Below, piece by piece: positions 1 to 64,000 of a DNA stretch of 64,000 nt. The translations under genes were made by a program, and so were the position numbers. This DNA comes from Micromonospora sp. M71_S20. Its GTDB lineage: Bacteria > Actinomycetota > Actinomycetes > Mycobacteriales > Micromonosporaceae. The stretch lies in assembly GCF_003664255.1 (NCBI RefSeq), contig NZ_RCCV01000004.1:434001-498000 (forward strand). The letters run 5' to 3'. Below the pieces are notes generated by a model. It ran no database searches. It was not told where the DNA came from and saw only the letters and a list, made by a program, of their open reading frames with translations. The first letter of the stretch is position 1. The number at the start of each line of letters is the position of its first letter.

Positions 1-460
1 CCGCCAGCCGGTCGGCGCCGGCCGGCGCGGTGGCCGAGGCGCGCGCGGTGAGCGCATCCAGATCGCTACCCCCACCCGAGGTGGCACCGACCCGGGCGAA
101 CGGCACCCCGGACAGCGTCCCGGCCGGACCGTCGGGCCGGTCGCTGACGAACAGCCGGGGCTCCAGGTAGGCCAGCACCGCCTCGGCCTCCGTGGCGGAC
201 AGGGCCGGGTTGACGGGCACGAAGACGGCGCCGAGGCGGGCGCAGCCCAAAAAACCGTCGAGGGTACGCAGGGTCGGCGCGGTCGACCAGGCCACCCGGT
301 CGCCGGCCCGCACCCCCAGCCCGGCGAGCGCGTTCGCGGTCCGGTTCGCCTGCCGGTCCAGCTCGCCGAAGGTGATCCGCCGCCCGCGCAGGGTGGCCGC
401 CACGGCGGTCGGTGTCATCCGGGCGGTCAGCCGGACGATCTCCCCGATCAGCAGGCTCAC
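1..460 (-). CDS. AMP-dependent acyl-CoA synthetase/ligase, N-terminal part (runs off the left edge)
   Basis: The first 153 codons of an adenylate-forming ligase are present; the rest lies outside the window. The visible part has the family's N-terminal pattern: a LRGRRITFGELDRQANRTA segment typical of the start of acyl-CoA synthetases, then a FLGCARLGAVFVPVNPAL segment matching the conserved GCLRAGAVYVPLNP region. The nucleotide-binding TSGTTG loop lies beyond the edge. The GTG start at 458-460 overlaps the stop of the dehydrogenase gene upstream of it in a GTGA tetranucleotide, so the two are co-translated. The family activates a carboxylic acid as an acyl-adenylate and transfers it to CoA. 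Substrate is unknown. Pairing with a dehydrogenase and a 2-oxoacid oxidoreductase suggests catabolism of an organic acid. Confidence 0.85.
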   Translation of the reverse strand, partial: MSLLIGEIVRLTARMTPTAVAATLRGRRITFGELDRQANRTANALAGLGVRAGDRVAWSTAPTLRTLDGFLGCARLGAVFVPVNPALSATEAEAVLAYLEPRLFVSDRPDGPAGTLSGVPFARVGATSGGGSDLDALTARASATAPAGADRLA

Positions 461-1596
461 GGCCGCCCCCAGTCGACGTCGAGCCGGACCTGGACCGGAT
501 TGATCGCCCCGTGCGCGGCCTTGTCCCGGGTGATCCGCACCGCCTCGGGTATCGCCTCGATCCCGGTCGACCAGTGGGTGATCAGCGGCTCCACCTCGAC
601 GTCGCCCCGGGCGACCAGGCGCAGGGCGTGTGTGAAGACGCTACCGGAGGGGGAGTAGCCGCCGGCTCCGGAGCGGGGGTGCAGCAGGGAGACCGACCGT
701 TCGCGCAGCAGACCGAGGGGCGCCGGCACGTCGTCCGGCAGCACCGAGACGCCGACGACCCGACCGCCCCGGCGGGCGCAGCGGGCGGCCAGCTCCAGGG
801 TGTCCGCACCGGACAGCCCGAGCCCCGGCGACCCGCCGGCCGTCTCGATCACCACGTCGGCGCCGATCCCGTCGGTCGCGTCGTGGACCGCCGCCAGCAC
901 CGGGTCCGCTGCGGCGGCACCGGCCGCCGCGGCGTCGATGACCAGATCGGCCCCGAACCGCCGGGCCAGGGCGAGTTTGGCGGGGCTCCGGCCGCTGACC
1001 GCGACCAGGCCGGCGTTGCCCCGGCGGGCGACCTGGACCGCCAGCAGGCCCATCACCCCGGCGCCGAGGACCAGCACCGTCTCGCCCGGCGCGACGGCGG
1101 CCAGCGCGTGCGCGTGCAGCGCCCCGGCCAGCGGTTGGATCGCCGCCGCGGCCGCCGCACTCACCCCGGGTGGGACGGGCACCACGGCCGTCTCAGGTAC
1201 GACCAGTCGTTCGGCCAGGGCACCCGGCCGGGTGAACCCGATGAACTCGGGCCGGACGCAGGCGTCGGTGCGGCCGTTGCGGCAGGCCGCGCAGTGTCCA
1301 CAGACCAGGGTCTCGACGGCGGTGACCCGGTCACCCGGCCGGTACCGGCGCACCCCGGGGCCGACCGCCCGCACCACGCCGCAGAACTCGTGGCCGCCGA
1401 AGCGGACCGGCCCGGTGGCCAGCGCGTCGGCCAGCCGTCGGTGCAGGGCGACCGGTTCGCCGGCGATCAGCATGCACTCGGTCACGCTCGGCTGTACGCA
1501 GCAGATGTCGACCAGCACCTCGCCCGGCCCGGCCTGCGGATCGGGCACCTCCTCGACCCGGAGGTCTCCGAAGCCGTGCAGAACAGCGGCGCGCAT
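457..1596 (-). CDS. Zinc-dependent alcohol dehydrogenase (MDR superfamily)
   Basis: A 379-residue medium-chain dehydrogenase/reductase, full length for the family. It shows the GHEFCGVV motif (catalytic-zinc region), the structural-zinc cysteine run CGHCAACRNGRTDAC near residues 100-114, and a Rossmann motif GAGVMGLLAVQVA near 175-187. The family oxidises an alcohol or polyol with NAD(P) in the cytoplasm. The ATG at 1594-1596 has a GAGAGGAA ribosome site a few bases upstream on the minus strand. The gene is translationally coupled to the AMP-ligase gene behind it and divergent from the oxidoreductase operon at 1694. A shared operator candidate lies between them. The substrate cannot be read from the sequence. 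Confidence 0.88.
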   Translation of the reverse strand: MRAAVLHGFGDLRVEEVPDPQAGPGEVLVDICCVQPSVTECMLIAGEPVALHRRLADALATGPVRFGGHEFCGVVRAVGPGVRRYRPGDRVTAVETLVCGHCAACRNGRTDACVRPEFIGFTRPGALAERLVVPETAVVPVPPGVSAAAAAAIQPLAGALHAHALAAVAPGETVLVLGAGVMGLLAVQVARRGNAGLVAVSGRSPAKLALARRFGADLVIDAAAAGAAAADPVLAAVHDATDGIGADVVIETAGGSPGLGLSGADTLELAARCARRGGRVVGVSVLPDDVPAPLGLLRERSVSLLHPRSGAGGYSPSGSVFTHALRLVARGDVEVEPLITHWSTGIEAIPEAVRITRDKAAHGAINPVQVRLDVDWGRP

Positions 1597-1641
1597 CGTG
1601 TTCCTCTCGACGGCTCGTACCCTGCCCTTGTCTCGCGGTTA

Positions 1642-1659
1642 GATTTTGTATTCAATATC
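1642..1659. promoter_or_regulatory. Candidate GntR-family operator in the divergent promoter
   Basis: The half-sites GATTTTGTA and TTCAATATC form an imperfect palindrome: 7 of 9 positions pair around the centre at 1650/1651. It lies between the divergent starts at 1596 and 1694, in a locally AT-rich stretch. TTGTAnnCAA-like cores are common for FCD-type GntR regulators, and such a regulator is encoded in the rightward operon at 4115. Binding is inferred, not shown. Confidence 0.5.
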
Positions 1660-1693
1660 CAAACCAGGTCAAGTGCCGAACTCAGGAGGACGC

Positions 1694-2263
1694 ATGGAGC
1701 GGGAACTCGTGGTCACCGGGGTCGGTGGCCAGGGCATCCAGTTGCTCGCCAAGACCCTCGCCCTCGCCGCGACCCGCGCGGGGCGCTACGCCATGCTCAC
1801 CGCCGACTACGGCGGCGAGATGCGCGGCGGCCCGTCCCGGGCCGGTGTGGTGATCGGTGACGAGCCGCTGCGGAGCCTGCCGGTGCTCGCCGCCGCCTGG
1901 TCGGCGATCGTCGTGCACCACCGGTTCAGCGGGCCGGCCCTGGCCCGGCTGCGCCCCGGTGGACCGGCCGTCGTCAACGTCCCGCTGGTCGACCCGGGCA
2001 GCCTGCCGGCGATGACGGTGCATCCGGTGGACGCCACCGCCGTGGCGAAGTCGGTCGACGCGCCGCAGGCGATCGGTTTCGTCCTGCTCGGGGCGTACAA
2101 CGCGGTGACCGGAGTGGTCGACCCGGCCGCCCTGGTCGAGGCGATGACCGAGTTGCTGCCGCCGTACCGCCGCCAGCACGCCCCGGCCAACGCCCGCGCG
2201 CTCGCGGCCGGCGCCGCCGTGCCGGTCGTGCCGGTCGGCGCCACGGTGGGGGTGTCGTCGTGA
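1694..2263 (+). CDS. 2-oxoacid:ferredoxin oxidoreductase, gamma subunit
   Basis: A 189-residue protein that begins ELVVTGVGGQGIQLLAKTLA, the signature start of the gamma (KorC/PorG-type) domain of 2-oxoacid:acceptor oxidoreductases. It is followed by a YGGEMRGGPSRAGVVIG stretch also typical of the domain. I chose the ATG at 1694 because AGGAGGA lies just before it and the family homology begins there. The gamma subunit helps bind CoA and close the enzyme in the oxidative decarboxylation of a 2-oxoacid to acyl-CoA with ferredoxin reduction. It is the first gene of an operon encoding gamma, alpha, beta, GntR regulator and delta ferredoxin; the next gene starts inside its stop codon (GTGA). Confidence 0.88.
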   Translation: MERELVVTGVGGQGIQLLAKTLALAATRAGRYAMLTADYGGEMRGGPSRAGVVIGDEPLRSLPVLAAAWSAIVVHHRFSGPALARLRPGGPAVVNVPLVDPGSLPAMTVHPVDATAVAKSVDAPQAIGFVLLGAYNAVTGVVDPAALVEAMTELLPPYRRQHAPANARALAAGAAVPVVPVGATVGVSS

Positions 2264-3339
2264 CCCGGGAGCTGCTGGAGGGCAGCGCCGCCATCGCCGC
2301 CGCCGCGATCACGGCCGGCTGCCGCTTCTTCGCCGGCTACCCGATGTCGCCGTTCACCGGGCTGCTGGAGAGCATGTCGCGCGAACTGCCGGCGGTCGGT
2401 GGGGTCTGCGTCAACGCCGAGAGCGAGATCGAGGGCGCGAACATGGTGCTCGGCGCCGCCGCGGCCGGCACCCGGTCGGCCACCGGCTCCTGCGGGCAGG
2501 GGATCGCGCTGATGCAGGAGACGATCGCCGAGGCGGCGCTCAACGAGACCCCGTTCGTCGTCTTCAACATGGCCCGCAACCAGCAGGACTACTTCCAGTG
2601 CACCCGGGGCGGCGGCTGGGGCGACTACCGGACCATCACCCTCGCGCCGAAGGACGTGACCGAGGCGGTCGAGCACACCCAGTTGCTGTTCCATCTCGCC
2701 GAGCTGCACCGCGCGCCGGTGATCCTCTACGGCGACCCGTTGATCGCCCAGACCCGGATCTCCGTCACCGTGGCGCCTCGCGACTACGGGCCGTTGCCGG
2801 CGCGGGACTGGGTGCTCGACGGCACCGGTGGCGGCACCGGCCGCTCCCGCCAGGTCTGGACCTGGGCCATGGGCAAGGCCACCGACCCCGGGCCCGGACC
2901 GGACCGGCACTGGCGGGCCGTCGCCGACAAGTTCGACGCCATCGCCGGCGTCGAGGCCCGGTTCGAGCAGGCGTACGTCGACGACGCCGAGACGGTCGTG
3001 GTGGCCTTCGGCACGGCGGCGCTCTTCGTCGAGTACGTGGTCGAGGAACTGCGCGCCGAGGGGCACCGGATCGGCTGGTTCCGCCCGGTGTCGCTCTGGC
3101 CGTTCCCGGGGGAGGCGCTGGCCGCCGCCACCACCGGCGCCCGCCGGGTGCTGGTGTTCGAGCTCAACGCCGGCCAGATGCTCGACGACGTACGCATCCA
3201 CGCCGCCGACCGGTCGGTCGTCCGGTTCATCGGCGGGGTCAGCATCGCCGAGTCCGGCCTCGCCTACGGCGACCTGATGGACGCCCCGGTCATCCGCGAC
3301 CGGATCCTCGCCGCGCTCACCGGAGGTGTCCCCGCATGA
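2260..3339 (+). CDS. 2-oxoacid:ferredoxin oxidoreductase, alpha subunit
   Basis: A 359-residue alpha subunit with the PP/domain II arrangement of KorA/PorA proteins: the FFAGYPMSPFTGLLESMS segment near residue 28 corresponds to the conserved YPITPSTE motif, and a transketolase C-terminal-like domain follows (VAFGTAALFVEYVVEEL, then RPVSLWPFPGEAL). In many bacteria this subunit is fused to the gamma domain; here the two are separate genes, the four-subunit layout. The GTG start at 2260 overlaps the gamma stop as GTGA. With the beta subunit it forms the thiamine-diphosphate active site. Which 2-oxoacid is used (2-oxoglutarate, branched-chain or aryl pyruvate) cannot be decided from sequence alone. 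Confidence 0.87.
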   Translation: MTRELLEGSAAIAAAAITAGCRFFAGYPMSPFTGLLESMSRELPAVGGVCVNAESEIEGANMVLGAAAAGTRSATGSCGQGIALMQETIAEAALNETPFVVFNMARNQQDYFQCTRGGGWGDYRTITLAPKDVTEAVEHTQLLFHLAELHRAPVILYGDPLIAQTRISVTVAPRDYGPLPARDWVLDGTGGGTGRSRQVWTWAMGKATDPGPGPDRHWRAVADKFDAIAGVEARFEQAYVDDAETVVVAFGTAALFVEYVVEELRAEGHRIGWFRPVSLWPFPGEALAAATTGARRVLVFELNAGQMLDDVRIHAADRSVVRFIGGVSIAESGLAYGDLMDAPVIRDRILAALTGGVPA

Positions 3340-4118
3340 CCCGGGAACAGATCATCATCGACACCAGCGGCCCGCCCGCCGGGCCCGCCCGCAAGGTGGC
3401 TGACCCGAAACCGTCGCTGCTGCTCGGCGAGCACTCGCTCTGTCCCGGCTGCGGCGAGCCGGTCGCCCTGCGGCTGCTGCTGGAGGTGTTGCAGGAACTC
3501 GACATCGTGCAGCGGACGATCGGAGTGGTCGGGCACGGCTGCTACGGCAGCTTCGTGCGGATCATGGACGTCGACGTGCTCCAGTGCCTGCACGGACGGG
3601 CGCCCTCCTGCGCCACCGGCATCAAGCGGGTCCGCCCGGAATGCGCCGTCTTCACCATGCAGGGCGACGGCGACATGGCCAACGAGGGGTTGCAGGAGGT
3701 GCTGCACGCCGCCGCCCGGGGGGAACGGATCACCTGCGTCCTGCTCAACAACGGCGTCTTCGGCGACACCGGTGGCCAGCTCACCGCGACCACCGTGCTC
3801 GGTCAACGGACCAAGACCAGCCTCGCCGGTCGGGAGGCGGAGACGCACGGGTACCCGATCCCGGTCGCCGACCTGGTCGCCAGCCTCCAGGGGACGGCGT
3901 ACGTCGCCCGGGGCACGGTCTCCACCGCCGGCGGGGTGGCGCAGACCAGGCGGATGCTGCGTAAGGCCTTCGAGGCGCAGCTCGCCGGTGCCGGGTTCAG
4001 CCTGGTGGAGATCCTCACCATGTGCCCCACCGGGTGGTTCGTCCCCACCGCCGAGGGGCCCGGCTACCTTGGCGGGTCACTGGAACAGACCTATCCACTG
4101 GGGGAGTTGGTCACATGA
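3336..4118 (+). CDS. 2-oxoacid:ferredoxin oxidoreductase, beta subunit (thiamine diphosphate-binding)
   Basis: A 260-residue beta subunit. The CPGCGEP motif near residue 34 supplies cluster/TPP-associated cysteines, and GDGDMANEG near residue 110, followed after about 25 residues by LLNNGVFGDTGGQ, is the classical GDG-N thiamine diphosphate/Mg binding motif. The ending MCPTGW is typical of KorB-like proteins. The ATG at 3336 overlaps the alpha stop (ATGA). The protein carries out decarboxylation and electron transfer together with the alpha subunit and the ferredoxin at 4843. It is followed directly, again with an ATGA overlap, by a GntR regulator gene rather than the delta subunit. Confidence 0.9.
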   Translation: MTREQIIIDTSGPPAGPARKVADPKPSLLLGEHSLCPGCGEPVALRLLLEVLQELDIVQRTIGVVGHGCYGSFVRIMDVDVLQCLHGRAPSCATGIKRVRPECAVFTMQGDGDMANEGLQEVLHAAARGERITCVLLNNGVFGDTGGQLTATTVLGQRTKTSLAGREAETHGYPIPVADLVASLQGTAYVARGTVSTAGGVAQTRRMLRKAFEAQLAGAGFSLVEILTMCPTGWFVPTAEGPGYLGGSLEQTYPLGELVT

Positions 4119-4846
4119 CGCCGCTGGTACGGGCGAAGGCGGGCGAGGCCGTCGCCGGCTACATCCTGGGGCTGCTGTTCGACGGCACGCTGCGCAGCGG
4201 GGACCGGATCGACCTCGACGGCATCGCCACGACGCTGGGTGTCAGCCGGGTGCCGGTCCGGGAGGGGCTGATGCAGCTGGAACGGGACGGCCTGGTCAGC
4301 ATGCCGCACTACCGGGGCGCGTTCGTGGCCGAGTTCGACGCCGGCACGGTGCGCGAGGCGTTCGAGCTGTACGGCATGCTCAGCGCCCTGACCAGCAGTC
4401 GGGCCGCCGCCTCGGGGGACGCCGGGCTACGCGAGACGCTCGACAAGCTGATCGAGGCGCTGGTCGACTGCGGCCAGGTGGACGAGTTCGAACGGCTGGC
4501 TCGTGAGTTCCGCAAGGTGGTCAATCTCGCCGCCGCCGGCCCGCACCTGCGCGCGCTGCTGCGTACCTTCAGCGGGCTGGTGCCGGTCGCGGCGAGGTTC
4601 TCGATCGAGGACGCGATGGACGACGAGCGGGCGGCGCTGTGTCGCGAACACGCCGCGCTGGTCGCCGGGGATCCCGAGGCCGCTGCCGCGGCGAGCCTCG
4701 ACCACGTGCTCATGACCGCCGAGAACGCCGTGCGGGCGTTGCGCCGGCGCGGGGTGTTCACGGCGGAGACGCCACCGCCCGCGGCCGGGGAGAGCGACCG
4801 GTTGCTCGGCATCGTGCAGGCGACGAGGGGAGGAGCCCGCCCGTGA
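4115..4846 (+). CDS. GntR-family transcriptional regulator (FCD type)
   Basis: A 243-residue regulator with an N-terminal winged helix-turn-helix near residues 10-75 (IATTLGVSRVPVREGLMQLERDGL is the recognition region) and an all-helical C-terminal FCD-type ligand domain. FCD regulators usually bind a carboxylic acid and repress a neighbouring catabolic operon. It overlaps the beta-subunit stop by ATGA, and its own stop overlaps the ferredoxin GTG by GTGA, so it is made in fixed ratio with the enzyme. The operator candidate at 1642-1659 would make it autoregulatory and also control the divergent ligase and dehydrogenase genes. An internal position between two enzyme subunits is unusual. Confidence 0.87.
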   Translation: MTPLVRAKAGEAVAGYILGLLFDGTLRSGDRIDLDGIATTLGVSRVPVREGLMQLERDGLVSMPHYRGAFVAEFDAGTVREAFELYGMLSALTSSRAAASGDAGLRETLDKLIEALVDCGQVDEFERLAREFRKVVNLAAAGPHLRALLRTFSGLVPVAARFSIEDAMDDERAALCREHAALVAGDPEAAAAASLDHVLMTAENAVRALRRRGVFTAETPPPAAGESDRLLGIVQATRGGARP

Positions 4847-5091
4847 CGACGCAGGAGGGCCCGGCCAGGGCCAGCCGGGGCACCCTGATCATCGACACCG
4901 AGAAGTGCAAGGGCTGTGACCTCTGCGTCCTGGCCTGCCCGCCCCAGGTGCTGGTGATGTCCGCCGAGGTCAACGAGAAGGGCTACCGGTTTCCCGAGTT
5001 GACCCCGGGCTGCACCGGCTGCACCGCCTGCCAGATGGTCTGCCCCGACTTCGTCTTCTCCGTCTACCGACTGACCCCGGTCACCCGCTGA
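4843..5091 (+). CDS. 4Fe-4S ferredoxin, delta subunit of 2-oxoacid oxidoreductase
   Basis: An 82-residue protein with two cysteine motifs for [4Fe-4S] clusters: CKGCDLCVLACP (residues 22-33) and CTGCTACQMVCPD nearer the C-terminus. This is the delta-subunit pattern of four-subunit 2-oxoacid oxidoreductases. It carries electrons from the TPP site to an external acceptor. The GTG start at 4843 overlaps the GntR stop (GTGA). A strong hairpin follows 30 bases after its stop, ending the operon. Confidence 0.88.
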   Translation: MTTQEGPARASRGTLIIDTEKCKGCDLCVLACPPQVLVMSAEVNEKGYRFPELTPGCTGCTACQMVCPDFVFSVYRLTPVTR

Positions 5092-5120
5092 CCGGCGAAC
5101 TCCGCCGGCACGAGATCCCA

Positions 5121-5158
5121 CCGGCCCGGGTACCCGCCACAGCGGGCGCCCGGGCCGG
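5121..5158 (+). terminator. Intrinsic terminator-like hairpin after the oxidoreductase operon
   Basis: The arms CCGGCCCGGG (5121-5130) and CCCGGGCCGG (5149-5158) pair perfectly, and an inner CCCGC/GCGGG stem extends the hairpin. No U-run follows, as is usual for actinobacterial terminators. Confidence 0.7.
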
Positions 5159-5433
5159 GTCGTGGCTGGCCTGCGCGTTGCCCCTCGGCGCGCGGATGAC
5201 CGACCGCCGGCAGGTCGGTGGGCGCTGCCGGGACGACGGCCTGGTGGTGGTCGTCGTCGACCTGGCCGGTACCCGGCTGCTCGGCCGGATTCCGGAGCCG
5301 CCCGCCTGGCCGCCGGGCCGAAGGGGAAGTTGGCGCCCATACCGCCCGATCGGGCCCCGACCTGCGGCGGAACCCCGACGCAGACGAGCGCCCTTCTTGA
5401 TTTCTTCGTAACTTGCGCGTCGCATTGTGGTGC

Positions 5434-5462
5434 TTGACACACGGCCATGCCGGCACCATCAT
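5434..5462 (+). promoter_or_regulatory. Probable promoter of the ABC-transporter operon
   Basis: A perfect TTGACA -35 box (5434-5439) is followed after 17 bases by CATCAT (5457-5462), four of six matches to TATAAT. The 14-bp palindrome starting at 5471 would lie at or just after the transcription start, a usual repressor position. Confidence 0.45.
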
Positions 5463-5470
5463 GAGAAGCA

Positions 5471-5484
5471 ACCAAGCGCTTGCT
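5471..5484. promoter_or_regulatory. TetR-type operator candidate matching AnCAAGnnCTTGnT
   Basis: The site reads ACCAAGCGCTTGCT; its core CAAGCGCTTG is a perfect palindrome. It fits the consensus AnCAAGnnCTTGnT that I know for KstR2, a TetR-family repressor responsive to an acyl-CoA thioester. No TetR gene lies in the window, so the cognate regulator would be elsewhere. Confidence 0.5.
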
Positions 5485-5639
5485 AGGTTTCTCGCGGAGG
5501 GTGACATGTCGCCGGAAACGTCGGCGTCATCGCGGGCGCGACGGCGGTAACCGGGCGGCGCGCCGGGGACGGTCAACGGGCTCCGGCGCGCGCAGTCCAC
5601 AACTACCTATCACTGACAACCGGCAAGGCAGGGATAGCA

Positions 5640-6863
5640 GTGGTCGTATCGAGAATTGGTTCCACCGGTCTGGCGGCGGGTCTGGCGGCCCTGCTGGCCC
5701 TCACCGCCTGTGGTGGAGGCGGCGGTGACAGTGACAAGCCCACCGACGGCACCGCATCAGGGGCGCCCATCATCATCGGGATGGACGAGGACAGCACCGG
5801 TCCTGGCGCGTCCTACAGCACCATCGCCGGCAAGACGATCAGGCTGGCGGTGCAGGACATCAACGACAAGGGCGGGGTGCTCGGCCGGCCGTTACGCCTC
5901 GTCGTCGAGAACGACGAGAGCGACCCGACCAAGGTGCCCGCGGTGTTGCAGAAGCTCTCCGGCCAGGGTGCCAAGGCGCTGCTCCTGCAGAGCGGCAGCG
6001 CGGCGATCATGCAGGCCAAGTCGACGCTGACCCAGCTCAAGTTGCCGGCGATCGCGCCGACGGGCGTCACCGCCACGCTTGTCGAACCACCCAACAACGA
6101 ACTCATCTACATGCTCGCCAACACCACGGCGGACTGGGCCGAGGTCTACTGCGGCGCGTTCAAGGCGGCGAACATCAGCAAGCTGGGTGTGCTGACCGAC
6201 GACACCACCACCATCGCCGCGCTCAACAAGTCGCTGCTCGGCGGGCTCTCCTGTGTCACGGTGGTGGCCACCGAGAAGGGGGCGGCCAACGCCTCCGACC
6301 TCTCCGCGCAGGTGGCCCGACTCAAGAACGCCAATCCGGACGCCGTCCTGGTGACCAGCGTCGGCGGCTCCTTCGAGGTGCTCGCCCAGAACACCCTGGC
6401 CAGGCAGTTCTCCGGCAAGCCGCGCTTCTCGCTGGCCTCGATCGGCAACCAGCCGTCCTCGTGGAAACTGGCCAACGCCGGTGCGCTCAAGGGCCTGATC
6501 TTCATGGGGTCGATCAACTCGGAGAATCCCCGCACCCAGGCTCTGACGAAGTTGCTGAAGGAGAAGAACGGCGACGACTACGAGGTGACCGCGTACGACG
6601 CGCAGGCGTGGGACTCGGTGCAACTGCTCAAGCTGGCCATCGAGAAGGCCGGCGGCCCGGACGACCCGGCCAAGCTCAACGCGGCGATCCAGGGGATCAC
6701 CGGCTACCAGGCCGCCTTCGGGCAGGGCAACTTCACCCTGTCGTTCTCGGCGACCAAGCACCTCGGCGCCGACGGGCTCTGCGGGCTGTCCCTGATCGAG
6801 TTCGGCGACGACAACAAGCCGAAGGGACCCTGGTCCACCTTCCAACCGCCCTGTTCCGGTTGA
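5640..6863 (+). CDS. ABC transporter substrate-binding lipoprotein (Leu/Ile/Val-BP type)
   Basis: A 407-residue type I periplasmic-binding-protein family member (Peripla_BP_6). It begins with a hydrophobic lipoprotein signal ending in the lipobox LTAC, with Cys24 as the lipidation site, then a Gly/Ser-rich linker. The mature part starts with GAPIIIGMDEDSTGP and includes the AVQDINDKGGVLGRPLRLVV segment typical of LivK-like receptors. It captures a small organic solute outside the membrane for the permease at 6922-8813. GTG at 5640 is used, with a modest AAGGCAGGG upstream. A strong stem-loop lies between this gene and the permeases, which could allow higher expression of the receptor. Confidence 0.9.
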   Translation: MVVSRIGSTGLAAGLAALLALTACGGGGGDSDKPTDGTASGAPIIIGMDEDSTGPGASYSTIAGKTIRLAVQDINDKGGVLGRPLRLVVENDESDPTKVPAVLQKLSGQGAKALLLQSGSAAIMQAKSTLTQLKLPAIAPTGVTATLVEPPNNELIYMLANTTADWAEVYCGAFKAANISKLGVLTDDTTTIAALNKSLLGGLSCVTVVATEKGAANASDLSAQVARLKNANPDAVLVTSVGGSFEVLAQNTLARQFSGKPRFSLASIGNQPSSWKLANAGALKGLIFMGSINSENPRTQALTKLLKEKNGDDYEVTAYDAQAWDSVQLLKLAIEKAGGPDDPAKLNAAIQGITGYQAAFGQGNFTLSFSATKHLGADGLCGLSLIEFGDDNKPKGPWSTFQPPCSG

Positions 6864-6867
6864 CCGG

Positions 6868-6899
6868 CGCAGGGGCCGGTCCTGCGACCGGCCCCTGCG
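6868..6899 (+). terminator. 14-bp stem-loop between binding protein and permease genes (partial terminator or mRNA-stabilising element)
   Basis: CGCAGGGGCCGGTC (6868-6881) pairs perfectly with GACCGGCCCCTGCG (6886-6899) around a four-base loop, starting a few bases after the binding-protein stop. The permease start follows 22 bases later, so complete termination is unlikely; attenuation or 3'-end protection is more plausible. Confidence 0.6.
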
Positions 6900-6921
6900 G
6901 CAGTTCCCGAGGAGTTTCCAC

Positions 6922-7797
6922 ATGACAGACCTCCAGCTCTGGCTCTCCGCGATGGAGATGGGCTGCTTCTTCGGCATGCTGGCTCTGGCCTACTACCTGG
7001 TCCAGGTCGGCGCAGGTTTCTTCAACTTCGCCATCGGCCCCTACGCGATGATGGGCGGGCTCTGCACGAGCTGGTTGGTCATCGAGTACGACCTCGGCGT
7101 CTGGCCCGCGGCCGGGATCGCGGTGGCGGTCACCCTGCTGCTGGCAGCCGGCACCGAGCTGGGCGTGGTCCGGCCGGTGCAGCGGCGCAGCGGCGGCGGC
7201 GAGCTGCCCGCCCTGGTGGCCGTGGCCGCCGTGCTCTTCACCATCCAGCAGATCGCCGGGTACCTCTTCGGCCATCCGACGCTGCCGGGCCAGAGCCTGG
7301 CCACCTTCGATCCCCTGCCGATCGGCGGCATCGTCGTCCAACCCAGCTCGCTACTGCTGATCGTGGTGACCGTGCTGACCTTCGGGGTGACCGCCGTCTG
7401 GATCAGAGCCACCCGGACCGGCCGGCTGCTGCGTGCGGTGGGTGACAGCAAACAGGCGGCCTCGCTGCTCGGTCTGCCGGTCAACCGGATCCGACTGGTC
7501 GCCTTCCTGGCCGCCGGCTTCCTCGCCGCGGTGGCGGGTCTGCTCTTCGCGCCGAAGGCCGGGGTGCACTCGCTCTCCGGCCTGCACTGGTCACTGTCCG
7601 GTTTCCTCGCGGTGGTGATCGGCGGCACCGGCTCGGTCTGGGCGCCGCTCTTCGGGGGCATGCTGCTCGGCCTGGTCGAGGTGTTCCTGCCCTACTACTT
7701 CGGTGGCCAGTCGCACGTCTACGGGATGCTCCTGATCGCGCTGCTGTTCTTCGCCTTCCGTCCGCAGGGCCTCTTCGTCAGGACGGTGCGGGCATGA
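6922..7797 (+). CDS. livH: Branched-chain amino-acid type ABC transporter permease, LivH family
   Basis: A 291-residue polytopic membrane protein with about eight hydrophobic segments. It has family-typical stretches such as FFNFAIGPYAMMGG near residue 33 and VIGGTGSVWAPLFGGMLLG near 232. The LivH family forms one half of the membrane channel that imports branched-chain amino acids or related carboxylates. The ATG at 6922 is preceded by CGAGGAG. The next permease begins within its stop codon (ATGA). Exact substrate is unknown; the gene context suggests an organic acid feeding the upstream oxidoreductase. Confidence 0.88.
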   Translation: MTDLQLWLSAMEMGCFFGMLALAYYLVQVGAGFFNFAIGPYAMMGGLCTSWLVIEYDLGVWPAAGIAVAVTLLLAAGTELGVVRPVQRRSGGGELPALVAVAAVLFTIQQIAGYLFGHPTLPGQSLATFDPLPIGGIVVQPSSLLLIVVTVLTFGVTAVWIRATRTGRLLRAVGDSKQAASLLGLPVNRIRLVAFLAAGFLAAVAGLLFAPKAGVHSLSGLHWSLSGFLAVVIGGTGSVWAPLFGGMLLGLVEVFLPYYFGGQSHVYGMLLIALLFFAFRPQGLFVRTVRA

Positions 7798-8813
7798 CCG
7801 ACGTGAGCGCCCCCCACGCCGCAGCCGCGCGCCCGCGGTGGGACATCCGGCAGGTGCCGGGCATCGGTGGCCTGGGCCTCGGGATTGCCGCCGCCGTGCT
7901 GATCCTGACCTGGGTCGGCTCCGACGGTTACCGGCAGACGCTGGTCACCGCCAGCGTCACCTACGCGCTGATCGCCCTCGGGATGTACGTGCCGTACCTG
8001 ATGGCGGGCTCGCTGTCGATGGCGTACAGCGCCTACGCGGGCATCGGCGGGTACGCGGTCGGGCTGATCTCGACCCGCACCGACCTGCCGCTGCTGCTCG
8101 CCTGGATCGCCGGCCCGATCGTGGCGGCGGTCATCGCCGTCCTGCTGGGCCTGGCCACCCGGCGGCTGTCCGGGTTCTTCCTGGCCGCGGTGACCCTGCT
8201 CTTCGGGATGGCCTTCACCGCGTTCCTCATCGACGGCGAGCGGCTCACCGGCGGCTCCGGCGGCGTGGGCAACCTGCGCCCGCTGCGCCTGTTCGGCTGG
8301 ATGCCGAGCCACTACCAGGTGGTGGTCGGCTCGGTGATCGTGGTCTGTGTGGTCGCCTTCCTGCTGGACCGGTTGCGGCTGTCGCCGTGGGGCGTGATCG
8401 TGCGGACCATGCGGGACGCCCCCCGCGCGGTGGAGGCGGCCGGCGTCCGCGTACCGATGATGAACCTGGTCGCGTTGGCGCTCGGCGCGGCCATCGCCGC
8501 GGTCGGCGGTGGCCTCTTCGCCTACTCGGCCGGCAGCATCACGCCGGACACCTTCACGCTCAACATCGTCTTCCTGGCCATCTTCATGCCGTTGATCGGT
8601 GGCTCGGGCACGCCCTGGGGCGCGGTCGCGGGTGCGGTGCTCGCCGTCGAGCTGACCCTGAACTTCCCGGCGATCCAGGCCAGTGGCACGCTGCTGCTCG
8701 CGTTGGGGGTCCTGGTGATCATGCTGGTCGCGCCGAAGGGCGTGATCGGATACGCCGACAAGTTGAGACGGCGCGCGATGACGCTGCCACGGAGGAGGCG
8801 TACCGGTGGATGA
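7794..8813 (+). CDS. livM: Branched-chain amino-acid type ABC transporter permease, LivM family
   Basis: A 339-residue membrane protein with eight to ten hydrophobic segments. LivM-type motifs include GSLSMAYSAYAGIGGYAVG near residue 65 and RDAPRAVEAAGVRV near 205, the cytoplasmic loop that contacts the ATPase (usually DxxAAxAxGI), followed by PLIGGSGTPWGAVAGAVL. It pairs with the LivH-like subunit. The start overlaps the previous stop (ATGA), and its own stop lies inside the first codons of the ATPase gene. Confidence 0.88.
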   Translation: MTDVSAPHAAAARPRWDIRQVPGIGGLGLGIAAAVLILTWVGSDGYRQTLVTASVTYALIALGMYVPYLMAGSLSMAYSAYAGIGGYAVGLISTRTDLPLLLAWIAGPIVAAVIAVLLGLATRRLSGFFLAAVTLLFGMAFTAFLIDGERLTGGSGGVGNLRPLRLFGWMPSHYQVVVGSVIVVCVVAFLLDRLRLSPWGVIVRTMRDAPRAVEAAGVRVPMMNLVALALGAAIAAVGGGLFAYSAGSITPDTFTLNIVFLAIFMPLIGGSGTPWGAVAGAVLAVELTLNFPAIQASGTLLLALGVLVIMLVAPKGVIGYADKLRRRAMTLPRRRRTGG

Positions 8814-9705
8814 GACGAAGCTTCTGGTCGGTCGTGGCCTGACCAAGCGGTACGGCGGGGTGACCGCGTTGGCGGACGTCTCGTTCGAGCTGCGGGCGGG
8901 GGAGATCCTCGGGTTGGTCGGCCCGAACGGCGCCGGCAAGACGACGCTGGTGGACCTGATCTCCGGTGCGCAGGCGGCCACCGCCGGTGAGTTGCTGCTG
9001 CGTGGGCAGCGGCTCACCGGGCCGGCCTCCCGCCGGGCGCGCGCCGGGCTCGGCCGCACCTTCCAGTACCCGCAGCTCGCGCTGCACCTCAGCGTCCGGG
9101 ACAACCTGCTGCTCGGTCGGCACGCGCAACGGCACAACACGCCGTGGCGGATGATCGCGGGTGCGTTCACCGGCGTGCTGCGGCCGGAGCGGGCGGCCGA
9201 CCGCGAGGGCGTCCGCCAGTTGGCGCACGAGCTGGGCATCGAGGGTCTCGACCGCGAGGCGGGCGACCTGACCCTCGGCGAGCAACGACTCGTCGAGGTC
9301 GGCCGGGCGCTGGGCCAGAACCCGGTGGTGCTGCTGCTCGACGAGCCCTTCGCCGGCTCCGACGCGCAGGGGGTGGCCGGTATCGCCGACGTGATCCGGA
9401 CGGTCCAGCGGCGGGGGCACGCGGTGATCCTGGTCGATCACAACGTGGACCTGGTCGCCCGACTGGTCGACCGGGTGCTGCTGCTCGACCGGGGCAGGGT
9501 GGCCTTCGACGGCGATCCCGCGGAGTGCCTGGCGAGCCCGCAGATGCAGGAGGTCTACTTCGGCTCGACCGACGCCGACGAGGACGAGGATGCCGACGCG
9601 GCGACCGCTGCGGTGGCCGACGACGCGTCCGCCGGAGCCGACGCCACGGCGCCGTCCGACGGCAGCGTGCCACGCCAGGGGAGGGTGGAGGATGTCCGCT
9701 CATGA
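8806..9705 (+). CDS. livG: ABC transporter ATP-binding protein, LivG family
   Basis: A 299-residue ATPase. The Walker A motif GPNGAGKTT is at residues 39-47, the signature LTLGEQRLVEVGRAL lies near 155-169, and the Walker B VVLLLDEPFAGSD follows directly. The GTG at 8806 overlaps the permease stop by 8 bases and gives the conserved N-terminus LLVGRGLTKRYGG. The last 50 residues form an acidic, Ala-rich tail (DADEDEDADA run) that normal LivG proteins of about 250 residues lack. It energises import together with the LivF-type subunit encoded next. Confidence 0.88.
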   Translation: MDETKLLVGRGLTKRYGGVTALADVSFELRAGEILGLVGPNGAGKTTLVDLISGAQAATAGELLLRGQRLTGPASRRARAGLGRTFQYPQLALHLSVRDNLLLGRHAQRHNTPWRMIAGAFTGVLRPERAADREGVRQLAHELGIEGLDREAGDLTLGEQRLVEVGRALGQNPVVLLLDEPFAGSDAQGVAGIADVIRTVQRRGHAVILVDHNVDLVARLVDRVLLLDRGRVAFDGDPAECLASPQMQEVYFGSTDADEDEDADAATAAVADDASAGADATAPSDGSVPRQGRVEDVRS

Positions 9706-10423
9706 GTTGAGGGTGGAGGGGCTGAGTGTCCGGTACGGGCACGCCAGCGCCCTCACCGACGCCGCGGTGACCGTGCCGGGCGGCACGGTCACGGCGCTGG
9801 TCGGGCCGAACGGCGCGGGTAAGAGCAGCCTGCTGCTCGCCGCCTACGGCTCGGTGCCGGCCACCGGGCGGGTGTTCCTGGACGGTGACGATGTCAGCCG
9901 GCTGCGGCCGGCGGCCCGGGCGCGGGCCGGGATCGCGATCGTCCCGCAGGGGCGGCAGCTGTTTCCGCATCTCGACGTCGTCGACAATCTCCAGGTGATG
10001 GCGGAGCTGCTGCACCTGCCCCGTAGCGCGGTGCAGGGTGCGCTGGACCGGTTTCCGATCCTCCGGACCCGCCGGCGCAGCCTGGTCGGCGTGCTGTCGG
10101 GCGGTGAGCAGCAGATGCTGGTGGTGGCGCGGGCGCTGATGGGCTCGCCCCGGGTGCTGCTGCTGGACGAGATGACCACCGGGCTGGCCCCGCTGGTCGT
10201 GCAGGAACTCGGCCGGACGGTGACCGCGCTGGCCGCCGAGGGGGTGGCGGTGCTGCTCGCCGAGCCGGCGCTGGGCGTGCTGCGTCGGATGGTCTCCCGG
10301 GGCTACGTCCTCGTCCGGGGCGAGGTGCTGACCTGCGAGGAGGGCGGCGGGCGGGCCCTGGACGACGCGTACCGCGCCGCGATGGGTGTGCAGCGTCCTC
10401 GGGAACTGCGCCCGGCGAGCTGA
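9692..10423 (+). CDS. livF: ABC transporter ATP-binding protein, LivF family
   Basis: A 243-residue ATPase with Walker A GPNGAGKSS (38-46), signature LSGGEQQMLVVARAL and Walker B VLLLDEMTTGLAP. I chose the ATG at 9692 because GAGGGTGGAGG lies just before it and the LivF homology begins with HELRVEGLSVRYG. This start overlaps the end of the LivG gene by 14 bases. It is the last transporter subunit; the flavin-enzyme gene begins within 10 bases of its stop, so it is probably in the same transcript. Confidence 0.88.
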   Translation: MSAHELRVEGLSVRYGHASALTDAAVTVPGGTVTALVGPNGAGKSSLLLAAYGSVPATGRVFLDGDDVSRLRPAARARAGIAIVPQGRQLFPHLDVVDNLQVMAELLHLPRSAVQGALDRFPILRTRRRSLVGVLSGGEQQMLVVARALMGSPRVLLLDEMTTGLAPLVVQELGRTVTALAAEGVAVLLAEPALGVLRRMVSRGYVLVRGEVLTCEEGGGRALDDAYRAAMGVQRPRELRPAS

Positions 10424-10432
10424 GTGGGTCGC

Positions 10433-11299
10433 ATGGGGTTGAAACTCGGCGTACTGCCGGTGCTCGGCGGGCCGGGCGCCGCCGAGCCCGGGGTCACCGC
10501 CGCCTTCGTCCGACAGCTGGAGAGCTTGGGCTGCGAGTCGGTGTGGGCGGTCGAGCACCTGCTGGTGCCCGACGCCTACCACTCCAGCTATCCCTACGAC
10601 GCGAGCGGCCGGATGAGCCTGCTGCCCGGCGACGACATCCCCGACCCCCTGCACTGGTTGACCTTCGCGGCGGCGCACACCAGTCGGCTGGTGCTCGGCA
10701 CCGCTATGCTGATCCTCCCGTTGCACCACCCCGTCGCCCTGGCCAAACGCCTGGCCACGCTCGACGTGCTCAGCGGCGGCCGGCTGATCGCCGGGGTCGG
10801 AGTCGGCTGGCTGCGCGAGGAGTACGACGCCGTCGGGGTGCCCTTCTCCGACCGGGGCCGGCGGGCCGACGAGTACCTCGACGCGCTGCGGACGCTTTGG
10901 TCCGACGCGCCGGCCACCCACCACGGCGCGACCGTGCACTTCGACGCGGTGCACAGCGCGCCACGCCCCACCCGGCCCGGAGGAGTGCCGATCATGATCG
11001 GCGGGCACAGCCGGGCGGCCGTCCGCAGGGCCGCCCGCTACGGCACCGACTTCTACCCGCTCGGCGTCGACGCCGCCGGCCTGGCCGAGATGCTGGAACT
11101 GCTCCGAGTCGAGTGCGCGGTGCTCGGCCGGGATCCGGTTGAGGTGGCGGTGACCTCGCGGGCGCCGGCCACCCGGGCCGAGGCTGACGCCCTGCGGGAG
11201 TTGGGCGTGGCGCGGGTGGTCATCCGGGTCGACCCGCGCGACCCCGAGCGGGTCGCGGCGACGGTGGACCGGTACCGACACGAGGTTCTGGGGGAGTGA
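10433..11299 (+). CDS. Luciferase-like (LLM class) flavin/F420-dependent oxidoreductase
   Basis: A 288-residue TIM-barrel oxidoreductase of the bacterial luciferase superfamily. Features are the N-terminal strand GLKLGVLPVLG, VWAVEHLLVPDAY, and the conserved RLIAGVGVGWLREEYDAVGV near residue 120, which matches the GxGxGWxxxEF motif of the F420-linked branch. GRRADEYLDALRTLW and PIMIGGHSRAAVRRA are also family hallmarks. It begins right after the LivF gene, so it is likely part of the transport operon and may oxidise the imported compound. A GTG at 10424 is an alternative start; the ATG at 10433 fits the usual N-terminus better. Cofactor (FMN or F420) is inferred. Confidence 0.82.
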   Translation: MGLKLGVLPVLGGPGAAEPGVTAAFVRQLESLGCESVWAVEHLLVPDAYHSSYPYDASGRMSLLPGDDIPDPLHWLTFAAAHTSRLVLGTAMLILPLHHPVALAKRLATLDVLSGGRLIAGVGVGWLREEYDAVGVPFSDRGRRADEYLDALRTLWSDAPATHHGATVHFDAVHSAPRPTRPGGVPIMIGGHSRAAVRRAARYGTDFYPLGVDAAGLAEMLELLRVECAVLGRDPVEVAVTSRAPATRAEADALRELGVARVVIRVDPRDPERVAATVDRYRHEVLGE

Positions 11300-11342
11300 C
11301 CGACCGCCTGCGCACCGCGGGGTGGCGCGGGGCTGCGGCTGC

Positions 11343-11371
11343 TTGACACCCTCGTGGCGGAACGGGACGAT
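11343..11371 (+). promoter_or_regulatory. Possible promoter of the RibD-like gene
   Basis: A perfect TTGACA (11343-11348) is followed after 17 bases by GACGAT, a weak -10 resembling actinobacterial TAGGAT/TACGAT boxes. It lies about 105 bases before the gene at 11475. Confidence 0.3.
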
Positions 11372-11474
11372 CCTGCGCGACCCCTCGCAGGCGGTGCTCA
11401 TCCGGGCGGGGTTCGTGTCGGCCGGGTCGGCAGCGGGACGGGCCGGCTGACCCGCTCGTACCCGAAGGAGACGC

Positions 11475-12032
11475 ATGGCGAAGCTCATCTACTCGATGGT
11501 CACCTCGCTCGACGGCTACGCCGAGGCGGCGGAGGGCGGCCTCGGCACCGGGGCCGACGATCAGGAGGTGCACACCTTCATCAACGACCTCTTCCGCCCC
11601 GTCGGCACGTACCTCTACGGCCGACGGATGTACGAGACGATGGTCTACTGGGAGACCGCGCACACCGAGCCCGACCAGCCGCCACACATCCTCCAGTACG
11701 CCCGCGACTGGCAGGCCGCGGAGAAGATCGTGTACTCCACGACGCTGGAGTCGGTGTCCAGCGCGAAGACCAGGATCGAGCGGACCTTCGACCCGGCCGC
11801 GGTGCGCAAGCTCAAGGCCGAGGCTGATCACGACCTCACCGTCGACGGCCCGAACCTCGCGGCCCAGGCGATCGCGGCCGGCCTGGTGGACGAGTACCAC
11901 CTGTTCATCACCACGAGCGTGGTCGGCGGCGGCAAGCGGTTCTTCCCCGACGGTGTGCGCCTCGATCTCGAGCTGGTCGAGGAGCGTGCCTTCGACAGCG
12001 GACTGATCTACGCGCGCTACCGGACCCGCTGA
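11475..12032 (+). CDS. Dihydrofolate reductase family protein (RibD C-terminal-like)
   Basis: A 185-residue protein of the RibD_C/DHFR-like fold. It begins AKLIYSMVTSLDGYAEAAEG, the characteristic start of this family (usually S-x-DGY), and later has YGRRMYETMVYWETA and the DLTVDGPNLAAQAIAAGLVDEYHLF segment that forms the NADPH site. The ATG follows GAAGGAGACGC. Proteins of this type are widespread in actinomycetes as stand-alone reductases of unknown substrate; true folate or riboflavin function is unlikely because no pathway gene is nearby. Confidence 0.85.
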   Translation: MAKLIYSMVTSLDGYAEAAEGGLGTGADDQEVHTFINDLFRPVGTYLYGRRMYETMVYWETAHTEPDQPPHILQYARDWQAAEKIVYSTTLESVSSAKTRIERTFDPAAVRKLKAEADHDLTVDGPNLAAQAIAAGLVDEYHLFITTSVVGGGKRFFPDGVRLDLELVEERAFDSGLIYARYRTR

Positions 12033-12224
12033 GCCGCACCGGTCGGTGACGCGGCCGGTGGGCGAGCCGGGCAGGGCTCCGCTGCCGTCCAACCTGGAGC
12101 TTCACCTCTGTCGATCGTCGCCTCGCCGCCACGTGCCCTGATGCCGCTCAGACTGACCGACTCGCCGTCAGGGGTGTTGGGCATAATCGGCTGGCTCGTA
12201 AGGCATCCGACCGAGAGGAAACGT

Positions 12225-12521
12225 ATGAAGCGCAAGGTTGTACGCGTGCTGGCGGTCATGGCCGTCGTCGCGGCCGGATCGGCGGTGGCGTCCACGCCGG
12301 CCGCCGCCAGCGACGGCCCTGGTGACATCTGCGTGACCAACCAGGCCACCTGGCTGCGCGACCAGCCCTGGGGCGACGTCCTCCGCACCTTGAGCCCGGG
12401 GCGGGGCTTCCGCGTCCACTCGATCTACGGCGGCAGTGACATCCAGACCTGGTACTACGGCCACGGGGCCGAGGCACCGGGGCAGGACGGCTGGATCCCG
12501 GCCGCCAACTGCAGCTGGTAG
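12225..12521 (+). CDS. Small secreted SH3-like protein
   Basis: A 98-residue protein with an n-region MKRKVVR, a hydrophobic core and a cleavage region near STPAAAS (about residue 29). The mature 70 residues contain two cysteines (CVTNQATWLRD and the C-terminal NCSW) and a pattern resembling small bacterial SH3-like domains (TWLRDQPWGDVLRTLSPG). GAGAGGAA precedes the ATG. Function is unknown; such proteins are common secreted products in actinomycetes. A strong terminator follows. Confidence 0.75.
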   Translation: MKRKVVRVLAVMAVVAAGSAVASTPAAASDGPGDICVTNQATWLRDQPWGDVLRTLSPGRGFRVHSIYGGSDIQTWYYGHGAEAPGQDGWIPAANCSW

Positions 12522-12557
12522 GTAGGACCGCTCACCTCCTCGCCGTTGTCCGGCTGC

Positions 12558-12597
12558 GTGCCGGATGGCGCCGGCCGGGGCCGGCGCCATCCGGCAC
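12558..12597 (+). terminator. Strong hairpin terminator after the small secreted protein
   Basis: GTGCCGGATGGCGCCGG (12558-12574) pairs perfectly over 17 bases with its complement at 12581-12597 around a six-base loop. It may serve both the plus-strand gene and the minus-strand remnant that ends at 12696. Confidence 0.8.
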
Positions 12598-12695
12598 CTC
12601 TGGACAGAAGGCGGTTCGGCGCTCCCGACGAGATTCGTGCCGCCCCGGCCCGGACGTCGGGCTCGACGCCCGCCGGCGCCGGGCGCCGCCGGATC

Positions 12696-13330
12696 TCAGC
12701 CGGTCGGCTGCGAGAGCGTCACGGCGATCGCTGGTTCGAACGCGACGCTGAGCAGGTAGGCGAGGTTGAACAGGCCCAGGGCTTCGGCTTGGTGAGAGGC
12801 GGGCACGACGCCGGTCGCTCGCAGGGCGAGTACGCCCTGGCCGGTCGCGGCGGACAGGGAGGCGAGCGCCATCGCCCCCAGCAGTAGCGGTACGGCGGAG
12901 GTGACCGCCGCCAGCAGCGGCGCGGCGGCCGCGCCGCTGAGCAACGCGGCGGCCGTCACGTGGTGTGGCACCCGCACGGACGCCGCGACCAGGAACCCCG
13001 AGCAGAAGCCGCCGAGCAGGTACGGCGCCAGCAGCACGATCCCGCTCCGGGTGCTGTCCCAGCCCGCGTGCTCGCGCAGCAGATCCGGCGCGGCGTAGAG
13101 CAGGGCGAAGTTCACCACACCCAGCACGAAAGCCAGCACGCACGCCGTGCGGAACCGGCCGTACGCGCCACCGCGGCGGGCAGGAAGCCGTCGGGGCGAG
13201 CCTTCGTCCGGGCCACGAGCAACACCAGCAGCGCGACGGTGGCCGGGCCGGCCACCAGCGGACGGTGCGGAGTGAGGACTGCCGCGGTGACCAGCGCGAC
13301 CGCCGCGGAAGCGGCGGCAGCGAGCCCGCT
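12696..13330 (-). pseudogene. MFS transporter remnant (C-terminal half, frameshifted, 5' end lost)
   Basis: Reading leftward from about 13170, one frame encodes the last third of a major-facilitator transporter: several hydrophobic helices (CVLAFVLGVVNFALLYAAP, then IVLLAPYLLGGFCSGFLVAA, and SHQAEALGLFNLAYLLSVAF near the end). The preceding helix (VALVTAAVLTPHRPLVAGPA and VALLVLLVARTKARPDGFLPA) lies in a different frame at about 13170-13320, so a frameshift separates them. Nothing upstream continues the transporter; instead a fragment of another gene begins on the opposite strand. The gene is dead. Family assignment is by pattern only. Confidence 0.65.
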
Positions 13331-13505
13331 CGTCGTGGTGTGTCTGCTCGACGGCGCGGCGGTCTACGAGGTGCTCGGTTCCGTGGACGCCGCGGTCGCG
13401 GGCAAGGTGCTGGTGAACCTGACGAGCGGCTCTCCCCAGCAGGCCCGGGCCCACGATCGCTGGGCGGGAGAGCGCGGCGCCGCGTACCTCGATGGGGGGT
13501 ACCGA
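13329..13505 (+). pseudogene. Fragment of an NAD(P)-binding oxidoreductase (6-phosphogluconate dehydrogenase/imine-reductase-like)
   Basis: An internal plus-strand stretch reads LVVVCLLDGAAVYEVLG, then GKVLVNLTSGSPQQARA and ERGAAYLDGGYR. This matches the part of NAD-binding_2 domains of the 3-hydroxyisobutyrate dehydrogenase/imine-reductase family after the first Rossmann motif. Neither the N-terminal GLGxMG motif nor the C-terminal domain is present; the frame ends a few codons before the NACHT gene. It abuts the MFS remnant on the other strand, so a deletion or rearrangement joined two broken genes. Confidence 0.6.
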
Positions 13506-13560
13506 TGTCCCAGCCCATCCCGTTGCCGTCACCCGGACCCGCCTGCGGTCGGGTGTTGTC

Positions 13561-16500
13561 TCATGGGCGAGCGAACAAGGCGTCGGTGAGGTCCGGGGCC
13601 TCGCGTTCGAGTTCCGGTTGGCGTCCGGCCTCGATCAGGGCTGCGGCCAGGCGAGGGAACTCCGCAAGCCCGGCTTCCTTCCCAGCGGCGATCGCGCGTA
13701 ACGCCGCGACGAGCACGCGGCCGTCGATGCTACGCGCGTGCGCGTTGATCAGGTCCGAGGTGAGCGAGGCCCCGTACCGGTCTTCCGTGGCCCCCGAAGC
13801 AACCAGGCACTGAACCGCGCTGACGGCCGCGCGCGGAGTGACCTTGCCTTCGTCGATCAGCTCATGGACTATCTCGCACACCTTTTCCGGCGGCAGGCGG
13901 CGCGCTTCGGCCCGCATGGTGCCCAACACAATCTCCGTGGCGTCCCCGATCGCCGGCGAGTCCCTCCTGTCGATCGGGGCCAGGTCCGCCACGGCGGCGG
14001 AGGCGTCCCGGCAGGCGGCGACCAGTTCCTCCGAGGGGGTGTCCAGCGAGACCGCCAGCCACATCCGGATGAAAGCGTGCGCGACCGAGATGCCGCTGCC
14101 GTCCTCTCCCTCCGCGAATTGGTTCCACGCCGCAGGTATCCGGCGGATCAACGGTTCCAGGGCGTGCAGCAGCATGTCGTCGCTCAGGCGGTTGCTCAGG
14201 TGCATGGACCTGAGCGCGGGAGATGTCTCGAAGGCGGCCTCGGATGTCTTGTCGCGGCTTTCGCCGGGTGCCAGTGCGTTGGCCCAGTAGACGTCTGTCG
14301 GATCCGGGAGGTCGGGCGTCCAGCCGCCTGCGTACTCGATAACGATGTCGCGGCGGCCGTGGTGCCAGGTGCGGGTGACCGTGAGGACCTCCATGGCGTC
14401 CATCCACATGCCGCCCGGCACGGCGGCCTGCCACTGTAGGGCTGAGTTGCGCAGCCAGGCCGCCGGGTCGTCGGTCCGGGTGAACACTTCCGACGCACGC
14501 AGTGCGCCGCCGCAGGCCAGGGTCAGCAGGAAGAGATTGAACGAGTAGGTGGCCATCCAGTGGTCGATGCGCTTGTCGACCGGGCGGTAGCGGCTTTCGG
14601 CGTACTGCGGGCGGGTCATGGCCTGGGAGGTGCGGCCGGTCAGCCAGGTGCGGATGCGGTCGCGGTCGGGGCCGTCGAGCAGGCCGGCGATGAACGGCAG
14701 GACCGTGGCGCGGGCGGTCAGTGGCGTGAGGCCGAGCAGGGATCGCAGCAGGTCGTCGTCGTTCGACGGCCCCAAGCGCAGGGCCAGCGTGCCCGCCGAC
14801 TCGCGCGCCTCGGTGTCGCGGACGGCCTGCACGACGAGCCGGGACACGAGGTACTCGCCGAAGGTCGCGTGCAGGAACTCGTACGTCTGCCGGGTCTGGT
14901 CGTCCTGCACGGCCTGGGCGCGCTGGATGAAGAAGAAGCGCCCGACCATCTCCTGGCCGACGGTGAGCGGGCTGCGGAACGCCTCGGTGCGGCCCGGGCG
15001 CGACGGGGCGAGGCCGAGGCTGGTGAGGTCGTCGTCCAGCTCGCGTTCGGTGACCCACAACCGCAGGCGATGGAACATCGCGAAGGCGACCACCGACAGG
15101 CGCAGGAGCTCCTGCTCGACCAGCCCCGGCACGGCCGAGTCGGGCTGTCCCACATGCACCCGGCGTACCTCACGCTTGGCGAAGGAGGCCAGCAACCGCT
15201 CGTAGAGCTGACCGTCGTCGAGGGCCGCGGCGTCGCCCCGCAAACCGTGGCCAGTGGCGTCGTAGAGGGCGAGCATGAGCAGCAGCAACGGCTGTTCGGC
15301 GAGGTCGCGGAAGCGGAGGACCACATCCGGCGTCAGGGGTCTGACGAGCCGACCGTGCTCGTTCCAGACGGTCAGCCAGCGCTCGATCTGAGCCTCGTCG
15401 AACGGCTCGAGACGCACGGCGAGGGCACCGACAGGCAGACGGGCGCGGTCCGCGACGGCGATCCGGGTGGTGACTATGACCGCGACGGGACGGCCCAACG
15501 CTGCCTCCCGCTGCTGGAACCTGGCGACCCGGTGCAGGTAGTCGGACTGGTGCAGGCCGGTGGCTTGCAAAAGCTCGTCGAAGCCGTCGAGCAGGATGAC
15601 CGGCAGGGCGCCGTCGGCGTCGCGGGAGAGTTCCGCCCAGGACACTGTCTCGCCGATCGCGAGGCGCAAGGCCCGTTCGACCTGGTCCTGGATCTCGGCC
15701 TCGGCGGGCACCTCGCGCAGCGGGACCCGGCAGACGAAGAAGTCACCGGCGGGCAGGCGGGCGGCGAGGATCCGGGTCAGCGAGGACTTCCCGGCGCCCG
15801 GCTGGCCGAGCAGCAGCATCGGAGCCTCGGTGGCCTGGGTGGTGGTCAGGTGGGCGGCGAGGAATGTGTCGAAGTCGTTGCGCACGCTTGCGCCTGCCCA
15901 CCACCGGTCGTCTGCGGGACGGGCGCCCGGGTCGGCCGCGCGGACCCGGAAGTGCGGATCGAGGTACGCGGCTCCGAGCGTCGGCAGGAGCAGTTCCCCC
16001 GCGTCGCCGCCGAGGATGGGACGGTCGAGCTCGGCGCGATAGGAGAGGGACAGCGCGGCCCGGTGGCGGCCCGGGTCGCGGCCCGAGCCGGCCCGCAGCA
16101 GCAGCGCCTCGAGACGTTCCAGGCCCCGGGTGGCGGCGCGCGCCTCGAGACGATCGGTCCAGAGCGCGAACTCGGGGATCTCCTCGGCGAGGCGGCGATG
16201 GATCTCGTCGTAGCGGGTGACGGCCGCAGCGGGCAGCTGCCGGTCGAGCAGGTCTGCCAGCATCCGACGCTTGCGCTCGTCGGCCCGGTCCCAGCCGGCC
16301 AGCCCGGTGAGATGGCGTCCCATTCGTACCGACTGTTCGGTGAACCAGTCCTCAAGAGCGGCCAGGAGGCCCGCGTACGGGAGATCGGGCGCCGGCAAGG
16401 GGACCGGCGCGCGCAGGAAGCGGTCGACCAGCGTCCCTTCATCGCCGCCGTCGGCGGCGAACCGGAGCTGGTCCTCCCGGGTGAATCCGGGCTCGCCGAT

Positions 16501-16812
16501 GCCCGCCGCGGTCAGGCAGTCGTCCAGCTCCTCGAAGAACGCGGTGACCACCAGGACAGCGTGCGCGGCCTGGAGCCGTTCGCTGCGGTCGTGCCGCCCC
16601 AGCCCGCGTACGGAATCACTGATCTTGGCCGTGAGCAGGCCGCCGAGCCGGACCACCTCGGTCTTGGCGTCGAAGAGGCTGATCGCGAGATCGCTGCCGC
16701 CCGCGGTCGCTACGGTGAGCGCGCCGCCGAGCAGGTTGTCGACGGCCTTGGCGAGAGGGCCGGAGCCACCCAAGATCTTGACGGCGTCGGCATAGGACAG
16801 ACGATGCGGCAT
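13561..16812 (-). CDS. NACHT-domain NTPase, bacterial NLR-like (putative anti-phage defence)
   Basis: A 1083-residue protein. The N-terminus (about 1-110: RLSYADAVKILGGSGPLAKA, SLFDAKTEVVRLGGLL, GRHDRSERLQAAHAVLVVTA) resembles the helical domain that precedes NACHT modules in actinobacterial bNACHT proteins. The NTPase core has Walker A LLLGQPGAGKSSL near residue 340 and Walker B LPVILLDGFDELL near 407, the DGFDE form typical of NACHT. The remaining 500 or so residues are helical, the presumed sensor region. I chose the ATG at 16810-16812 because homology starts there. Such proteins oligomerise on sensing infection and trigger an effector; defence is inferred from family knowledge. No partner gene is adjacent. 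The stop lies next to gene remnants. Confidence 0.82.
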   Translation of the reverse strand: MPHRLSYADAVKILGGSGPLAKAVDNLLGGALTVATAGGSDLAISLFDAKTEVVRLGGLLTAKISDSVRGLGRHDRSERLQAAHAVLVVTAFFEELDDCLTAAGIGEPGFTREDQLRFAADGGDEGTLVDRFLRAPVPLPAPDLPYAGLLAALEDWFTEQSVRMGRHLTGLAGWDRADERKRRMLADLLDRQLPAAAVTRYDEIHRRLAEEIPEFALWTDRLEARAATRGLERLEALLLRAGSGRDPGRHRAALSLSYRAELDRPILGGDAGELLLPTLGAAYLDPHFRVRAADPGARPADDRWWAGASVRNDFDTFLAAHLTTTQATEAPMLLLGQPGAGKSSLTRILAARLPAGDFFVCRVPLREVPAEAEIQDQVERALRLAIGETVSWAELSRDADGALPVILLDGFDELLQATGLHQSDYLHRVARFQQREAALGRPVAVIVTTRIAVADRARLPVGALAVRLEPFDEAQIERWLTVWNEHGRLVRPLTPDVVLRFRDLAEQPLLLLMLALYDATGHGLRGDAAALDDGQLYERLLASFAKREVRRVHVGQPDSAVPGLVEQELLRLSVVAFAMFHRLRLWVTERELDDDLTSLGLAPSRPGRTEAFRSPLTVGQEMVGRFFFIQRAQAVQDDQTRQTYEFLHATFGEYLVSRLVVQAVRDTEARESAGTLALRLGPSNDDDLLRSLLGLTPLTARATVLPFIAGLLDGPDRDRIRTWLTGRTSQAMTRPQYAESRYRPVDKRIDHWMATYSFNLFLLTLACGGALRASEVFTRTDDPAAWLRNSALQWQAAVPGGMWMDAMEVLTVTRTWHHGRRDIVIEYAGGWTPDLPDPTDVYWANALAPGESRDKTSEAAFETSPALRSMHLSNRLSDDMLLHALEPLIRRIPAAWNQFAEGEDGSGISVAHAFIRMWLAVSLDTPSEELVAACRDASAAVADLAPIDRRDSPAIGDATEIVLGTMRAEARRLPPEKVCEIVHELIDEGKVTPRAAVSAVQCLVASGATEDRYGASLTSDLINAHARSIDGRVLVAALRAIAAGKEAGLAEFPRLAAALIEAGRQPELEREAPDLTDALFARP

Positions 16813-17156
16813 CGCTACATGATGGCGCACCTGGTGAACTGGCTGAGCGTGGGCAGATTGGCCCGGTCGCACGGCCTGGCCGACCAACTCGCCGCGGCGG
16901 GGGCGCCGACACCGACCGGGTGCGGTTCACCCGCGCCGAACTCGCCCGCTTCGACACCGCGCCAACCGCCTGAGGGCGCCGGCACGACGTACTGCGGGGA
17001 TCTGTTCCGTGGAACAGATCCCCGCGGTACGTGAAGCGCGAGACGGCGTCGGCCGGCTCAGCTCCGGACACCGGCTGCCTGACGGCCGGACCCGGCCGCA
17101 CCGACAACCGGCGGTGGCCGCCGTCGATCTCCACCGCAGGGCCAAGGCCCAGCGGG
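16813..17156. other. 344-bp gap upstream of the NACHT gene
   Basis: No complete gene is seen. Short plus-strand frames near 16820-16970 look like debris (for example VRFTRAELARFDTAPTA before a stop). The main structure is the 46-bp palindrome at 16987-17032. Confidence 0.5.
16987..17032. repeat. 46-bp near-perfect palindrome
   Basis: The 22-base arm 16987-17008 is the reverse complement of 17011-17032 with one mismatch, around a central GT. The inner part reads GGGGATCTGTTCC / GGAACAGATCCCC. It lies 125 bases after the SGNH hydrolase stop and 175 bases before the NACHT start, both minus strand, so it may end the former transcript; its length and symmetry exceed an ordinary terminator. Confidence 0.7.
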
Positions 17157-17990
17157 CTACACCTTGGCGCCGGCCTTCTTGGCCGTGGCGGACTGGCCGA
17201 CTGCCTGGGTGAACACCGGCAGGTAGCCGTTGGTCTGCCCGGTCACCATCGGGTGGTACGAGTTCGACAGGTTCAGGATGTCGACGGAGTGGATCCATTT
17301 GTTGCCGCTGCAGATCTGGTGTCCCACGAAGATGCTGCGGACGTCGGCGAAGGTGAACCCGGCGCGGGCCGCGGCGGCGGAGATCAGGCTGTCGACCAGG
17401 TTGATGCCCTCGTTGACCTTGGCGCGGGCGGCCTCGCCGATGCCGATGCAGGTCGTGCCCAACTGGTAGAAGACCGGGTAGCTCAGCACCACGACCCTGG
17501 CGTTCGGGGCCTTGCCGCGGATCGCGGCGTACGCGCGGTCGAGCAGGCCGGGAAGGTTCGCCCGGGCCTGCGCCTGGGCCGCGTCGACCGCGGCGATGCA
17601 GGCGCTGGAGCCGCGGAGGGCGCAGGTGGACATGATGTTGCCAAAGCCGGCGTCGTTGCCGCCGATGGTGATGCTGACGAGGGTGGTCTGCGAGCTGAGC
17701 GCGGCGACCTGTGAGTTGATCACGTCGGTCGTCTTCGCGCCCGCGCAGGCCACCGATGTGTAGGAGGCCGGCGCGTTGGCCGCCGCCCAGCGGGCGGAGA
17801 ACGCGTTGGTGCTGCGTTTGCAGGTGCCGCTCTCCGAGGTGTAGCTGCCGGCGCCGACACCTGAGGCGTACGAGTCGCCGAGCGCCACGTAGTGGTGGCC
17901 GGCGGCCTGCGCCGGATTGGCCAGCCCAAGTAGCGCGAGTGTCGCGGAGAGAATGCCTGCGAGCAGGGTCAGCATCCGGGTTCTGGTCAT
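17157..17990 (-). CDS. Secreted SGNH/GDSL hydrolase (lipase/esterase)
   Basis: A 277-residue exported hydrolase. Signal peptide residues 1-30 end at AQAAG. Block I is YVALGDSYASGVGAG with nucleophile Ser40; block III is TIGGNDAGF; block V is SNSYHPMVTGQ carrying the catalytic His. This order matches Streptomyces-type SGNH lipases. Six cysteines in the mature part probably form disulfides. The start at 17990 is set by GGAGGGG seven bases upstream; an ATG twelve bases earlier is less likely. It acts outside the cell on esters or lipids. An AT-rich leader with an inverted repeat lies directly upstream. Confidence 0.9.
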   Translation of the reverse strand: MTRTRMLTLLAGILSATLALLGLANPAQAAGHHYVALGDSYASGVGAGSYTSESGTCKRSTNAFSARWAAANAPASYTSVACAGAKTTDVINSQVAALSSQTTLVSITIGGNDAGFGNIMSTCALRGSSACIAAVDAAQAQARANLPGLLDRAYAAIRGKAPNARVVVLSYPVFYQLGTTCIGIGEAARAKVNEGINLVDSLISAAAARAGFTFADVRSIFVGHQICSGNKWIHSVDILNLSNSYHPMVTGQTNGYLPVFTQAVGQSATAKKAGAKV

Positions 17991-18034
17991 GTACCCCTCC
18001 ATCGTCCGCCGGTTGGTGAACGATTAATAGCACT

Positions 18035-18058
18035 ACATCTATGTCCGGGGATAGATGT
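18035..18058. promoter_or_regulatory. Inverted repeat upstream of the SGNH hydrolase gene
   Basis: ACATCTAT (18035-18042) and ATAGATGT (18051-18058) are exact inverted copies separated by eight bases, in the low-GC leader 45 bases before the hydrolase start. It could be an operator for a dimeric repressor. The surrounding 17991-18382 stretch has no gene. Confidence 0.4.
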
Positions 18059-18183
18059 CGTTCAACTGATGCAGCGGGGCGCGACCGCGGCTCCAGCCGT
18101 CGCCGCGCGGCCGGCAGCCACCGGCCGCGCGCTGCGCCGTGCCCGGCCGGTGAGCCCGAACGGTTGCCGCTTGACGAACGGCA

Positions 18184-18197
18184 TGTTATCGCTCACA
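18184..18197. promoter_or_regulatory. Degenerate LacI-type operator, distal site
   Basis: TGTTATCGCTCACA is a variant of the perfect site at 18287 (10 of 14 positions shared) and is itself 5/7 symmetric. It lies 90 bases further from the GH62 gene. Two spaced sites would allow looping or cooperative binding. Confidence 0.4.
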
Positions 18198-18286
18198 GTC
18201 GATGGCTAAGGGCGGCGACAGTGTGGCTTACCGGGCAGGCCGGGCTCGTCGGCGTGGACCGGGCGCGCGCCAGGGCGCATCAGGCG

Positions 18287-18300
18287 TGTTAGCGCTAACT
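18287..18300. promoter_or_regulatory. LacI-family operator upstream of the arabinofuranosidase
   Basis: The core GTTAGCGCTAAC at 18288-18299 is a perfect 12-bp palindrome with a central CG, the classic shape of LacI/GalR operators that control plant-polysaccharide genes in actinomycetes. It lies 83 bases before the GH62 start. Confidence 0.6.
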
Positions 18301-18382
18301 TCCGTGCGCTCGCGCTCCGGTCACGCAACGCGGTGCGCCCGTCTCCGGGCATCCCGTTGGCACTTCTCATCCAAGGAGAATC

Positions 18383-19903
18383 ATGTCTGCTTCAGGTGGA
18401 GCTCCACCGGTCGCGCCGCCGTCGCGGGGGCGTGGCTGGTGGCTACGGGTCGTCGCCGCCGGCATGGCCGTGTTGCTCGGTGGTGCCGTCGCGGCGGTGG
18501 TGTCGTCGGCACCCGCCGCCGCGGCGACGGTCGACACGAGCGCGTGGTACGTGCTGGTCAACCGCAACAGCGGCAAGGCCCTGGACGTGTACAACCTGGC
18601 CACGAACGACGGCGCACGGATCGTGCAGTGGGCGCGGAACGACGGCAACCAGCAGCAGTGGCAGTTCGTGGACTCCGGCGGTGGCTACTACCGGTTGCGG
18701 TCGCGGCTGTCCGGCAAGGTGCTCGACGTCTACAACTTCTCGACCGCCAACGGTGCCGGCATCGTGCAGTGGGCCGACGGCAACTCGACCAACCAGCAGT
18801 TCCGGCTGGCCGACTCCGCCGGTGGCTACGTCCGCCTGATCAACCGGAACAGCGGCAAGGTGGTGGAGGTGCAGGGCGCCTCGACCGCCGACGGCGGGAG
18901 CATCGTGCAGTACGACGACTGGAACGGCAGCAACCAGCAGTGGCAACTCGTCCGCGTCGACGGCGGGGGCAACCCCACCACGCCGCCGCCCGGCACGTGC
19001 GCCCTGCCGTCGACGTACCGGTGGTCGTCGACGGGGCCGCTGGCGCAACCGAGGGCGGGGTGGGTGTCACTGAAGGACTTCACCCACGCCCCCTACAACG
19101 GCCGGCAACTCGTCTACGCGACCACGCACGACACGGGAACGACGTGGGGCTCGATGAACTTCGGCCTCTTCACGAACTGGTCCGACATGGCCTCGGCCAG
19201 CCAGAACCAGATGCCCTTCTCCGCCGTCGCGCCCTCACTGTTCTACTTCGCGCCCAGGAACATCTGGGTGCTCGCCTACCAGTGGGGCGGACCCGCCTTC
19301 TCCTACCGGACGTCGAGTGACCCGACCAATGTGAACAGCTGGTCGGCGCCGCAGACGCTCTTCTCCGGAAGCATCTCCGACTCCGGCACCGGCCCCATCG
19401 ACCAGGCTGTCATCGGGGACGGCACCAACATGTACCTGTTCTTCGCCGGGGACAACGGCAGGATCTACCGGGCCAGCATGCCGATCGGCAACTTCCCGGG
19501 CAGCTTCGGCTCGACCTCGACGGTGATCATGAGCGACACGACGAACAACCTGTTCGAAGCCGTTCAGGTCTACAAGCTCCAGGGCCAGGACCGGTACCTC
19601 ATGCTCGTCGAGGCGATCGGCTCGCAGGGTCGCTACTTCCGCTCGTTCACGGCCACCAGTCTGGGCGGTACGTGGACGCCGCAGGCCGCGACCGAGAGCA
19701 ACCCCTTCGCCGGCAAGGCCAACAGTGGCGCCACCTGGACCAACGACATCAGCCACGGCGAACTGATTCGCAGCAACGCCGATCAGACCATGACCGTCGA
19801 TCCCTGCAACCTGCGGCTGCTCTATCAGGGCCGTGCCCCCGACTCCGGCGGCGACTACGGCCGCCTGCCCTACCGGCCGGGTCTGCTGACACTGCAGCGC
19901 TGA
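18383..19903 (+). CDS. Secreted alpha-L-arabinofuranosidase, CBM13 (ricin-type) plus GH62
   Basis: A 506-residue exported enzyme. Residues 1-48 are a long signal peptide (SAPAAAA at the end). Residues 53-205 form a ricin-type carbohydrate-binding module of three repeats, each with a GKxxDVYN or GKVVEVQ motif and a QQW/QQF ending. After a PTTPPPG linker, residues 215-506 form a GH62 catalytic domain: [32 protein letters not shown]-like and IDQAVIGDG segments are characteristic. It removes arabinose side chains from arabinoxylan outside the cell. The palindrome at 18287 suggests control by a LacI-type repressor. AAGGAG precedes the ATG. Confidence 0.9.
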
Positions 19904-19935
19904 CGGCGTGACACCGGTCCGGCTCGGGTGCTCCT

Positions 19936-19974
19936 GACGCCTGCGGCAACGAGGTGGGCCGAACGGCAGGCGTC
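19936..19974 (+). terminator. Possible terminator after the GH62 gene
   Basis: GACGCCTGC (19936-19944) pairs with GCAGGCGTC (19966-19974) around a 21-base loop, 33 bases after the stop. Confidence 0.45.
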
Positions 19975-20419
19975 GTCGGAGCTCACGATCAGGACCGGGT
20001 GGAACTGGCGGGGCGGGCTCGGCGCACGGCCGAGTCCGCCCCGGTCCACGACGGCAGGTGAGGCGTCGACGTGCCCGGTGCCGGCCCGACGGCCGTCGGC
20101 CGCCGTCGGTTTTTCGATGTTGCGACCTCGTCCCGCCATCCGGTCGGGGTGAGTGGCGGGAGCCGTCCGGCGGGTCGCAGGCCGGGCTCGCTGACCTGCC
20201 AAGTCGCAGCGAATAGCCACTAATCGCCGCAGGCGCCACTCGTCGGGCTGTCCGGACCCAAGGTATGAGAAGCGGCCGAGTCAGGCCAACCGTCACTCTT
20301 GCAATCAATACGAGATCTATGAACAGATCGACGCCTCCGGTCGGGTGAGCCTCACCAACCGATCGGGTGCCCGGGGCTACCTGAAAGGCAGCCCGTGCTC
20401 AGCTCCATGGAGGTACCAC
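19975..20419. other. Gene-free stretch before the protease gene
   Basis: I see no gene with actinobacterial codon character here. The last 100 bases are comparatively AT-rich and probably hold the protease promoter; no clear -35/-10 pair could be assigned. Confidence 0.5.
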
Positions 20420-21472
20420 ATGCGACTCTCCGGGTCTCCGTTGCGCCGCGTCACCGCACTGTCGGTGGCTGGCGCGTTGGTCGTCGGCACGTTGACCAGC
20501 AGTCCCGCTCAGGCAGCGCCCGCTACGCCCGCTTCCCCCGATCAAGCCTCCGCGCTCGCCGCCGCACTCGGCGACCGCTCCGGCGGGGCGTACGCCGGTG
20601 CCGACGGCGCCATGGTCGTCACCGTGACCGACGACGCCGCTGCCCGCAAGGTCCGCGCGGCCGGCGCGACCCCGAAGCTCGTCGCCCGCGGTGCGGACGA
20701 CCTCGCCCGCGCCACCAGCACGCTGAACAGCGCCGCGCGGGTGCCAGGCACCGCGTGGTGGACCGATCCGGCGACCAACCAGGTCGTGGTCTCCGTCGAC
20801 AGCACGGTGACCGGCGCCAAGCTGGAGCGCGTCGAGGCCGTTGCGCAGCGGCTCGGCGGCACCGTCCGCATCCAGCGGGAGGCCGGCACGCTCAGCACCC
20901 GGGCCGCCGGCGGCGAGGCCATCTACGCCGAGGGTGGCGGCCGCTGTTCGCTGGGCTTCAACGTCCGCAGCGGTGACACCCACTATTTCCTCACCGCCGG
21001 ACACTGCACCGACATCACCGCCAACTGGTACGCCGACTCCGGGCAGGGCAACCTGCTCGGCACCGGCGGCACCGGCAGCTTCCCCGGCGACGACTACGGC
21101 ATCGTGCGGCACACCAACCCGGCCGCCGCCGACGGCAGCGTCTACCTGTACGACGGCACCACCCGCGACATCACCGGCGCGGCTGACGCCTTCGTCGGGC
21201 AGTCGGTGCAGCGCTCCGGCAGCACCACCGGCCTGCACGGCGGCACGGTCGAGGCGACCGACGCCACGGTGAACTACGCCGAGGGCAGCGTCAGCGGCCT
21301 GATCCGCACCACGGTCTGTGCCGAGCCGGGCGACAGCGGCGGCGCACTCTTCAGCGGAAGTACCGCCCTGGGCCTGACCTCGGGTGGCAGCGGTAACTGT
21401 TCCTCCGGCGGGACCACCTACTTCCAGCCGGTCACCGAGGCGCTGAGCGTCTACGGAGTGGAGATCGTCTGA
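20420..21472 (+). CDS. Secreted serine protease, streptogrisin/alpha-lytic type (S1E)
   Basis: A 350-residue preproprotease. Residues 1-33 are a signal peptide ending AQAAP; about 34-160 are a propeptide that acts as folding chaperone in this family; the mature part begins near [20 protein letters not shown]. The catalytic triad is visible: His195 in LTAGHC, Asp225 in DDYGIV and Ser306 in GDSGG. The final [11 protein letters not shown] is typical of chymotrypsin-like Streptomyces proteases. The ATG at 20420 follows ATGGAGGT. A degraded copy of this gene's first codons occurs at 29308-29349. Confidence 0.93.
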
Positions 21473-21486
21473 GCGACGGCACGCCA

Positions 21487-21515
21487 GCGGGGCCGCCGGA
21501 CACCGGTGGCCCCGC
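21487..21515 (+). terminator. Terminator hairpin after the protease gene
   Basis: GCGGGGCCGCCG (21487-21498) pairs with CGGTGGCCCCGC (21504-21515) with one G-T wobble and a five-base loop, 15 bases after the stop. It separates the protease gene from the convergent acyltransferase gene. Confidence 0.7.
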
Positions 21516-21573
21516 CCCACGTCCGCGTCCGTGCCGCCGATCCGGCTGAACGGTACGGAACCCGGGGGTGTGG

Positions 21574-22518
21574 CTAGATCGGGAAGGTGCCGCGCCGCCA
21601 CTGCCAGTGGCGGCCGGCCCGCAGGTGGTCGACGACCGCGCGCTGGAGGAGGGTGCGGCGCGGCAGTTGGTCGAGCGGCGTGGTCAGGGTGCGGAACACG
21701 AACCGCAGCACCTCGACGTCGGCGTCCAGCCCTTCCGGCTCCTCGTAGGGCTCCAGCTCGAACCTCCGCTGGAACCGGACGATGTTGGCGTCCGCGGGCA
21801 GGTACTCCCGCAGCTGCGGGTCGAGCAGCCACGAGCCGCAGGAGAACGCCGTGTGGCGCTCGTCTGGAAAGTGCCGCGGGAAGAACGCACGGGCCTCGTC
21901 GAGCGACGCCTCGACCGCCTCCGGGCCCATCGGCCCCGACTCGGGGATGTGCAGGTGGATGGTGGTGTCGCCGCGCTGGTGCTGCAGCCGGCCCAACTCG
22001 TAGATGCCGCCGCGCGCGTGCAGCGTGAGCCAGCTCTGCATGACCGGCCACCCCTCGCGGTGCATCCGCCGGTCGATCGCGAGGTTGCGGCCCAGGTCCG
22101 CGAGGGTCACCCACGACACGGCGTCGGCGATGCCGTGGTCGCGGTGGTACGCCGTGACGACGTCGACCAGGGCCAGGTACGCGTACACGTAGAGATGCCG
22201 CCAGGCGGGGCCCCGCTCGCGCGGCAGCGCCGGACCGGGCGGCAGCCAGCCGTAACCCCCCAGATCGGCGCGGACCAGGGCGATCGAGCGGTCGAGCAGC
22301 CAGCGCAGCTCCGGTGTCCACAGCGGAGAGCCGGGCTCGGGCCAGCCCGCCAGGATCTCGGCGGCGTCGTCCGGACGCACCGCGAGCCGGTCGAGGATCG
22401 CGGGCGCGTCGGCCTTCGCGGGCAGCGGAGCCGACGGCCGGTCGCCGGCGAGCCGGTGCACGCGGTCGACGTCCTCGACGGGTACGCCGAGCCGGGCGGC
22501 GGTGTCGGCCAGGTCCAC
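21574..22518 (-). CDS. Acyltransferase-domain protein (GNAT-like C-terminal fold)
   Basis: A 314-residue cytosolic protein. The N-terminal part (DLADTAARLGVPVEDVDRV, PDDAAEILAGWPEP) and C-terminal half (WLTLHARGGIYELGRLQHQR, TIHLHIPESGPM, FPRHFPDERHTAFSCGSWLLDPQL) match the actinobacterial family annotated as acyltransferase domain-containing with a GNAT-like C-terminal domain. The conserved HIPE and CGSWLLDP segments are its hallmark. The acceptor is unknown. A GTG start at 22516-22518 is used. It is divergent from the operon at 22711. Confidence 0.72.
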   Translation of the reverse strand: MDLADTAARLGVPVEDVDRVHRLAGDRPSAPLPAKADAPAILDRLAVRPDDAAEILAGWPEPGSPLWTPELRWLLDRSIALVRADLGGYGWLPPGPALPRERGPAWRHLYVYAYLALVDVVTAYHRDHGIADAVSWVTLADLGRNLAIDRRMHREGWPVMQSWLTLHARGGIYELGRLQHQRGDTTIHLHIPESGPMGPEAVEASLDEARAFFPRHFPDERHTAFSCGSWLLDPQLREYLPADANIVRFQRRFELEPYEEPEGLDADVEVLRFVFRTLTTPLDQLPRRTLLQRAVVDHLRAGRHWQWRRGTFPI

Positions 22519-22641
22519 GCGGAAAACCCTACCGGCCGGTCGGCGTCTTCCACGGCCCGTGCCGCTCGGGCCGGACGTCGCGCGCCCGCAGCGTCAGCGC
22601 GCCGACACCGAGCTGTCACCGCACCGTGACAGCGATCGACC

Positions 22642-22670
22642 TTGTCAGATATTTACAGATCCGTATACGG
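22642..22670 (+). promoter_or_regulatory. Promoter with overlapping palindrome for the Mau-like operon
   Basis: TTGTCA (22642-22647) and TATACG (22664-22669) are spaced by 16 bases. The -10 box sits inside the perfect 10-bp palindrome CCGTATACGG (22661-22670), so a dimeric repressor bound there would block polymerase. The first start codon follows at 22711. Confidence 0.45.
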
Positions 22671-22710
22671 TGCCGTTGGTAAGTTCCGGACCCGGACGAA
22701 GGGCGGTCGC

Positions 22711-23418
22711 ATGGCAGCCAGAGGCGCGCCGGTGACGCATCGGGCAATCGACCACGGCCGATTCTCGCTCGATGGTTCACTCGACCTCAGCGCACCGTTC
22801 ACATCCGTGGCCGACGTGACGATCGGCGGCCGGCTGCACGAGTTCACGGCCGGCGCGATCGGGCTCGCGGACGACGTGGCCCGGACGCTCGGCGTCGAGA
22901 CGTTCGACGAGGAACTCACCTACCAGGGCGGAACGCTGCTGACCGCGCGCATCCGGTCGTACGACCCGCAGATCCAGTTGGCTGAGGAACGGCTCGTGGC
23001 GGTCTGGCGGGGGCGGCGGCACTGCTTCTTCACCGAGATGTACGGCGCGGCGACCACCGACCTGCTCGGGGCATTGCGGACGCTGCGCGTCGAGGAGCAC
23101 GACGACGGGCTGGCCCTGCGCCCGACCTCGAAGACCGGGGCCGAGTTCGTCGAACCCGCCACCGTGCTCAAGGAGGTTCCCGGGCTCGGCCTGCTGGAGA
23201 TCGCACCGCTCACCAAGCAGCGTGCCGGGCAACTGCCCACCTGGCGTGGCCTCCAGACGCAGGCGGGCGAACTCTTCCGGGACGTCCTGCCCGACGGGCA
23301 GCCCTACTTCGTACTGGCTGCGGCGGACGCCTGGCTCAGCCTGGTGCCGTTCGCCGACACGGACATGGAGCAGGTGCCCACTCTGGTCGACCGGCTCCGC
23401 GTCCGGACCGCCCGGTAG
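22711..23418 (+). CDS. Protein of unknown function, first gene of the Mau-like operon
   Basis: A 235-residue cytosolic protein without signal or membrane segment. I do not recognise its family. Visible features are a beta-rich N-terminal half (SLDLSAPFTSVADVTIGGRLHEF), an acidic VETFDEELTYQGGTLL, a VWRGRRHCFFTEMYGA segment with the single cysteine, and a Leu-rich GLGLLEIAPLTKQRAGQ. ATG at 22711 is chosen over the in-frame ATG at 22642, which lies in the promoter. It is 6 bases upstream of the MauE-like gene, so it belongs to the same transcript. Its place where an amine-dehydrogenase heavy chain might stand is notable, but it is too short and lacks propeller repeats. Confidence 0.7.
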   Translation: MAARGAPVTHRAIDHGRFSLDGSLDLSAPFTSVADVTIGGRLHEFTAGAIGLADDVARTLGVETFDEELTYQGGTLLTARIRSYDPQIQLAEERLVAVWRGRRHCFFTEMYGAATTDLLGALRTLRVEEHDDGLALRPTSKTGAEFVEPATVLKEVPGLGLLEIAPLTKQRAGQLPTWRGLQTQAGELFRDVLPDGQPYFVLAAADAWLSLVPFADTDMEQVPTLVDRLRVRTAR

Positions 23419-23424
23419 GTCGGG

Positions 23425-24015
23425 ATGTCCGGACTGCTGGCCGGCGTGGCCACGTACACCGTCCTGTTCACCCTGCTCGTCAGCACCGCCGAGCACCTGT
23501 CACGGCCGGCGGCGCTCGCCGAGGCCCTGGCCGCGCACCGGGTGCTTCCGGCTCCGGGCGCGGTCGCCGCCATCGCCATCGCCGGCGAAGGCCTGCTCGC
23601 CGGCGCCGGGATCGTGGCGCTGCTCCACCCCGCCGGCGAGGGCCTGCTCGCCGCCGTCCTCGTCGGCAGCGTCGCGCTGCTCGCCCTGTACGCCGGCTAC
23701 GGCCTGTACGTGAGGTCGACCGGGCGCGCCGGCTCGTGCGGATGCTCCCGGGTGGAACTGCCGATGACCGGCTGGGTGGTGGCGCGGGCGGCGGTCCTCG
23801 CCGGGCTGGCACTGGTCGCGCTGCTCCTGTCCGGCTCGATCATCCCGGCGGATCGCGCCGACGCCCCACTGGCCGTCGTGCTGCTGGCCTCCGCCACGTT
23901 CACCGTGCTGCTGTGGCACCTGCCCGCCGCGATGTACGAGCCGGCGACGGCGACAGCCCGGCGGCCCACGACCCGCCGGTCCATCGGCACGACAGAGGGA
24001 GGCCTGCCCGGATGA
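23425..24015 (+). CDS. MauE-like redox-associated membrane protein
   Basis: A 196-residue integral membrane protein with about five hydrophobic helices in the MauE/DoxX arrangement. After helix 3 comes the loop GRAGSCGCSRVELPMTGWVVARA, whose CGC motif next to a conserved region before helix 4 is typical of MauE relatives. MauE is required in methylotrophs to mature the disulfide-rich light chain of methylamine dehydrogenase, probably by redox chemistry at the outer face. Here it is flanked by a thioredoxin-like gene (ATGA overlap) and a 12-cysteine exported protein, which fits the same role. The ATG follows the previous stop by six bases. Confidence 0.8.
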   Translation: MSGLLAGVATYTVLFTLLVSTAEHLSRPAALAEALAAHRVLPAPGAVAAIAIAGEGLLAGAGIVALLHPAGEGLLAAVLVGSVALLALYAGYGLYVRSTGRAGSCGCSRVELPMTGWVVARAAVLAGLALVALLLSGSIIPADRADAPLAVVLLASATFTVLLWHLPAAMYEPATATARRPTTRRSIGTTEGGLPG

Positions 24016-24557
24016 GCTTCCAGACCAGCGCACTGATCCTGAGCTGGATCGCGATACTCCTGCTGGCGTTCACGGTCTCGGGCCTGGTACGCCAGGTGCA
24101 CGCGCTGTCGAGCGGGGCGGTCCAGCGCCGTCCCGAGTCGGTCGGTCTGCGGCCGGGCGCACCAGCCCCCGAATTCGCCCGGCTGGCACCGGCGGCACCG
24201 GCGGTTCCGCTGGTGCTGCTCTTTTTGGAACCCGACTGCGGGACGTGCACCGAGGTGCTGGCCGAGGCGAGCGAACACGTCCGCCCCGGCCTGGAGTTCC
24301 GGGTCCTCTACCGGGAGGACCCGCCGGCGCGGGCCGCGGAGCTGCCGATCACCGTGCTCGGCGGACAGGCGGAGCTGTTCGAGCGCTACGACGCCCTCGC
24401 CACCCCGTTCGCCACCGTCGTCGACCGGGCCGGGCGGGTGCTGCGCGCCGAGCCGCTCGGCTCCCGCGCGGCACTGCACCGCCTGCTCGACGAAGTCGAC
24501 AGCCCACCCGGCGACCCCGCACCGGCGGTCGCCACGAATCAGGGAGATCGGGCATGA
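24012..24557 (+). CDS. MauD/TlpA-like membrane-anchored thioredoxin-fold protein
   Basis: A 181-residue protein with an N-terminal membrane anchor (residues 5-27), then the GLRPGAPAPEFARL segment typical of TlpA/MauD redoxins, and the active-site motif EPDCGTCTEVL with Cys76 and Cys79 at the start of the first helix. The C-terminal TPFATVVDRAGRVL contains the cis-Pro loop of the thioredoxin fold. It should face outward and handle disulfides of the exported partner encoded next. Start and stop both overlap neighbours by ATGA. The MauE-MauD order is as in mau clusters. Confidence 0.82.
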   Translation: MSFQTSALILSWIAILLLAFTVSGLVRQVHALSSGAVQRRPESVGLRPGAPAPEFARLAPAAPAVPLVLLFLEPDCGTCTEVLAEASEHVRPGLEFRVLYREDPPARAAELPITVLGGQAELFERYDALATPFATVVDRAGRVLRAEPLGSRAALHRLLDEVDSPPGDPAPAVATNQGDRA

Positions 24558-25489
24558 CCGGTATCGACACCGTGCCCTGGCTGCGCGGAGACGACCCGGG
24601 CACCGGGCCCGCCGTCCGGCGGGTGCCGGTCCAGCCGGGCGGCCGGAGGCGCGCCGGGTGGGAGATGTCGCGGCGCACCCTGCTCCGGGCGGGCACCGCG
24701 GTGGGGATGGCCGCGCTCAGTGTGTTCCCGGCGGCCCGCCGCGCGTACGCCGACGGCTACACCATCTATGCCGGGTGCCCGACGTACGCCAGCGACCACA
24801 ACTGCTCGCCGGGGTGCGGCCCGAGCACGATCTTCGCCGACTCCTGCAACACCAGCGGGACGTACACCGGATTCCACAAGAACGACGGCGTCACCTGGAT
24901 CCTGCGGCCGAACCAGTGCTACGGCGGCACCTACGACGGCTGGCTGTGGGCCTACAACGGGGCGTGCGGCGCCTGCGCCTGCTCGGTCGAACGCCGGTGC
25001 CACGACGGGTACAAGAAGACCAGCTCCGGCTGGGTGAAGTCGATCTGCCGCTGGAACACCAAGTGCGGATGCCTGGGCGCGGCCAGCTGGCCCACCACCC
25101 GGCGGAGCAACACGGGGGTCAACGTCTACACGGTGCAGCACCTGTTGACCGCCCGCGGGCACGCGACCGACATCGACGGGATCTTCGGTGCCGACACCGA
25201 GGCGAAGGTGAAGAGCTTCCAGACGGCGGCCGGCCTCGGGGCCACCGGTGTCGTCGACGCGACCACCTGGCCGAAGCTCGTGACCACGGTCCGCTCCGGG
25301 AACAGCGGCCAGGTCGTCAGCGCCGCGCAGCGCCAGCTGAACAGGCGCGGCTACGCGCTGGTGGTCGACGGGTCCTTCGGCCCGGCGACGGACAGCGCGG
25401 CGCGCGACTTCCAGCGGCAGAACGGGCTGACGGTCGACGGGGTGATCGGGGTCAACTCCTGGCGGACGCTGACCGGCGCCGCCGTATGA
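24554..25489 (+). CDS. Tat-exported 12-cysteine MauA-like protein with two peptidoglycan-binding repeats
   Basis: A 311-residue protein. Residues 38-66 form a twin-arginine signal (MSRRTLLRAG, hydrophobic stretch, RAYADG). Residues 68-175 hold exactly 12 cysteines (74, 84, 88, 98, 122, 138, 141, 143, 149, 165, 171, 173), the number in methylamine dehydrogenase light chain, and the GVTWILRPNQCY and WLWAYNGACGACAC stretches align plausibly with MauA's SWVASCY and LIAYRDCCG regions. Residues 187-311 are two PG_binding_1 repeats (DIDGIFGADTEAKVKSFQ and VVDGSFGPATDSAARDFQ). A pre-folded Tat route, dedicated MauE/MauD and wall-binding tail suggest a disulfide-rich protein anchored at the cell wall. 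Whether any Trp pair becomes TTQ is unknown; no MauG or heavy chain is nearby. Confidence 0.75.
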   Translation: MTGIDTVPWLRGDDPGTGPAVRRVPVQPGGRRRAGWEMSRRTLLRAGTAVGMAALSVFPAARRAYADGYTIYAGCPTYASDHNCSPGCGPSTIFADSCNTSGTYTGFHKNDGVTWILRPNQCYGGTYDGWLWAYNGACGACACSVERRCHDGYKKTSSGWVKSICRWNTKCGCLGAASWPTTRRSNTGVNVYTVQHLLTARGHATDIDGIFGADTEAKVKSFQTAAGLGATGVVDATTWPKLVTTVRSGNSGQVVSAAQRQLNRRGYALVVDGSFGPATDSAARDFQRQNGLTVDGVIGVNSWRTLTGAAV

Positions 25490-25659
25490 CCCGGACGCTG
25501 CCGGGGCACGCCCGGGCGGCACTGCGCCGGGTCGGCGACCCCCTCGTACCCCTCGTGCTGCTCGCCGTCGGTGCGCTCGCCGCCGCCGCGTACGGACACG
25601 TGCTCACCTGGGCGATGATCGGAGGGCTCGCGGGTTACACGCTCTCCGGCTCCGTTTGA
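25486..25659 (+). CDS. Short membrane protein, probably the N-terminal part of a gene interrupted by TGA
   Basis: A 57-residue frame with one or two hydrophobic helices (LVPLVLLAVGALAAAAYGHV and WAMIGGLAGYTLSG). The ATG at 25486 overlaps the stop of the MauA-like gene (ATGA), so it is translated as part of the operon. The reading frame continues without another stop through 25660-26244 after the single TGA at 25657-25659, which suggests that this and the next entry were one gene of about 252 codons. It could still be a genuine small membrane protein. Confidence 0.55.
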   Translation: MTRTLPGHARAALRRVGDPLVPLVLLAVGALAAAAYGHVLTWAMIGGLAGYTLSGSV

Positions 25660-25746
25660 ACGCACAACAGCGCGCACGCGCTGGCCTCGCCCGGGTGGCG
25701 GGATCGAGATCGGCAGGGCGTCGTCCTCAGCCTGTTCGTCGTAGGG

Positions 25747-26244
25747 TTGATCGCCGGTGGCCTGCTCAGCGGGTTGGTGCTGGGGTTGCTCTCCGGCCTG
25801 TCCGCGCCCCTGCCCGTCCCGTGGCGGCACGCGGGCATCGTGGCGGTGGCGGTGCTGGGGCTGCTCCGCGAGGTGGGCCTGGTGCCGATCCGGCTGCCGC
25901 AGAACGCCCGGCAGGTGCCGCAGGACGTGCTTCAGCGCAGCCTGCGGCGCGGGGCGCTGCAGTTCGGCTTCGAGATGGGCACCGGGGTCCGCACCTACGT
26001 CTCGGCGAGTGCTCCGTACGTGCTGGCGGTCGCCCTGCTCCTCGGCGGTCAGCGCCTGCACGTCGCGATGCTCGCCGGGATCGGCTTCGGTGTCGGACGC
26101 GCGATGACCCCGCTGGCCCGCCGCGCCGCCGGCACCGGCTACAGGTGGGACGCCGACCTGCGGGTACGGATCCGCACGATCACCGTCACGGCGGGCGTCG
26201 TGCTCGTGGCCGCCCTCAGCCTGCTGGCCGTGCGGCAGTTCTGA
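25747..26244 (+). CDS. Membrane protein, probable continuation of the gene started at 25486
   Basis: A 165-residue hydrophobic protein if read from TTG at 25747, but coding character extends back in frame to 25660 (HALASPGWRDRDRQGVVLSL), and no ribosome site supports the TTG. There are four to five membrane helices and an amphipathic LPQNARQVPQDVLQRSLRRG segment followed by FGFEMGTGVRTYVSASAPY. I do not recognise the family. Position as last gene of the Mau-like operon suggests a role in the same process. A nonsense mutation, sequencing error or translational restart at 25657 are the three explanations. Confidence 0.6.
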   Translation: MIAGGLLSGLVLGLLSGLSAPLPVPWRHAGIVAVAVLGLLREVGLVPIRLPQNARQVPQDVLQRSLRRGALQFGFEMGTGVRTYVSASAPYVLAVALLLGGQRLHVAMLAGIGFGVGRAMTPLARRAAGTGYRWDADLRVRIRTITVTAGVVLVAALSLLAVRQF

Positions 26245-26385
26245 ACGGGCGCGACGATCGGTGGTCAGGAAGCCCGGCCACCGCCCGACGTCGAGACAGG
26301 GATTCTGCTCGCCGGTGAGAGATTCCGCTGTCAGTTGGCCGGCTGATCGGTTCCCCGCTGGCCGGTCGCTCTTTGGCCTGCCCTC

Positions 26386-26855
26386 ATGCAGTCCGTCGCA
26401 GAGCTGTGCGAGTCGTTCATCATCCGCTGTTTCGGGCCGTTCGCATGGACGGCCTGGGCGACATCCGCCGTGATCGTGGCCGTTATCGCTGTCGACCGCG
26501 CCCCACTGCACACGTTCGGAGACTGGGGTGGCTGGCCCTCGTGGTCGCCGCAGCCACGGTCGTGCCGCTGATGTTGGTTCTGTCCATGCACAGCCTGGCA
26601 CTCGCCCGAATCGGACGGTTCCTGGCCCTCCTGGCATTGATCGCAGCCGTTGCTGCTCTGTTGTGGTTCTTCGGCTTGCAGGTGCTGGACTGGTACGAGG
26701 CGGAAGACTCGGGATTTCACGGCTTCCCTGAGCGTGCTCCCGGGTTCTTGATCTTCACCGCTGCCCCCGGGCTCGGACTGGCCCTGCTGGCTGGCCGTCT
26801 GGAGCATGTGCGTCGGGTGGCCCGGACGGGGCGGAGGCTGAGGCCGGGTGACTAA
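26386..26855 (+). pseudogene. Small membrane protein gene with apparent frameshift
   Basis: From ATG 26386 one frame gives MQSVAELCESFIIRCFGPF, then AWTAWATSAVIVAVIAVDR and HTFGDWGG, and then loses hydrophobic character; the neighbouring frame takes over at about 26525 with WLALVVAAATVVPLMLVLSM, ALLALIAAVAALLWFFGLQV and a final amphipathic GRLEHVRRVARTG, ending at 26855. A single-base change near 26520-26530 would join them into one protein of about 155 residues with four helices. It could be a pseudogene or a sequencing error. No family recognised. Confidence 0.5.
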
Positions 26856-26962
26856 TGCGTGCCTAGGCGGGACGATGGCACCCCACGGATCTCATCCGAG
26901 GGAACTCGGAGTTCGCGAGAATCGCGTTTCCCGGCCCGGTGGCCGCGCCGTAGACTTCGCCG

Positions 26963-28534
26963 GTGTCTGAGGTGTCGGGGGACTTTGAGATCCACATCAC
27001 GGCTCATGCTCACCAGGCCGAGAAGCTGTCGGCTTTCGCCGCCCGGCATGGTCTGAGGTTCGTCCACATCGTGCTCGACCGTGGCGCGTACGTCTCTCAA
27101 CCGATGCTCACCCTGACCGGTCGAGGCACCCTGGCCGAACAGCACGCGACGGCGCAGCATTGGCAACGCGAACTGCGCGAGGCAGGGGTGTATCCCTGCC
27201 GTTCGAAGATCGAGGCGGCACCCTGGTGCGTCTGGATACCGCAGTCGGATGAGCAGGCGGCGGCCGAGCCGGTTGGCCGGTATTTCGAGCATCACGTCAA
27301 ACTGCTGCTACCCGCTACGGCGGTGGCCGATCTGGTGGCCCTCACCGACCTGGTCGCACCGCACGGGGCGCGGCTGTCGCGCAACGCCCGCCGGGAGTTG
27401 ACCGACGGCGCGCAGGAGCGGTTCGTCAACCAGCGCTGTCACGGTGTCGGGCTCACCACGGCCAGGCAGCGGCTGGACGAACTCGTCGAGACCCTCCGCG
27501 CCGCGGACCACGAACCCGTGGCGATGGAGCAGGAGTACGTCGTCTTCGACAGCGACCTCCACCACGACCAGGGCTGGCTCGACTCGCCCACTGCGGTCGC
27601 GAGCGGGTGGGACCTGGAGCACGAGAACCGGATGAGGTCCGCGCCAGCGGGCTCCCCGGACTATCCGCCGACCTACCGGCCGCTACCCGCCAGTCCGACC
27701 GTCCGCCAGCGGGCGGCGTTCGATCCCGCCCTCAAACAGTATCCGAACGCCTACCGGGCGGGCGAGCCCGACTTCCTCGTGGCGGCCACCGACCGGCTGT
27801 GGACCAACGCCCGACGCGCCGCCATGCGTCACGTCCTGGCCGCCGTCGCCGCAACCACCTGGGGTCGGCATCTGGTCCTGCGCGGCAGTGTCACCATGGC
27901 GGCCTGGGTCGGCGCCGCCGCCCGCGAGCCGGGCGACCTCGACTTCGTCGTCACCCCGCACACCATCACCAGCGACAGCACCGATGCCCGTGTGCTGCTC
28001 GACGACATCAAGACCGCGGTCCGCACCGCACCCGGCGCCGGCCTGCGACCAGACCGGATCACCGAGTCCGCCATCTGGACGTACGAACGCGCCGACGGGC
28101 GCCGCCTCGTCATCCCGTTCACCACACCGCAGGCACCGGACGGCCACGTGCAGGTCGACGTTGTCTTCGGTGAAAGGCTGCCCCTACCACCAGAGGTGTT
28201 GATACTGCCCGACGTCGACGAGCCGCTACTGGCCGCGCCCGCCTCGCTGGCGCTGGCGTGGAAGCTGTTGTGGCTTGCCACCGACATGTACCCGCAAGGC
28301 AAGGACCTCTACGACGCGGTCCTGCTCGCCGAACACACCACCGTCGACCAGGCCCTCGTCCGTCAGCTCATGCGACCGGAACTCGGCGCCGAAGCCGACG
28401 GCTTCACGGCGGAGACCGTGCTGTCCTGGCAGGTCGACTGGACCAACTTCACCGACGAGTGCCCCGGAATCACGGGCACCGCCGAGCAGTGGGCCAGGCG
28501 GCTGGCGCTGGCACTCGACCACGCCTGGGGCTGA
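26963..28534 (+). CDS. AbiEii/AbiGii-type nucleotidyltransferase with duplicated N-terminal domain
   Basis: A 523-residue protein. The C-terminal half (about 275-520) has nucleotidyltransferase features of the AbiEii family: HLVLRGSVTMAAWVG near residue 308 (GS motif), GDLDFVVTPH near 326 (the D-x-D metal site), LAWKLLWLATD and KDLYDAVLLAE. The N-terminal half contains two copies of one domain: FEIHITAHAHQAEKLSAFA (about 8-100) and FEHHVKLLLPATAVADLVA (about 110-210). AbiEii toxins add nucleotides to tRNA in type IV toxin-antitoxin abortive infection systems. No AbiEi-like antitoxin gene flanks it, so self-inhibition by the N-terminal repeats is conceivable (inference). GTG start at 26963. 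Confidence 0.72.
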   Translation: MSEVSGDFEIHITAHAHQAEKLSAFAARHGLRFVHIVLDRGAYVSQPMLTLTGRGTLAEQHATAQHWQRELREAGVYPCRSKIEAAPWCVWIPQSDEQAAAEPVGRYFEHHVKLLLPATAVADLVALTDLVAPHGARLSRNARRELTDGAQERFVNQRCHGVGLTTARQRLDELVETLRAADHEPVAMEQEYVVFDSDLHHDQGWLDSPTAVASGWDLEHENRMRSAPAGSPDYPPTYRPLPASPTVRQRAAFDPALKQYPNAYRAGEPDFLVAATDRLWTNARRAAMRHVLAAVAATTWGRHLVLRGSVTMAAWVGAAAREPGDLDFVVTPHTITSDSTDARVLLDDIKTAVRTAPGAGLRPDRITESAIWTYERADGRRLVIPFTTPQAPDGHVQVDVVFGERLPLPPEVLILPDVDEPLLAAPASLALAWKLLWLATDMYPQGKDLYDAVLLAEHTTVDQALVRQLMRPELGAEADGFTAETVLSWQVDWTNFTDECPGITGTAEQWARRLALALDHAWG

Positions 28535-28642
28535 CCCAGTCCGGACGGTTTCCCGTCGGCGGCTGTTCACGGCTGCGGTGGTGTCGGGGGCGGGGCCCGG
28601 CTCGTTCACAGGGTGAGCATCCCACTTCGAGGAGGCCCCGAG

Positions 28643-29212
28643 GTGCGACACCCCATGCTGTACGCCGTGCCGGCCGTGCTCGTCCTGGCGGCCACCGCTG
28701 CCCCCACACTGCCCGGCATCGCGGCCCCAGCGCAGATGGTGGCCGCCTCGCCGTCACCCGACACGTCGTACTGGCCGCACCAGAGCGACCTGATGGACGC
28801 GGCCACGCGGGTGGAGGAGATCGCCCGCCAGCGCTGGGCTCACGCGTTCGGCGGGGTGGGGTTGGATGTGCCCGGCAACGTGCTGCTCGTGCATGGTGTA
28901 CCCGGCGATCGGGGGTTCGCCGAAGCGGTGCGGGCTCTCGTGCCCCGTACCCGCGTGCGCCTGGTCGACGCCGTGCACACGCAGGCTCAACTCGACCACT
29001 GGAAGACGGTCATCGCCGCCGACACCCGTTACTGGGAGCGGCGCGGGATCATCATCAACAGTGTCGGCCCGGACATCGGCCGGTGCGTCACCGTCGGTGT
29101 CGAGGGCGATGCGGACGAAGCCCGGCCGGTGCTGGTTGACCACTACCCGGATGTCACGCTGTGCGTAGTGCAGGGGGGCCGGGCGGTGTTTCTCGACCTA
29201 CCCGATGGTTGA
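28643..29212 (+). CDS. Secreted protein of unknown function
   Basis: A 189-residue protein with a signal-like N-terminus (hydrophobic YAVPAVLVLAATAA, possible cleavage near GIAAPAQ). The mature part is about 155 residues with two cysteines and an alternating helix/strand pattern (VPGNVLLVHGVPGDRGFAEAV, VRLVDAVHTQAQLDHW, RGIIINSVGPDIGRCVTVGV). I do not recognise a family. The GTG at 28643 is preferred because GAGGAGG lies about ten bases upstream; an in-frame GTG at 28613 would add ten hydrophilic residues. Confidence 0.65.
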   Translation: MRHPMLYAVPAVLVLAATAAPTLPGIAAPAQMVAASPSPDTSYWPHQSDLMDAATRVEEIARQRWAHAFGGVGLDVPGNVLLVHGVPGDRGFAEAVRALVPRTRVRLVDAVHTQAQLDHWKTVIAADTRYWERRGIIINSVGPDIGRCVTVGVEGDADEARPVLVDHYPDVTLCVVQGGRAVFLDLPDG

Positions 29213-29307
29213 CCCTTCACCGTCCGTCTTCGCCCTGCCTGGTGGCGCCGAGTTCCCGTCCTGCGAGCCGAGCTACTCCGGCATCTGTACCACTTGCGAT
29301 GCTCCGT

Positions 29308-29349
29308 TCTCCGCTGCGCCACGTCACCGCACTGCCGGTGCCTGGCGCG
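29308..29349 (+). pseudogene. Relic of a protease-type signal-peptide coding sequence
   Basis: These 42 bases match 38 of 42 bases of the start of the streptogrisin-like gene (20435-20476) and would encode SPLRHVTALPVPGA against [14 protein letters not shown]. The reading frame is not continued into a protease, so only the decayed 5' end of a related gene remains, in the 164-bp gap between 29212 and 29377. Confidence 0.55.
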
Positions 29350-29376
29350 ACTGCTCGCCGGCACGAGTCCGGGCGC

Positions 29377-30204
29377 TCACGCCAGGATGTGATGGCCCGC
29401 CTTGACGACCTGGTCGTACTCATTGCGCCGGGCGTCGTAGGCGGCCTTCAGGAACTTCTCCGAGTCCGGTCCCACCGGCAGCCGTAGCGGCGGCGACTCC
29501 ATCTGGCCGAGCCGCCAGACCACGTCCGCGAAGAGTTCGGGGGAGTTCACCTCGATCCAGGTGTTCATGCTGCGCAGCGCGCCGAGCATGCCGTCGCTGA
29601 CCGGCGTGTAGTCCGCGATCCGGTGTTCCGGCATGACCAGGTTGGCGCTGTAACCGGTGGCGAAGCCGCCCGGCTGCAGGATGGTGACCTTCACCCCGAG
29701 GTGCCCGGCCTCGGCGGCCAGCGACTCGGCCGCTCCCTCCATCGCGAACTTGCTCGCCGTGTACGCGGCCATCCCGGGGATGGGGACCACACCGGTGACC
29801 GAGCTGACGAAGACCGCGTGCCCGCAGCGCTGCGCCCGCCACACCGGCAGTACGGCCCGGGTGAGCCGCCAAGGCCCGAAGACGTTGGTGTCGAACTGCG
29901 CGGCGAGTTCCGCGTCGGTGACCTCCTCGAGGGTGCCGAACTGGCCGTAGGCGGCGTTGTTGACCAGGACGTCGACACCGCCGAAGGCGTCCACCGCCCG
30001 CTCGACCGCCGCCACGCACTGCGCCGGATCCCGTACGTCCAGCGCGGCGGCCACCACGTTGCCCGGATGCTGGGCCACCAGTTCGCCGAGGGTCTCCGGC
30101 CGTCGGGCCGTCGCCACCACCTGTTCCCCCTCGGCGGCGAGCCGGGCCGCGAGGGCCCGACCGAGTCCGCTCGAACACCCCGTGATCAACCAACGCTTCG
30201 CCAT
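29377..30204 (-). CDS. Short-chain dehydrogenase/reductase (SDR)
   Basis: A 275-residue classical SDR. TGCSSGLGRALA at residues 8-19 is the nucleotide-binding TGxxxGxG motif, VNNAAYG is the NNAG equivalent, and VSSVTGVVPIPGMAAYTASK carries the Ser-Tyr-Lys catalytic residues. The C-terminal part (TPVSDGMLGALRSM, WRLGQMESPPLRLPVG) resembles the subgroup annotated as oxidoreductases acting on retinol-like or sugar substrates; the true substrate is unknown. The ATG has GGGAGAG on the minus strand ahead of it. No link to the neighbouring cluster is evident. Confidence 0.88.
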   Translation of the reverse strand: MAKRWLITGCSSGLGRALAARLAAEGEQVVATARRPETLGELVAQHPGNVVAAALDVRDPAQCVAAVERAVDAFGGVDVLVNNAAYGQFGTLEEVTDAELAAQFDTNVFGPWRLTRAVLPVWRAQRCGHAVFVSSVTGVVPIPGMAAYTASKFAMEGAAESLAAEAGHLGVKVTILQPGGFATGYSANLVMPEHRIADYTPVSDGMLGALRSMNTWIEVNSPELFADVVWRLGQMESPPLRLPVGPDSEKFLKAAYDARRNEYDQVVKAGHHILA

Positions 30205-30598
30205 CGCTCTCCCACCCAGTCCGAAGGGTTTCCTACCGACCGCACAGTGTCAGAATCGCTGGTGATGGTGAAGGGATTTTGGCTGTCGCCAACCGGATTC
30301 GTCGGGAACCCGGCGCACCGCCGGCCGCTGACCGAGGGGCGACGGCTCGGGACCCCTGCCGCCCCGCGATTACCGCTACCATCGGGCAGGTCCTGTCTCG
30401 CCCCCGTGCCCAGCGCGGACGGTCGGGCACGTGGTCGGTCCGTTCGGGCTCGGCGTATCGGGCGTTGCGCTTTCTGCGCCCGGGTGGCGGCGGCGCGGAA
30501 CGTCGAGGTCGGGCCGTTCAGGCGACGCCGGCGTCCGTCCCCGCCTGCGGTCGGGGCGCCCGTCGAACCCGGGGCCGAAGGTTGGAGGAGCCGGCCAG
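30205..30598. other. 394-bp gap before the biosynthetic cluster
   Basis: No gene recognised. It separates the SDR gene from the divergent ATP-grasp gene and marks the apparent left border of the cluster. GGAGGAG at about 30584-30590 is the ribosome site of the ATP-grasp gene. Confidence 0.5.
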
Positions 30599-31828
30599 AT
30601 GAGTCTTCCGACGTGCCTCATCGTCTACGACAGAGGCTCGGCCAGTGCGGTGACCGTCCTGTCGGCCGCGCGCGACGTCTGTGATGTCGTGTTCCTGCGG
30701 ATGAGGCACGAGGACGCGGCAGGTTCGGACATGTGGGTGATCCCCGAGAACGTTCGCGTCGTCGATGCTGTCGGACTGTCCGAGGACGAGATCTGCGACC
30801 TGGCTGCGAGCCTGAGCCCGGACGGGGTGGCCGCGTTCAACGACACCTGGCTGCACCTGGCTGCCCGCATCGCCCAGCGCTGCGGGCTGTCGTTCCACAG
30901 CCCGGCGACCGTGCCCGCCCTGACCGACAAGTTCCTGCAGCGCACGCTGCTGAACGCGGCGGCGGTGCCCTCGCCGCAGGCGCGGCTGGTGAGTACGGTC
31001 GACGATGCGGTCGTCGCCCTCGCCGAGATCGGACTGCCGGCGGTGCTGAAGCCGCGCAACGGTGCCGGCAGTGTGGACACCGCCCGCATCGAGTCGCTGG
31101 AGCGGTGCCGCGGCTACGTGGCCGAGTTCGTGGCACGTGGCACCGGCGACTTCGTCCTGGAAGAGCTGCTGACCGGAGACCCGTCGGTCGCTGGGGAATG
31201 CTGGGGTGACTACGTCTCGGTCGAATCCGTGGTGCAGGGCGAGGACGTCCAGACCGTCTGCGTGACCTCCAAGCTCCCGCTCGCGCCGCCGTTCCGTGAG
31301 ACAGGGCACGTGCTTCCCTGCACGCTGTCGGAGCGCGACCAGGCAGCCGTGGCCGAGGTCGCCAGTGCCGCACTGCGGGCGCTGGGGGTCCGGCACGGCG
31401 TGACGCACACCGAGGTCAAGCTGACCCCGGCCGGCCCTAGCGTGATCGAAGTGAACGGCCGGATGGGCGGCTACGTTCCGGTGCTGCTCCGCCGAGCGTC
31501 CGGCTTCGACCTCGTGCGGACCGTGCTGCGGCTCGCGACAGGCGAGCCGGTGACGGTGCCCACCCTGGTGTGGAAGCGCATGGAGTTCGCCTACCTGCTG
31601 GCACCGCCGGTCGAAGCGAAGACCCTGGTGTCCTGGAACGACGTGCGGCCCCGCGACGTCGGCGGTATCCGCAGCATCGAGTTGCGCTCGAAGCCGGGCC
31701 GGGCGCTGGACTGGCGCGACGGCACCGCCAACAGCATCGGTCTGGTGCACGGTACGGCGACGACGCACGAGGCGGTCCTGGCGTCTCTGGCCGAGCTGAA
31801 CGAGCGCTTGAACGTCGTCTACCGCTGA
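30599..31828 (+). CDS. ATP-grasp ligase (amide/peptide bond-forming), NRPS/PKS cluster
   Basis: A 409-residue ATP-grasp enzyme. After an N-terminal Rossmann-like part (CLIVYDRGSASAVTVLSAA) come TDKFLQRTLLNAAAVPSPQA (entry to the ATP-grasp fold), GLPAVLKPRNGAGSVDTARI (conserved Lys and Gly-rich loop) and HTEVKLTPAGPSVIEVNGR, whose E-x-N carries Mg-binding residues. Such enzymes join a carboxylate to an amine through an acyl-phosphate. In NRPS clusters they often supply a dipeptide or cap a product. It ends only 15 bases from the convergent Gly-module NRPS gene. Start ATG 30599 has a strong GGAGGAG site. Confidence 0.82.
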   Translation: MSLPTCLIVYDRGSASAVTVLSAARDVCDVVFLRMRHEDAAGSDMWVIPENVRVVDAVGLSEDEICDLAASLSPDGVAAFNDTWLHLAARIAQRCGLSFHSPATVPALTDKFLQRTLLNAAAVPSPQARLVSTVDDAVVALAEIGLPAVLKPRNGAGSVDTARIESLERCRGYVAEFVARGTGDFVLEELLTGDPSVAGECWGDYVSVESVVQGEDVQTVCVTSKLPLAPPFRETGHVLPCTLSERDQAAVAEVASAALRALGVRHGVTHTEVKLTPAGPSVIEVNGRMGGYVPVLLRRASGFDLVRTVLRLATGEPVTVPTLVWKRMEFAYLLAPPVEAKTLVSWNDVRPRDVGGIRSIELRSKPGRALDWRDGTANSIGLVHGTATTHEAVLASLAELNERLNVVYR

Positions 31829-31843
31829 GCGTGCGGCGCGTCG

Positions 31844-34800
31844 CTAGCCTCCGGTGCGCGCCTGCCGTTTGCGGCGCACCTGCTGCTGCCGGCGCAGGCG
31901 GGCGCGCTGCGCCTCGTCGTGGTCCGCTGCCACGCCGGGCTCATCGGCGGCCCCACCGGCCAGGTGCGCCGCGAAGTTGCGTACCGTCGGAAAGCGGAAC
32001 AGGTCGACGATGCGCGCCTGGGGCGCGGCCTGCGCACGCACCTCACTGAGCAGGCGGACCACCAGCAGGGAGTTGCCGCCGGAGCGGAAGAAGTCGTCGG
32101 TCACCCCGATGCGCTCGTCGCCCAACACCCGGCGCCAGGCCGCCAGCAGTGCCTCTTCGAGGTCGCCGTCCGCCGTGACCGGCTCGGACCCGACGGCGCG
32201 TGCCTCGATCCTGGGCAGCGCCTTGCGGTCGAGTTTCCCGTTGGGAGAGACCGGCAGCGCGGGGATGGTGGCGACCAGGCCGGGGATCATCTGGGGCGGC
32301 AGCGTGCGCGCCAGCTCGACCCGCAGCCATTCCTCGTCCACCGCTGCGCCGTCGGCGGTGACGCAGTGGGCGGCGAGGCGGCTCTGGTCGCCGTCGGTCT
32401 GCACGACCACGGCGCAGTCCTGCAGACCGGGCAGAGCGGCCACCGCCCGCTCGATCTCCTCCAGCTCGATCCGGTGGCCGTTGAGCTTGACCTGGTTGTC
32501 GAAGCGACCGACCAGTTCGATCGTGCCGTCGGGCGTCATCCGCGCGAGGTCGCCGGTGCGGTAGACGGTGGCTCCGTCGTCGAGGTGCGGCGCCGAGACG
32601 AAGCGTCGCGCGGTCAGTTCCGGGTCCCCGACATAGCCCTGGCTGACCCCCGCGCCGCCGATGACGAGCTCGCCGAACATGCCGACGGGCACCGGACGCA
32701 GGAAGGCATCGACGATGTGCACCGTGGTGTTGGCGACCGGCCTGCCCACCAGCGGCGGCCCGGAGTCGAGCTGCCAGGCGGTGGACCATACCGTGGTCTC
32801 GGTCGGACCGTACATGTTCAGCACCCTGGGAATGCCGAGCTCGCGCAGCGTGGTGGCAAGCGCCGGGTCCAGCGGCTCACCGCCGACCAGCAGGGTGTGC
32901 AGCCGGGCGAGGGCCCGGGGTCCGCCGGGCATCCGCAGCACCGTACGGACGAACGTGGGTGTCGCCTGCAGCGCGTTGACCCCGGCGGTCTCGATCAGGT
33001 CGGGGACCTTGACCGGCTCGGTGTCGGCTTCCGCCAACCGGTGCAGCGTCTCCATGCTCTCGCCGAGGACGACGTGGACACCGCGGCTGAGGGTCCACAG
33101 CAGTTCGAGCACCGCGATGTCGAAGGTGACGTTGGTGACCGCGAGCCATACCGGCCGTGGCGGAAGCGGGACCGTTTCGTCCATCGCCGCGAAGAAGTTG
33201 GTCAGGTTGCGCTGTGCGATGCGGACGCCCTTCGGCACGCCGGTCGAGCCCGAGGTGAAGATGACGTATGCGGTGCTGTCCGCCGGGACCTCGGGAAGAG
33301 TGCTCAGCGGCGGGTGACCGGTGAGTTCGGTCAGCGGCAGGACCCGGCCGTCGAACGGCGGTGACGGCACGGCGGGGTGTTCGACGATCAGCGCGGCGCA
33401 TTCGGCGATGGCCAGGCTGGCCGCCGACCGAGGCTGCGGTGCCGCGCCGTCGAGAGGCACGTACGCCATGCCGGCGCTGAGCACGCCGAGCAGGGTCGCG
33501 ACGAGATCGGTGGATCGGGGGACCAGGACGCCGACGCGGTCGCCGGGGCGTAGCCCCGCCGCGACGAGACCGGCCGTGATGGCCTGGGCCCGTTCGGCCA
33601 GCGCGGCGCTGGTGAGGGTGTGGCCGCGAAAGGTCACCGCGGGTGCGGTGGGGTCGGCGTGCAGCTGGGCCAGGATCTGCCGGTGCACCGGAAGGGCGGG
33701 CAGCTCCCGGGCGGTGGCGGCGTTCCATCGGGCCACGTGGGCGAGGTCTTCGGCGCCGGCCAGCACCAGGTCACCGAGGCTGGCGTCGGGGTCGGCCGCC
33801 ATCAGCCGGACCACGCGCGCGAACCAGTCCACCAGGCGCGACATGTCGGACTTGGCGAACATCTCGCTGTTGTAGACGAGGAAGCCCGTGCCCAGATCGC
33901 CGTCCTCGCGCAACTTGAACATGATGTCGTACTGCGTCGCGTAGACCGGCGCGACGGCCTGCCCGGTCTCCAGGCCCGTCAGCGACAGCCCGGTCTCGGG
34001 GTAGCTCTGCAGGATGAAGATGGCCTGGAACAGCGGCGAGTGCGAGACGCTGCGATCCGGCGCGACCGCCTGGACCACCTGGTCGAAGGGGAGATCCTGG
34101 TGGGCGAAGGCGTCGAAGACGCTGCGGCGGACCGCGGCGAGGTACTCGCGGACCGTCTGCTGCGGATCGGGCCGCATCCGTACCGTGATCGAGTTGAAGA
34201 ACAGGCCGAGGGTGTTCTCCAGCACGGGGTAGGGCCGACTGGCCAGCGGGCTGCCGATCGCGAGGTCGTCAGCGCGGGTCATCCGTGACAGCAGCAGGCC
34301 GTACGCCGCGACCAGGGCGCCGTAGAGGGTGGTGCCGCACTCGGCGCACAGCTCCCGCAGCCGCTTCATCAGCTCCGCGTCGTAGGTGAACACCAGCGCG
34401 TCACCGCGGTAGCTCTGCACCGCGGCCCGGGGCCGGCCGGGCATCAGCTCCAGCGCCGCCGGCAACTGCGCCAACTGGCCGCGCCAGAACTCGCGCTGCT
34501 GTGCGGCCACTTCGCCGGTGATCCACTGCCGCTCCCACGCGGCGAAGTCGGCGTACTGCACCGGCAGGTCGGGCAGGTCCGGCTCGCGGCCCTCGACGGC
34601 GGCGGAGTACAGCTCCGAGATCTCCTTGCGGATGATGCCCGCCGACCAGCCGTCGGAGATGACGTGGTGCTGGGTGATGACGAGGATCCAGTCCGTGGCG
34701 CCGGTGCGGATGAGGTCGAAGCGGATGAGCGGGGCCCGCGACAGGTCGAAGCGGGTCGCGACGATGTCGTACAGCAGTTGCCGGACCGTCTCGTCGGCGG

Positions 34801-35275
34801 CTTCCCGCAGGTCGTGCTCGGTGTACGCGGGGCGTCCCGCCGGGTCCGGCACCTGGAACAGGTCGTCGCCGTCCTCCACGAGCGCGCTGCGCAGGATCTC
34901 GTGCCGGGCCGTGATGGTCTCGACGGCAAGCCGCATCGCGTCGGTGTCGAGCGGACCGGTGATGGTGCGCGCCATGTACATGTTGTAGATCGGCACGTCG
35001 GTCGCGAGTTGCTCGATCAGCCAGAGGCGCCGCTGCGCGTAGGAGGCCGGCAGCGGTCGGGTGCGGTCGACCGGGACGATGCGGACACTGCGGCGCCGCT
35101 CTTCGTGCTCCTGCTCGCGAACGAACTGCAGCACCTCGTCGCGGTGCGCGGCGAGGCGGGCTCGCAGCGGCTCGGTGAGCCGCTCGCGCGGGCCGGTTAT
35201 CCGCAGCTTGTCACCCTGTGCGGAAAGGCGCATGCCCAGGCCCGCGAGTTCGGACAGCAGGTCGATAAGTGCCAT
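31844..35275 (-). CDS. NRPS module TubC-docking/C/A/PCP, predicted to activate glycine
   Basis: A 1143-residue single-module synthetase. Residues 1-52 form a TubC-like docking domain (LIDLLSELAGLGMRLSAQGD), so it receives its substrate from another protein. The condensation domain has an intact TQHHVISDGWS near residue 205. The adenylation domain shows FTSGSTGVPKG near 676, NMYGPTETTVWS and YRTGDLAR; aligned to GrsA the specificity residues read D-I-L-Q-L-G-M-V-W, essentially the glycine code. A carrier with GGNSLLVV (Ser near 1067) follows. The C-terminus is basic (RRQQQVRRKRQ) and has no thioesterase. It is transcribed leftward from the divergent promoter at 35.3-35.7 kb. AAAGGAG precedes the ATG. 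Confidence 0.9.
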   Translation of the reverse strand: MALIDLLSELAGLGMRLSAQGDKLRITGPRERLTEPLRARLAAHRDEVLQFVREQEHEERRRSVRIVPVDRTRPLPASYAQRRLWLIEQLATDVPIYNMYMARTITGPLDTDAMRLAVETITARHEILRSALVEDGDDLFQVPDPAGRPAYTEHDLREAADETVRQLLYDIVATRFDLSRAPLIRFDLIRTGATDWILVITQHHVISDGWSAGIIRKEISELYSAAVEGREPDLPDLPVQYADFAAWERQWITGEVAAQQREFWRGQLAQLPAALELMPGRPRAAVQSYRGDALVFTYDAELMKRLRELCAECGTTLYGALVAAYGLLLSRMTRADDLAIGSPLASRPYPVLENTLGLFFNSITVRMRPDPQQTVREYLAAVRRSVFDAFAHQDLPFDQVVQAVAPDRSVSHSPLFQAIFILQSYPETGLSLTGLETGQAVAPVYATQYDIMFKLREDGDLGTGFLVYNSEMFAKSDMSRLVDWFARVVRLMAADPDASLGDLVLAGAEDLAHVARWNAATARELPALPVHRQILAQLHADPTAPAVTFRGHTLTSAALAERAQAITAGLVAAGLRPGDRVGVLVPRSTDLVATLLGVLSAGMAYVPLDGAAPQPRSAASLAIAECAALIVEHPAVPSPPFDGRVLPLTELTGHPPLSTLPEVPADSTAYVIFTSGSTGVPKGVRIAQRNLTNFFAAMDETVPLPPRPVWLAVTNVTFDIAVLELLWTLSRGVHVVLGESMETLHRLAEADTEPVKVPDLIETAGVNALQATPTFVRTVLRMPGGPRALARLHTLLVGGEPLDPALATTLRELGIPRVLNMYGPTETTVWSTAWQLDSGPPLVGRPVANTTVHIVDAFLRPVPVGMFGELVIGGAGVSQGYVGDPELTARRFVSAPHLDDGATVYRTGDLARMTPDGTIELVGRFDNQVKLNGHRIELEEIERAVAALPGLQDCAVVVQTDGDQSRLAAHCVTADGAAVDEEWLRVELARTLPPQMIPGLVATIPALPVSPNGKLDRKALPRIEARAVGSEPVTADGDLEEALLAAWRRVLGDERIGVTDDFFRSGGNSLLVVRLLSEVRAQAAPQARIVDLFRFPTVRNFAAHLAGGAADEPGVAADHDEAQRARLRRQQQVRRKRQARTGG

Positions 35276-35357
35276 CAGGTTCGGTCTCCTTTGCCTGTTG
35301 TGCGCGCAACAAGACCGGCCGTGGTAGCGCAGGCGTCACCGGTAATACGCTTGCTAT

Positions 35358-35367
35358 TCAATTGACT
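35358..35367. promoter_or_regulatory. TCAATTGACT element (copy 1)
   Basis: The identical 10-mer occurs at 46152-46161, in the other divergent promoter region of the cluster. It contains the palindrome CAATTG and a TTGACT that could be a -35 box. A shared cluster element is plausible. Confidence 0.4.
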
Positions 35368-35517
35368 TCGCAAAATTCGACGCACGCCCCTCCGGCAGAG
35401 CGCGATGCCGCTGCGGATTTGCCGCCCGGGGCAGTCGGCGATTCCGTCATTCAGCATGCGACTTTGACGTGAATCGCTTCCGGCCAAGCTATCGGTGGAA
35501 TCGTGGACGATCAACCG

Positions 35518-35535
35518 GTGTGAAACAACTCACAC
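35518..35535. promoter_or_regulatory. Inverted repeat GTGTGA-N6-TCACAC
   Basis: Perfect six-base arms (35518-35523 and 35530-35535) separated by AACAAC, about 145 bases upstream of the rightward NRPS start. The TGTGA/TCACA halves resemble Crp-like half-sites, though spacing is the usual six. Operator or activator site candidate. Confidence 0.45.
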
Positions 35536-35538
35536 TGT

Positions 35539-35558
35539 ATTGAAAGACGTGCTTCAAT
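35539..35558. promoter_or_regulatory. Inverted repeat ATTGAA-N8-TTCAAT
   Basis: Perfect six-base arms (35539-35544 and 35553-35558) lie three bases after the GTGTGA/TCACAC repeat. Two adjacent dyads in one promoter suggest a composite regulatory region. Confidence 0.4.
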
Positions 35559-35679
35559 CGCCCAATACTTCGCACGACCGCCGGTCGGGCGGGCCGCTCA
35601 CTTCGGCATGGATGGGACGGTAGGGCCGTACGACCGCTGGCGAGGGGCGCATCCGAGCCGCTCATGACGGGGGGAGCAT

Positions 35680-38600
35680 GTGAAGCCATCGCGGCCGGAC
35701 CACGCCCGCGTGCCGCTCAGCGTCCAGCAGCGCGCCGTGCATGTCGCACAGCAGTTCGTCTCGGACGGCGCGGGTTACAACGTCGCCGTGGCGTACCGGC
35801 TGACGGGTGCCCTGGACGAGGGGCGCCTGGACCGGGCCCTCACGGAGGTGGTCCGGCGTCAGCCACAACTGCGCGTCCAACTTCAGGAGGAGCAGTCCGT
35901 CACCTATCAGGTGCTCCAGCCGGCACCCGCGTCGCTGCTGCGGACCACCGACGTGGTGGCGGACGACCTCGACGCGCACCTGACGGCACTGTGCGCGGTG
36001 CCGTTCGTGGCCGAGGACTCCGTACGGCTGCGGGCCCACCTGCTGCGTCAGCACGAGGCGGCGGCACTGCTGCTGATCGTCTTCGACCACCTCGCGGTGG
36101 ACGCGCCGTCGCTGCCCGTGTTCCTGGACCAGTTGTCGCGTGCGTACGCGGGCGTCGCCGAACCGGAGACCGACGGCCCCGACTACTTCTCCTACGTGCG
36201 GTGGCAGCAGGACTTCGCCGCCTCCCCGGCCGGCCGGGCCGCGCAGCGGTTCTGGCAGGAGTCCCTGGACGGGGTCGACCCGGGCTGCGGCATCGCCCCG
36301 AGCACCGTCGGGTCGGCCGCCGTCGAGCCCCGCGTCGCGTCGATCGCGGTGCGGCTGCCCGCCGACCTGGACGCCCGGGCCGCCCGCATCGAGGTGACGC
36401 CGTTCTCCGCCTGCATGGCCGCGTACACGTTGGTGTTGCAGCACTACACCCGCAGCGATGACGTCGTGGTCGCCTTTCCCGGCGTCGACTGGCGACGGCC
36501 ACGGTACCGGCACGTCGTCGGCCTGTTCTCCGACATGCTTCGACTTCGCGCGCCCTGCCTGGCCACCCCCAGCCTCGCAGAGTACGTGCGCCTGGTGCAG
36601 GACCGGGTCATGGACGGGGTGGAGCACCAGGGCGTCGCACTGGCCGCGGCAGGGTCGGGCGGACGCATGATCCAGCCGGGCCGTCCTCCGCTGCCGGCGG
36701 TGCTCTCCTTCAACGACGCGTCCTTCCCCCTCCTCGCCCTGCCCGGCGTCGTCAGCGAGCCGGTCGAGTTCGCCACCCGGGGCAGCAAGGCCGAGCTGTT
36801 GCTGTCCATCAACCTGCGCGGGGGAGTGCTCACCGGGCGGCTCGACTACTGCACGAACCTGTTCCAGGCCACCGAGGCCGACGCCATCGCCCGCGGATTC
36901 GAGACAGTGCTGGCCCAACTCCTCGCCGATGCCGACGCCGGCGCCCCGCTCACGGTGCGGCTGGCGGACCCCGAGACCGAGGAGCGCATCCTCACCGACT
37001 GGTCCGTGGGGCCGCCGGCCCACACCGGCCCCGGCATCGTCGAGGCGTTCCGTGCGTGCGCCGCCGACCGGCCCGACGCGCTCGCGCTCGTCGCCGGCGA
37101 TCGCACCGTGAGCTACGCCGAGCTGGACCGGTGGTCCAACCTCCTGGCCGCGGAGATCGGCGCGCTGTCCCTACCGCCCGGTTCGGTGGTGGCGCTGTGC
37201 ATGACGCGCTCCGCGGCGTTCGTCGCGGCCGTGCTCGCGGTCCTGCGGTGCGGCCACGCCTTCCTGCCCGTGGACATGGAACAACCGGCCAACCGACGCT
37301 CCTTCCTGCTGAGCGACGCCGCGGCCGGCGCCGCCGTCGTCACGGCGACCGCCGACGCCCCGGCCGGGCTGCCGGTGGTCGTCGCAGCACAGGCGCCTCC
37401 GCCGGCCGGGTCGGCGGCGCCGCTCACGCACGTCGCCGCCGACCCCGCCGCTCCGGCGTACCTGATCACCACCTCGGGCACCACGGGACTGCCGAAGACG
37501 GCGGTCGTCCCGCACCGCGCCATCCTCAACCACCTGCGTTTCAAGCAGCACGAGTTCGGCCTCGACCGCACCGACCGGTTCTACTTCAAGACCTCACCGG
37601 TGTTCGACGCCTCCGTCTGGGAGTACCTGACTCCGCTGGTCATCGGCGCCGCTGTCGTCGTCGCTCCCGCCCACGCCCACCGCGACCCGGCCCTGATGCA
37701 CACCGAACTGCGCACCCACGAGGTGAGCGTGGCGCAGTTCGTGCCGACCCTGCTCGGCGCGATGCTCGCGGAACGCTCCGACTGGGACTGTCCGCGCCTG
37801 CGCTGGCTCTTCTGCGGCGGGGAGCGGCTGACCCGTGAGACGGCCGCCGCGGCGGCCGCCGCCACCCGCGCCCGCGTGGTGAACCTCTACGGGCCGAGCG
37901 AAACCACCATCGACGCGACATTCCATGTCCTCGCCGACGGGCCGCTGGAGCCCGACGCGGACCCGCCCATCGGTCGGCCCGTGGCCGGGATGCGGGCCTA
38001 CGTCCTCGGCCAGGGCGGACAGCTGCTGCCGCCGGGGTTCCCCGGCGAACTCCACGTCGGGGGCGTCGGACTGGCGCTGGGCTACGTCAACCGCGACGAG
38101 CTGACCGCGAAGGTGTTCGTGCCCGACACCGTCAGCCGCCAGGGCGGCGGCCGCCTGTACCGCACGGGCGACCTGGCCCGGTGGTGCGGCGACGGCGACA
38201 TCGCCTTCCTGGGCCGCGAGGACGGCCAGGTCAAGGTCCGCGGACTGCGCGTCGAGCTGGAGGGCGTCCGGCGCGTCGTGCTGCGCTTTCCCGGGATCGT
38301 CGACGCCCTCGTCGCGGTCCATCCCCGACGGCCCGACGCGCTCGTGGCGTACGCGGTCACCCTCGACGGTCTCGACGCGGCGCGGCTGCGCGCGCACCTC
38401 GCCGGGGAGTTGCCCGCCGAACTGGTCCCCGCCTACCTGGTCGCGATCGACCGGATCCCGACCGGGAACACCGGCAAGGCCGATCCCCGCCGCCTGCCCG
38501 TGCCGGAGGTGGGTCTCCCGGTCGGCGCCGACGCACAGCCGCGCGGCGTGGTCGAGCGGAAACTCGCCGACCTCTGGGCCCGAGCGCTCGGCGCCGCGCC

Positions 38601-38793
38601 CGAGCGCCTGCCGCGCGACGTGCCCCTGTTCGCGCTGGGCGCCAGCTCGATGACGCTCATCCAGGTGCACCGCGAGATCCGCCGGGAGTTCGCGGTCGAG
38701 GTGCCGGTCACCGACCTGTTCAAGTACCCGACCGTCGCGGCGCTCGCCGCCGCGCTGACGGAGCGCCTCGACCGCGCCGCCCGCCGCGACTGA
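35680..38793 (+). CDS. NRPS module C/A/PCP, predicted to activate glutamine
   Basis: A 1037-residue single-module synthetase without docking domain. The condensation domain has FDHLAVDAPS near residue 135 in place of HHxxxDG: the second His and the Asp remain, the first His and the Gly are changed, so it may be an atypical starter or inactive domain. The adenylation domain has TTSGTTGLPKTA near 597, NLYGPSETTIDATFH and YRTGDLARW. Specificity residues aligned to GrsA read D-A-W-Q-F-G-L-I-D, the glutamine code I know from tyrocidine. The carrier has FALGASSMTLI with the phosphopantetheine Ser near 984. GTG start at 35680 after GGGGGAG. First gene of a six-gene operon. Confidence 0.9.
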   Translation: MKPSRPDHARVPLSVQQRAVHVAQQFVSDGAGYNVAVAYRLTGALDEGRLDRALTEVVRRQPQLRVQLQEEQSVTYQVLQPAPASLLRTTDVVADDLDAHLTALCAVPFVAEDSVRLRAHLLRQHEAAALLLIVFDHLAVDAPSLPVFLDQLSRAYAGVAEPETDGPDYFSYVRWQQDFAASPAGRAAQRFWQESLDGVDPGCGIAPSTVGSAAVEPRVASIAVRLPADLDARAARIEVTPFSACMAAYTLVLQHYTRSDDVVVAFPGVDWRRPRYRHVVGLFSDMLRLRAPCLATPSLAEYVRLVQDRVMDGVEHQGVALAAAGSGGRMIQPGRPPLPAVLSFNDASFPLLALPGVVSEPVEFATRGSKAELLLSINLRGGVLTGRLDYCTNLFQATEADAIARGFETVLAQLLADADAGAPLTVRLADPETEERILTDWSVGPPAHTGPGIVEAFRACAADRPDALALVAGDRTVSYAELDRWSNLLAAEIGALSLPPGSVVALCMTRSAAFVAAVLAVLRCGHAFLPVDMEQPANRRSFLLSDAAAGAAVVTATADAPAGLPVVVAAQAPPPAGSAAPLTHVAADPAAPAYLITTSGTTGLPKTAVVPHRAILNHLRFKQHEFGLDRTDRFYFKTSPVFDASVWEYLTPLVIGAAVVVAPAHAHRDPALMHTELRTHEVSVAQFVPTLLGAMLAERSDWDCPRLRWLFCGGERLTRETAAAAAAATRARVVNLYGPSETTIDATFHVLADGPLEPDADPPIGRPVAGMRAYVLGQGGQLLPPGFPGELHVGGVGLALGYVNRDELTAKVFVPDTVSRQGGGRLYRTGDLARWCGDGDIAFLGREDGQVKVRGLRVELEGVRRVVLRFPGIVDALVAVHPRRPDALVAYAVTLDGLDAARLRAHLAGELPAELVPAYLVAIDRIPTGNTGKADPRRLPVPEVGLPVGADAQPRGVVERKLADLWARALGAAPERLPRDVPLFALGASSMTLIQVHREIRREFAVEVPVTDLFKYPTVAALAAALTERLDRAARRD

Positions 38794-38821
38794 CCATCGG
38801 CCTGTGGAGAACGGAGTGACG

Positions 38822-39079
38822 ATGTCCAATGCCACCCAGAATCCGCCGCAGCACCTCGTCGACGAGGTGCGTGCGGTGTGGGAGAAGGTGCTGGGCCACG
38901 CCGACTTCGGCGACGAGGACCCCTTCTTCGAGGTCGCCGGAGGCAACTCGCTGACCGCCGTGCAGGTGATGGTCGAACTCACCGACCGCGTCGGCAACCG
39001 CCTGCCGATGCGGCTGATCCTGCGCAACCGTACGGTCGTCGCGCTCGCCGCTGCGATCGGTGCGGAGGCCGCCCGGTGA
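38822..39079 (+). CDS. Free-standing peptidyl carrier protein (PCP)
   Basis: An 85-residue carrier protein: AVWEKVLGHADFGDEDPFFEVAGGNSLTAVQVMVEL has the four-helix pattern with the phosphopantetheine Ser in GGNS. Discrete carriers usually hold an amino acid while it is modified or passed between proteins. It starts 28 bases after the glutamine-module gene and overlaps the next carrier gene by GTGA. It may serve the free A domain at 39305 or the carrier-less C-A protein at 40843. Confidence 0.85.
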   Translation: MSNATQNPPQHLVDEVRAVWEKVLGHADFGDEDPFFEVAGGNSLTAVQVMVELTDRVGNRLPMRLILRNRTVVALAAAIGAEAAR

Positions 39080-39318
39080 CGCGGTCCACCGCGCAGGTCG
39101 TCGCGGACGTCATCGCCGACGTCCTCGGCCTGGACGAGGTCGATCCCGCCGACAGCTTCTACGACCACGACGGCACGTCGCTGCAGGCGCTGCGGATCTG
39201 CGCGCGGATCGAGAGTGCGACCGGAGTCGCGCTGACCCCGGTCGACCTGCTGGACAACGACGTGTTCGGCGACTTCATCGCCCTCGTGTCGGCGAGGTCC
39301 GCCGGTGACGCCGGCTGA
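39076..39318 (+). CDS. Second free-standing carrier protein
   Basis: An 80-residue carrier: QVVADVIADVLGLDEVDPADSFYDHDGTSLQALRI, with DGTS as the phosphopantetheine site. It differs clearly from the preceding carrier, being closer to D-alanyl-carrier/aryl-carrier-like small proteins. GTG at 39076 overlaps the preceding stop, and the next gene starts 14 bases before its stop. Two unlike discrete carriers side by side suggest two separate loading events. Confidence 0.83.
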   Translation: MTRSTAQVVADVIADVLGLDEVDPADSFYDHDGTSLQALRICARIESATGVALTPVDLLDNDVFGDFIALVSARSAGDAG

Positions 39319-40846
39319 CGGTGCGGGGCAGGCACTGGTCCACCAGGCGGTTGCCCGGTCGGCCGAGCAGTTTCCGCACGCCACCGCCCTCGTGCACCAG
39401 GGGTCACCGGTCGAGTACGCCGAGCTGCACCGGCGCGCGCTCGCCGTGGCCGCACGCCTCGGTGCACACGGGATCGGTGCGGGTGCGATCGTCCCGCTCT
39501 GCGCACACCGCTGCCCGGAGCTGGTCGCCGCCCAACTCGGCGTGCTGTGGTGCGGCGCGGCGTACACGACCATCGACCCGCGGTGGCCGACGCCGCGCCG
39601 GCTCGCCATCACCGACCTTGTCGGGGCCGCCCTGGTGCTCACCACCGATCCGGGTCAGGACTGGGGCGGCCGCACGGTCCTGCCGCTGACGGCCACCGAC
39701 CCGGCCCCTGGACCGGGCGGCACGGCCCACCCGCCCACCGCGCCCGGGACGGCGATCGACGGGGAGGCGGCGGCGACGGTCGTCTTCACCTCGGGCACCA
39801 CTGGCCGGCCCAAGGGCGTGGTGCTGCCGCACCGGGCGTTGACGCGGATGTTCCGTGCCACCCCGCCGCCAGGTTTCGGTCCCGGCCACGCGATGCCCCA
39901 GGGGGCGCCGCCGTGGTGGGACATGTACAGCTACGAGCTGTTCGGCCAGCTGATGACCGGCGGCACGTCGCTGCTCGTCGACGGCGACTACCTCACCCCC
40001 GGAGAACTGCGCCGGATGGTCGAGCAGCACGGCGCGACCACGCTGCGCCTGACGACCTCGCTGTTCGCGCTCTTCGTCGACGAGGACCTCGACAGCTTCG
40101 CCGGGCTGGGAACGGTGCTGGTGGGCGGGGAACGCCTGCCCGCGCCGCACGCGGCCCGGTTCCTGCGCCGCCACCCGCGCACCGAGCTGCTCAACGGGTA
40201 CGGCCCCACCGAGAGCTGCATGCACGCCACCACCCACCGAGTGCGGCTCGAAGACTGCGCCGACGGTGCGGACATCCCTCTGGGCTCACCCGTGCCGGCG
40301 ACGACCGTACTGGTGCTCGACGGGCAGGGCCGGATCTGCCCGCCCGGGAAAACCGGCGAGATCTGTGTCGCAGGCGACGGCCTGGCCACCTGCTACCTGG
40401 GCGAGCCGGAGCTGACCGCCGGCGCGTTCGTGCCGGTGGAGATCGGCGGCGAGACGGTGCGGGCATACCGCACCGGCGACTACGGCCTGATCGATCCGGC
40501 CGGGCTCCTGCGCTTCCGGGGCCGGCGCGACCGCCAGTTGAAGGTCGGCGGCCATCGCATCGAACCCGCGGAGGTCGAGGCGGCGGCCCGACAGTCACCC
40601 GGCGTACGGGACTGCACGGTGACCGTCGTCGACCAGGCCCTGGCGCTGTTCTACGTGCCCGGCGACGATCCGGGCGGACCCGCGGCGCTGCGCCGCGACC
40701 TGCTGAACCGGCTGCCCCGGCCGCTCGTCCCGACGATCGTGCGGGCCCTGGACCGGTTCCCACTGACCCCCAACGGCAAGCTCGACCGCGATGCGCTGGC
40801 GAACGCGGCCCGTACCCCGACGACCCGAACCCGGAGCACGCGTTGA
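39305..40846 (+). CDS. Free-standing adenylation enzyme with non-standard specificity code
   Basis: A 513-residue adenylation protein with the full motif set: FTSGTTGRPKGVVLPH near 161, NGYGPTESCMHATTH, YRTGDYGLI, GRRDRQLKVGGHRIEPAEVE and the C-terminal Lys region LTPNGKLDRDAL. Aligned to GrsA, the pocket residues read D-M-Y-R-L-G-G-M-H, which I cannot match to a standard amino acid; Asp235 favours an alpha-amino acid. It should load one of the two free carriers encoded just upstream. GTG start at 39305 overlaps the carrier gene by 14 bases. The stop overlaps the next TTG start. Confidence 0.87.
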   Translation: MTPADGAGQALVHQAVARSAEQFPHATALVHQGSPVEYAELHRRALAVAARLGAHGIGAGAIVPLCAHRCPELVAAQLGVLWCGAAYTTIDPRWPTPRRLAITDLVGAALVLTTDPGQDWGGRTVLPLTATDPAPGPGGTAHPPTAPGTAIDGEAAATVVFTSGTTGRPKGVVLPHRALTRMFRATPPPGFGPGHAMPQGAPPWWDMYSYELFGQLMTGGTSLLVDGDYLTPGELRRMVEQHGATTLRLTTSLFALFVDEDLDSFAGLGTVLVGGERLPAPHAARFLRRHPRTELLNGYGPTESCMHATTHRVRLEDCADGADIPLGSPVPATTVLVLDGQGRICPPGKTGEICVAGDGLATCYLGEPELTAGAFVPVEIGGETVRAYRTGDYGLIDPAGLLRFRGRRDRQLKVGGHRIEPAEVEAAARQSPGVRDCTVTVVDQALALFYVPGDDPGGPAALRRDLLNRLPRPLVPTIVRALDRFPLTPNGKLDRDALANAARTPTTRTRSTR

Positions 40847-43716
40847 CCGTCCACCCCATGACCCACGAGCAGGAGGCGATCTGGCTCAGCGACGCCTTCG
40901 CGGAGAGCAGGTCCCGCTACACCGTGCTGTGGACGCACCGCATCCACGGCCCGCTCGACACCGGCGCGCTCGCCCTGGCGATCGACCGCCTGACATCCGC
41001 ACACCCCGGGTTGCGCACCCGGTACGGGCTGCACGAGGGGCAGCCGGCTCAGATCGTCGAGGACACGGGAGCGGCGCTCGAGAGCGAAGACTGTCCGCCG
41101 GAGGCGGTCGAGCGGCGGCTGCGTGAGCTGGCCGAACTCGATCTCGACCTGGACCAGGCCCCGATGCGGGCCTTCCTGCTCCGGCTCGGGCGCGAGGACC
41201 ACGTGCTCGCCCTCCTGCTGCACCACATCGCCATGGACGGTTGGTCGCTCCAGGTCATGGCCGACGACATCGCCCGCTGGTACGCCGACCCGACGCTGCC
41301 GCCGGTGCCCGCGCTGACCATGGGTGAGTACGCGCGGCGGCAGCGGGCGCAGGAAGCCGACGCCGCAGCCGTGGCCTACTGGCGTGACCGGTTGCAGTCG
41401 CCGCCACAGTTCACGACGGTCCCGGCCGACTGGCGGCGCCCGGCCGAGATCGGACACGCAGGGGACCGGGTCGAGTTCGTACTCGACGGCGCGACCGCGC
41501 AGGCCGTGCGGGCCGTCGCGCGCGCCGGGCGCACCACCGCGTTCACCGTGCTGACGGCCGCGTACGCCGCCCTGCTGCACCGCCACGGCGGGCAGCAGGA
41601 CCTCGTCGTCGGCACACCGGTGGCCCGCCGCGGTGCCGCCGAACTGGACCGGGTCGTGGGGTGCCTGGCGGATCTGCTGCCGCTGCGGCTCACGGTGACG
41701 CCGGAGATGTCGTTCGCCGACCTGGTGGCGGCGGTCAAGCAGGAGAGCCTGGCGGCGCAGCGGCATTGCGGCGTACCGCTCACGACGATCGTCCGCCAGA
41801 CCGTCACCGCCGGCGAACCGGATCGCTTCCCACTGTTCCAGGCGGTCATCGGGATCGACGACGGCGAGTCGACCCAGCTGCGGCTGCCCGGTCTGCGGGT
41901 CGAGCCGCTGGAGGTGCACACCGGCACGAGCAAGTTCGACCTGCTGCTACGGCTGAGTGGATCCGACGGCCCGGTGCTGGGCATGCTCGACTACTCCACC
42001 GAGCTCTACCACCCGGCGACCGCGCGGCGCCTGGTCGACCGGTTCCGGACGCTGCTGGCGAGCGCGCTCTCCGAGCCGGGTCGGTCGATCGGCGACCTCG
42101 ACCTGCTGGCCCCTGACGAGTTCGACCTCGTCACGCGGGTCTTCGCGCAGGCCCCGGCGCCCACCACCCGGCCAGCGCTGGCACACGAGGCGTTCGAGGC
42201 GCAGCGGCAACGCACCCCCGACGCGATCGCGGCCATCTGGCGGGACCGGCAGGTCACCTACGCCGAGGTGGGTGCCGCCGCCGACCGGCTGGCCCAGGTG
42301 CTGCACCGGCAGCGCGACGGGGGACCGGTGCGACCGATCGGGATCCTCCTGGAGCGGTCCGTCGACATGGTCGTCGCGGTGCTGGCGGTGCTCAAGTCGG
42401 GCGCCGCCTACGTGCCGCTGGACCCGACCTACCCAGGCGAGCGCCTGGCGTACATGTTGGGCGACAGCGACGTGGCGTGCCTGCTCGCCCAGCCGTGGCT
42501 GGTCGACGCGGTGCCGATGCCCGACGGCGTCACCGTCCTCGAACCGGATCGATGGTACGACCTGCCGGACGGAGCCGGGTCCGCGCTGCCCGTCGCGACC
42601 GAGGCCGACCTCGCCTACCTGATCTACACCTCCGGCTCCACCGGCCTGCCCAAGGGCGTGGCGATGCCGCACGGCCCGCTGGCCGGACTGGTCGCCTGGC
42701 AGTGCGGTGACTCCGCCTGTGGCCCCGGTGACCGGACCCTGCAGTACTCGGCGCTCAGCTTCGACGCGTCGTTCCTGGAGATCTTCAGCACCTGGTCGAC
42801 GGGCGGCACGTTGGTGCTCGTCGACGCCGAGGAACGGGCCGACTACGACCTGCTGCTGGCGGTGATCGGGAAGCACGCCGTACGGCGGATGTTCCTGCCG
42901 TTCGCGGCGTTGCAGAGCATCGCCCAGTACGTGACCGCACTCGGGCTGGAGCCGCCGCCCCTTCGGGAGTTCGTCTGCGCGGGCGAGCAGATCCACGTCA
43001 CGCCGGCGATTCGGCAGTTCTTCGCCGCACTCGACGACGCGACACTGTTCAACCAGTACGGCCCGAGCGAGACGCACAGCGTGACATCGCTGCGGATCGA
43101 CGGTGATCCGGCCACGTGGCCACTGCTGCCGGCGATCGGCTATCCGATCAACAGCGCCCGCGTCACCATCCTCGACGACCGGCTGCGACCCCAGCCGGTC
43201 GGTGTCGCCGGCGAGCTGTGCGTCTCCGGGCTGCCGCTGGCCGACGGCTACTGGCGCAAGCCCGAGCTGACCCGGGAGCGCTTCGTCGACAGCCCGCTGC
43301 CCGGAATCGGGCGGCTGTACCGGACCGGCGACGTCGCCCGGTTCCTCCACGACGGGCGGATCGAGTTCCTGGGCCGGCGCGACGGGATGGTGAAGATACG
43401 CGGTTACCGCGTCGAGCTGGGCGAGGTCGAAGCCGTGGTGCGCCAGGCGCCCGGCGTCGTCGGGGCGGTGGTGACCGCAGAGACCCTCGGGGTGGGCGAC
43501 ACCCGCCTCACCGCCTTCTACCGCACCGCCTCGGGCGAGCAGCTCGACCTCGACACGCTCCGCCGGGCGATCACGGCCCGGGTGCCCGACTACATGCTGC
43601 CGTCGCGGTTCGTCCACCTCCCGGCGGAGTTCCCCCGTACGCCGAGCGGGAAGGTCGACCGGCTGGCGCTCGTGCGCGAGCACGGCGGTCGACCGGCCTC
43701 CCCGTCCCACCGATGA
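40843..43716 (+). CDS. NRPS C-A didomain lacking a carrier
   Basis: A 957-residue protein with an intact condensation motif LLHHIAMDGWS near residue 125 and an adenylation domain with YTSGSTGLPKG near 595, QYGPSETHSVTS near 738 and YRTGDVARF. It ends with the A10 motif RTPSGKVDRLALV and a short tail, so no carrier is fused. Pocket residues read D-A-L-F-V-A-Q-S-V, with no standard match known to me. It must act with a free carrier. The TTG at 40843 overlaps the preceding stop (TTGA) with CCGGAG upstream; ATG at 40858 is the alternative. Confidence 0.87.
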   Translation: MTVHPMTHEQEAIWLSDAFAESRSRYTVLWTHRIHGPLDTGALALAIDRLTSAHPGLRTRYGLHEGQPAQIVEDTGAALESEDCPPEAVERRLRELAELDLDLDQAPMRAFLLRLGREDHVLALLLHHIAMDGWSLQVMADDIARWYADPTLPPVPALTMGEYARRQRAQEADAAAVAYWRDRLQSPPQFTTVPADWRRPAEIGHAGDRVEFVLDGATAQAVRAVARAGRTTAFTVLTAAYAALLHRHGGQQDLVVGTPVARRGAAELDRVVGCLADLLPLRLTVTPEMSFADLVAAVKQESLAAQRHCGVPLTTIVRQTVTAGEPDRFPLFQAVIGIDDGESTQLRLPGLRVEPLEVHTGTSKFDLLLRLSGSDGPVLGMLDYSTELYHPATARRLVDRFRTLLASALSEPGRSIGDLDLLAPDEFDLVTRVFAQAPAPTTRPALAHEAFEAQRQRTPDAIAAIWRDRQVTYAEVGAAADRLAQVLHRQRDGGPVRPIGILLERSVDMVVAVLAVLKSGAAYVPLDPTYPGERLAYMLGDSDVACLLAQPWLVDAVPMPDGVTVLEPDRWYDLPDGAGSALPVATEADLAYLIYTSGSTGLPKGVAMPHGPLAGLVAWQCGDSACGPGDRTLQYSALSFDASFLEIFSTWSTGGTLVLVDAEERADYDLLLAVIGKHAVRRMFLPFAALQSIAQYVTALGLEPPPLREFVCAGEQIHVTPAIRQFFAALDDATLFNQYGPSETHSVTSLRIDGDPATWPLLPAIGYPINSARVTILDDRLRPQPVGVAGELCVSGLPLADGYWRKPELTRERFVDSPLPGIGRLYRTGDVARFLHDGRIEFLGRRDGMVKIRGYRVELGEVEAVVRQAPGVVGAVVTAETLGVGDTRLTAFYRTASGEQLDLDTLRRAITARVPDYMLPSRFVHLPAEFPRTPSGKVDRLALVREHGGRPASPSHR

Positions 43717-44576
43717 CCGTCCCCCACGTCCAGCGGAGTCGCAAAGAGATGATGTTCTCCCCGACCGACCTTGCCGCACTGCGCTCCCGCTACGAGGAGC
43801 ATGGCTGGTGCTCGCCGGCAGCGCGGCTGAGCGCCGCCTCCGTCTCGGCTGTCCGCGAACGCATCGACGAGCTGTGCGCCTCGGCGCGACCCGAGGTCGT
43901 GCACGAGGACGACGGCGCCACGGTGCGCGCGGTCCACGGGTGCCACGCATTCGACGACCTGTGCGCGGCTCTGGTGCGGACGCCGGAGTTGGTGCGCCTG
44001 GCCGAGACGCTGGTCGGCGGCGAGGTGTACGTCTACCAGTTCAAGGTCAACCTCAAGCAGGCGGAAGAGGGGGCGGCCTGGCCGTGGCACCAGGACTTCT
44101 CGTTCTGGCACCTCGAGGACGGCATGCCCCGGCCCGCTGCCGTGAACATCGCCATCTCGCTGGACGACGTGCACGACGGCAACGGGCCGCTGCTGGTCGT
44201 GCCGGGGTCGCACAACGACGGCATCTACGAACTGCCCCGGGCGGAGGGGCAACGGGGCACGCACTGGCGTGAGCACGTGTCGACGACGCTGACCTACACG
44301 GTGAGCGACGAGCGCGCGGCCGAGCTGATGGCGGCCAAGGGCGGCCTGCGCATGACCGGTCCCGCCGGGACGATCAACGCGTTCCACCCCAGCATCCTGC
44401 ACTCGTCGTCCAACAACGACTCGCCCGACCGACGCGCGTTGCTGCTCATCACGTACAACAGGGTCGACAACGCGCCGGCGGCCCCGACGCGGCCGGAGTT
44501 CCTGGTGTCGCGGGACACCACGCCGATCACCGCGGGCCCGGACGACCGCCTCACCCTCGTCGCGGCGAGCGCCTGA
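43713..44576 (+). CDS. Fe(II)/2-oxoglutarate dioxygenase, PhyH family
   Basis: A 287-residue phytanoyl-CoA dioxygenase-like enzyme. The iron-binding motif is WPWHQDFSFWHLEDG with His126 and Asp128; the distal His is in FHPSILHSSSNN (His225 or His230). The intact HxD means hydroxylation rather than halogenation is expected (halogenases have Gly or Ala). The GNGPLLVVPGSH segment is typical of the ectoine-hydroxylase-like branch. It is the last gene of the NRPS operon (ATGA overlap), so it probably hydroxylates a carrier-bound or free amino acid of the pathway. A strong terminator follows. Confidence 0.87.
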   Translation: MTVPHVQRSRKEMMFSPTDLAALRSRYEEHGWCSPAARLSAASVSAVRERIDELCASARPEVVHEDDGATVRAVHGCHAFDDLCAALVRTPELVRLAETLVGGEVYVYQFKVNLKQAEEGAAWPWHQDFSFWHLEDGMPRPAAVNIAISLDDVHDGNGPLLVVPGSHNDGIYELPRAEGQRGTHWREHVSTTLTYTVSDERAAELMAAKGGLRMTGPAGTINAFHPSILHSSSNNDSPDRRALLLITYNRVDNAPAAPTRPEFLVSRDTTPITAGPDDRLTLVAASA

Positions 44577-44639
44577 AGCCGCCGGCCGCCGTCGAACCGG
44601 GCCGGCTTCCCGCGGCCTGACCCGGGGCCGCCGGGCCTT

Positions 44640-44668
44640 GGCGGGCCCGGCAGCATGCCGGGCCCGCC
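44640..44668. terminator. Bidirectional terminator hairpin between NRPS operon and exporter gene
   Basis: GGCGGGCCCGGCA (44640-44652) pairs perfectly over 13 bases with TGCCGGGCCCGCC (44656-44668) around GCA. It lies between convergent genes ending at 44576 and 44779. Confidence 0.8.
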
Positions 44669-44778
44669 GCCGCGCGAATCGGCGGACGACGCACCCGTCG
44701 CCGTCCGCCGAGGCGATCGGGTGCCTCATCCGTGTCCGAAGCGGGCCGCTGCGGACACGGTGGAGCGCGACGGGCCCG

Positions 44779-46119
44779 TCACACGGGCGCCGGCTTCCGC
44801 AGCCCGCCGCTGACGCGCAGGAATGCGGTGCCCTGGCCGATCCCGACCAGCACGTTGATCACCACGAGCGCGGTCCAGAGCCCGATGATGCCCGTGGCGG
44901 AGGCGACCGGCAGGGCGATCACGGCGAGCACGCCGTAGAGGACGGAGAACACGAGGAAGCTCGGCACGGTGCGCTTGAGGCCGGTGAGGCCGAAGCCGAG
45001 GACGGCCTGGAGACCGTCACCGAGGATGGCCAGGGCCACGACCGGCAGCAGAACGACCATCACCTCGCGGACGTCGGGATCCGCGGTGAACAGCGGGAGG
45101 AATACGGGGCGCAGGACGACCAGCAGTGCGCACAGCGTCCCGACCACGGTGGCGGCGACCAGCAGTCCGGCCCGCACGCTGCGGCGAACCCCCGGGATGT
45201 CGGCGGTCGCGGCCCGGCTGCTGACGAGCGGGATGCCCGCCTGACCGACCGCGACGGCAGCAGTGAAGGTCAGACCGACCAGCGCCGTGGCGATGCTGTG
45301 CGCGGCGGCGGCGGTCGTGCTGATCCGGGCGGCGGCGAACGCGAGCACGCCGAGGACGCCGAACTTGACCAGCACGGTGCCGGCCATGGGGATGCCGACC
45401 TTGGCCAACTCGAGCACCCGGCCAGGGTGCAGCCGGGCCACGGCGAGGCCCGACAACGGGATGTCGAGCTTGGCGCACAGGCCGAGCATGGTCATCACAC
45501 AGGTGGCCAGGTTCGCCACCAGCATGGCCAGGCCCGAACCCACCAGGCCGAGAGCCGGCAGCGGCCCGATTCCGTTGACCAGCAGCAACGACAGCACGGC
45601 CGTGCACGCGGCCGCGACCAGACCGGCCCGCATCACGATCTTGCTGTGACCCAGGCCGACGAGGCTCGAGGAGGCCATCGCGGCGATCGAGCCCAGCAGC
45701 ACGGACCCGGCCATCAGCAGCGGGAAGTAGCCCAACTCGGCGATCGTCTCGTCCGGTACGCCACTGGAACGCGCCAGCAGGCCCGCTCCGGACACGGCGG
45801 CCGCGCCGAGCAGGCCGATCGTGACGGCGAGCCAGGTACCGTCACGGACCACCCTGATCACGCTGTCACGGTCGTCGGCCGACGCCGACACGAACGGCAT
45901 GACGCCGCGCACCGCTCCGGTGACCGCGGCGGTCGCCGGGAAGTAGACGGCGCCGGTCAGCGCGAACGCCGCGAGGGCCACCGTGCCGAACCGGCCCAGT
46001 GCGGCAGTGTTCACCAGCGCGCTGACGGACGCCGCGATCATCGAAAGGTACAGCGGCGCGGCCACTGCGACGATCTTTCTCGTGTCGCCGCGCTGGTCTG
46101 CCGGTTCATGCTCGGTCAC
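44779..46119 (-). CDS. MATE-family multidrug/product exporter
   Basis: A 446-residue protein with about twelve membrane helices in two MatE-like halves. KIVAVAAPLYLSMIAASVSALVNTAALGR at the start and VLELAKVGIPMAGTVLVKFGVLGVLAFAA at the start of the second half are typical. Such carriers export cationic or amphipathic compounds using Na+ or H+. In this cluster it is the likely product exporter and self-resistance element. The GTG at 46119 is preferred because GGAGGAC lies upstream; an in-frame ATG at 46182 would add 21 hydrophilic residues and run into the divergent promoter. Confidence 0.87.
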   Translation of the reverse strand: MTEHEPADQRGDTRKIVAVAAPLYLSMIAASVSALVNTAALGRFGTVALAAFALTGAVYFPATAAVTGAVRGVMPFVSASADDRDSVIRVVRDGTWLAVTIGLLGAAAVSGAGLLARSSGVPDETIAELGYFPLLMAGSVLLGSIAAMASSSLVGLGHSKIVMRAGLVAAACTAVLSLLLVNGIGPLPALGLVGSGLAMLVANLATCVMTMLGLCAKLDIPLSGLAVARLHPGRVLELAKVGIPMAGTVLVKFGVLGVLAFAAARISTTAAAAHSIATALVGLTFTAAVAVGQAGIPLVSSRAATADIPGVRRSVRAGLLVAATVVGTLCALLVVLRPVFLPLFTADPDVREVMVVLLPVVALAILGDGLQAVLGFGLTGLKRTVPSFLVFSVLYGVLAVIALPVASATGIIGLWTALVVINVLVGIGQGTAFLRVSGGLRKPAPV

Positions 46120-46151
46120 GGAGTCCTCCGGTCTTCGGCTATTGTCGCTGA

Positions 46152-46161
46152 TCAATTGACT
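46152..46161. promoter_or_regulatory. TCAATTGACT element (copy 2)
   Basis: Identical to the 10-mer at 35358-35367. It lies in the 72-bp divergent region between the exporter (minus) and the discrete acyltransferase (plus). Confidence 0.4.
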
Positions 46162-46191
46162 ACAGTCCGGCCGGCGACCCAAGCTGGAGAC

Positions 46192-47145
46192 ATGCTCGCA
46201 TATCGGTTCGCCGCGCTATTTCCTGGCCAGGGTTCGCAGAGGCCCGCGATGGCCGCCCAACTCGCCGCTGCTGACGCGCGATCGCGCACGCCATACCTCG
46301 ACATCGCCGACGATCTGCTGGGCATGCCGCTGCGCCGACTGTGCCTGCAGGGTTCGGCCGACGAGTTGCGCGACACGGCGGTGGCCCAGCCGGCCATCCT
46401 GCTCACCAGCCTGATCGCCCTCGAACTGCTGCGCGAGCGTGGCCTGGAGCCGTCCGTCACGGCCGGACACAGCCTCGGCGAGTTCACCGCGCTGGTCGCC
46501 GCAGGAGTGCTGGAATGGACCGACGCGCTGCGGCTGGTGCACCGCCGCGGGCAGATGATGTCCAGGGTCGGGCAGGCGGCCCCCGGCGGGATGGCCGCGG
46601 TGCTCGGCATCGACGCCGCCCGCGTCGAGGAGATCTGCGCCCGGGTGACGCGGACGGGCGACGGCACCGTCGAGGTGGCCAACTACAACTCCGAACGCCA
46701 GACGGTCGTCTCCGGCACCACGACCGGGGTCGCGGCGGCGAGCGCCGCCGCCCGTGAACTTGGTGCCGACGTGGTCGCGCTCAAGGTCTCGGCACCGTTC
46801 CACTGCAGCCTCATGCGTGACATCGAGCAGGAGTTCGCGTCGGCCCTGGCCGAGGTCGCCTTCGCCACGCCGAGGATTCCGGTCGTCTCCACGGTCACCG
46901 CACAGCCGTTGATGGACGGGCGGGCGGCCGTCGCGGCACTGCAACGTCAGCTCTGCGCGCCCGTGCGCTGGCACGAGGTCGTCCGCGCGCTCGCCGAGCA
47001 GGAGGTCAGCACGTTCGTCGAGGTCGGCGCGGGCCGTGTGCTGACCAACCTCGGCCGCGCGATCGCCCCGGGCATCCCTACGGTGCCCGCGGGCACCAGC
47101 GCGCAGCTCGACGCGGCGACGGTCCACCTCCGCGCCCCGGCCTAG
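46192..47145 (+). CDS. Discrete malonyl-CoA acyltransferase (trans-AT)
   Basis: A 317-residue FabD-like acyltransferase. FPGQGSQ near residue 11, GHSLGEFTALVAAG with nucleophile Ser94, and SAPFHCSLM with catalytic His204 are all intact; the GHSLG form fits malonyl transfer. Because both PKS proteins in this window have AT regions without a catalytic Ser, this enzyme should load malonyl units onto their carriers in trans. It could not be the housekeeping FabD from context: no fatty-acid gene is near, and it lies inside the cluster. The ATG at 46192 follows GCTGGAGAC. Confidence 0.9.
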   Translation: MLAYRFAALFPGQGSQRPAMAAQLAAADARSRTPYLDIADDLLGMPLRRLCLQGSADELRDTAVAQPAILLTSLIALELLRERGLEPSVTAGHSLGEFTALVAAGVLEWTDALRLVHRRGQMMSRVGQAAPGGMAAVLGIDAARVEEICARVTRTGDGTVEVANYNSERQTVVSGTTTGVAAASAAARELGADVVALKVSAPFHCSLMRDIEQEFASALAEVAFATPRIPVVSTVTAQPLMDGRAAVAALQRQLCAPVRWHEVVRALAEQEVSTFVEVGAGRVLTNLGRAIAPGIPTVPAGTSAQLDAATVHLRAPA

Positions 47146-47153
47146 GCGACCGG

Positions 47154-48188
47154 TCACAGCTCGGCGCAGCGGTTCTTGAGCTCGGCCAGGTGGTGCAGAG
47201 CACGCAGCACCTCATCCGCGCCGACGCCGAAGTCGATGAGGCACGCGAGCTCGTCCACACCCAGGTCGGCGGCTCGCTCGACCAGCGGCACGCAGCTGTC
47301 GACCGAGCCGATCAGGCAGCGCTCGCCGACGAACTGCTGAAAGGCGTGCTCCAGCAGTTCGTCGAGTTCGGCCGGGGACAACTCGTCGACAGCGGGCGAC
47401 CCCGGCCGGTTGACCGCGAACAGGTCCATCGAGGTGCGCATGTACGCCGTCATGGGCGACCGTGACACGGCGACCGCCTCCTCGACCGATGGCGCCAGGA
47501 AGGTGTGCACCATGAGTGCCACCCGCTCGTTGCCGGCGTCGTGACCGTGCTGCTCCATCGCGTCGCCGTACTCGGCGAGGTTGGCCTCCAGGCGGTCGAA
47601 CGACTGGCCCAGCAGGTGGGTCAGCACGCCGACGCCGAACTCGCCGGCGAGCGAGAAGGTCGACGGCGATCCGGCGGCGGTCAGCCACAACGGCGGCAGC
47701 GGCTGCACCGGCCGCGGGTAGCTGCGGACCTCGACGACCTGCCCGGCCGGGTCGGTACGCGGGACCGACCCGCCGGCCCACAGCCGGGTGAACTCGGCGA
47801 TGGCGGCGCGCATGTTCTCCCGGCGGTCCGCGAAGCGCTGCGGCGCGAGCACGAAGTCGCGCGGGTTCCAGCCGGACGCGAAGGCGAGCCCGGCCCGACC
47901 CCCGGAGAGCTGGTCCACCATGGACCATTCCTCGGCCACCCGGAGCGGGTCGTGCAGCGGCAGGACCACGCTGCCCGCGCGGACGTGAACGGACCGGGTG
48001 GCCGCAGCGACCGCGGCGCCGGTGACCGCCGGGTTGGCGAACGGCGCGCCGAACTCGTGGAAGTGCCGCTCCGGCGTCCAGACCGCCTCGAATCCGTGCG
48101 AGTCGGCGAACCTCGCCGCCTCCAGCAGCAGGCGGAGCTGCTCGGCGGCGTCGTCACCGCTGGCGAAGAAGAAGAGGCTGAACTTCAT
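47154..48188 (-). CDS. Luciferase-like FMN-dependent monooxygenase of NRPS/PKS type
   Basis: A 344-residue enzyme of the bacterial-luciferase superfamily. FSLFFFASGDDAAEQLRLLL, FEAVWTPERHFHEFGAPF, RVAEEWSMVDQLSGGRAGLAF and FASGWNPRDFVL match the MupA/Atu3671 group, which is usually embedded in NRPS or PKS megaenzymes. Here it is a separate gene, coupled by ATGA to the PKS-NRPS gene. The group is expected to oxidise carrier-bound intermediates (for example beta-hydroxylation or N-oxygenation); reaction here is unknown. Confidence 0.86.
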   Translation of the reverse strand: MKFSLFFFASGDDAAEQLRLLLEAARFADSHGFEAVWTPERHFHEFGAPFANPAVTGAAVAAATRSVHVRAGSVVLPLHDPLRVAEEWSMVDQLSGGRAGLAFASGWNPRDFVLAPQRFADRRENMRAAIAEFTRLWAGGSVPRTDPAGQVVEVRSYPRPVQPLPPLWLTAAGSPSTFSLAGEFGVGVLTHLLGQSFDRLEANLAEYGDAMEQHGHDAGNERVALMVHTFLAPSVEEAVAVSRSPMTAYMRTSMDLFAVNRPGSPAVDELSPAELDELLEHAFQQFVGERCLIGSVDSCVPLVERAADLGVDELACLIDFGVGADEVLRALHHLAELKNRCAEL

Positions 48189-51100
48189 GAGGGGGTTCCT
48201 TGCGGCAGTGGGGTGCGGGGGTCGAACACGATCGCGTACAGCGCCTCGCGGTAGGCGTCGAGCACGGCGGGGCCGCCGGCCTGCCGGGCGACGACCTGGA
48301 ACGACTCCGCCGAGTCGTACACCGCGAAGTGCAGGCGCAGTTCGGGTTCGAGCAGATCCGGACCGACCGGGACCAGGGTGGCCGCGCCGAGGCGGGCAGG
48401 ACCACGCCCGGCGCGGGCGTAGTTGAACACCACCGGCGGTCCGAGGTGGCCGCCCGGCGTCGTGGCACCGGCCGCGTCGGCCAACGGCAGCGCCCGCAGT
48501 TCGAACAACTCCTCGACGCGGGTGCGAACGTCGACCAACAGCTCGCCGGCGGGCACCTGCGACCGCAGCGCGACGCGCAGCGGGACGATGCTGGCGAAGC
48601 CGCCGACGGTGGCGTCGAGTTCAGGACCCGTCCTGCCGTCCATGGGCACGGCGAGCACGGCCTCGCCACCGTCCAGGCGGGCCTGCGCGGCGGCGAACGC
48701 GGCCAGGTGGACGGTGAACGGCGTGGTCCGCAGCTCGCCGCAGACATGGCGGATCGCCGACTGCAGCGCCGCGCTGGGCGCCCATCGGGACCGCGTGACC
48801 GCCGCCGTCGCGGCTGCCGGGAGCGATCCGCCCGGCGACGACGTCCAGCCGCCCCGGACCAGCACCTCCCGAGCCCGGGCGATCGGCGCCTGCGGCCCGT
48901 TGCGCCAGGTCAGATGACGCAGGAAACCGTCGTCCTCGGGGCCCAGCGCGGCCGGGGCGTCGTACGCCATGACCAGCTCGTCCAGGAACACGCCCAGGCC
49001 ACGCCCGTCCAGCACGGCCTTGTGCAGGGTGAGCCCGAGCAGGCTGCGCTCCTGCGACGCCCTCGCCAGCACCAGCCGGACCGGGTGGCTGCTGCTCAGG
49101 TCCAGCGGGTCGGCCTGGAGCAGGTCGTGGAGGGCACGAGGGTCGTCGAGACCGTCCACCTGGCGCAGTTCGACCGGATCGGTGGCGAGCACGAGCCGCT
49201 GACCCACCCGGCGCAGTCGCAGCGCCGCCTGCCGGCGCACCACGGCGTCGAGCGCCCGTTGCAGGCGCACCGGGTCCACCGGGCCGTCCGCCTGGTAGAC
49301 GAAGGTCTTCTGGTGCGTCGGGTGCGGCGTCGTCAGCAGCCACGCCAGTCCGGGCGGGGGCGCCTGCGGCAGTACGGGAGCGGGCAGCTCGACCCCGGTC
49401 GGCGGGGTCCGCTCGCCACCGCTGCGCGCCTCGACCAGCTTCGCGACGGCGGCCGGGGTGCTGGCGCGGAAGAACTCCGGCACGCTCAGGGCGATGCGGA
49501 ACTCCGTGCGTACGCGGTGGACCAGCGTGGTCGCCAGCAGCGAATGCCCGCCGGCCTCGAAGAAGTCGTCGTCGCCACCGAGCCCCGGCTGCTCCAGGAC
49601 CTCGCGGAACAGCGCGAGGACGCGCTGCCCGGGACCGGTGCCAGCGGGATCGGCCGGCACGCCGACCCGTGCGGCCGGTCGGGGCAGCCGGGCCACGTCC
49701 ACCTTGCCGTTGGCGTTGACCGGCAGCGCGGGCACGACCGTGAACGACGCCGGAACCATGTACGACGGCAGTTCCTCGCGTAGCCGCTCGCGCAGGCGGG
49801 CGACAGTCGGTTCGGTGGGGCCGTCGAGGACCAGGTACGCGTGCAGCGCACGGTCGCCCTCGTCGCCGTGCGCGACGATGGCGACGTCCGCCACCTCCGG
49901 CGACCGCCGGAGCACCACCTCCAGCTCACCCAGCTCCACCCGGAAACCGCGGATCTTGACCTGCTGGTCGGCCCGGCCCAGGAACAGCAGGTCTCCGGAG
50001 GGAAGTAGTCGGGCCCGGTCGCCGCTGCGGTAGCTGCGCGCCCCGCCCGGCCCCTCGTGGCCGAACCGGTGCCCGGCCGGGCCGGCGTCGTCGGTGTAGC
50101 CGGTAGCCACACACGGCCCGGCGATGACCAGGTCGCCGACGCTGCCGCGCGGCACGTCCACGCCGTTCTCGTCGACGACGCGCAGCACCACGTTGTCGAT
50201 CGGGCGGCCGATCGGCGCGTACCGCGGCCAGTCCTCGGGCGTCGCGCCGAAACGGTACGACGTGACCACGTGGGTCTCGGCCGGACCGTAGTTGTTGATC
50301 AGCGCGCAGCCGGGCAGCCCCGTGAAGAACGCGACGAGGGACTCGCCGACGCGCAACTGCTCCCCGGTCGAGGCGATCTCGCGCAGTGATGCCAGCAGGG
50401 CGTGGTCGGCCGCGGGGCGGGCCGCCAGCGCGTGCAGCAGCGACACCGGCAGGATCGCCTTGCTCACCCGCTGTTCGGCGACGAAGCGCAGCAGCAGGTC
50501 ATGGTCGTGCTTGACCTCGTCGGTCGCGATGTGCAGGGAGCCTCCGGCGCAGAGCGCGGCGAAGGTCTCGTGGAAGGCCGCGTCGAAACCGAAGGACGCC
50601 AGTTGGAGAAAACGCACGGGCCGGGTCAGGCCGCCGGTCTCCCAGTTGATCAGGTTGGCCAGCGCCGCGTGCGGGAAGTGGATTCCCTTCGGCCGTCCGG
50701 TGGTGCCACTCGTGTAGGTCAGGTAGGCGCCGACGTCGCCCGACACGTCGTCACCGGGCAGGCGTCCGGCCCAGCGGCCGACCGCGGCCGGTTCGGACAG
50801 GTCGTACCGGTTCAGGCTCGCCGTGACGTCGAGGGTGTCGCCGGAGTCGACGCACACCACCCTCGCACCGCAGTCGGCCAGGATCGCCGCGGTCCGCCGG
50901 GGCGGGTGGTTGAGGTCGACCGGTGCCGGGGTCGCACCTGCGCGCAGCACACCGAGCAGGGCGCAGACCGCCGACACCTCGCGGCGCATCGCGATCGCGA
51001 CCACGTCGCCCCCGTCGACCCCGCGCCGGTGCAGCTCCTGGGCGATGCCGCCGGAGATCTCGGCCAGGTCGCGATAGGTCAACGACCTCGCCCCGTCGGT

Positions 51101-54100
51101 CACTGCCAGGCTGTCGGGGTGTCGCGCCGCGGCGTCGAGGAACCATGCGTGAACGGGCCCCGCAGGCACCTCGGTGCGGGGCCCGGTGAGGGCCGCGGCT
51201 GACCAGGCGCGCGCGGACGGCGGCTCGACGGGCAGGTCGCGCAACCGGGTGTCGGGCTTGGCCAGTGCCTCCCGGACGATGGTGCGCAGCATCTGCACCC
51301 AGCGGGCGACGGTCTGCTCCGCGAAGATGTCGGAGTGCAGCAGGCGGGCGTTGACGCCGTCGTCCGTCAGCCACCAGTCCAGCTGGAGCTCCATCGGGCT
51401 GCCGCCGGTGTCGAACGGCACCGCTTCCACGATGAGCCCGGCGGGACCGTCGGGCCGCGACGAGGCGGTGTCGAGCATGTTGAACAGCACCTGGCACAAC
51501 GGCGCGGCGGACATCTCGCGGGCGCCCCGCACCGACCTGACCAGCACCTCGAACGGGATGTCCTGGTTGTTCAGACCGTCGCGCTGGGCGCGCGCCGTGC
51601 GACGTACCAGCGAGCGGAAGTCGTCGTCCGGCTCCACTCGCAGCCGCAGCGGCAGGGTGTTGACGAAGTTGCCGATGAGGTGCTCGGTGCGTGGCCGGTG
51701 CCGGCCCGAGACGGGCACCCCCACCACGACCTCGCGCACCGCGCCGACCCGGCTGAGGAACAACCCGAACGCGGCCAACATGACCGCGAAGGGGGTGGCG
51801 CCCTCCTCGCCGGCCAGCCGGCGCAGTCCGTCGTCGGCACCGGCGAGCGCGAACCCGCGCCGGCCGCCCCGGAACGACGGTTCGGCGCTGCGAGGGCGGT
51901 CCGCGGGCAACTCCAGCGCCTCGGGCGCGCCGCGCAGCTCCCCGGTCCAGTAGGCGAGCTGGCGGGCGGCCTCGGCCGAGCCGAGCCAGCGGTTCTCGGC
52001 CCGCACGTACTCGAGGAAGACCCCGTCGATCGGCGCCAGACCGGCCGGCGCGCCACCGGTGCGCTGCTGGTAGTACGCGTACAGGTCGTGCAGGAAGATG
52101 CCGGTGGAGCGGGCGTCGGCGAACATGTGGTGCACGGCCACGGCCAGTACGTGCCGCTGCGGGGCCATCCGCAGGACGCGGGCGGTCAGGGGCGACCCGT
52201 CCAGCGCGATGGGCGCGTCGAGCAGTGCCCTGATCTCGGCCTGCAACTCCTGCTCGCTGCCGCAGTCGACCACCGGCACCGGTACCGGGCCGGCGGGTGC
52301 CACCTGCTGCACGGGCCCGTCCGGAGTGTCCGTCACGGACAGGCGCAGGCTCTCGTGCCGACGAACCACGTCGCCGACGGCGGCGCGCAGGGCCTCGACG
52401 TCCAGTGGACCGCGCAGGTCGGCCAGGACCGGCACGTGGTAGGCCTCGGCGGCGCCGGGCAGCTGGGACAGGAAGTGGAACCGCCGCTGCAGGGCGGTCA
52501 GCGGAACCGGTCCCGGGGCGGCGGGCGTGTCCGCCTCGGCCGCGTCGGACACGGAGGCGGCGGTCTGGACGAGCGCTGCCAGCGTACGGGGCGTGGGAGC
52601 GGCCATGAACGAGCCGACGCGGACGTCCACGCCCGCGAGCGATCGGGTGCGCGCGACCACCCGCAGCGCGGCGAGGGAGTCACCGCCGATGGCGAACAGG
52701 GAGTCGTCGGCTCCGGTGTCGGGCCGGCCGAGCACATCGGCGAAGACCGTCAGGGCGATGTCGAGTGGATCGGCGGCTGCCGCCGGCTGGACCGGGCCAC
52801 CGGTGTCGGGCGCCGGCGCCTCGGCCGCGGGCACCGCGCCGCCGGCCCCGGGCGCCGAGATCCAGTGCCGCTCGCGGCGGAACGGATGTCCGGGCACGGT
52901 GACGACCGCGCCGGGCTCGGCCGGGCCGGGTTCGTCGAGGACACCGGCCACCCAGGCGGCGGCCATGGCGACCCGCAGGCCGTCGGGATCCGGCTCGGCC
53001 GCGCGCACGGATGCGGCGTACGGAAAGAGCGCTTCCGGTAGCGGGTCGGCACCGGGGCCGGGCACGAGATCGACCACCGCGTCCACCCGTGGCGGCAGGG
53101 TGCGACGCCCGGGGGCCGGCGGGGCACCGGCCAGCAGTGCGACGAGGTCGGGCGTCTGGCCCTCGGCGTGGAACTGGTTGCCGTCGGCGTCGTACCAGGC
53201 GACGGCGCAGGGGCGGACGGTCAGGCCCGCTGCGGCGGCGGCAGGTGTGGCACCGCGGGCCAGGCGGCTGACGGCCTCGATGCCGTCCGGGTACGACAGC
53301 ACCCCGGCCAGCACCGCCGCAGCCGCCGTGGTGTCCCGGTCGGACACGACGGCGCTGATCGCGAGGTCGTGCTGCCGCCAGACGTGTGCGAACGCCAGGG
53401 CGACCGCGGCGGGCGTGCCGAGTGCGGCCAGGTCACGCACCTGTGCCGCCACGGACAGCCGCTCGAGCAGAGCGTCCGACGCCGCACCGTCCGCGCGAGC
53501 GCTGCGCACCCGCGCCGCCGCTCCGCGCGTCCCCGTCGCGGCATCGAAGGACTCCAGCTCGCCGCCCGGGTACCGGACGAGCACGCGGCGCAGACCGTGC
53601 CGCAGGTGGCCGCGCCGCAGGGTGTGGGCGATGTCGCGAGCCGCCTCGGCGTCGGCCCCGGCGAGCGTGGCACGCAGCTGCGCCTCGACCGCGTCCAGAT
53701 CCTCGCTCCGGCGCGCGGTGAAGGGCAGCACGATCGGCGCGGCGGTGGCCGGTGGCACCGCGGCCTGGGCCGGTGGGGACTCCACCAGCAGGTGGACGTT
53801 GGTGCCTCCGACCCCGAACGAGCTCACCGCCGCGATGCGGCGCGCGGCGGGCCACGGGGTGCCGACCGCGCAGACGCGGAACGGGGTGGTGGCGAAGTCG
53901 ATGTGCGGGTTGGTCCGCTTCGCGTGCAGCGATGCCGGGATGAACCCGTGACGGACGGCCAGGAGCGCCTTGGCCAGGCCGGCCGCCCCCGAGGCGGAGT
54001 CGAGGTGGCCGATGTTCGACTTCACCGAACCGACCAGGCAGGTCCCGGTGCCGGCGGTGCTGCCGCGGAACGCCTCGGTCAGGCCGGCGATCTCGATCGG

Positions 54101-55069
54101 GTCGCCCAGGGCCGTGCCGGTGCCGTGCGCCTCCACGTAACCGATCTCGCCCGCGTCGATCCCGGCGAGCCGGTGCACCCGGCGGATCAGTGCCGCCTGC
54201 CCGGCGACGCTGGGCGCGGTGTAACCGGTCTTGGCGCCACCGTCGTTGTTGATCCCACTGCCGCGGATCACGGCGAGCACCCGGTCGCCCTCCGACAGCG
54301 CATCCTCGAGCCGCCTGAGTACGAACAGCACGACGCCGCTGCCGAAGACGGTGCCGTTCGCGTCGGCGGAGAACGGCCGGCACACCCCGTCGGGCGAGGC
54401 GATGCCGCCCTCGACGTACGTGTAGCCGGAGTCGGTGGGCCTGATGCTCACCCCGCCCGCGATCGCGGCGTCGGCCTCGTAGTCGACCAGCGCCCGGCAT
54501 GCCTGATGGATGGCCGCCAGGCCGGACGAGCACGCGCAGTCGACGGCGATGCTCGGCCCGGTCAGGCCCAGCCGGTAGGACACCTGCGTCGCGGCGAACC
54601 CCCGGTCGTTGCCCATGAGGACCCGGTGCCAGCCCAGACGCCGTACCGAAGAGCCCTCCGGCCACACGTGGTGCAGCAGGTAGTCGGAGTGGTTCATGCC
54701 GACGAAGACGCCGATGTCGCCCCTGAAGCGTGCGGGGTCGATCGCGGCATCCTCGAGCGCGCGTACCGAGGTCTCCAGCAGGAAGCGCTGCTGCGGGTCG
54801 GTGGCCGCGCACTCGGCCGGTGTCATCCCGAAGTACTCGCCGTCGAACAGCGCCGGATCGGCGAACCGCTTGCGACGCGCCACATGGCCGGGACCGCCGC
54901 CCGTGACCTCGTCGGCGGGGACGTCCTCGACCGGGTCGACACCGTCGCGGAGAAGACGCCAGAACTCCTCGACCGAGTCGGCACCGGGTACGCGGCAGGC
55001 CATGCCGACCACGGCGACCGCCGACAGGTCCTCCTCCTCGGTCGAGAGGTCGGCGTGGTCCGCCGTCAC
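48185..55069 (-). CDS. Hybrid PKS-NRPS: KS, degenerate AT, carrier, C, A, PCP, terminal C-like domain
   Basis: A 2294-residue megasynthase. The KS (about 15-440) has VDCACSSGLAA with the active Cys near 176, EAHGTGTALGDP and NIGHLDSASG. Residues 450-760 resemble an AT, but the GHSxG position reads VVSDRDTTA (near 578), so the catalytic Ser is lost. A carrier has FAIGGDSLAAL near 793. The condensation domain has VHHMFADARS near 983 (DG changed to DA). The adenylation domain has TYTSGTTGRPKG near 1453 and NNYGPAETHVV near 1601, with pocket residues D-A-H-I-A-T-N-V-V. A PCP has EAGGHSLLAT near 1838. The last 350 residues are a condensation-like domain with LTLHKAVLDGRG near 2016. No KR, DH or TE. 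The GTG start overlaps the upstream PKS stop. Confidence 0.9.
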   Translation of the reverse strand: MTADHADLSTEEEDLSAVAVVGMACRVPGADSVEEFWRLLRDGVDPVEDVPADEVTGGGPGHVARRKRFADPALFDGEYFGMTPAECAATDPQQRFLLETSVRALEDAAIDPARFRGDIGVFVGMNHSDYLLHHVWPEGSSVRRLGWHRVLMGNDRGFAATQVSYRLGLTGPSIAVDCACSSGLAAIHQACRALVDYEADAAIAGGVSIRPTDSGYTYVEGGIASPDGVCRPFSADANGTVFGSGVVLFVLRRLEDALSEGDRVLAVIRGSGINNDGGAKTGYTAPSVAGQAALIRRVHRLAGIDAGEIGYVEAHGTGTALGDPIEIAGLTEAFRGSTAGTGTCLVGSVKSNIGHLDSASGAAGLAKALLAVRHGFIPASLHAKRTNPHIDFATTPFRVCAVGTPWPAARRIAAVSSFGVGGTNVHLLVESPPAQAAVPPATAAPIVLPFTARRSEDLDAVEAQLRATLAGADAEAARDIAHTLRRGHLRHGLRRVLVRYPGGELESFDAATGTRGAAARVRSARADGAASDALLERLSVAAQVRDLAALGTPAAVALAFAHVWRQHDLAISAVVSDRDTTAAAAVLAGVLSYPDGIEAVSRLARGATPAAAAAGLTVRPCAVAWYDADGNQFHAEGQTPDLVALLAGAPPAPGRRTLPPRVDAVVDLVPGPGADPLPEALFPYAASVRAAEPDPDGLRVAMAAAWVAGVLDEPGPAEPGAVVTVPGHPFRRERHWISAPGAGGAVPAAEAPAPDTGGPVQPAAAADPLDIALTVFADVLGRPDTGADDSLFAIGGDSLAALRVVARTRSLAGVDVRVGSFMAAPTPRTLAALVQTAASVSDAAEADTPAAPGPVPLTALQRRFHFLSQLPGAAEAYHVPVLADLRGPLDVEALRAAVGDVVRRHESLRLSVTDTPDGPVQQVAPAGPVPVPVVDCGSEQELQAEIRALLDAPIALDGSPLTARVLRMAPQRHVLAVAVHHMFADARSTGIFLHDLYAYYQQRTGGAPAGLAPIDGVFLEYVRAENRWLGSAEAARQLAYWTGELRGAPEALELPADRPRSAEPSFRGGRRGFALAGADDGLRRLAGEEGATPFAVMLAAFGLFLSRVGAVREVVVGVPVSGRHRPRTEHLIGNFVNTLPLRLRVEPDDDFRSLVRRTARAQRDGLNNQDIPFEVLVRSVRGAREMSAAPLCQVLFNMLDTASSRPDGPAGLIVEAVPFDTGGSPMELQLDWWLTDDGVNARLLHSDIFAEQTVARWVQMLRTIVREALAKPDTRLRDLPVEPPSARAWSAAALTGPRTEVPAGPVHAWFLDAAARHPDSLAVTDGARSLTYRDLAEISGGIAQELHRRGVDGGDVVAIAMRREVSAVCALLGVLRAGATPAPVDLNHPPRRTAAILADCGARVVCVDSGDTLDVTASLNRYDLSEPAAVGRWAGRLPGDDVSGDVGAYLTYTSGTTGRPKGIHFPHAALANLINWETGGLTRPVRFLQLASFGFDAAFHETFAALCAGGSLHIATDEVKHDHDLLLRFVAEQRVSKAILPVSLLHALAARPAADHALLASLREIASTGEQLRVGESLVAFFTGLPGCALINNYGPAETHVVTSYRFGATPEDWPRYAPIGRPIDNVVLRVVDENGVDVPRGSVGDLVIAGPCVATGYTDDAGPAGHRFGHEGPGGARSYRSGDRARLLPSGDLLFLGRADQQVKIRGFRVELGELEVVLRRSPEVADVAIVAHGDEGDRALHAYLVLDGPTEPTVARLRERLREELPSYMVPASFTVVPALPVNANGKVDVARLPRPAARVGVPADPAGTGPGQRVLALFREVLEQPGLGGDDDFFEAGGHSLLATTLVHRVRTEFRIALSVPEFFRASTPAAVAKLVEARSGGERTPPTGVELPAPVLPQAPPPGLAWLLTTPHPTHQKTFVYQADGPVDPVRLQRALDAVVRRQAALRLRRVGQRLVLATDPVELRQVDGLDDPRALHDLLQADPLDLSSSHPVRLVLARASQERSLLGLTLHKAVLDGRGLGVFLDELVMAYDAPAALGPEDDGFLRHLTWRNGPQAPIARAREVLVRGGWTSSPGGSLPAAATAAVTRSRWAPSAALQSAIRHVCGELRTTPFTVHLAAFAAAQARLDGGEAVLAVPMDGRTGPELDATVGGFASIVPLRVALRSQVPAGELLVDVRTRVEELFELRALPLADAAGATTPGGHLGPPVVFNYARAGRGPARLGAATLVPVGPDLLEPELRLHFAVYDSAESFQVVARQAGGPAVLDAYREALYAIVFDPRTPLPQGTPS

Positions 55070-57588
55070 AGCTCGACCGTCTCGGCGTCGTCCTGGGCGT
55101 GGTCGGAGCGCATCTGGCTGTACAGCGACGACAGCCGCACCCGGGCGGCCACCCGCTCGGTCATCTCGGCCAGGGTCTCGGGCTCGAGCAGGTCTACCAG
55201 GGTGCACCGGACGTGGAGGCGGTCCAGGATGCGGGCGAGCATCCGGGCGGCGAGGATCGAGTGGCCGCCGAGCTCGAAGAACCGGTCATCGGGCGAGACC
55301 CGGTCGACGCCGAGCACCTCGCACCAGATCTCCGCCAGTTCGGCGGCGACGTCGACACCGGCCAGGTCCACCTGCGCCGCGTCGGTCGTCCCGGGCACGG
55401 GCTCCGCCGGCGCCGGGGCGCTCCGGTCGAGCAGCCAGTGCCTGCGCGGATCGAACGCCACCGGCAGGTGGGCACGCGGCCCCTCCGGCCGCGGCCGCAG
55501 TGCGGCCCAGTCGACGTCGGCGCCGGCTTCCCAACAGGACGCGAGCATCCGCAGCAGGCACTCCCAGCTGGCAAGCGCGTCGGCCAGCGGCAGCGCCGCC
55601 GGACCGTCGGGTTCGTCGAGCAGCCCCATGAACCCGCAGCGGGCCTCCTCGGCCAGGTCGTCGGGTGACGGCGTGCTCCCCGCATGGAGCACGATCCCGC
55701 TGTGACGCAGCACGACGTCGCAGCGCAGCGGGCCCGGCGCGGCGGCGGCGAGAGCTGCCGCGATCGCCTCGGCGATGTCGTCGCAGCGGGTGAGGTCGCC
55801 GCCCTCGGCGACCACGCGCATGCCGTCGACGTGCAGGCGAGTGCACTCGGCCGCCACCGCCGGGGACACCGAGCCGGCCGCGGCGAGGGCGTGGAACGCT
55901 CCCGCGCCGGCCCCGGTCAGGGTGTCCGCCCGCACACCGAGGCGGGCGAGCGCCTCGATCAGCCGCAGCGCAGCGGGAGCAGCCGACGGGGCGGCCCCGA
56001 GACGCTCGAGCACCGTGTCGGCCGGGTCCAGCGTGTCGGGCAGGGCGAACACGATGCCCTTGGCGGGCGGCGCGGGCTGAGCCGCGCCGAAGGCGGCCGC
56101 GACCTCGTCCCTGGTGGCCAGCACGGCCGCCTGCCGGAACTGCGGGAACGTCCTGCGGCGGGCGAGGGTGACCGCCAACGCCGCAGGGGTGGCGTCCGAC
56201 GTGGCGACGGCGGTCCGAAGCGCGGTGAAGGCGGCCTCGGTGTGCGCCGACACGGGCAGTACCCAGACGCCGTCCTCGTCGACGCGCGTCTGTTCGCCGA
56301 ACTCCGGTGCCTCCTCGATGACGACATGTGCGTTGGTGCCGCCGACGCCGAGCGAGGTGACCGCCGCCCGGCGCGGGCCGGGCACAGCGGGCCAGGGATG
56401 GGCGCTGCCAGTCACGTACAGCCCGGTGTCTTCGAGCCGGATGGCCGGGTTGAGGTCGCGGTGGCCGGGAGTCGGGGGGACGATCCCGTCGCGCACCGCG
56501 AGGACGGCCCGGATGAGCCCGGCGGCGCCGGCCGCCTCGTCGAGATGCCCGATGGCCGACTTCACGCCTCCGACAGCGCACGGACCCGTTGCGCCGAGGC
56601 TGGCCCGTGCCTCGGCCAGCGCCGCCATTTCCACCGGATCGCCCAGCGGGGTGCCGGTGCCGTGGGCCTCCACGTAGGAGACCGACGCGGCGTCGACCGC
56701 CGCGTCAGCCAGCGCGGCGAGGATGACGTCACGCTGCCCCCGCACGCTGGGCGCGGCGAAGCTGAGCCGGTCGCCACCGTCGTTGTTGAGCGCTGAACCG
56801 CGGATCACGGCGTAGACCCTGTCGCCGTCACGCCGGGCGTCGGCGAGGCGCTTGAGGACGACCACGCCGGCCCCGCTGCCGGGCACCGTGCCGTCGGCGG
56901 CCGCGTCGAAGGGCCGGCACCGCCCGGAGGGGGACATGACACCCCCGTTGCGGCGAAGGTAGCCGTGGCTGTCCGGCAAGGTGATGGAGACGGCGCCGGC
57001 GACGGCCAGGTCGCAGTCGCCGGCCTGCAGGGCGCGCCGGGCCACGTGCACCGCGGCCAGCGAGGTGGAGCACATGGAGCTGACGTAGACGCTGGGACCG
57101 TGTAGGTCGAGGTGGTAGGAGACGAGCAGGGGCAGCGCGGCGGGCAGGTCCCAGGGCAGCCGGGGCTCGGCGGCGCCCACGGGGCGCCGGGCGGCGTAGC
57201 GGTTCTCGCCCGCCCCGGCGAAGACCCCGACGGACCGGGTGTCGGCGCCGGACCACCCGGCATCGTCCAACGCCCGTACCGCTTCTTGCAGAAACACCCG
57301 GTGTTGCGGATCCATGGACGCCGCGTCGGCGGGGGCGATGCCGAAGTACGCGGCGTCGAATTGATCGATCCCGTCCAGCAGACCGGCGGTCGGCACGTAC
57401 TCGGGATGCCTACGCAGCGACTCGGCGACACCGCGTTCGGCCTGGCCCGCCGTGTCGAGCGTGGTGGTCGCGATCTCGCCCGCGAAGGCGAGCCGGGCGA
57501 ACTCCTCGATGTCGGCGGCGCCGGGGAATCGGCAGGCCATGCCGATGATCGCCACGTCGGTCCGGTGCGGGCTCTCGGTTCCAGCCAT
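55066..57588 (-). CDS. PKS module: KS, catalytically dead AT region, carrier
   Basis: An 840-residue PKS. The KS (about 8-435) has VYVSSMCSTSLAAVH with the active Cys near 174, EAHGTGTPLGDP and AIGHLDEAAG. Residues 445-740 follow the length and end of an AT plus post-AT linker (AFDPRRHWLLDRS), but the nucleophile region reads LTGAGAGAFHALAAAG near 561 instead of GHSxG, so it cannot self-load. A carrier with FFELGGHSILAAR near 774 ends the module. There is no reductive domain. The atypical MCSTS motif may indicate an unusual starter or acceptor. It precedes and overlaps the PKS-NRPS gene (GTGA), so the two likely act in series. ATG at 57588. Confidence 0.89.
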   Translation of the reverse strand: MAGTESPHRTDVAIIGMACRFPGAADIEEFARLAFAGEIATTTLDTAGQAERGVAESLRRHPEYVPTAGLLDGIDQFDAAYFGIAPADAASMDPQHRVFLQEAVRALDDAGWSGADTRSVGVFAGAGENRYAARRPVGAAEPRLPWDLPAALPLLVSYHLDLHGPSVYVSSMCSTSLAAVHVARRALQAGDCDLAVAGAVSITLPDSHGYLRRNGGVMSPSGRCRPFDAAADGTVPGSGAGVVVLKRLADARRDGDRVYAVIRGSALNNDGGDRLSFAAPSVRGQRDVILAALADAAVDAASVSYVEAHGTGTPLGDPVEMAALAEARASLGATGPCAVGGVKSAIGHLDEAAGAAGLIRAVLAVRDGIVPPTPGHRDLNPAIRLEDTGLYVTGSAHPWPAVPGPRRAAVTSLGVGGTNAHVVIEEAPEFGEQTRVDEDGVWVLPVSAHTEAAFTALRTAVATSDATPAALAVTLARRRTFPQFRQAAVLATRDEVAAAFGAAQPAPPAKGIVFALPDTLDPADTVLERLGAAPSAAPAALRLIEALARLGVRADTLTGAGAGAFHALAAAGSVSPAVAAECTRLHVDGMRVVAEGGDLTRCDDIAEAIAAALAAAAPGPLRCDVVLRHSGIVLHAGSTPSPDDLAEEARCGFMGLLDEPDGPAALPLADALASWECLLRMLASCWEAGADVDWAALRPRPEGPRAHLPVAFDPRRHWLLDRSAPAPAEPVPGTTDAAQVDLAGVDVAAELAEIWCEVLGVDRVSPDDRFFELGGHSILAARMLARILDRLHVRCTLVDLLEPETLAEMTERVAARVRLSSLYSQMRSDHAQDDAETVEL

Positions 57589-58390
57589 GTCGGTCGGTAC
57601 CTCTCCAGGGTGATTCCGCGTCTTCCGGCTCGGCCGCCGCCTGCCCACGGGTGAACAGGATCGACGCCCGGGCCGGTTCGCCGGGTCGAGCACCGACCCG
57701 CAGGTCGGAAAGCGGGGCGCAGGAAATCACGCTGCCGGCGCGGTGCGGGCGGCGGGGACACCGACGGGAATGCGGTTCGCGCTGGTCGGCCGGCGTCGTC
57801 ATCGCGCACCGGTGAGCGTGCGTACCTGAGCGATCCCGAGTCGGGACACGGCGCACCGGCGACACCTCCCCGTGGCGCGTCGAGCAGTTTCTCGCAGTGC
57901 GGGGCTGCGAATTCCCCGGAATCTAGCTCAGGGGCGACGAGACCCGGAACACGCTGTGACATTCGCCATATCGACGTCAATGTCTATCGACGTCGACCGC
58001 CTCGTGGAGGGCTCATCAGCCGTTGACGCCCGTCATAGCGGATACCGGATCGCGGTGCGCTGGCTTGCGACAATGTGCGAATTGCTCATGGCCTGCCCCG
58101 GTGTCCCCGGCGGCATGGCCGGTGCCAGCGGCGTGGCGGGCACGGAAAACTGCCAGGCGTGGAATGCCGGTCCGTTCGGTCGATGCGCACAGCCCGGAGG
58201 GCGGGAGTCGGCGCACACCGGATCCTGGGGATGTCCGAACCTGTGACGCGGACACCGAGAGACGGCTCACCCCGGCTCGGGTGCGAGACCCAGGAAGACT
58301 CGGACGGCGATGTCGAGAATCCGCGACCGGCTCCGTCCCCGTGGTGAACGCGACCAGAATGGGTTCGCACCAGCACCGAGAGGAAACACG
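57589..58390. other. 802-bp region upstream of the PKS operon, right border of the cluster
   Basis: No convincing gene. Open frames here lack conserved motifs and ribosome sites. An AT-richer stretch near 57950-57990 contains two direct copies of TATCGACGTC (57969-57978 and 57985-57994) 16 bases apart, each holding the palindrome GACGTC; it may carry the leftward PKS promoter or a regulator site. GAGGAAAC before 58391 is the ribosome site of the rightward gene. Confidence 0.5.
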
Positions 58391-58798
58391 ATGGCCAAGT
58401 ACCTGCTGCTCAAGCACTACCGGGGCGCCCCGGCTGCGGTCAACGACGTACCCATGGAGCAGTGGACGCCGGAGGAGATCTCGGCGCACATGCAGTACAT
58501 GCAGGACTTTGCGACCCGGCTCGAGGGGACCGGCGAGTTCGTCGACGGTCAGGCGCTCGCCCCCGAGGGGACGTTCGTCCGGTACGACGGTGAGGGACGC
58601 CCACCGGTCACCGACGGCCCGTTCGCCGAGACCAAGGACCTCATCGCCGGCTGGATGGTGATCGACGTCGACAGCTACGAGCGCGCCGTGGAGTTGGCCG
58701 GGGAGCTGTCGGCCGCCCCCGGGGCGGGCGGGAAGCCGATCCACGAGTGGCTGGAGCTGCGCCCGTTCCTGACCGCGCCGCCCACCATCACGGAGTGA
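58391..58798 (+). CDS. YCII-related DGPF-domain protein
   Basis: A 135-residue cytosolic protein of the YCII/DGPF family. It begins AKYLLLKHYRGAP and contains the signature TDGPFAETKDLIAGWMVIDV with conserved His and Asp residues elsewhere. These small dimeric proteins are encoded next to ECF42-type sigma factors in many actinobacteria, and the sigma gene here follows after four bases. They are thought to be the main targets or partners of that sigma; the biochemical role is unknown. Confidence 0.9.
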   Translation: MAKYLLLKHYRGAPAAVNDVPMEQWTPEEISAHMQYMQDFATRLEGTGEFVDGQALAPEGTFVRYDGEGRPPVTDGPFAETKDLIAGWMVIDVDSYERAVELAGELSAAPGAGGKPIHEWLELRPFLTAPPTITE

Positions 58799-58802
58799 CC
58801 TG

Positions 58803-59948
58803 ATGGAGGAGGCCCTGCTCCGGAGCCTCACACCCCGCGTGCTCGGGGTCCTCGTCCGCCGCGGAGCCGACTTCGCGGCGGCCGAGGACGCCGTACAGGA
58901 CGCGCTGGTCGAGGCGGTCCGCACCTGGCCGGCCGACCCGCCGCGGGACCCGAAGGGCTGGCTGGTCACCGTGGCCTGGCGCCGGTTCCTCGACGCGACC
59001 CGCGCGGACGTCGCCCGGCGTCGGCGCGAGGACCTCGTCGACGAGGAGCCGGCGCCCGGGCCCGCGCCCGCGGTGGACGACACGCTCCAGCTCTACTTCC
59101 TGTGCGCCCACCCGTCGCTGACGCCGTCGTCGGCGGTCGCGCTGACGCTGCGTGCCGTCGGCGGGCTGACCACCCGCCAGATCGCCCAGGCATACCTGGT
59201 GCCCGAGGCGACCATGGCGCAACGCATCAGCCGGGCCAAGCGCGCCGTCTCCGGCGTGCGGTTCAACCAGCCCGGCGATGTCGCGACCGTACTGCGCGTC
59301 CTCTACCTGGTCTTCAACGAGGGCTACTCCGGCGATGTCGACCTCGCCGCCGAGGCCATCCGGCTCACCCGGCAGCTCGCGGCAGCGATCGACCACCCCG
59401 AGGTGGCGGGGCTGCTCGCCCTCATGCTGCTGCACCACGCCCGGCGCGCCGCCCGGACCGCGCCCGACGGCAGTCTGGTGCCGCTCGCCGAGCAGGACCG
59501 TGGCCGGTGGGACACCACGTCGATCGCCGAGGGCGTCGAGATCCTCCAGGCGGCCCTCGCCCGCGACCGGCTGGGCGAGTTCCAGGCCCAGGCCGCCATC
59601 GCGGCGCTCCACGCCGACGCGCCCACCGCCGGGGAGACCGACTGGGTGCAGATCGTCGAATGGTACGACGAGCTCGCGCGCCTGACCGGCAGCCCGGTCG
59701 TCCGGCTCAACCGCGCGGTGGCCGTCGGCGAGGCCGACGGACCGCGCGCCGGCCTGGCGGCGCTCGCGGCGCTGGACGACTCGCTGCCCCGCCACGCGGC
59801 GGCGGCGGCGTACCTGCACGAGCGCGACGGCGACCTGGCGACGGCGGCACGGTTGTACGCCGAGGCGGCCCGGAAGGCGCCCAACCTCGCCGAACGCGAC
59901 CACCTGACGCGCCAGGCCGCCCGGCTCAACGCCCACCACCGTTCCTGA
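58803..59948 (+). CDS. ECF42-type RNA polymerase sigma factor with C-terminal extension
   Basis: A 381-residue sigma factor. The first 170 residues hold regions sigma2 (EDAVQDALVEAVRTWP, GWLVTVAWRRFLDATRAD) and sigma4 (LTTRQIAQAYLVPEATMAQRISRAKR). The long C-terminal part is the helical, TPR-like extension of the ECF42 group, including the characteristic LYLVFNEGYSGD motif. No anti-sigma gene is adjacent; in this group the extension itself is held to control activity. Cotranscribed with the DGPF gene. ATG at 58803. Confidence 0.9.
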   Translation: MEEALLRSLTPRVLGVLVRRGADFAAAEDAVQDALVEAVRTWPADPPRDPKGWLVTVAWRRFLDATRADVARRRREDLVDEEPAPGPAPAVDDTLQLYFLCAHPSLTPSSAVALTLRAVGGLTTRQIAQAYLVPEATMAQRISRAKRAVSGVRFNQPGDVATVLRVLYLVFNEGYSGDVDLAAEAIRLTRQLAAAIDHPEVAGLLALMLLHHARRAARTAPDGSLVPLAEQDRGRWDTTSIAEGVEILQAALARDRLGEFQAQAAIAALHADAPTAGETDWVQIVEWYDELARLTGSPVVRLNRAVAVGEADGPRAGLAALAALDDSLPRHAAAAAYLHERDGDLATAARLYAEAARKAPNLAERDHLTRQAARLNAHHRS

Positions 59949-59965
59949 GGCGTACGTCCATCGGC

Positions 59966-60772
59966 TCAGCGGACCTCCTGGTCGCGGGCGGCCGCGGTCT
60001 CGCGTACGGCCTGGGCGACGGCTCGGAAGTCCTTGCGCAGGATGTGGGAGTGGTTGCTCGCGACCTTCGCGCTGACCTGGATGTTCGGGTTGCCGGCGAG
60101 CACCGGATCGAGGGCGGTCCGCACCTGTTCCATCTCCTCCTCGCCCGCACCGAGATTGCCGCCGGTGGCCAGGACGTACCGCACCGGGCAGGTCACCCGG
60201 TCCAGGACCGGCGCGATGGCGGCGACGATCTCGTTGGCCTCGATGTTGACGTCGGCGTGCTGATCAGCGGTCATCCGCGCGGCCAGGCCCAGCGGGCGCG
60301 CCAGCGGCAGCAGCAACCGCATCCGGCGGAACAGGCCGCGGATCCGCTCGCGGCCCTCCTCGCCGGTCAGGCCGTAGGGGATGGCGCCGTCCGCGCACAC
60401 CACCCCCCGGACGCGGTCCGGATTCCGGTCGGCCCAGTGCACCGCGACTGCCGCGCCGTAGGACCAGCCCACCAGCAGCGGCCGCTGCGCCCCGGTCGCG
60501 TCGAGGACGGCGTCGAGGTCACGGACGCACGCCTCGAAGGAGTAGTCCGCCGACCGCTTCGACCGGCCGCGGGCCCGCTCGTCGTAGGTGATGTGCCGCC
60601 AGCCGGCGCCGAGCTCGGCGATCACGGGCCGCCAGTGCCGCTGGGAGGCGTAGGCGCCGTTCAGATAGACGACGGGACGGCCGGGGCCGCCGGTGTCGGT
60701 GACGGCCAGCGCGGTGTCGTCGACCGGCACCATGCCGGTCCAGGTCGAGGTGGTCGGGTTCGGGGCGGACAT
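59966..60772 (-). CDS. Alpha/beta-hydrolase
   Basis: A 268-residue alpha/beta-hydrolase. VVYLNGAYASQRHW forms the oxyanion strand-turn, LLVGWSYGAAVAVHWAD carries the nucleophile Ser in GWSYG, and the C-terminal VASNHSHILRKDF supplies the catalytic His. The acid residue probably lies near TGGNLGAG. Substrate is unknown. It is convergent with the sigma gene; the two stops are 18 bases apart. Confidence 0.86.
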   Translation of the reverse strand: MSAPNPTTSTWTGMVPVDDTALAVTDTGGPGRPVVYLNGAYASQRHWRPVIAELGAGWRHITYDERARGRSKRSADYSFEACVRDLDAVLDATGAQRPLLVGWSYGAAVAVHWADRNPDRVRGVVCADGAIPYGLTGEEGRERIRGLFRRMRLLLPLARPLGLAARMTADQHADVNIEANEIVAAIAPVLDRVTCPVRYVLATGGNLGAGEEEMEQVRTALDPVLAGNPNIQVSAKVASNHSHILRKDFRAVAQAVRETAAARDQEVR

Positions 60773-60969
60773 GGGTGCTCCTTCGTTCCGTGGGCAGTTG
60801 CCGCACGTCGGATCCGTCGGGTGGCCGGAGCCGGTGTCGCATGCCCGGCCGACCCTCGTCAGCGTTCGGAGATCACCGAACGTCTGCGACGCTACGTTGC
60901 GTTTAGAAGAGTGTCAACGAATGCTGCGGCGAGCCATGCCCTGCCATCAGCCATATCGGCACCCTGCTT

Positions 60970-61069
60970 GCAATGAGCATGACATCGAACGCAATGAAGC
61001 GGTCGAGGCCCGCATTGCAATGAACTCCGGGTGAATGCATACTGTGCAGCCAGGTGTGCATGCACCTGG
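60970..61069. promoter_or_regulatory. Repeat-rich leader upstream of the MarR-type gene
   Basis: GCAATGA occurs three times (60970-60976, 60991-60997, 61017-61023). The last copy overlaps the perfect palindrome CATTGCAATG (61013-61022). CCAGGTG/CACCTGG (61050-61056, 61063-61069) forms a further inverted repeat 53 bases before the start at 61122. This 349-bp gap (60773-61121) is AT-rich at 60895-61030, has no gene, and is likely the regulator's own control region. Confidence 0.45.
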
Positions 61070-61121
61070 ACGCCGCACGCGTCGACAGGCGCGAGTGTCG
61101 GCGGAGAGGAGGCGAACACCG

Positions 61122-61895
61122 ATGCCCGGGGGAAGACTCACCAACGAGGACCGCCAGCACATCGCCGCGGGGCTGGCCGAGGGACTCGGCTACGCAGAGA
61201 TCGGCCGGCGGCTGGGGCGGCCCGCCTCGACCGTCATGCGGGAGGTCACCCGCAACGGCGGACCCGACGGTTACGGGGCGGACCGGGCCCACGAGACCAC
61301 CCGGCACCGTGCGCGCCGGCGCAAGCAGGCTCAGCCTCCGGCGCCGCCGGTCCCCGACAGCGGCCACGGGCGCGACCCCCGGGCGGTCCAGGACTTCACC
61401 GAATCCTTCACCGCTCTCCTCGTGCAGCAGGGGCTGCCCCGGATGGAGGCCAGGGTGCTGGCCTGCCTCTACGTCACCGACTCCGGCGCGCTCACCGCCG
61501 CCGACCTGGTCCAGCGGCTTTGCGTCAGCCCGGCGTCGGTGTCGCACGCCGTCGCCTTCCTCGAACAGCAGGGCATGCTCAGGCGGGAACGGGCTCCCGG
61601 CGCGCGGCGCGAACGCTACGTCATCGACGACGAGATCTGGCTCCGGTCGCTCCTCGCGTCTCTGCGGATGAACGACGCCCTGACGGCCGCATCGCGGCGC
61701 GGAGCCGAGATCCTCGGGGTGGCGACCCCGGCCGGCGCCCGCTTCGAGTCGTCCGCCGAACTGCTCCTCCTCGTCAGTGCGGCCTTCCGGCAGGTCATGG
61801 AGCAGTGGCGGCAGCGCCCGGCACCCGGACAGGCCGACCGCACGGGGCGAGCGCGCGCACCGGACCGGGAAGGCAGGCGGGCGGCCGGCGGCTGA
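61122..61895 (+). CDS. Transcriptional regulator: IS30-like helix-turn-helix fused to a GbsR/MarR domain
   Basis: A 257-residue regulator. Residues 5-65 (RLTNEDRQHIAAGLAEGLGY, EIGRRLGRPASTVMREV, NGGPDGYGADRAHE) match the HTH_38 domain of IS30-family transposases, followed by a basic RHRARRRKQ linker. Residues 85-230 form a MarR-type winged helix (LTAADLVQRLCVSPASVSHAVAFLEQQGMLRRERA) of the GbsR-like kind. No DDE nuclease domain is present, so it is not a transposase. Two DNA-binding modules in one chain could read a composite site. GAGAGGAGG precedes the ATG. Confidence 0.83.
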   Translation: MPGGRLTNEDRQHIAAGLAEGLGYAEIGRRLGRPASTVMREVTRNGGPDGYGADRAHETTRHRARRRKQAQPPAPPVPDSGHGRDPRAVQDFTESFTALLVQQGLPRMEARVLACLYVTDSGALTAADLVQRLCVSPASVSHAVAFLEQQGMLRRERAPGARRERYVIDDEIWLRSLLASLRMNDALTAASRRGAEILGVATPAGARFESSAELLLLVSAAFRQVMEQWRQRPAPGQADRTGRARAPDREGRRAAGG

Positions 61896-62098
61896 CCGGC
61901 CGCTGTGGAACCAATGTCCTAGGACGCCTTGGGAGATGTGCGTCAGCACTCACGGCCTGCCCGCAGCCGAGCGTGCGAGGACGGTGACCGTGAGCAGCCG
62001 AGGGCTCAGTGCCCGGGCCGCGCCGCTGTCCGACTGGTGTCTGGTCGAAGTCGGCCACCGCGACTCGTTGATGGCCGCCGACTCGACGGGCACTAGCA

Positions 62099-62644
62099 TT
62101 GCCGGTGTGGCAACGCGGCTCGTTCAGATTCGCCACCACCTCGGCGGCCCATCAGGCGGAGGTGGTCACGCGCCTGCGGGACCTCGGCGCAACACCTGCC
62201 GACGTGGGCCAGGGCGACGTGCCGTGGACGGTCATGGCCGACCCGGAGGGCAACGAGTTCTGCGTGCTGGACCCCCGACCGCTCTACCGGGACACCGGAC
62301 CGATCGCCGCGGTGGTGGTCGACTGTGCGGATCCGCGAGCCATGGCCCGCTTCTGGGACGAGGCCATGGACTGGGACCTGCACGAGGTGACCGACCACCA
62401 GGCGGTACTGCGCTCCGCCAAGGGCGTCGGCCCATATCTGCGGTTCATTCGCACACCCGACGTCAAGACCGTGTGGAACCGCGTCCATCTCGACGTCCGC
62501 CCGTACCCGGGTGACGACCTGGCGGCCGAGGCGGCCAGACTGCGGACCCTCGGCGCCACCGCCGTCGACCTGGAAGACGATGTCCCGTGGACCGTCCTCG
62601 CCGACCCGGAAGGCAACGAGTTCTGCCTCCTCACCCCAGCCTGA
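62099..62644 (+). CDS. Glyoxalase-like (VOC fold) protein, apparently shortened at the N-terminus
   Basis: A 181-residue protein. It has two related halves, each with GATPADVGQGDVPWTVMADP-like and PEGNEFCVL/PEGNEFCLL motifs. The second half is complete (AAVVVDCADPRAMARFWDEA opens a VOC module), but the first half lacks its opening beta-strand and helix. The best start is a TTG at 62099 (or GTG at 62105) without a clear ribosome site. The upstream 200 bases do not supply the missing part in frame. Probably a 5'-truncated gene; such proteins may bind metals or small molecules. Confidence 0.62.
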   Translation: MPVWQRGSFRFATTSAAHQAEVVTRLRDLGATPADVGQGDVPWTVMADPEGNEFCVLDPRPLYRDTGPIAAVVVDCADPRAMARFWDEAMDWDLHEVTDHQAVLRSAKGVGPYLRFIRTPDVKTVWNRVHLDVRPYPGDDLAAEAARLRTLGATAVDLEDDVPWTVLADPEGNEFCLLTPA

Positions 62645-62826
62645 CCCGAACCTCGTCTGCCGCCCACCGCGGCTACCAGCCCGGACCTTGCGACGCGCCC
62701 TGGTACTCCAGCGCCACCTGCTCTCGACGCGGCAGTCCCAAGAATCACGCGGCGCCACCTGTTTTCGGTGTCGGAGGTGGAACGAGCATGAGGACGGCCA
62801 CCGCGTTGATCATCGACGACGCGAGC

Positions 62827-63279
62827 TCAGCCGGTGACGAGGTGCTCCAGATGGTAGTGGTCCCACCAGCTCGTGCGGTGTGTCCGGATGACGCCGTCGG
62901 TGCGGGTCAGGAGGAGGTAGTTGCCGTCCTGGATCAGGGCCGCGTCCTCGTCCCGACCGGCCAGCACCCTGGCTACCGCCGCCACCATGTTGGGGATTCC
63001 CTTGTCGGCCAGATCGTCGGCACCCATGGAGAAGGTGACGTTGACGTACGTCTCCGGCTCCCACTCCCAGCAGGAGTCGCCGTCCGTCTCGGCCTCGTAG
63101 TAGCCGTGCGTGCCGGAGCGAATGGTGACGGCGTAGCCGCGTTGGTCGTACAGACGGGCGGTGAACAGGCGCGGATTGGACGTCGGCTGTGGTTTCTCGC
63201 TGGGGTCCGTGGCAGTCAGGGCGGCGATCGCGTGCACGGAAGGATCACCGGCCAGGATCAGACGGAACTCGACGGCCAT
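62827..63279 (-). CDS. SitI3-like immunity protein
   Basis: A 150-residue acidic, cytosolic protein. AVEFRLILAGDPSVHAIAAL, GYAVTIRSGTHGYYEAE, WEWEPETYVNVTFSM and DLADKGIPNMVAAVARVLA resemble the SitI3 family, named for a Myxococcus immunity protein and common beside polymorphic toxins. It starts 12 bases after the stop of the toxin-like gene at 63292, on the same strand, as expected of a toxin-immunity pair. It should neutralise that toxin by direct binding. Confidence 0.75.
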   Translation of the reverse strand: MAVEFRLILAGDPSVHAIAALTATDPSEKPQPTSNPRLFTARLYDQRGYAVTIRSGTHGYYEAETDGDSCWEWEPETYVNVTFSMGADDLADKGIPNMVAAVARVLAGRDEDAALIQDGNYLLLTRTDGVIRTHRTSWWDHYHLEHLVTG

Positions 63280-63291
63280 GTCTGCCCCTCC

Positions 63292-63783
63292 TCAATCTCG
63301 CCGGATGATCTGTCGGATCGTACCGTCGGGTTTCACCACAACCAGTTCCTTCAGCCCGTCGATGGGCCAGTCGTCGAACTGGCGCCGTAGAGCCGTCATG
63401 TCACCTTTCCAGTCTTTGAGGTTCACGATCACGCGCTGGGTCTGCTCGTCATCGACCTTCTCCCGGACCTGGCTCCAGATGTTGCGCACCGACGTGCGAA
63501 CCGCCGGCGAGTAGCAGTCGAAGACGTAACCTTCGAGGAGGTAGTCCGGATCTTTGTCTGGGTTGCCGCTGTCGCCGGTGTGGACGCGAGCACCACTGGC
63601 TTCCTGCGCCGTGGGATTCTGGTGAATCCGGTAGCCCCTGCCGGCCACGGTGTCGGCACACTCGTTCTCCAACTCCAGCGCTCGTCGGGTGCTGGCATCC
63701 ACTTTGGGCCCGATGCCGGTACGCGGCCCAGTCGGTGCGTTGTTCCGGACCCCTGTGGGTTGCCTGCTCCACGGTGGGAACAC
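63292..63783 (-). CDS. CdiA-CT-like toxin domain (predicted tRNA nuclease), orphan module
   Basis: A 163-residue protein. After a Pro-rich leader, residues 30-163 match the nuclease domain found at the C-terminus of CdiA-type effectors and actinobacterial polymorphic toxins: RRALELENECADTVAGRGY, IHQNPTAQE, DPDYLLEGYVFDCYSP, VRNIWSQVREKV, RVIVNLKDWKGD and DDWPIDGLKELVVVKPDG. The E-x-n-D-YLLEG-x-FDCY pattern suggests a PD-(D/E)xK-like core. No secretion or delivery domain is fused from GTG 63783. The frame is open further upstream, and a CTG at 63879 overlaps the preceding gene's stop (CTGA), which would extend the protein to 195 residues. Confidence 0.75.
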   Translation of the reverse strand: MFPPWSRQPTGVRNNAPTGPRTGIGPKVDASTRRALELENECADTVAGRGYRIHQNPTAQEASGARVHTGDSGNPDKDPDYLLEGYVFDCYSPAVRTSVRNIWSQVREKVDDEQTQRVIVNLKDWKGDMTALRRQFDDWPIDGLKELVVVKPDGTIRQIIRRD

Positions 63784-63875
63784 GTCGTGGCTTTCCTGCC
63801 CTCGACCAGGCGCGACGCGCGACGATTCGTTGGGGAACGGCGCGGGGCTGGCCGGTGGGCGACCGCCAGCCCCGA

Positions 63876-64000
63876 TCAGTTTCCCGACGATCCCAACTGC
63901 CGAGCCTGGTTGGTCGCCGCTTCGACAGCCCGCTGGGCGGTGCCGCTGCGCTGTACGAGGAGTACCAACACTTGCTTGATGCTGTCGAGGGACTGCAGGA
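63876..64000 (-). CDS. C-terminal end of an unidentified gene (runs off the right edge)
   Basis: The last 40 codons are visible: LQSLDSIKQVLVLLVQRSG, TAQRAVEAATNQARQ and LGSSGN before a TGA at 63876-63878. The sequence is helical and Ala/Gln-rich, like the end of small coiled-coil proteins that precede polymorphic-toxin genes in actinobacteria (DUF6244-like, tentative). It lies directly upstream of the toxin gene on the same strand and may be its export partner. Confidence 0.6.
   Translation of the reverse strand, partial: LQSLDSIKQVLVLLVQRSGTAQRAVEAATNQARQLGSSGN

Follow-up and report, generated by a model that had tools for sequence, protein, structure and literature searches.

The locus at positions 22711-26244 on the forward strand of the window, the 64,000-nucleotide stretch of Micromonospora sp. 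M71_S20 DNA analyzed here, raises the question of what an operon of redox membrane proteins does for an exported, cysteine-rich, wall-binding protein, and what its last gene encodes. The last gene, which contains a UGA codon, changes what the operon means. Two adjacent reading frames, g5 and g6, almost certainly form one unannotated gene in a single frame, predicted to be translated with its UGA decoded as selenocysteine (Sec), and the operon as a whole probably provides selenium-dependent thiol-disulfide chemistry for a Cys-rich protein that is secreted and bound to the wall.

All of the open reading frames listed in the first-pass annotation are present where it placed them. The operon begins with g1 (22711-23418, 235 aa), which has no Pfam or NCBIfam family over cut-off. 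It is followed by g2 (23425-24015), rightly called a MauE-like membrane protein, as it matches PF07291 in a profile search (E 1e-12, 48.9 bits against a cut-off of 27) and carries an invariant C105-x-C107. The redoxin g3 (24012-24557), which had been called MauD-like, has a hydrophobic N-terminus and a CGTC motif (C76, C79); it belongs to no Pfam family and scores 10 bits against the MauD equivalog TIGR02661, where the cut-off is 188.6. The fourth gene, g4 (24554-25489), had been described as a Tat-exported protein with 12 cysteines and two wall-binding repeats. The 12-Cys domain (residues about 68-175, nucleotides 24755-25078) and the two PG_binding_1 repeats (residues about 184-306; PF01471, 106.2 bits over two stretches, above cut-off) are both there, while the twin-Arg signal scores 17.4 bits as TAT_signal, below the cut-off of 22.7; outside the signal and wall repeats no Pfam or NCBIfam family was found. 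The final "membrane protein" had been given as an ORF at 25747-26244, which misplaces its start: the gene begins at 25486 and crosses an in-frame TGA at 25657-25659, so that a candidate UGA-containing selenoprotein was missed. Read through, g5+g6 (25486-26244) encodes a multi-helix membrane protein of 252 aa, in which Sec58 is predicted within SGSV-U-THNS and which has, in the window copy, not one Cys besides; searches of Pfam and NCBIfam with this protein gave no match. The genes had been said to join by near-continuous ATGA overlaps, and three such overlaps exist (at 24012, 24554 and 25486), g1 and g2 being separated by 6 nt instead.

A protein search gave 201 homologues of the Cys-rich domain, 120 of them listed, and the nearest relative with a name, at 96% identity, is from Micromonospora. 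The operon was compared over 91 loci, 12 from 300 family genomes and 79 from species genomes that include Micromonospora, Stackebrandtia, Streptomyces, Actinophytocola, Actinomadura, Actinoallomurus and others. The two sets partly overlap, so that fewer than 91 genomes are represented, and 83 of the sequences around the TGA are distinct. The genes found are collinear and on one strand in all 91, with g1 in 87, MauE in 83, the redoxin in 90 and g6 in 89. All four losses of g1 and three of the eight losses of MauE fall at cut contig ends; the other five do not. Both cysteines of the MauE CxC are kept in 71/71 aligned sequences and both of the redoxin CxxC in 78/78. MauE (83/91) and the redoxin (90/91) keep company with the Tat-type Cys-rich protein; the gene set is more than a chance association, and the operon is real and conserved. 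The suggestion of a wall-anchored protein holds for the Micromonospora and Streptomyces forms, which have the wall-binding repeats, and covers only part of the family: in the Actinomadura/Actinoallomurus group the match to the Cys protein mostly stops at the end of the Cys domain.

For the g5+g6 protein itself we lean towards a role as the CcdA/DsbD-like membrane component in a thiol-disulfide relay that serves the wall-bound protein. UGA is very probably decoded by SelB and tRNA-Sec under the guidance of a hairpin just downstream. The membrane protein would then have a single selenolate, at a helix break, and this selenolate would exchange with the redoxin CxxC, the MauE CxC or both, and electrons would cross the membrane; the redoxin would then form or reshuffle disulfides in the exported 12-Cys protein, and the PG_binding repeats would retain this protein on peptidoglycan. 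A relay is proposed because the MauE CxC and redoxin CxxC are invariant, and because genes for MauE, a redoxin, a g1-like protein and a Tat-type Cys-rich protein all surround the last gene in 8 of 10 loci compared from the wider superfamily described below. The likeness to CcdA is drawn from one wider member, L153, with matches to DsbD_2 (E 3.7e-4) and DsbD_TM (E 0.005) that are both below cut-off (20.9 bits for PF02683/PF13386, where 24.9 is needed), and from a Foldseek comparison in which CcdA 5vkv had the highest probability (0.75) among the best 50 rows, with TMq 0.34 and E 0.25. The window g5+g6 protein gave no match to the PF02683 and PF13386 profiles.

The least certain step is the direction of this relay, for which net oxidation is preferred to reduction. 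CcdA and DsbD relatives move electrons from cytoplasmic thioredoxin outward, and the weak DsbD/CcdA likeness would also suit a Sec protein that sends electrons out of the cell, reducing or repairing the wall-bound Cys protein or detoxifying peroxide at the surface. We consider this unlikely, while still giving it some weight. Against it, MauE and MauD, the named analogues, serve disulfide formation in methylamine dehydrogenase (MADH), and the Cys number of the exported domain is even throughout (12 in 54/60 aligned rows, 10 in 6/60), which suggests stable disulfides.

The same analogy lay behind the suggestion that the Cys-rich domain is a true relative of MauA, the MADH light chain, carrying a Trp-derived quinone. 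The two share their Cys count, a Tat-type route and MauE/redoxin neighbours, and W130 and W132 are kept in 60/60 rows of the alignment, in which 10 Cys are invariant. W115, kept in a separate 21-row alignment, is present in 32/60 rows here and replaced by Tyr or Phe in the other 28. Similarity in sequence and profile was absent: the domain has no profile match to PF02975, hhalign against the Paracoccus MADH light chain gave a probability of 0.7%, and a profile search of PDB sequences did not return the MADH light chains that the database contains, its sole match being an ion-channel modulator (E 2.2). A PF02975 search of the own genome found no match, and control searches were silent too. Foldseek with an AlphaFold model of the domain gave a best E of 1.3, none below E 1, and the model is of moderate quality (pLDDT 70), so that the fold comparison alone decides nothing. 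The eight neighbouring proteins scanned include no heavy-chain family, in agreement with the first-pass annotation. A MauA relationship is thus very improbable. What survives of the idea of a repurposed Mau-type maturation is the MauE/redoxin pair, and as this pair accompanies a Tat-type Cys-rich protein it is reasonable to suppose that it works in a manner resembling Mau maturation, on a domain not recognizable as MauA-like.

The evidence for a selenoprotein begins with the reading frame. A 57-aa ORF, whose start lies within the ATGA that overlaps g4, shares its frame with the g6 ORF, with a single TGA between the two, and g5 and g6 lie in one frame wherever both are found except in L067. The TGA is present at the site in 88/88 loci read in frame and also in L067, where the frame breaks further on, making 89 in total; the two loci that lack the g5+g6 gene, L007 and L017, come from one MAG. 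The flanks on both sides, SGSV[TGA]T.NS, are among the most conserved residues, codon periodicity in the conservation sets in directly at the codon that follows the TGA, and the Sec column is kept in 55/55 aligned rows, down to 33% identity. Public databases annotate otherwise: there are 459 relatives, of which the 120 listed are 142-188 aa long and contain no motif spanning the TGA, and those listed that have a name are, with few exceptions, a hypothetical protein. These annotations would fit a pair of products, namely a 57-aa peptide terminated at a genuine stop and a membrane protein reinitiated downstream, and an in-frame ATG or GTG does follow, first at codon 7 in 41/83 distinct sequences. 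Such an arrangement is scarcely credible, as strong conservation covers the residues that follow the TGA and precede any start (T.NS, SP.WR), the stop is invariably TGA, the g5/g6 frame is maintained, and the TGA tracks tRNA-Sec, being exchanged for Cys in superfamily members from three genomes that lack it.

Two small hairpins follow the TGA, at 25668-25683 (A4 columns 12-27, 90.4% of cells paired) and at 25686-25702 (A4 columns 30-46, 95.9% paired). For the SECIS-like structure overall, 93.3% of cells are paired, compared with 29-51% when slid. The second hairpin is a predicted SECIS-like stem-loop just 3' of the UGA, its stem formed by columns 30-36 and 40-46 with GG in the apical loop. Codons that are rare in these GC-rich genes (CCA and GGT) are kept at +33 and +36 in most relatives; over 88 sequences, the third base is A or T in 80% at the first position and 76% at the second, the mean being 10%. 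The window copy has CCC and GGG at these positions and retains the stem with a five-base loop. Covariation in the hairpin is modest.

The machinery required for Sec is present in the own genome as one cluster with tRNA-Sec (74 bits), selA (402 bits) and selB (248 bits). A formate dehydrogenase gene lies about 2.3 kb away; it contains an in-frame TGA of its own, has GGTCT in the sequence after that TGA, and serves as a positive control. A tRNA-Sec of at least 68 bits occurs in 44/45 genomes with the operon. Homologues of selA, selB or selD lie inside the same locus in 25/91 cases, in 17 of which selD, upstream of the g1 match, ends within about 410 nt of it, and tRNA-SeC lies within the locus in 21/91. 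Among 296 genomes of the class, eight carry a near-full-length protein, in 11 hits with exactly one TGA each; selB is over cut-off in seven of these eight compared with 59/296 overall (hypergeometric 6e-5), and in the eighth it is 1.5 bits below. Streptomyces incarnatus has both selABCD and FDH-O (PMC4498112). A search confined to FdhA gave no FdhA-like match at 1e-100 in 12/44 carriers, and several FdhA matches in carriers are without TGA. Readthrough of the UGA by a near-cognate tRNA, as a programmed C-terminal extension, would explain a conserved stop context equally well but has a next to negligible chance, given that the codon is only ever TGA, that tRNA-Sec and sel genes accompany it so widely, that a SECIS-like hairpin is present and that Sec and Cys exchange in the wider superfamily.

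Beyond the close relatives, eight distant copies (33-43% identity) keep the motif SGS[VT]U[ST].NSA, and inspection by eye shows a CxxC redoxin upstream of them and, for several, a g1-like gene. Most have an upstream Tat-type Cys protein without wall repeats, none being evident for L124a and L125, and sel genes adjoin L124, L126 and L128. A search of the phylum found matches in 21 of 396 genomes, to related proteins of about 200-225 residues; nine of these wider members align with the narrow family by hhalign at 99% probability (E 7e-18) over the part after Sec. Ten wider-superfamily genomes have WSP[TGA]G, with a similar site (WSP or FGP) in L152 and L151, while three loci have the Cys form WSPCG (L154, L156 and L159). 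Among the 8 loci with the full set of neighbours, seven have the Sec form and one, L159, the Cys form; L154 and L156 have none of these neighbours. The Tat-type Cys-rich proteins of the wider loci contain 18-24 Cys where read, and of the five scanned, those of L159 and L155 have LGFP repeats and that of L153 has sub-threshold FG-GAP repeats. With the one ambiguous case, G782, left out, tRNA-Sec reaches at least 59 bits in 20/20 genomes with the TGA form and at most 49 bits in the three with the Cys form (Fisher 6e-4; counting G782 with the TGA forms gives 0.002). Of 8000 scored candidates, 1562 are relatives of L159, and SPCG is present in every one of the 120 listed. Cys is seen at the Sec position within the wider superfamily (WSP[U/C]G). 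When Sec is masked as X, MAFFT places the narrow and wide Sec in different columns, so the case for identity of position between the two depends on spacing and on a single fragment from G918, ASP[TGA]SLNGADALGSPVWR, that looks intermediate.

It is about as likely as not that a superfamily of membrane selenoproteins in several lineages of Actinomycetota, with Sec where tRNA-Sec is present and Cys in some members without it, brings selenium-dependent disulfide-making to wall- or surface-anchored Cys-rich Tat proteins; in many aerobic actinomycetes this might be a main reason that the Sec machinery is kept. The soil actinomycetes that carry the operon are presumably aerobic. If the proposal is correct, it ties selenium to cell-surface redox chemistry, adds an overlooked selenoprotein family and raises the testable question of why Streptomyces and its relatives keep selA-D. 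The family would have been overlooked because gene finders split the gene in two, and perhaps because the narrow family has no Cys relative at hand for methods based on Cys/Sec pairs; deep-Sep, by its own account, may miss families without a Cys relative (PMC12013277). Bacterial selenoproteins are described in PMC13188914 as belonging mainly to anaerobic metabolism, with Sec poorly tolerated in air. Here, in contrast, Sec would operate in the envelope redox system of soil actinomycetes.

The g5+g6 protein does not appear in the 119-family prokaryotic selenoprotein table of PMC13188914 (2026), as far as that source is accessible, and NCBIfam release 20 has no model for it. No description was found in the accessible portions of the literature on actinobacterial, MauE/MauD and CcdA selenoproteins, together with PMC5330540, PMC5029168, PMC1242214 and PMC12013277. 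With known prokaryotic selenoprotein families it shares the in-frame UGA, SECIS-like hairpin and sel machinery; TsoB, described in PMC13188914 as resembling a rhodanese/DsbD fusion, is nearest by name only, and the NqrE/RnfA membrane subunits are also among the closest known systems. CcdA/DsbD proteins (PF02683, PF13386) are similar in that a small multi-helix membrane protein is paired with a redoxin, and the wider relatives carry WSP[U/C]G, two of them with weak DsbD_2 matches and one of these two also with DsbD_TM. The window copy, however, has a single predicted Sec rather than two transmembrane redox Cys; the profile and fold matches are below threshold, and g5+g6 is not filed as a member. 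Mau maturation likewise combines MauE (PF07291) with a CxxC redoxin anchored in the membrane, next to an exported Tat-type protein with 12 Cys. It differs in that the client here has no profile relation to MauA, the redoxin is below the MauD equivalog cut-off, and the system has gained a predicted Sec membrane protein and, in part of the family, repeats that bind the cell wall.

The wide family comprises related membrane proteins of about 200–225 residues, many with a WSP[TGA]G or WSPCG site. At eight of its loci (L153, L155, L157, L158, L159, L160, L161 and L162) a Tat-type protein with about 18–24 Cys is encoded, its neighbours being MauE, a redoxin, a g1-like gene and the WSP[U/C]G membrane protein. 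Several of the wide-family Tat-type Cys-rich proteins carry the motif GWT.FCC..N.G.NTCP...GWW and two contain LGFP repeats; the Cys core matched no family in the five proteins scanned. Judged from its TGA site, ASP[TGA]SLNGADALGSPVWR, a fragment on the minus strand of another genome (L163, G918:C10) looks intermediate between the wide family and the narrow family, the predicted 252-residue Sec membrane protein of the operon.

Three genomes hold two copies of the Sec gene each (both at L124; L125 and L126; L127 and L128), and in two of the three an evident Cys-rich partner is absent beside one copy (L124a, L125). In a single Micromonosporaceae MAG (L007/L017), the Sec gene was not detectable after g1, MauE, the redoxin and the Cys protein.

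Within the window, the divergent neighbour of the operon, a NAT_N and GNAT_C acyltransferase gene (21574–22518, minus strand), is apparently unrelated to it. Further along, a large minus-strand ORF (31844–35275), judged by eye only, resembles a condensation–adenylation–carrier nonribosomal peptide synthetase module and is adjoined by an ATP-grasp-like ORF (30431–31828).

Elsewhere in the same genome, selC-selA-selB lie near a formate dehydrogenase gene with an in-frame TGA (G000:C1 4168000–4187000; L110 13672–17019, minus strand), which a plain ORF call cuts into two.
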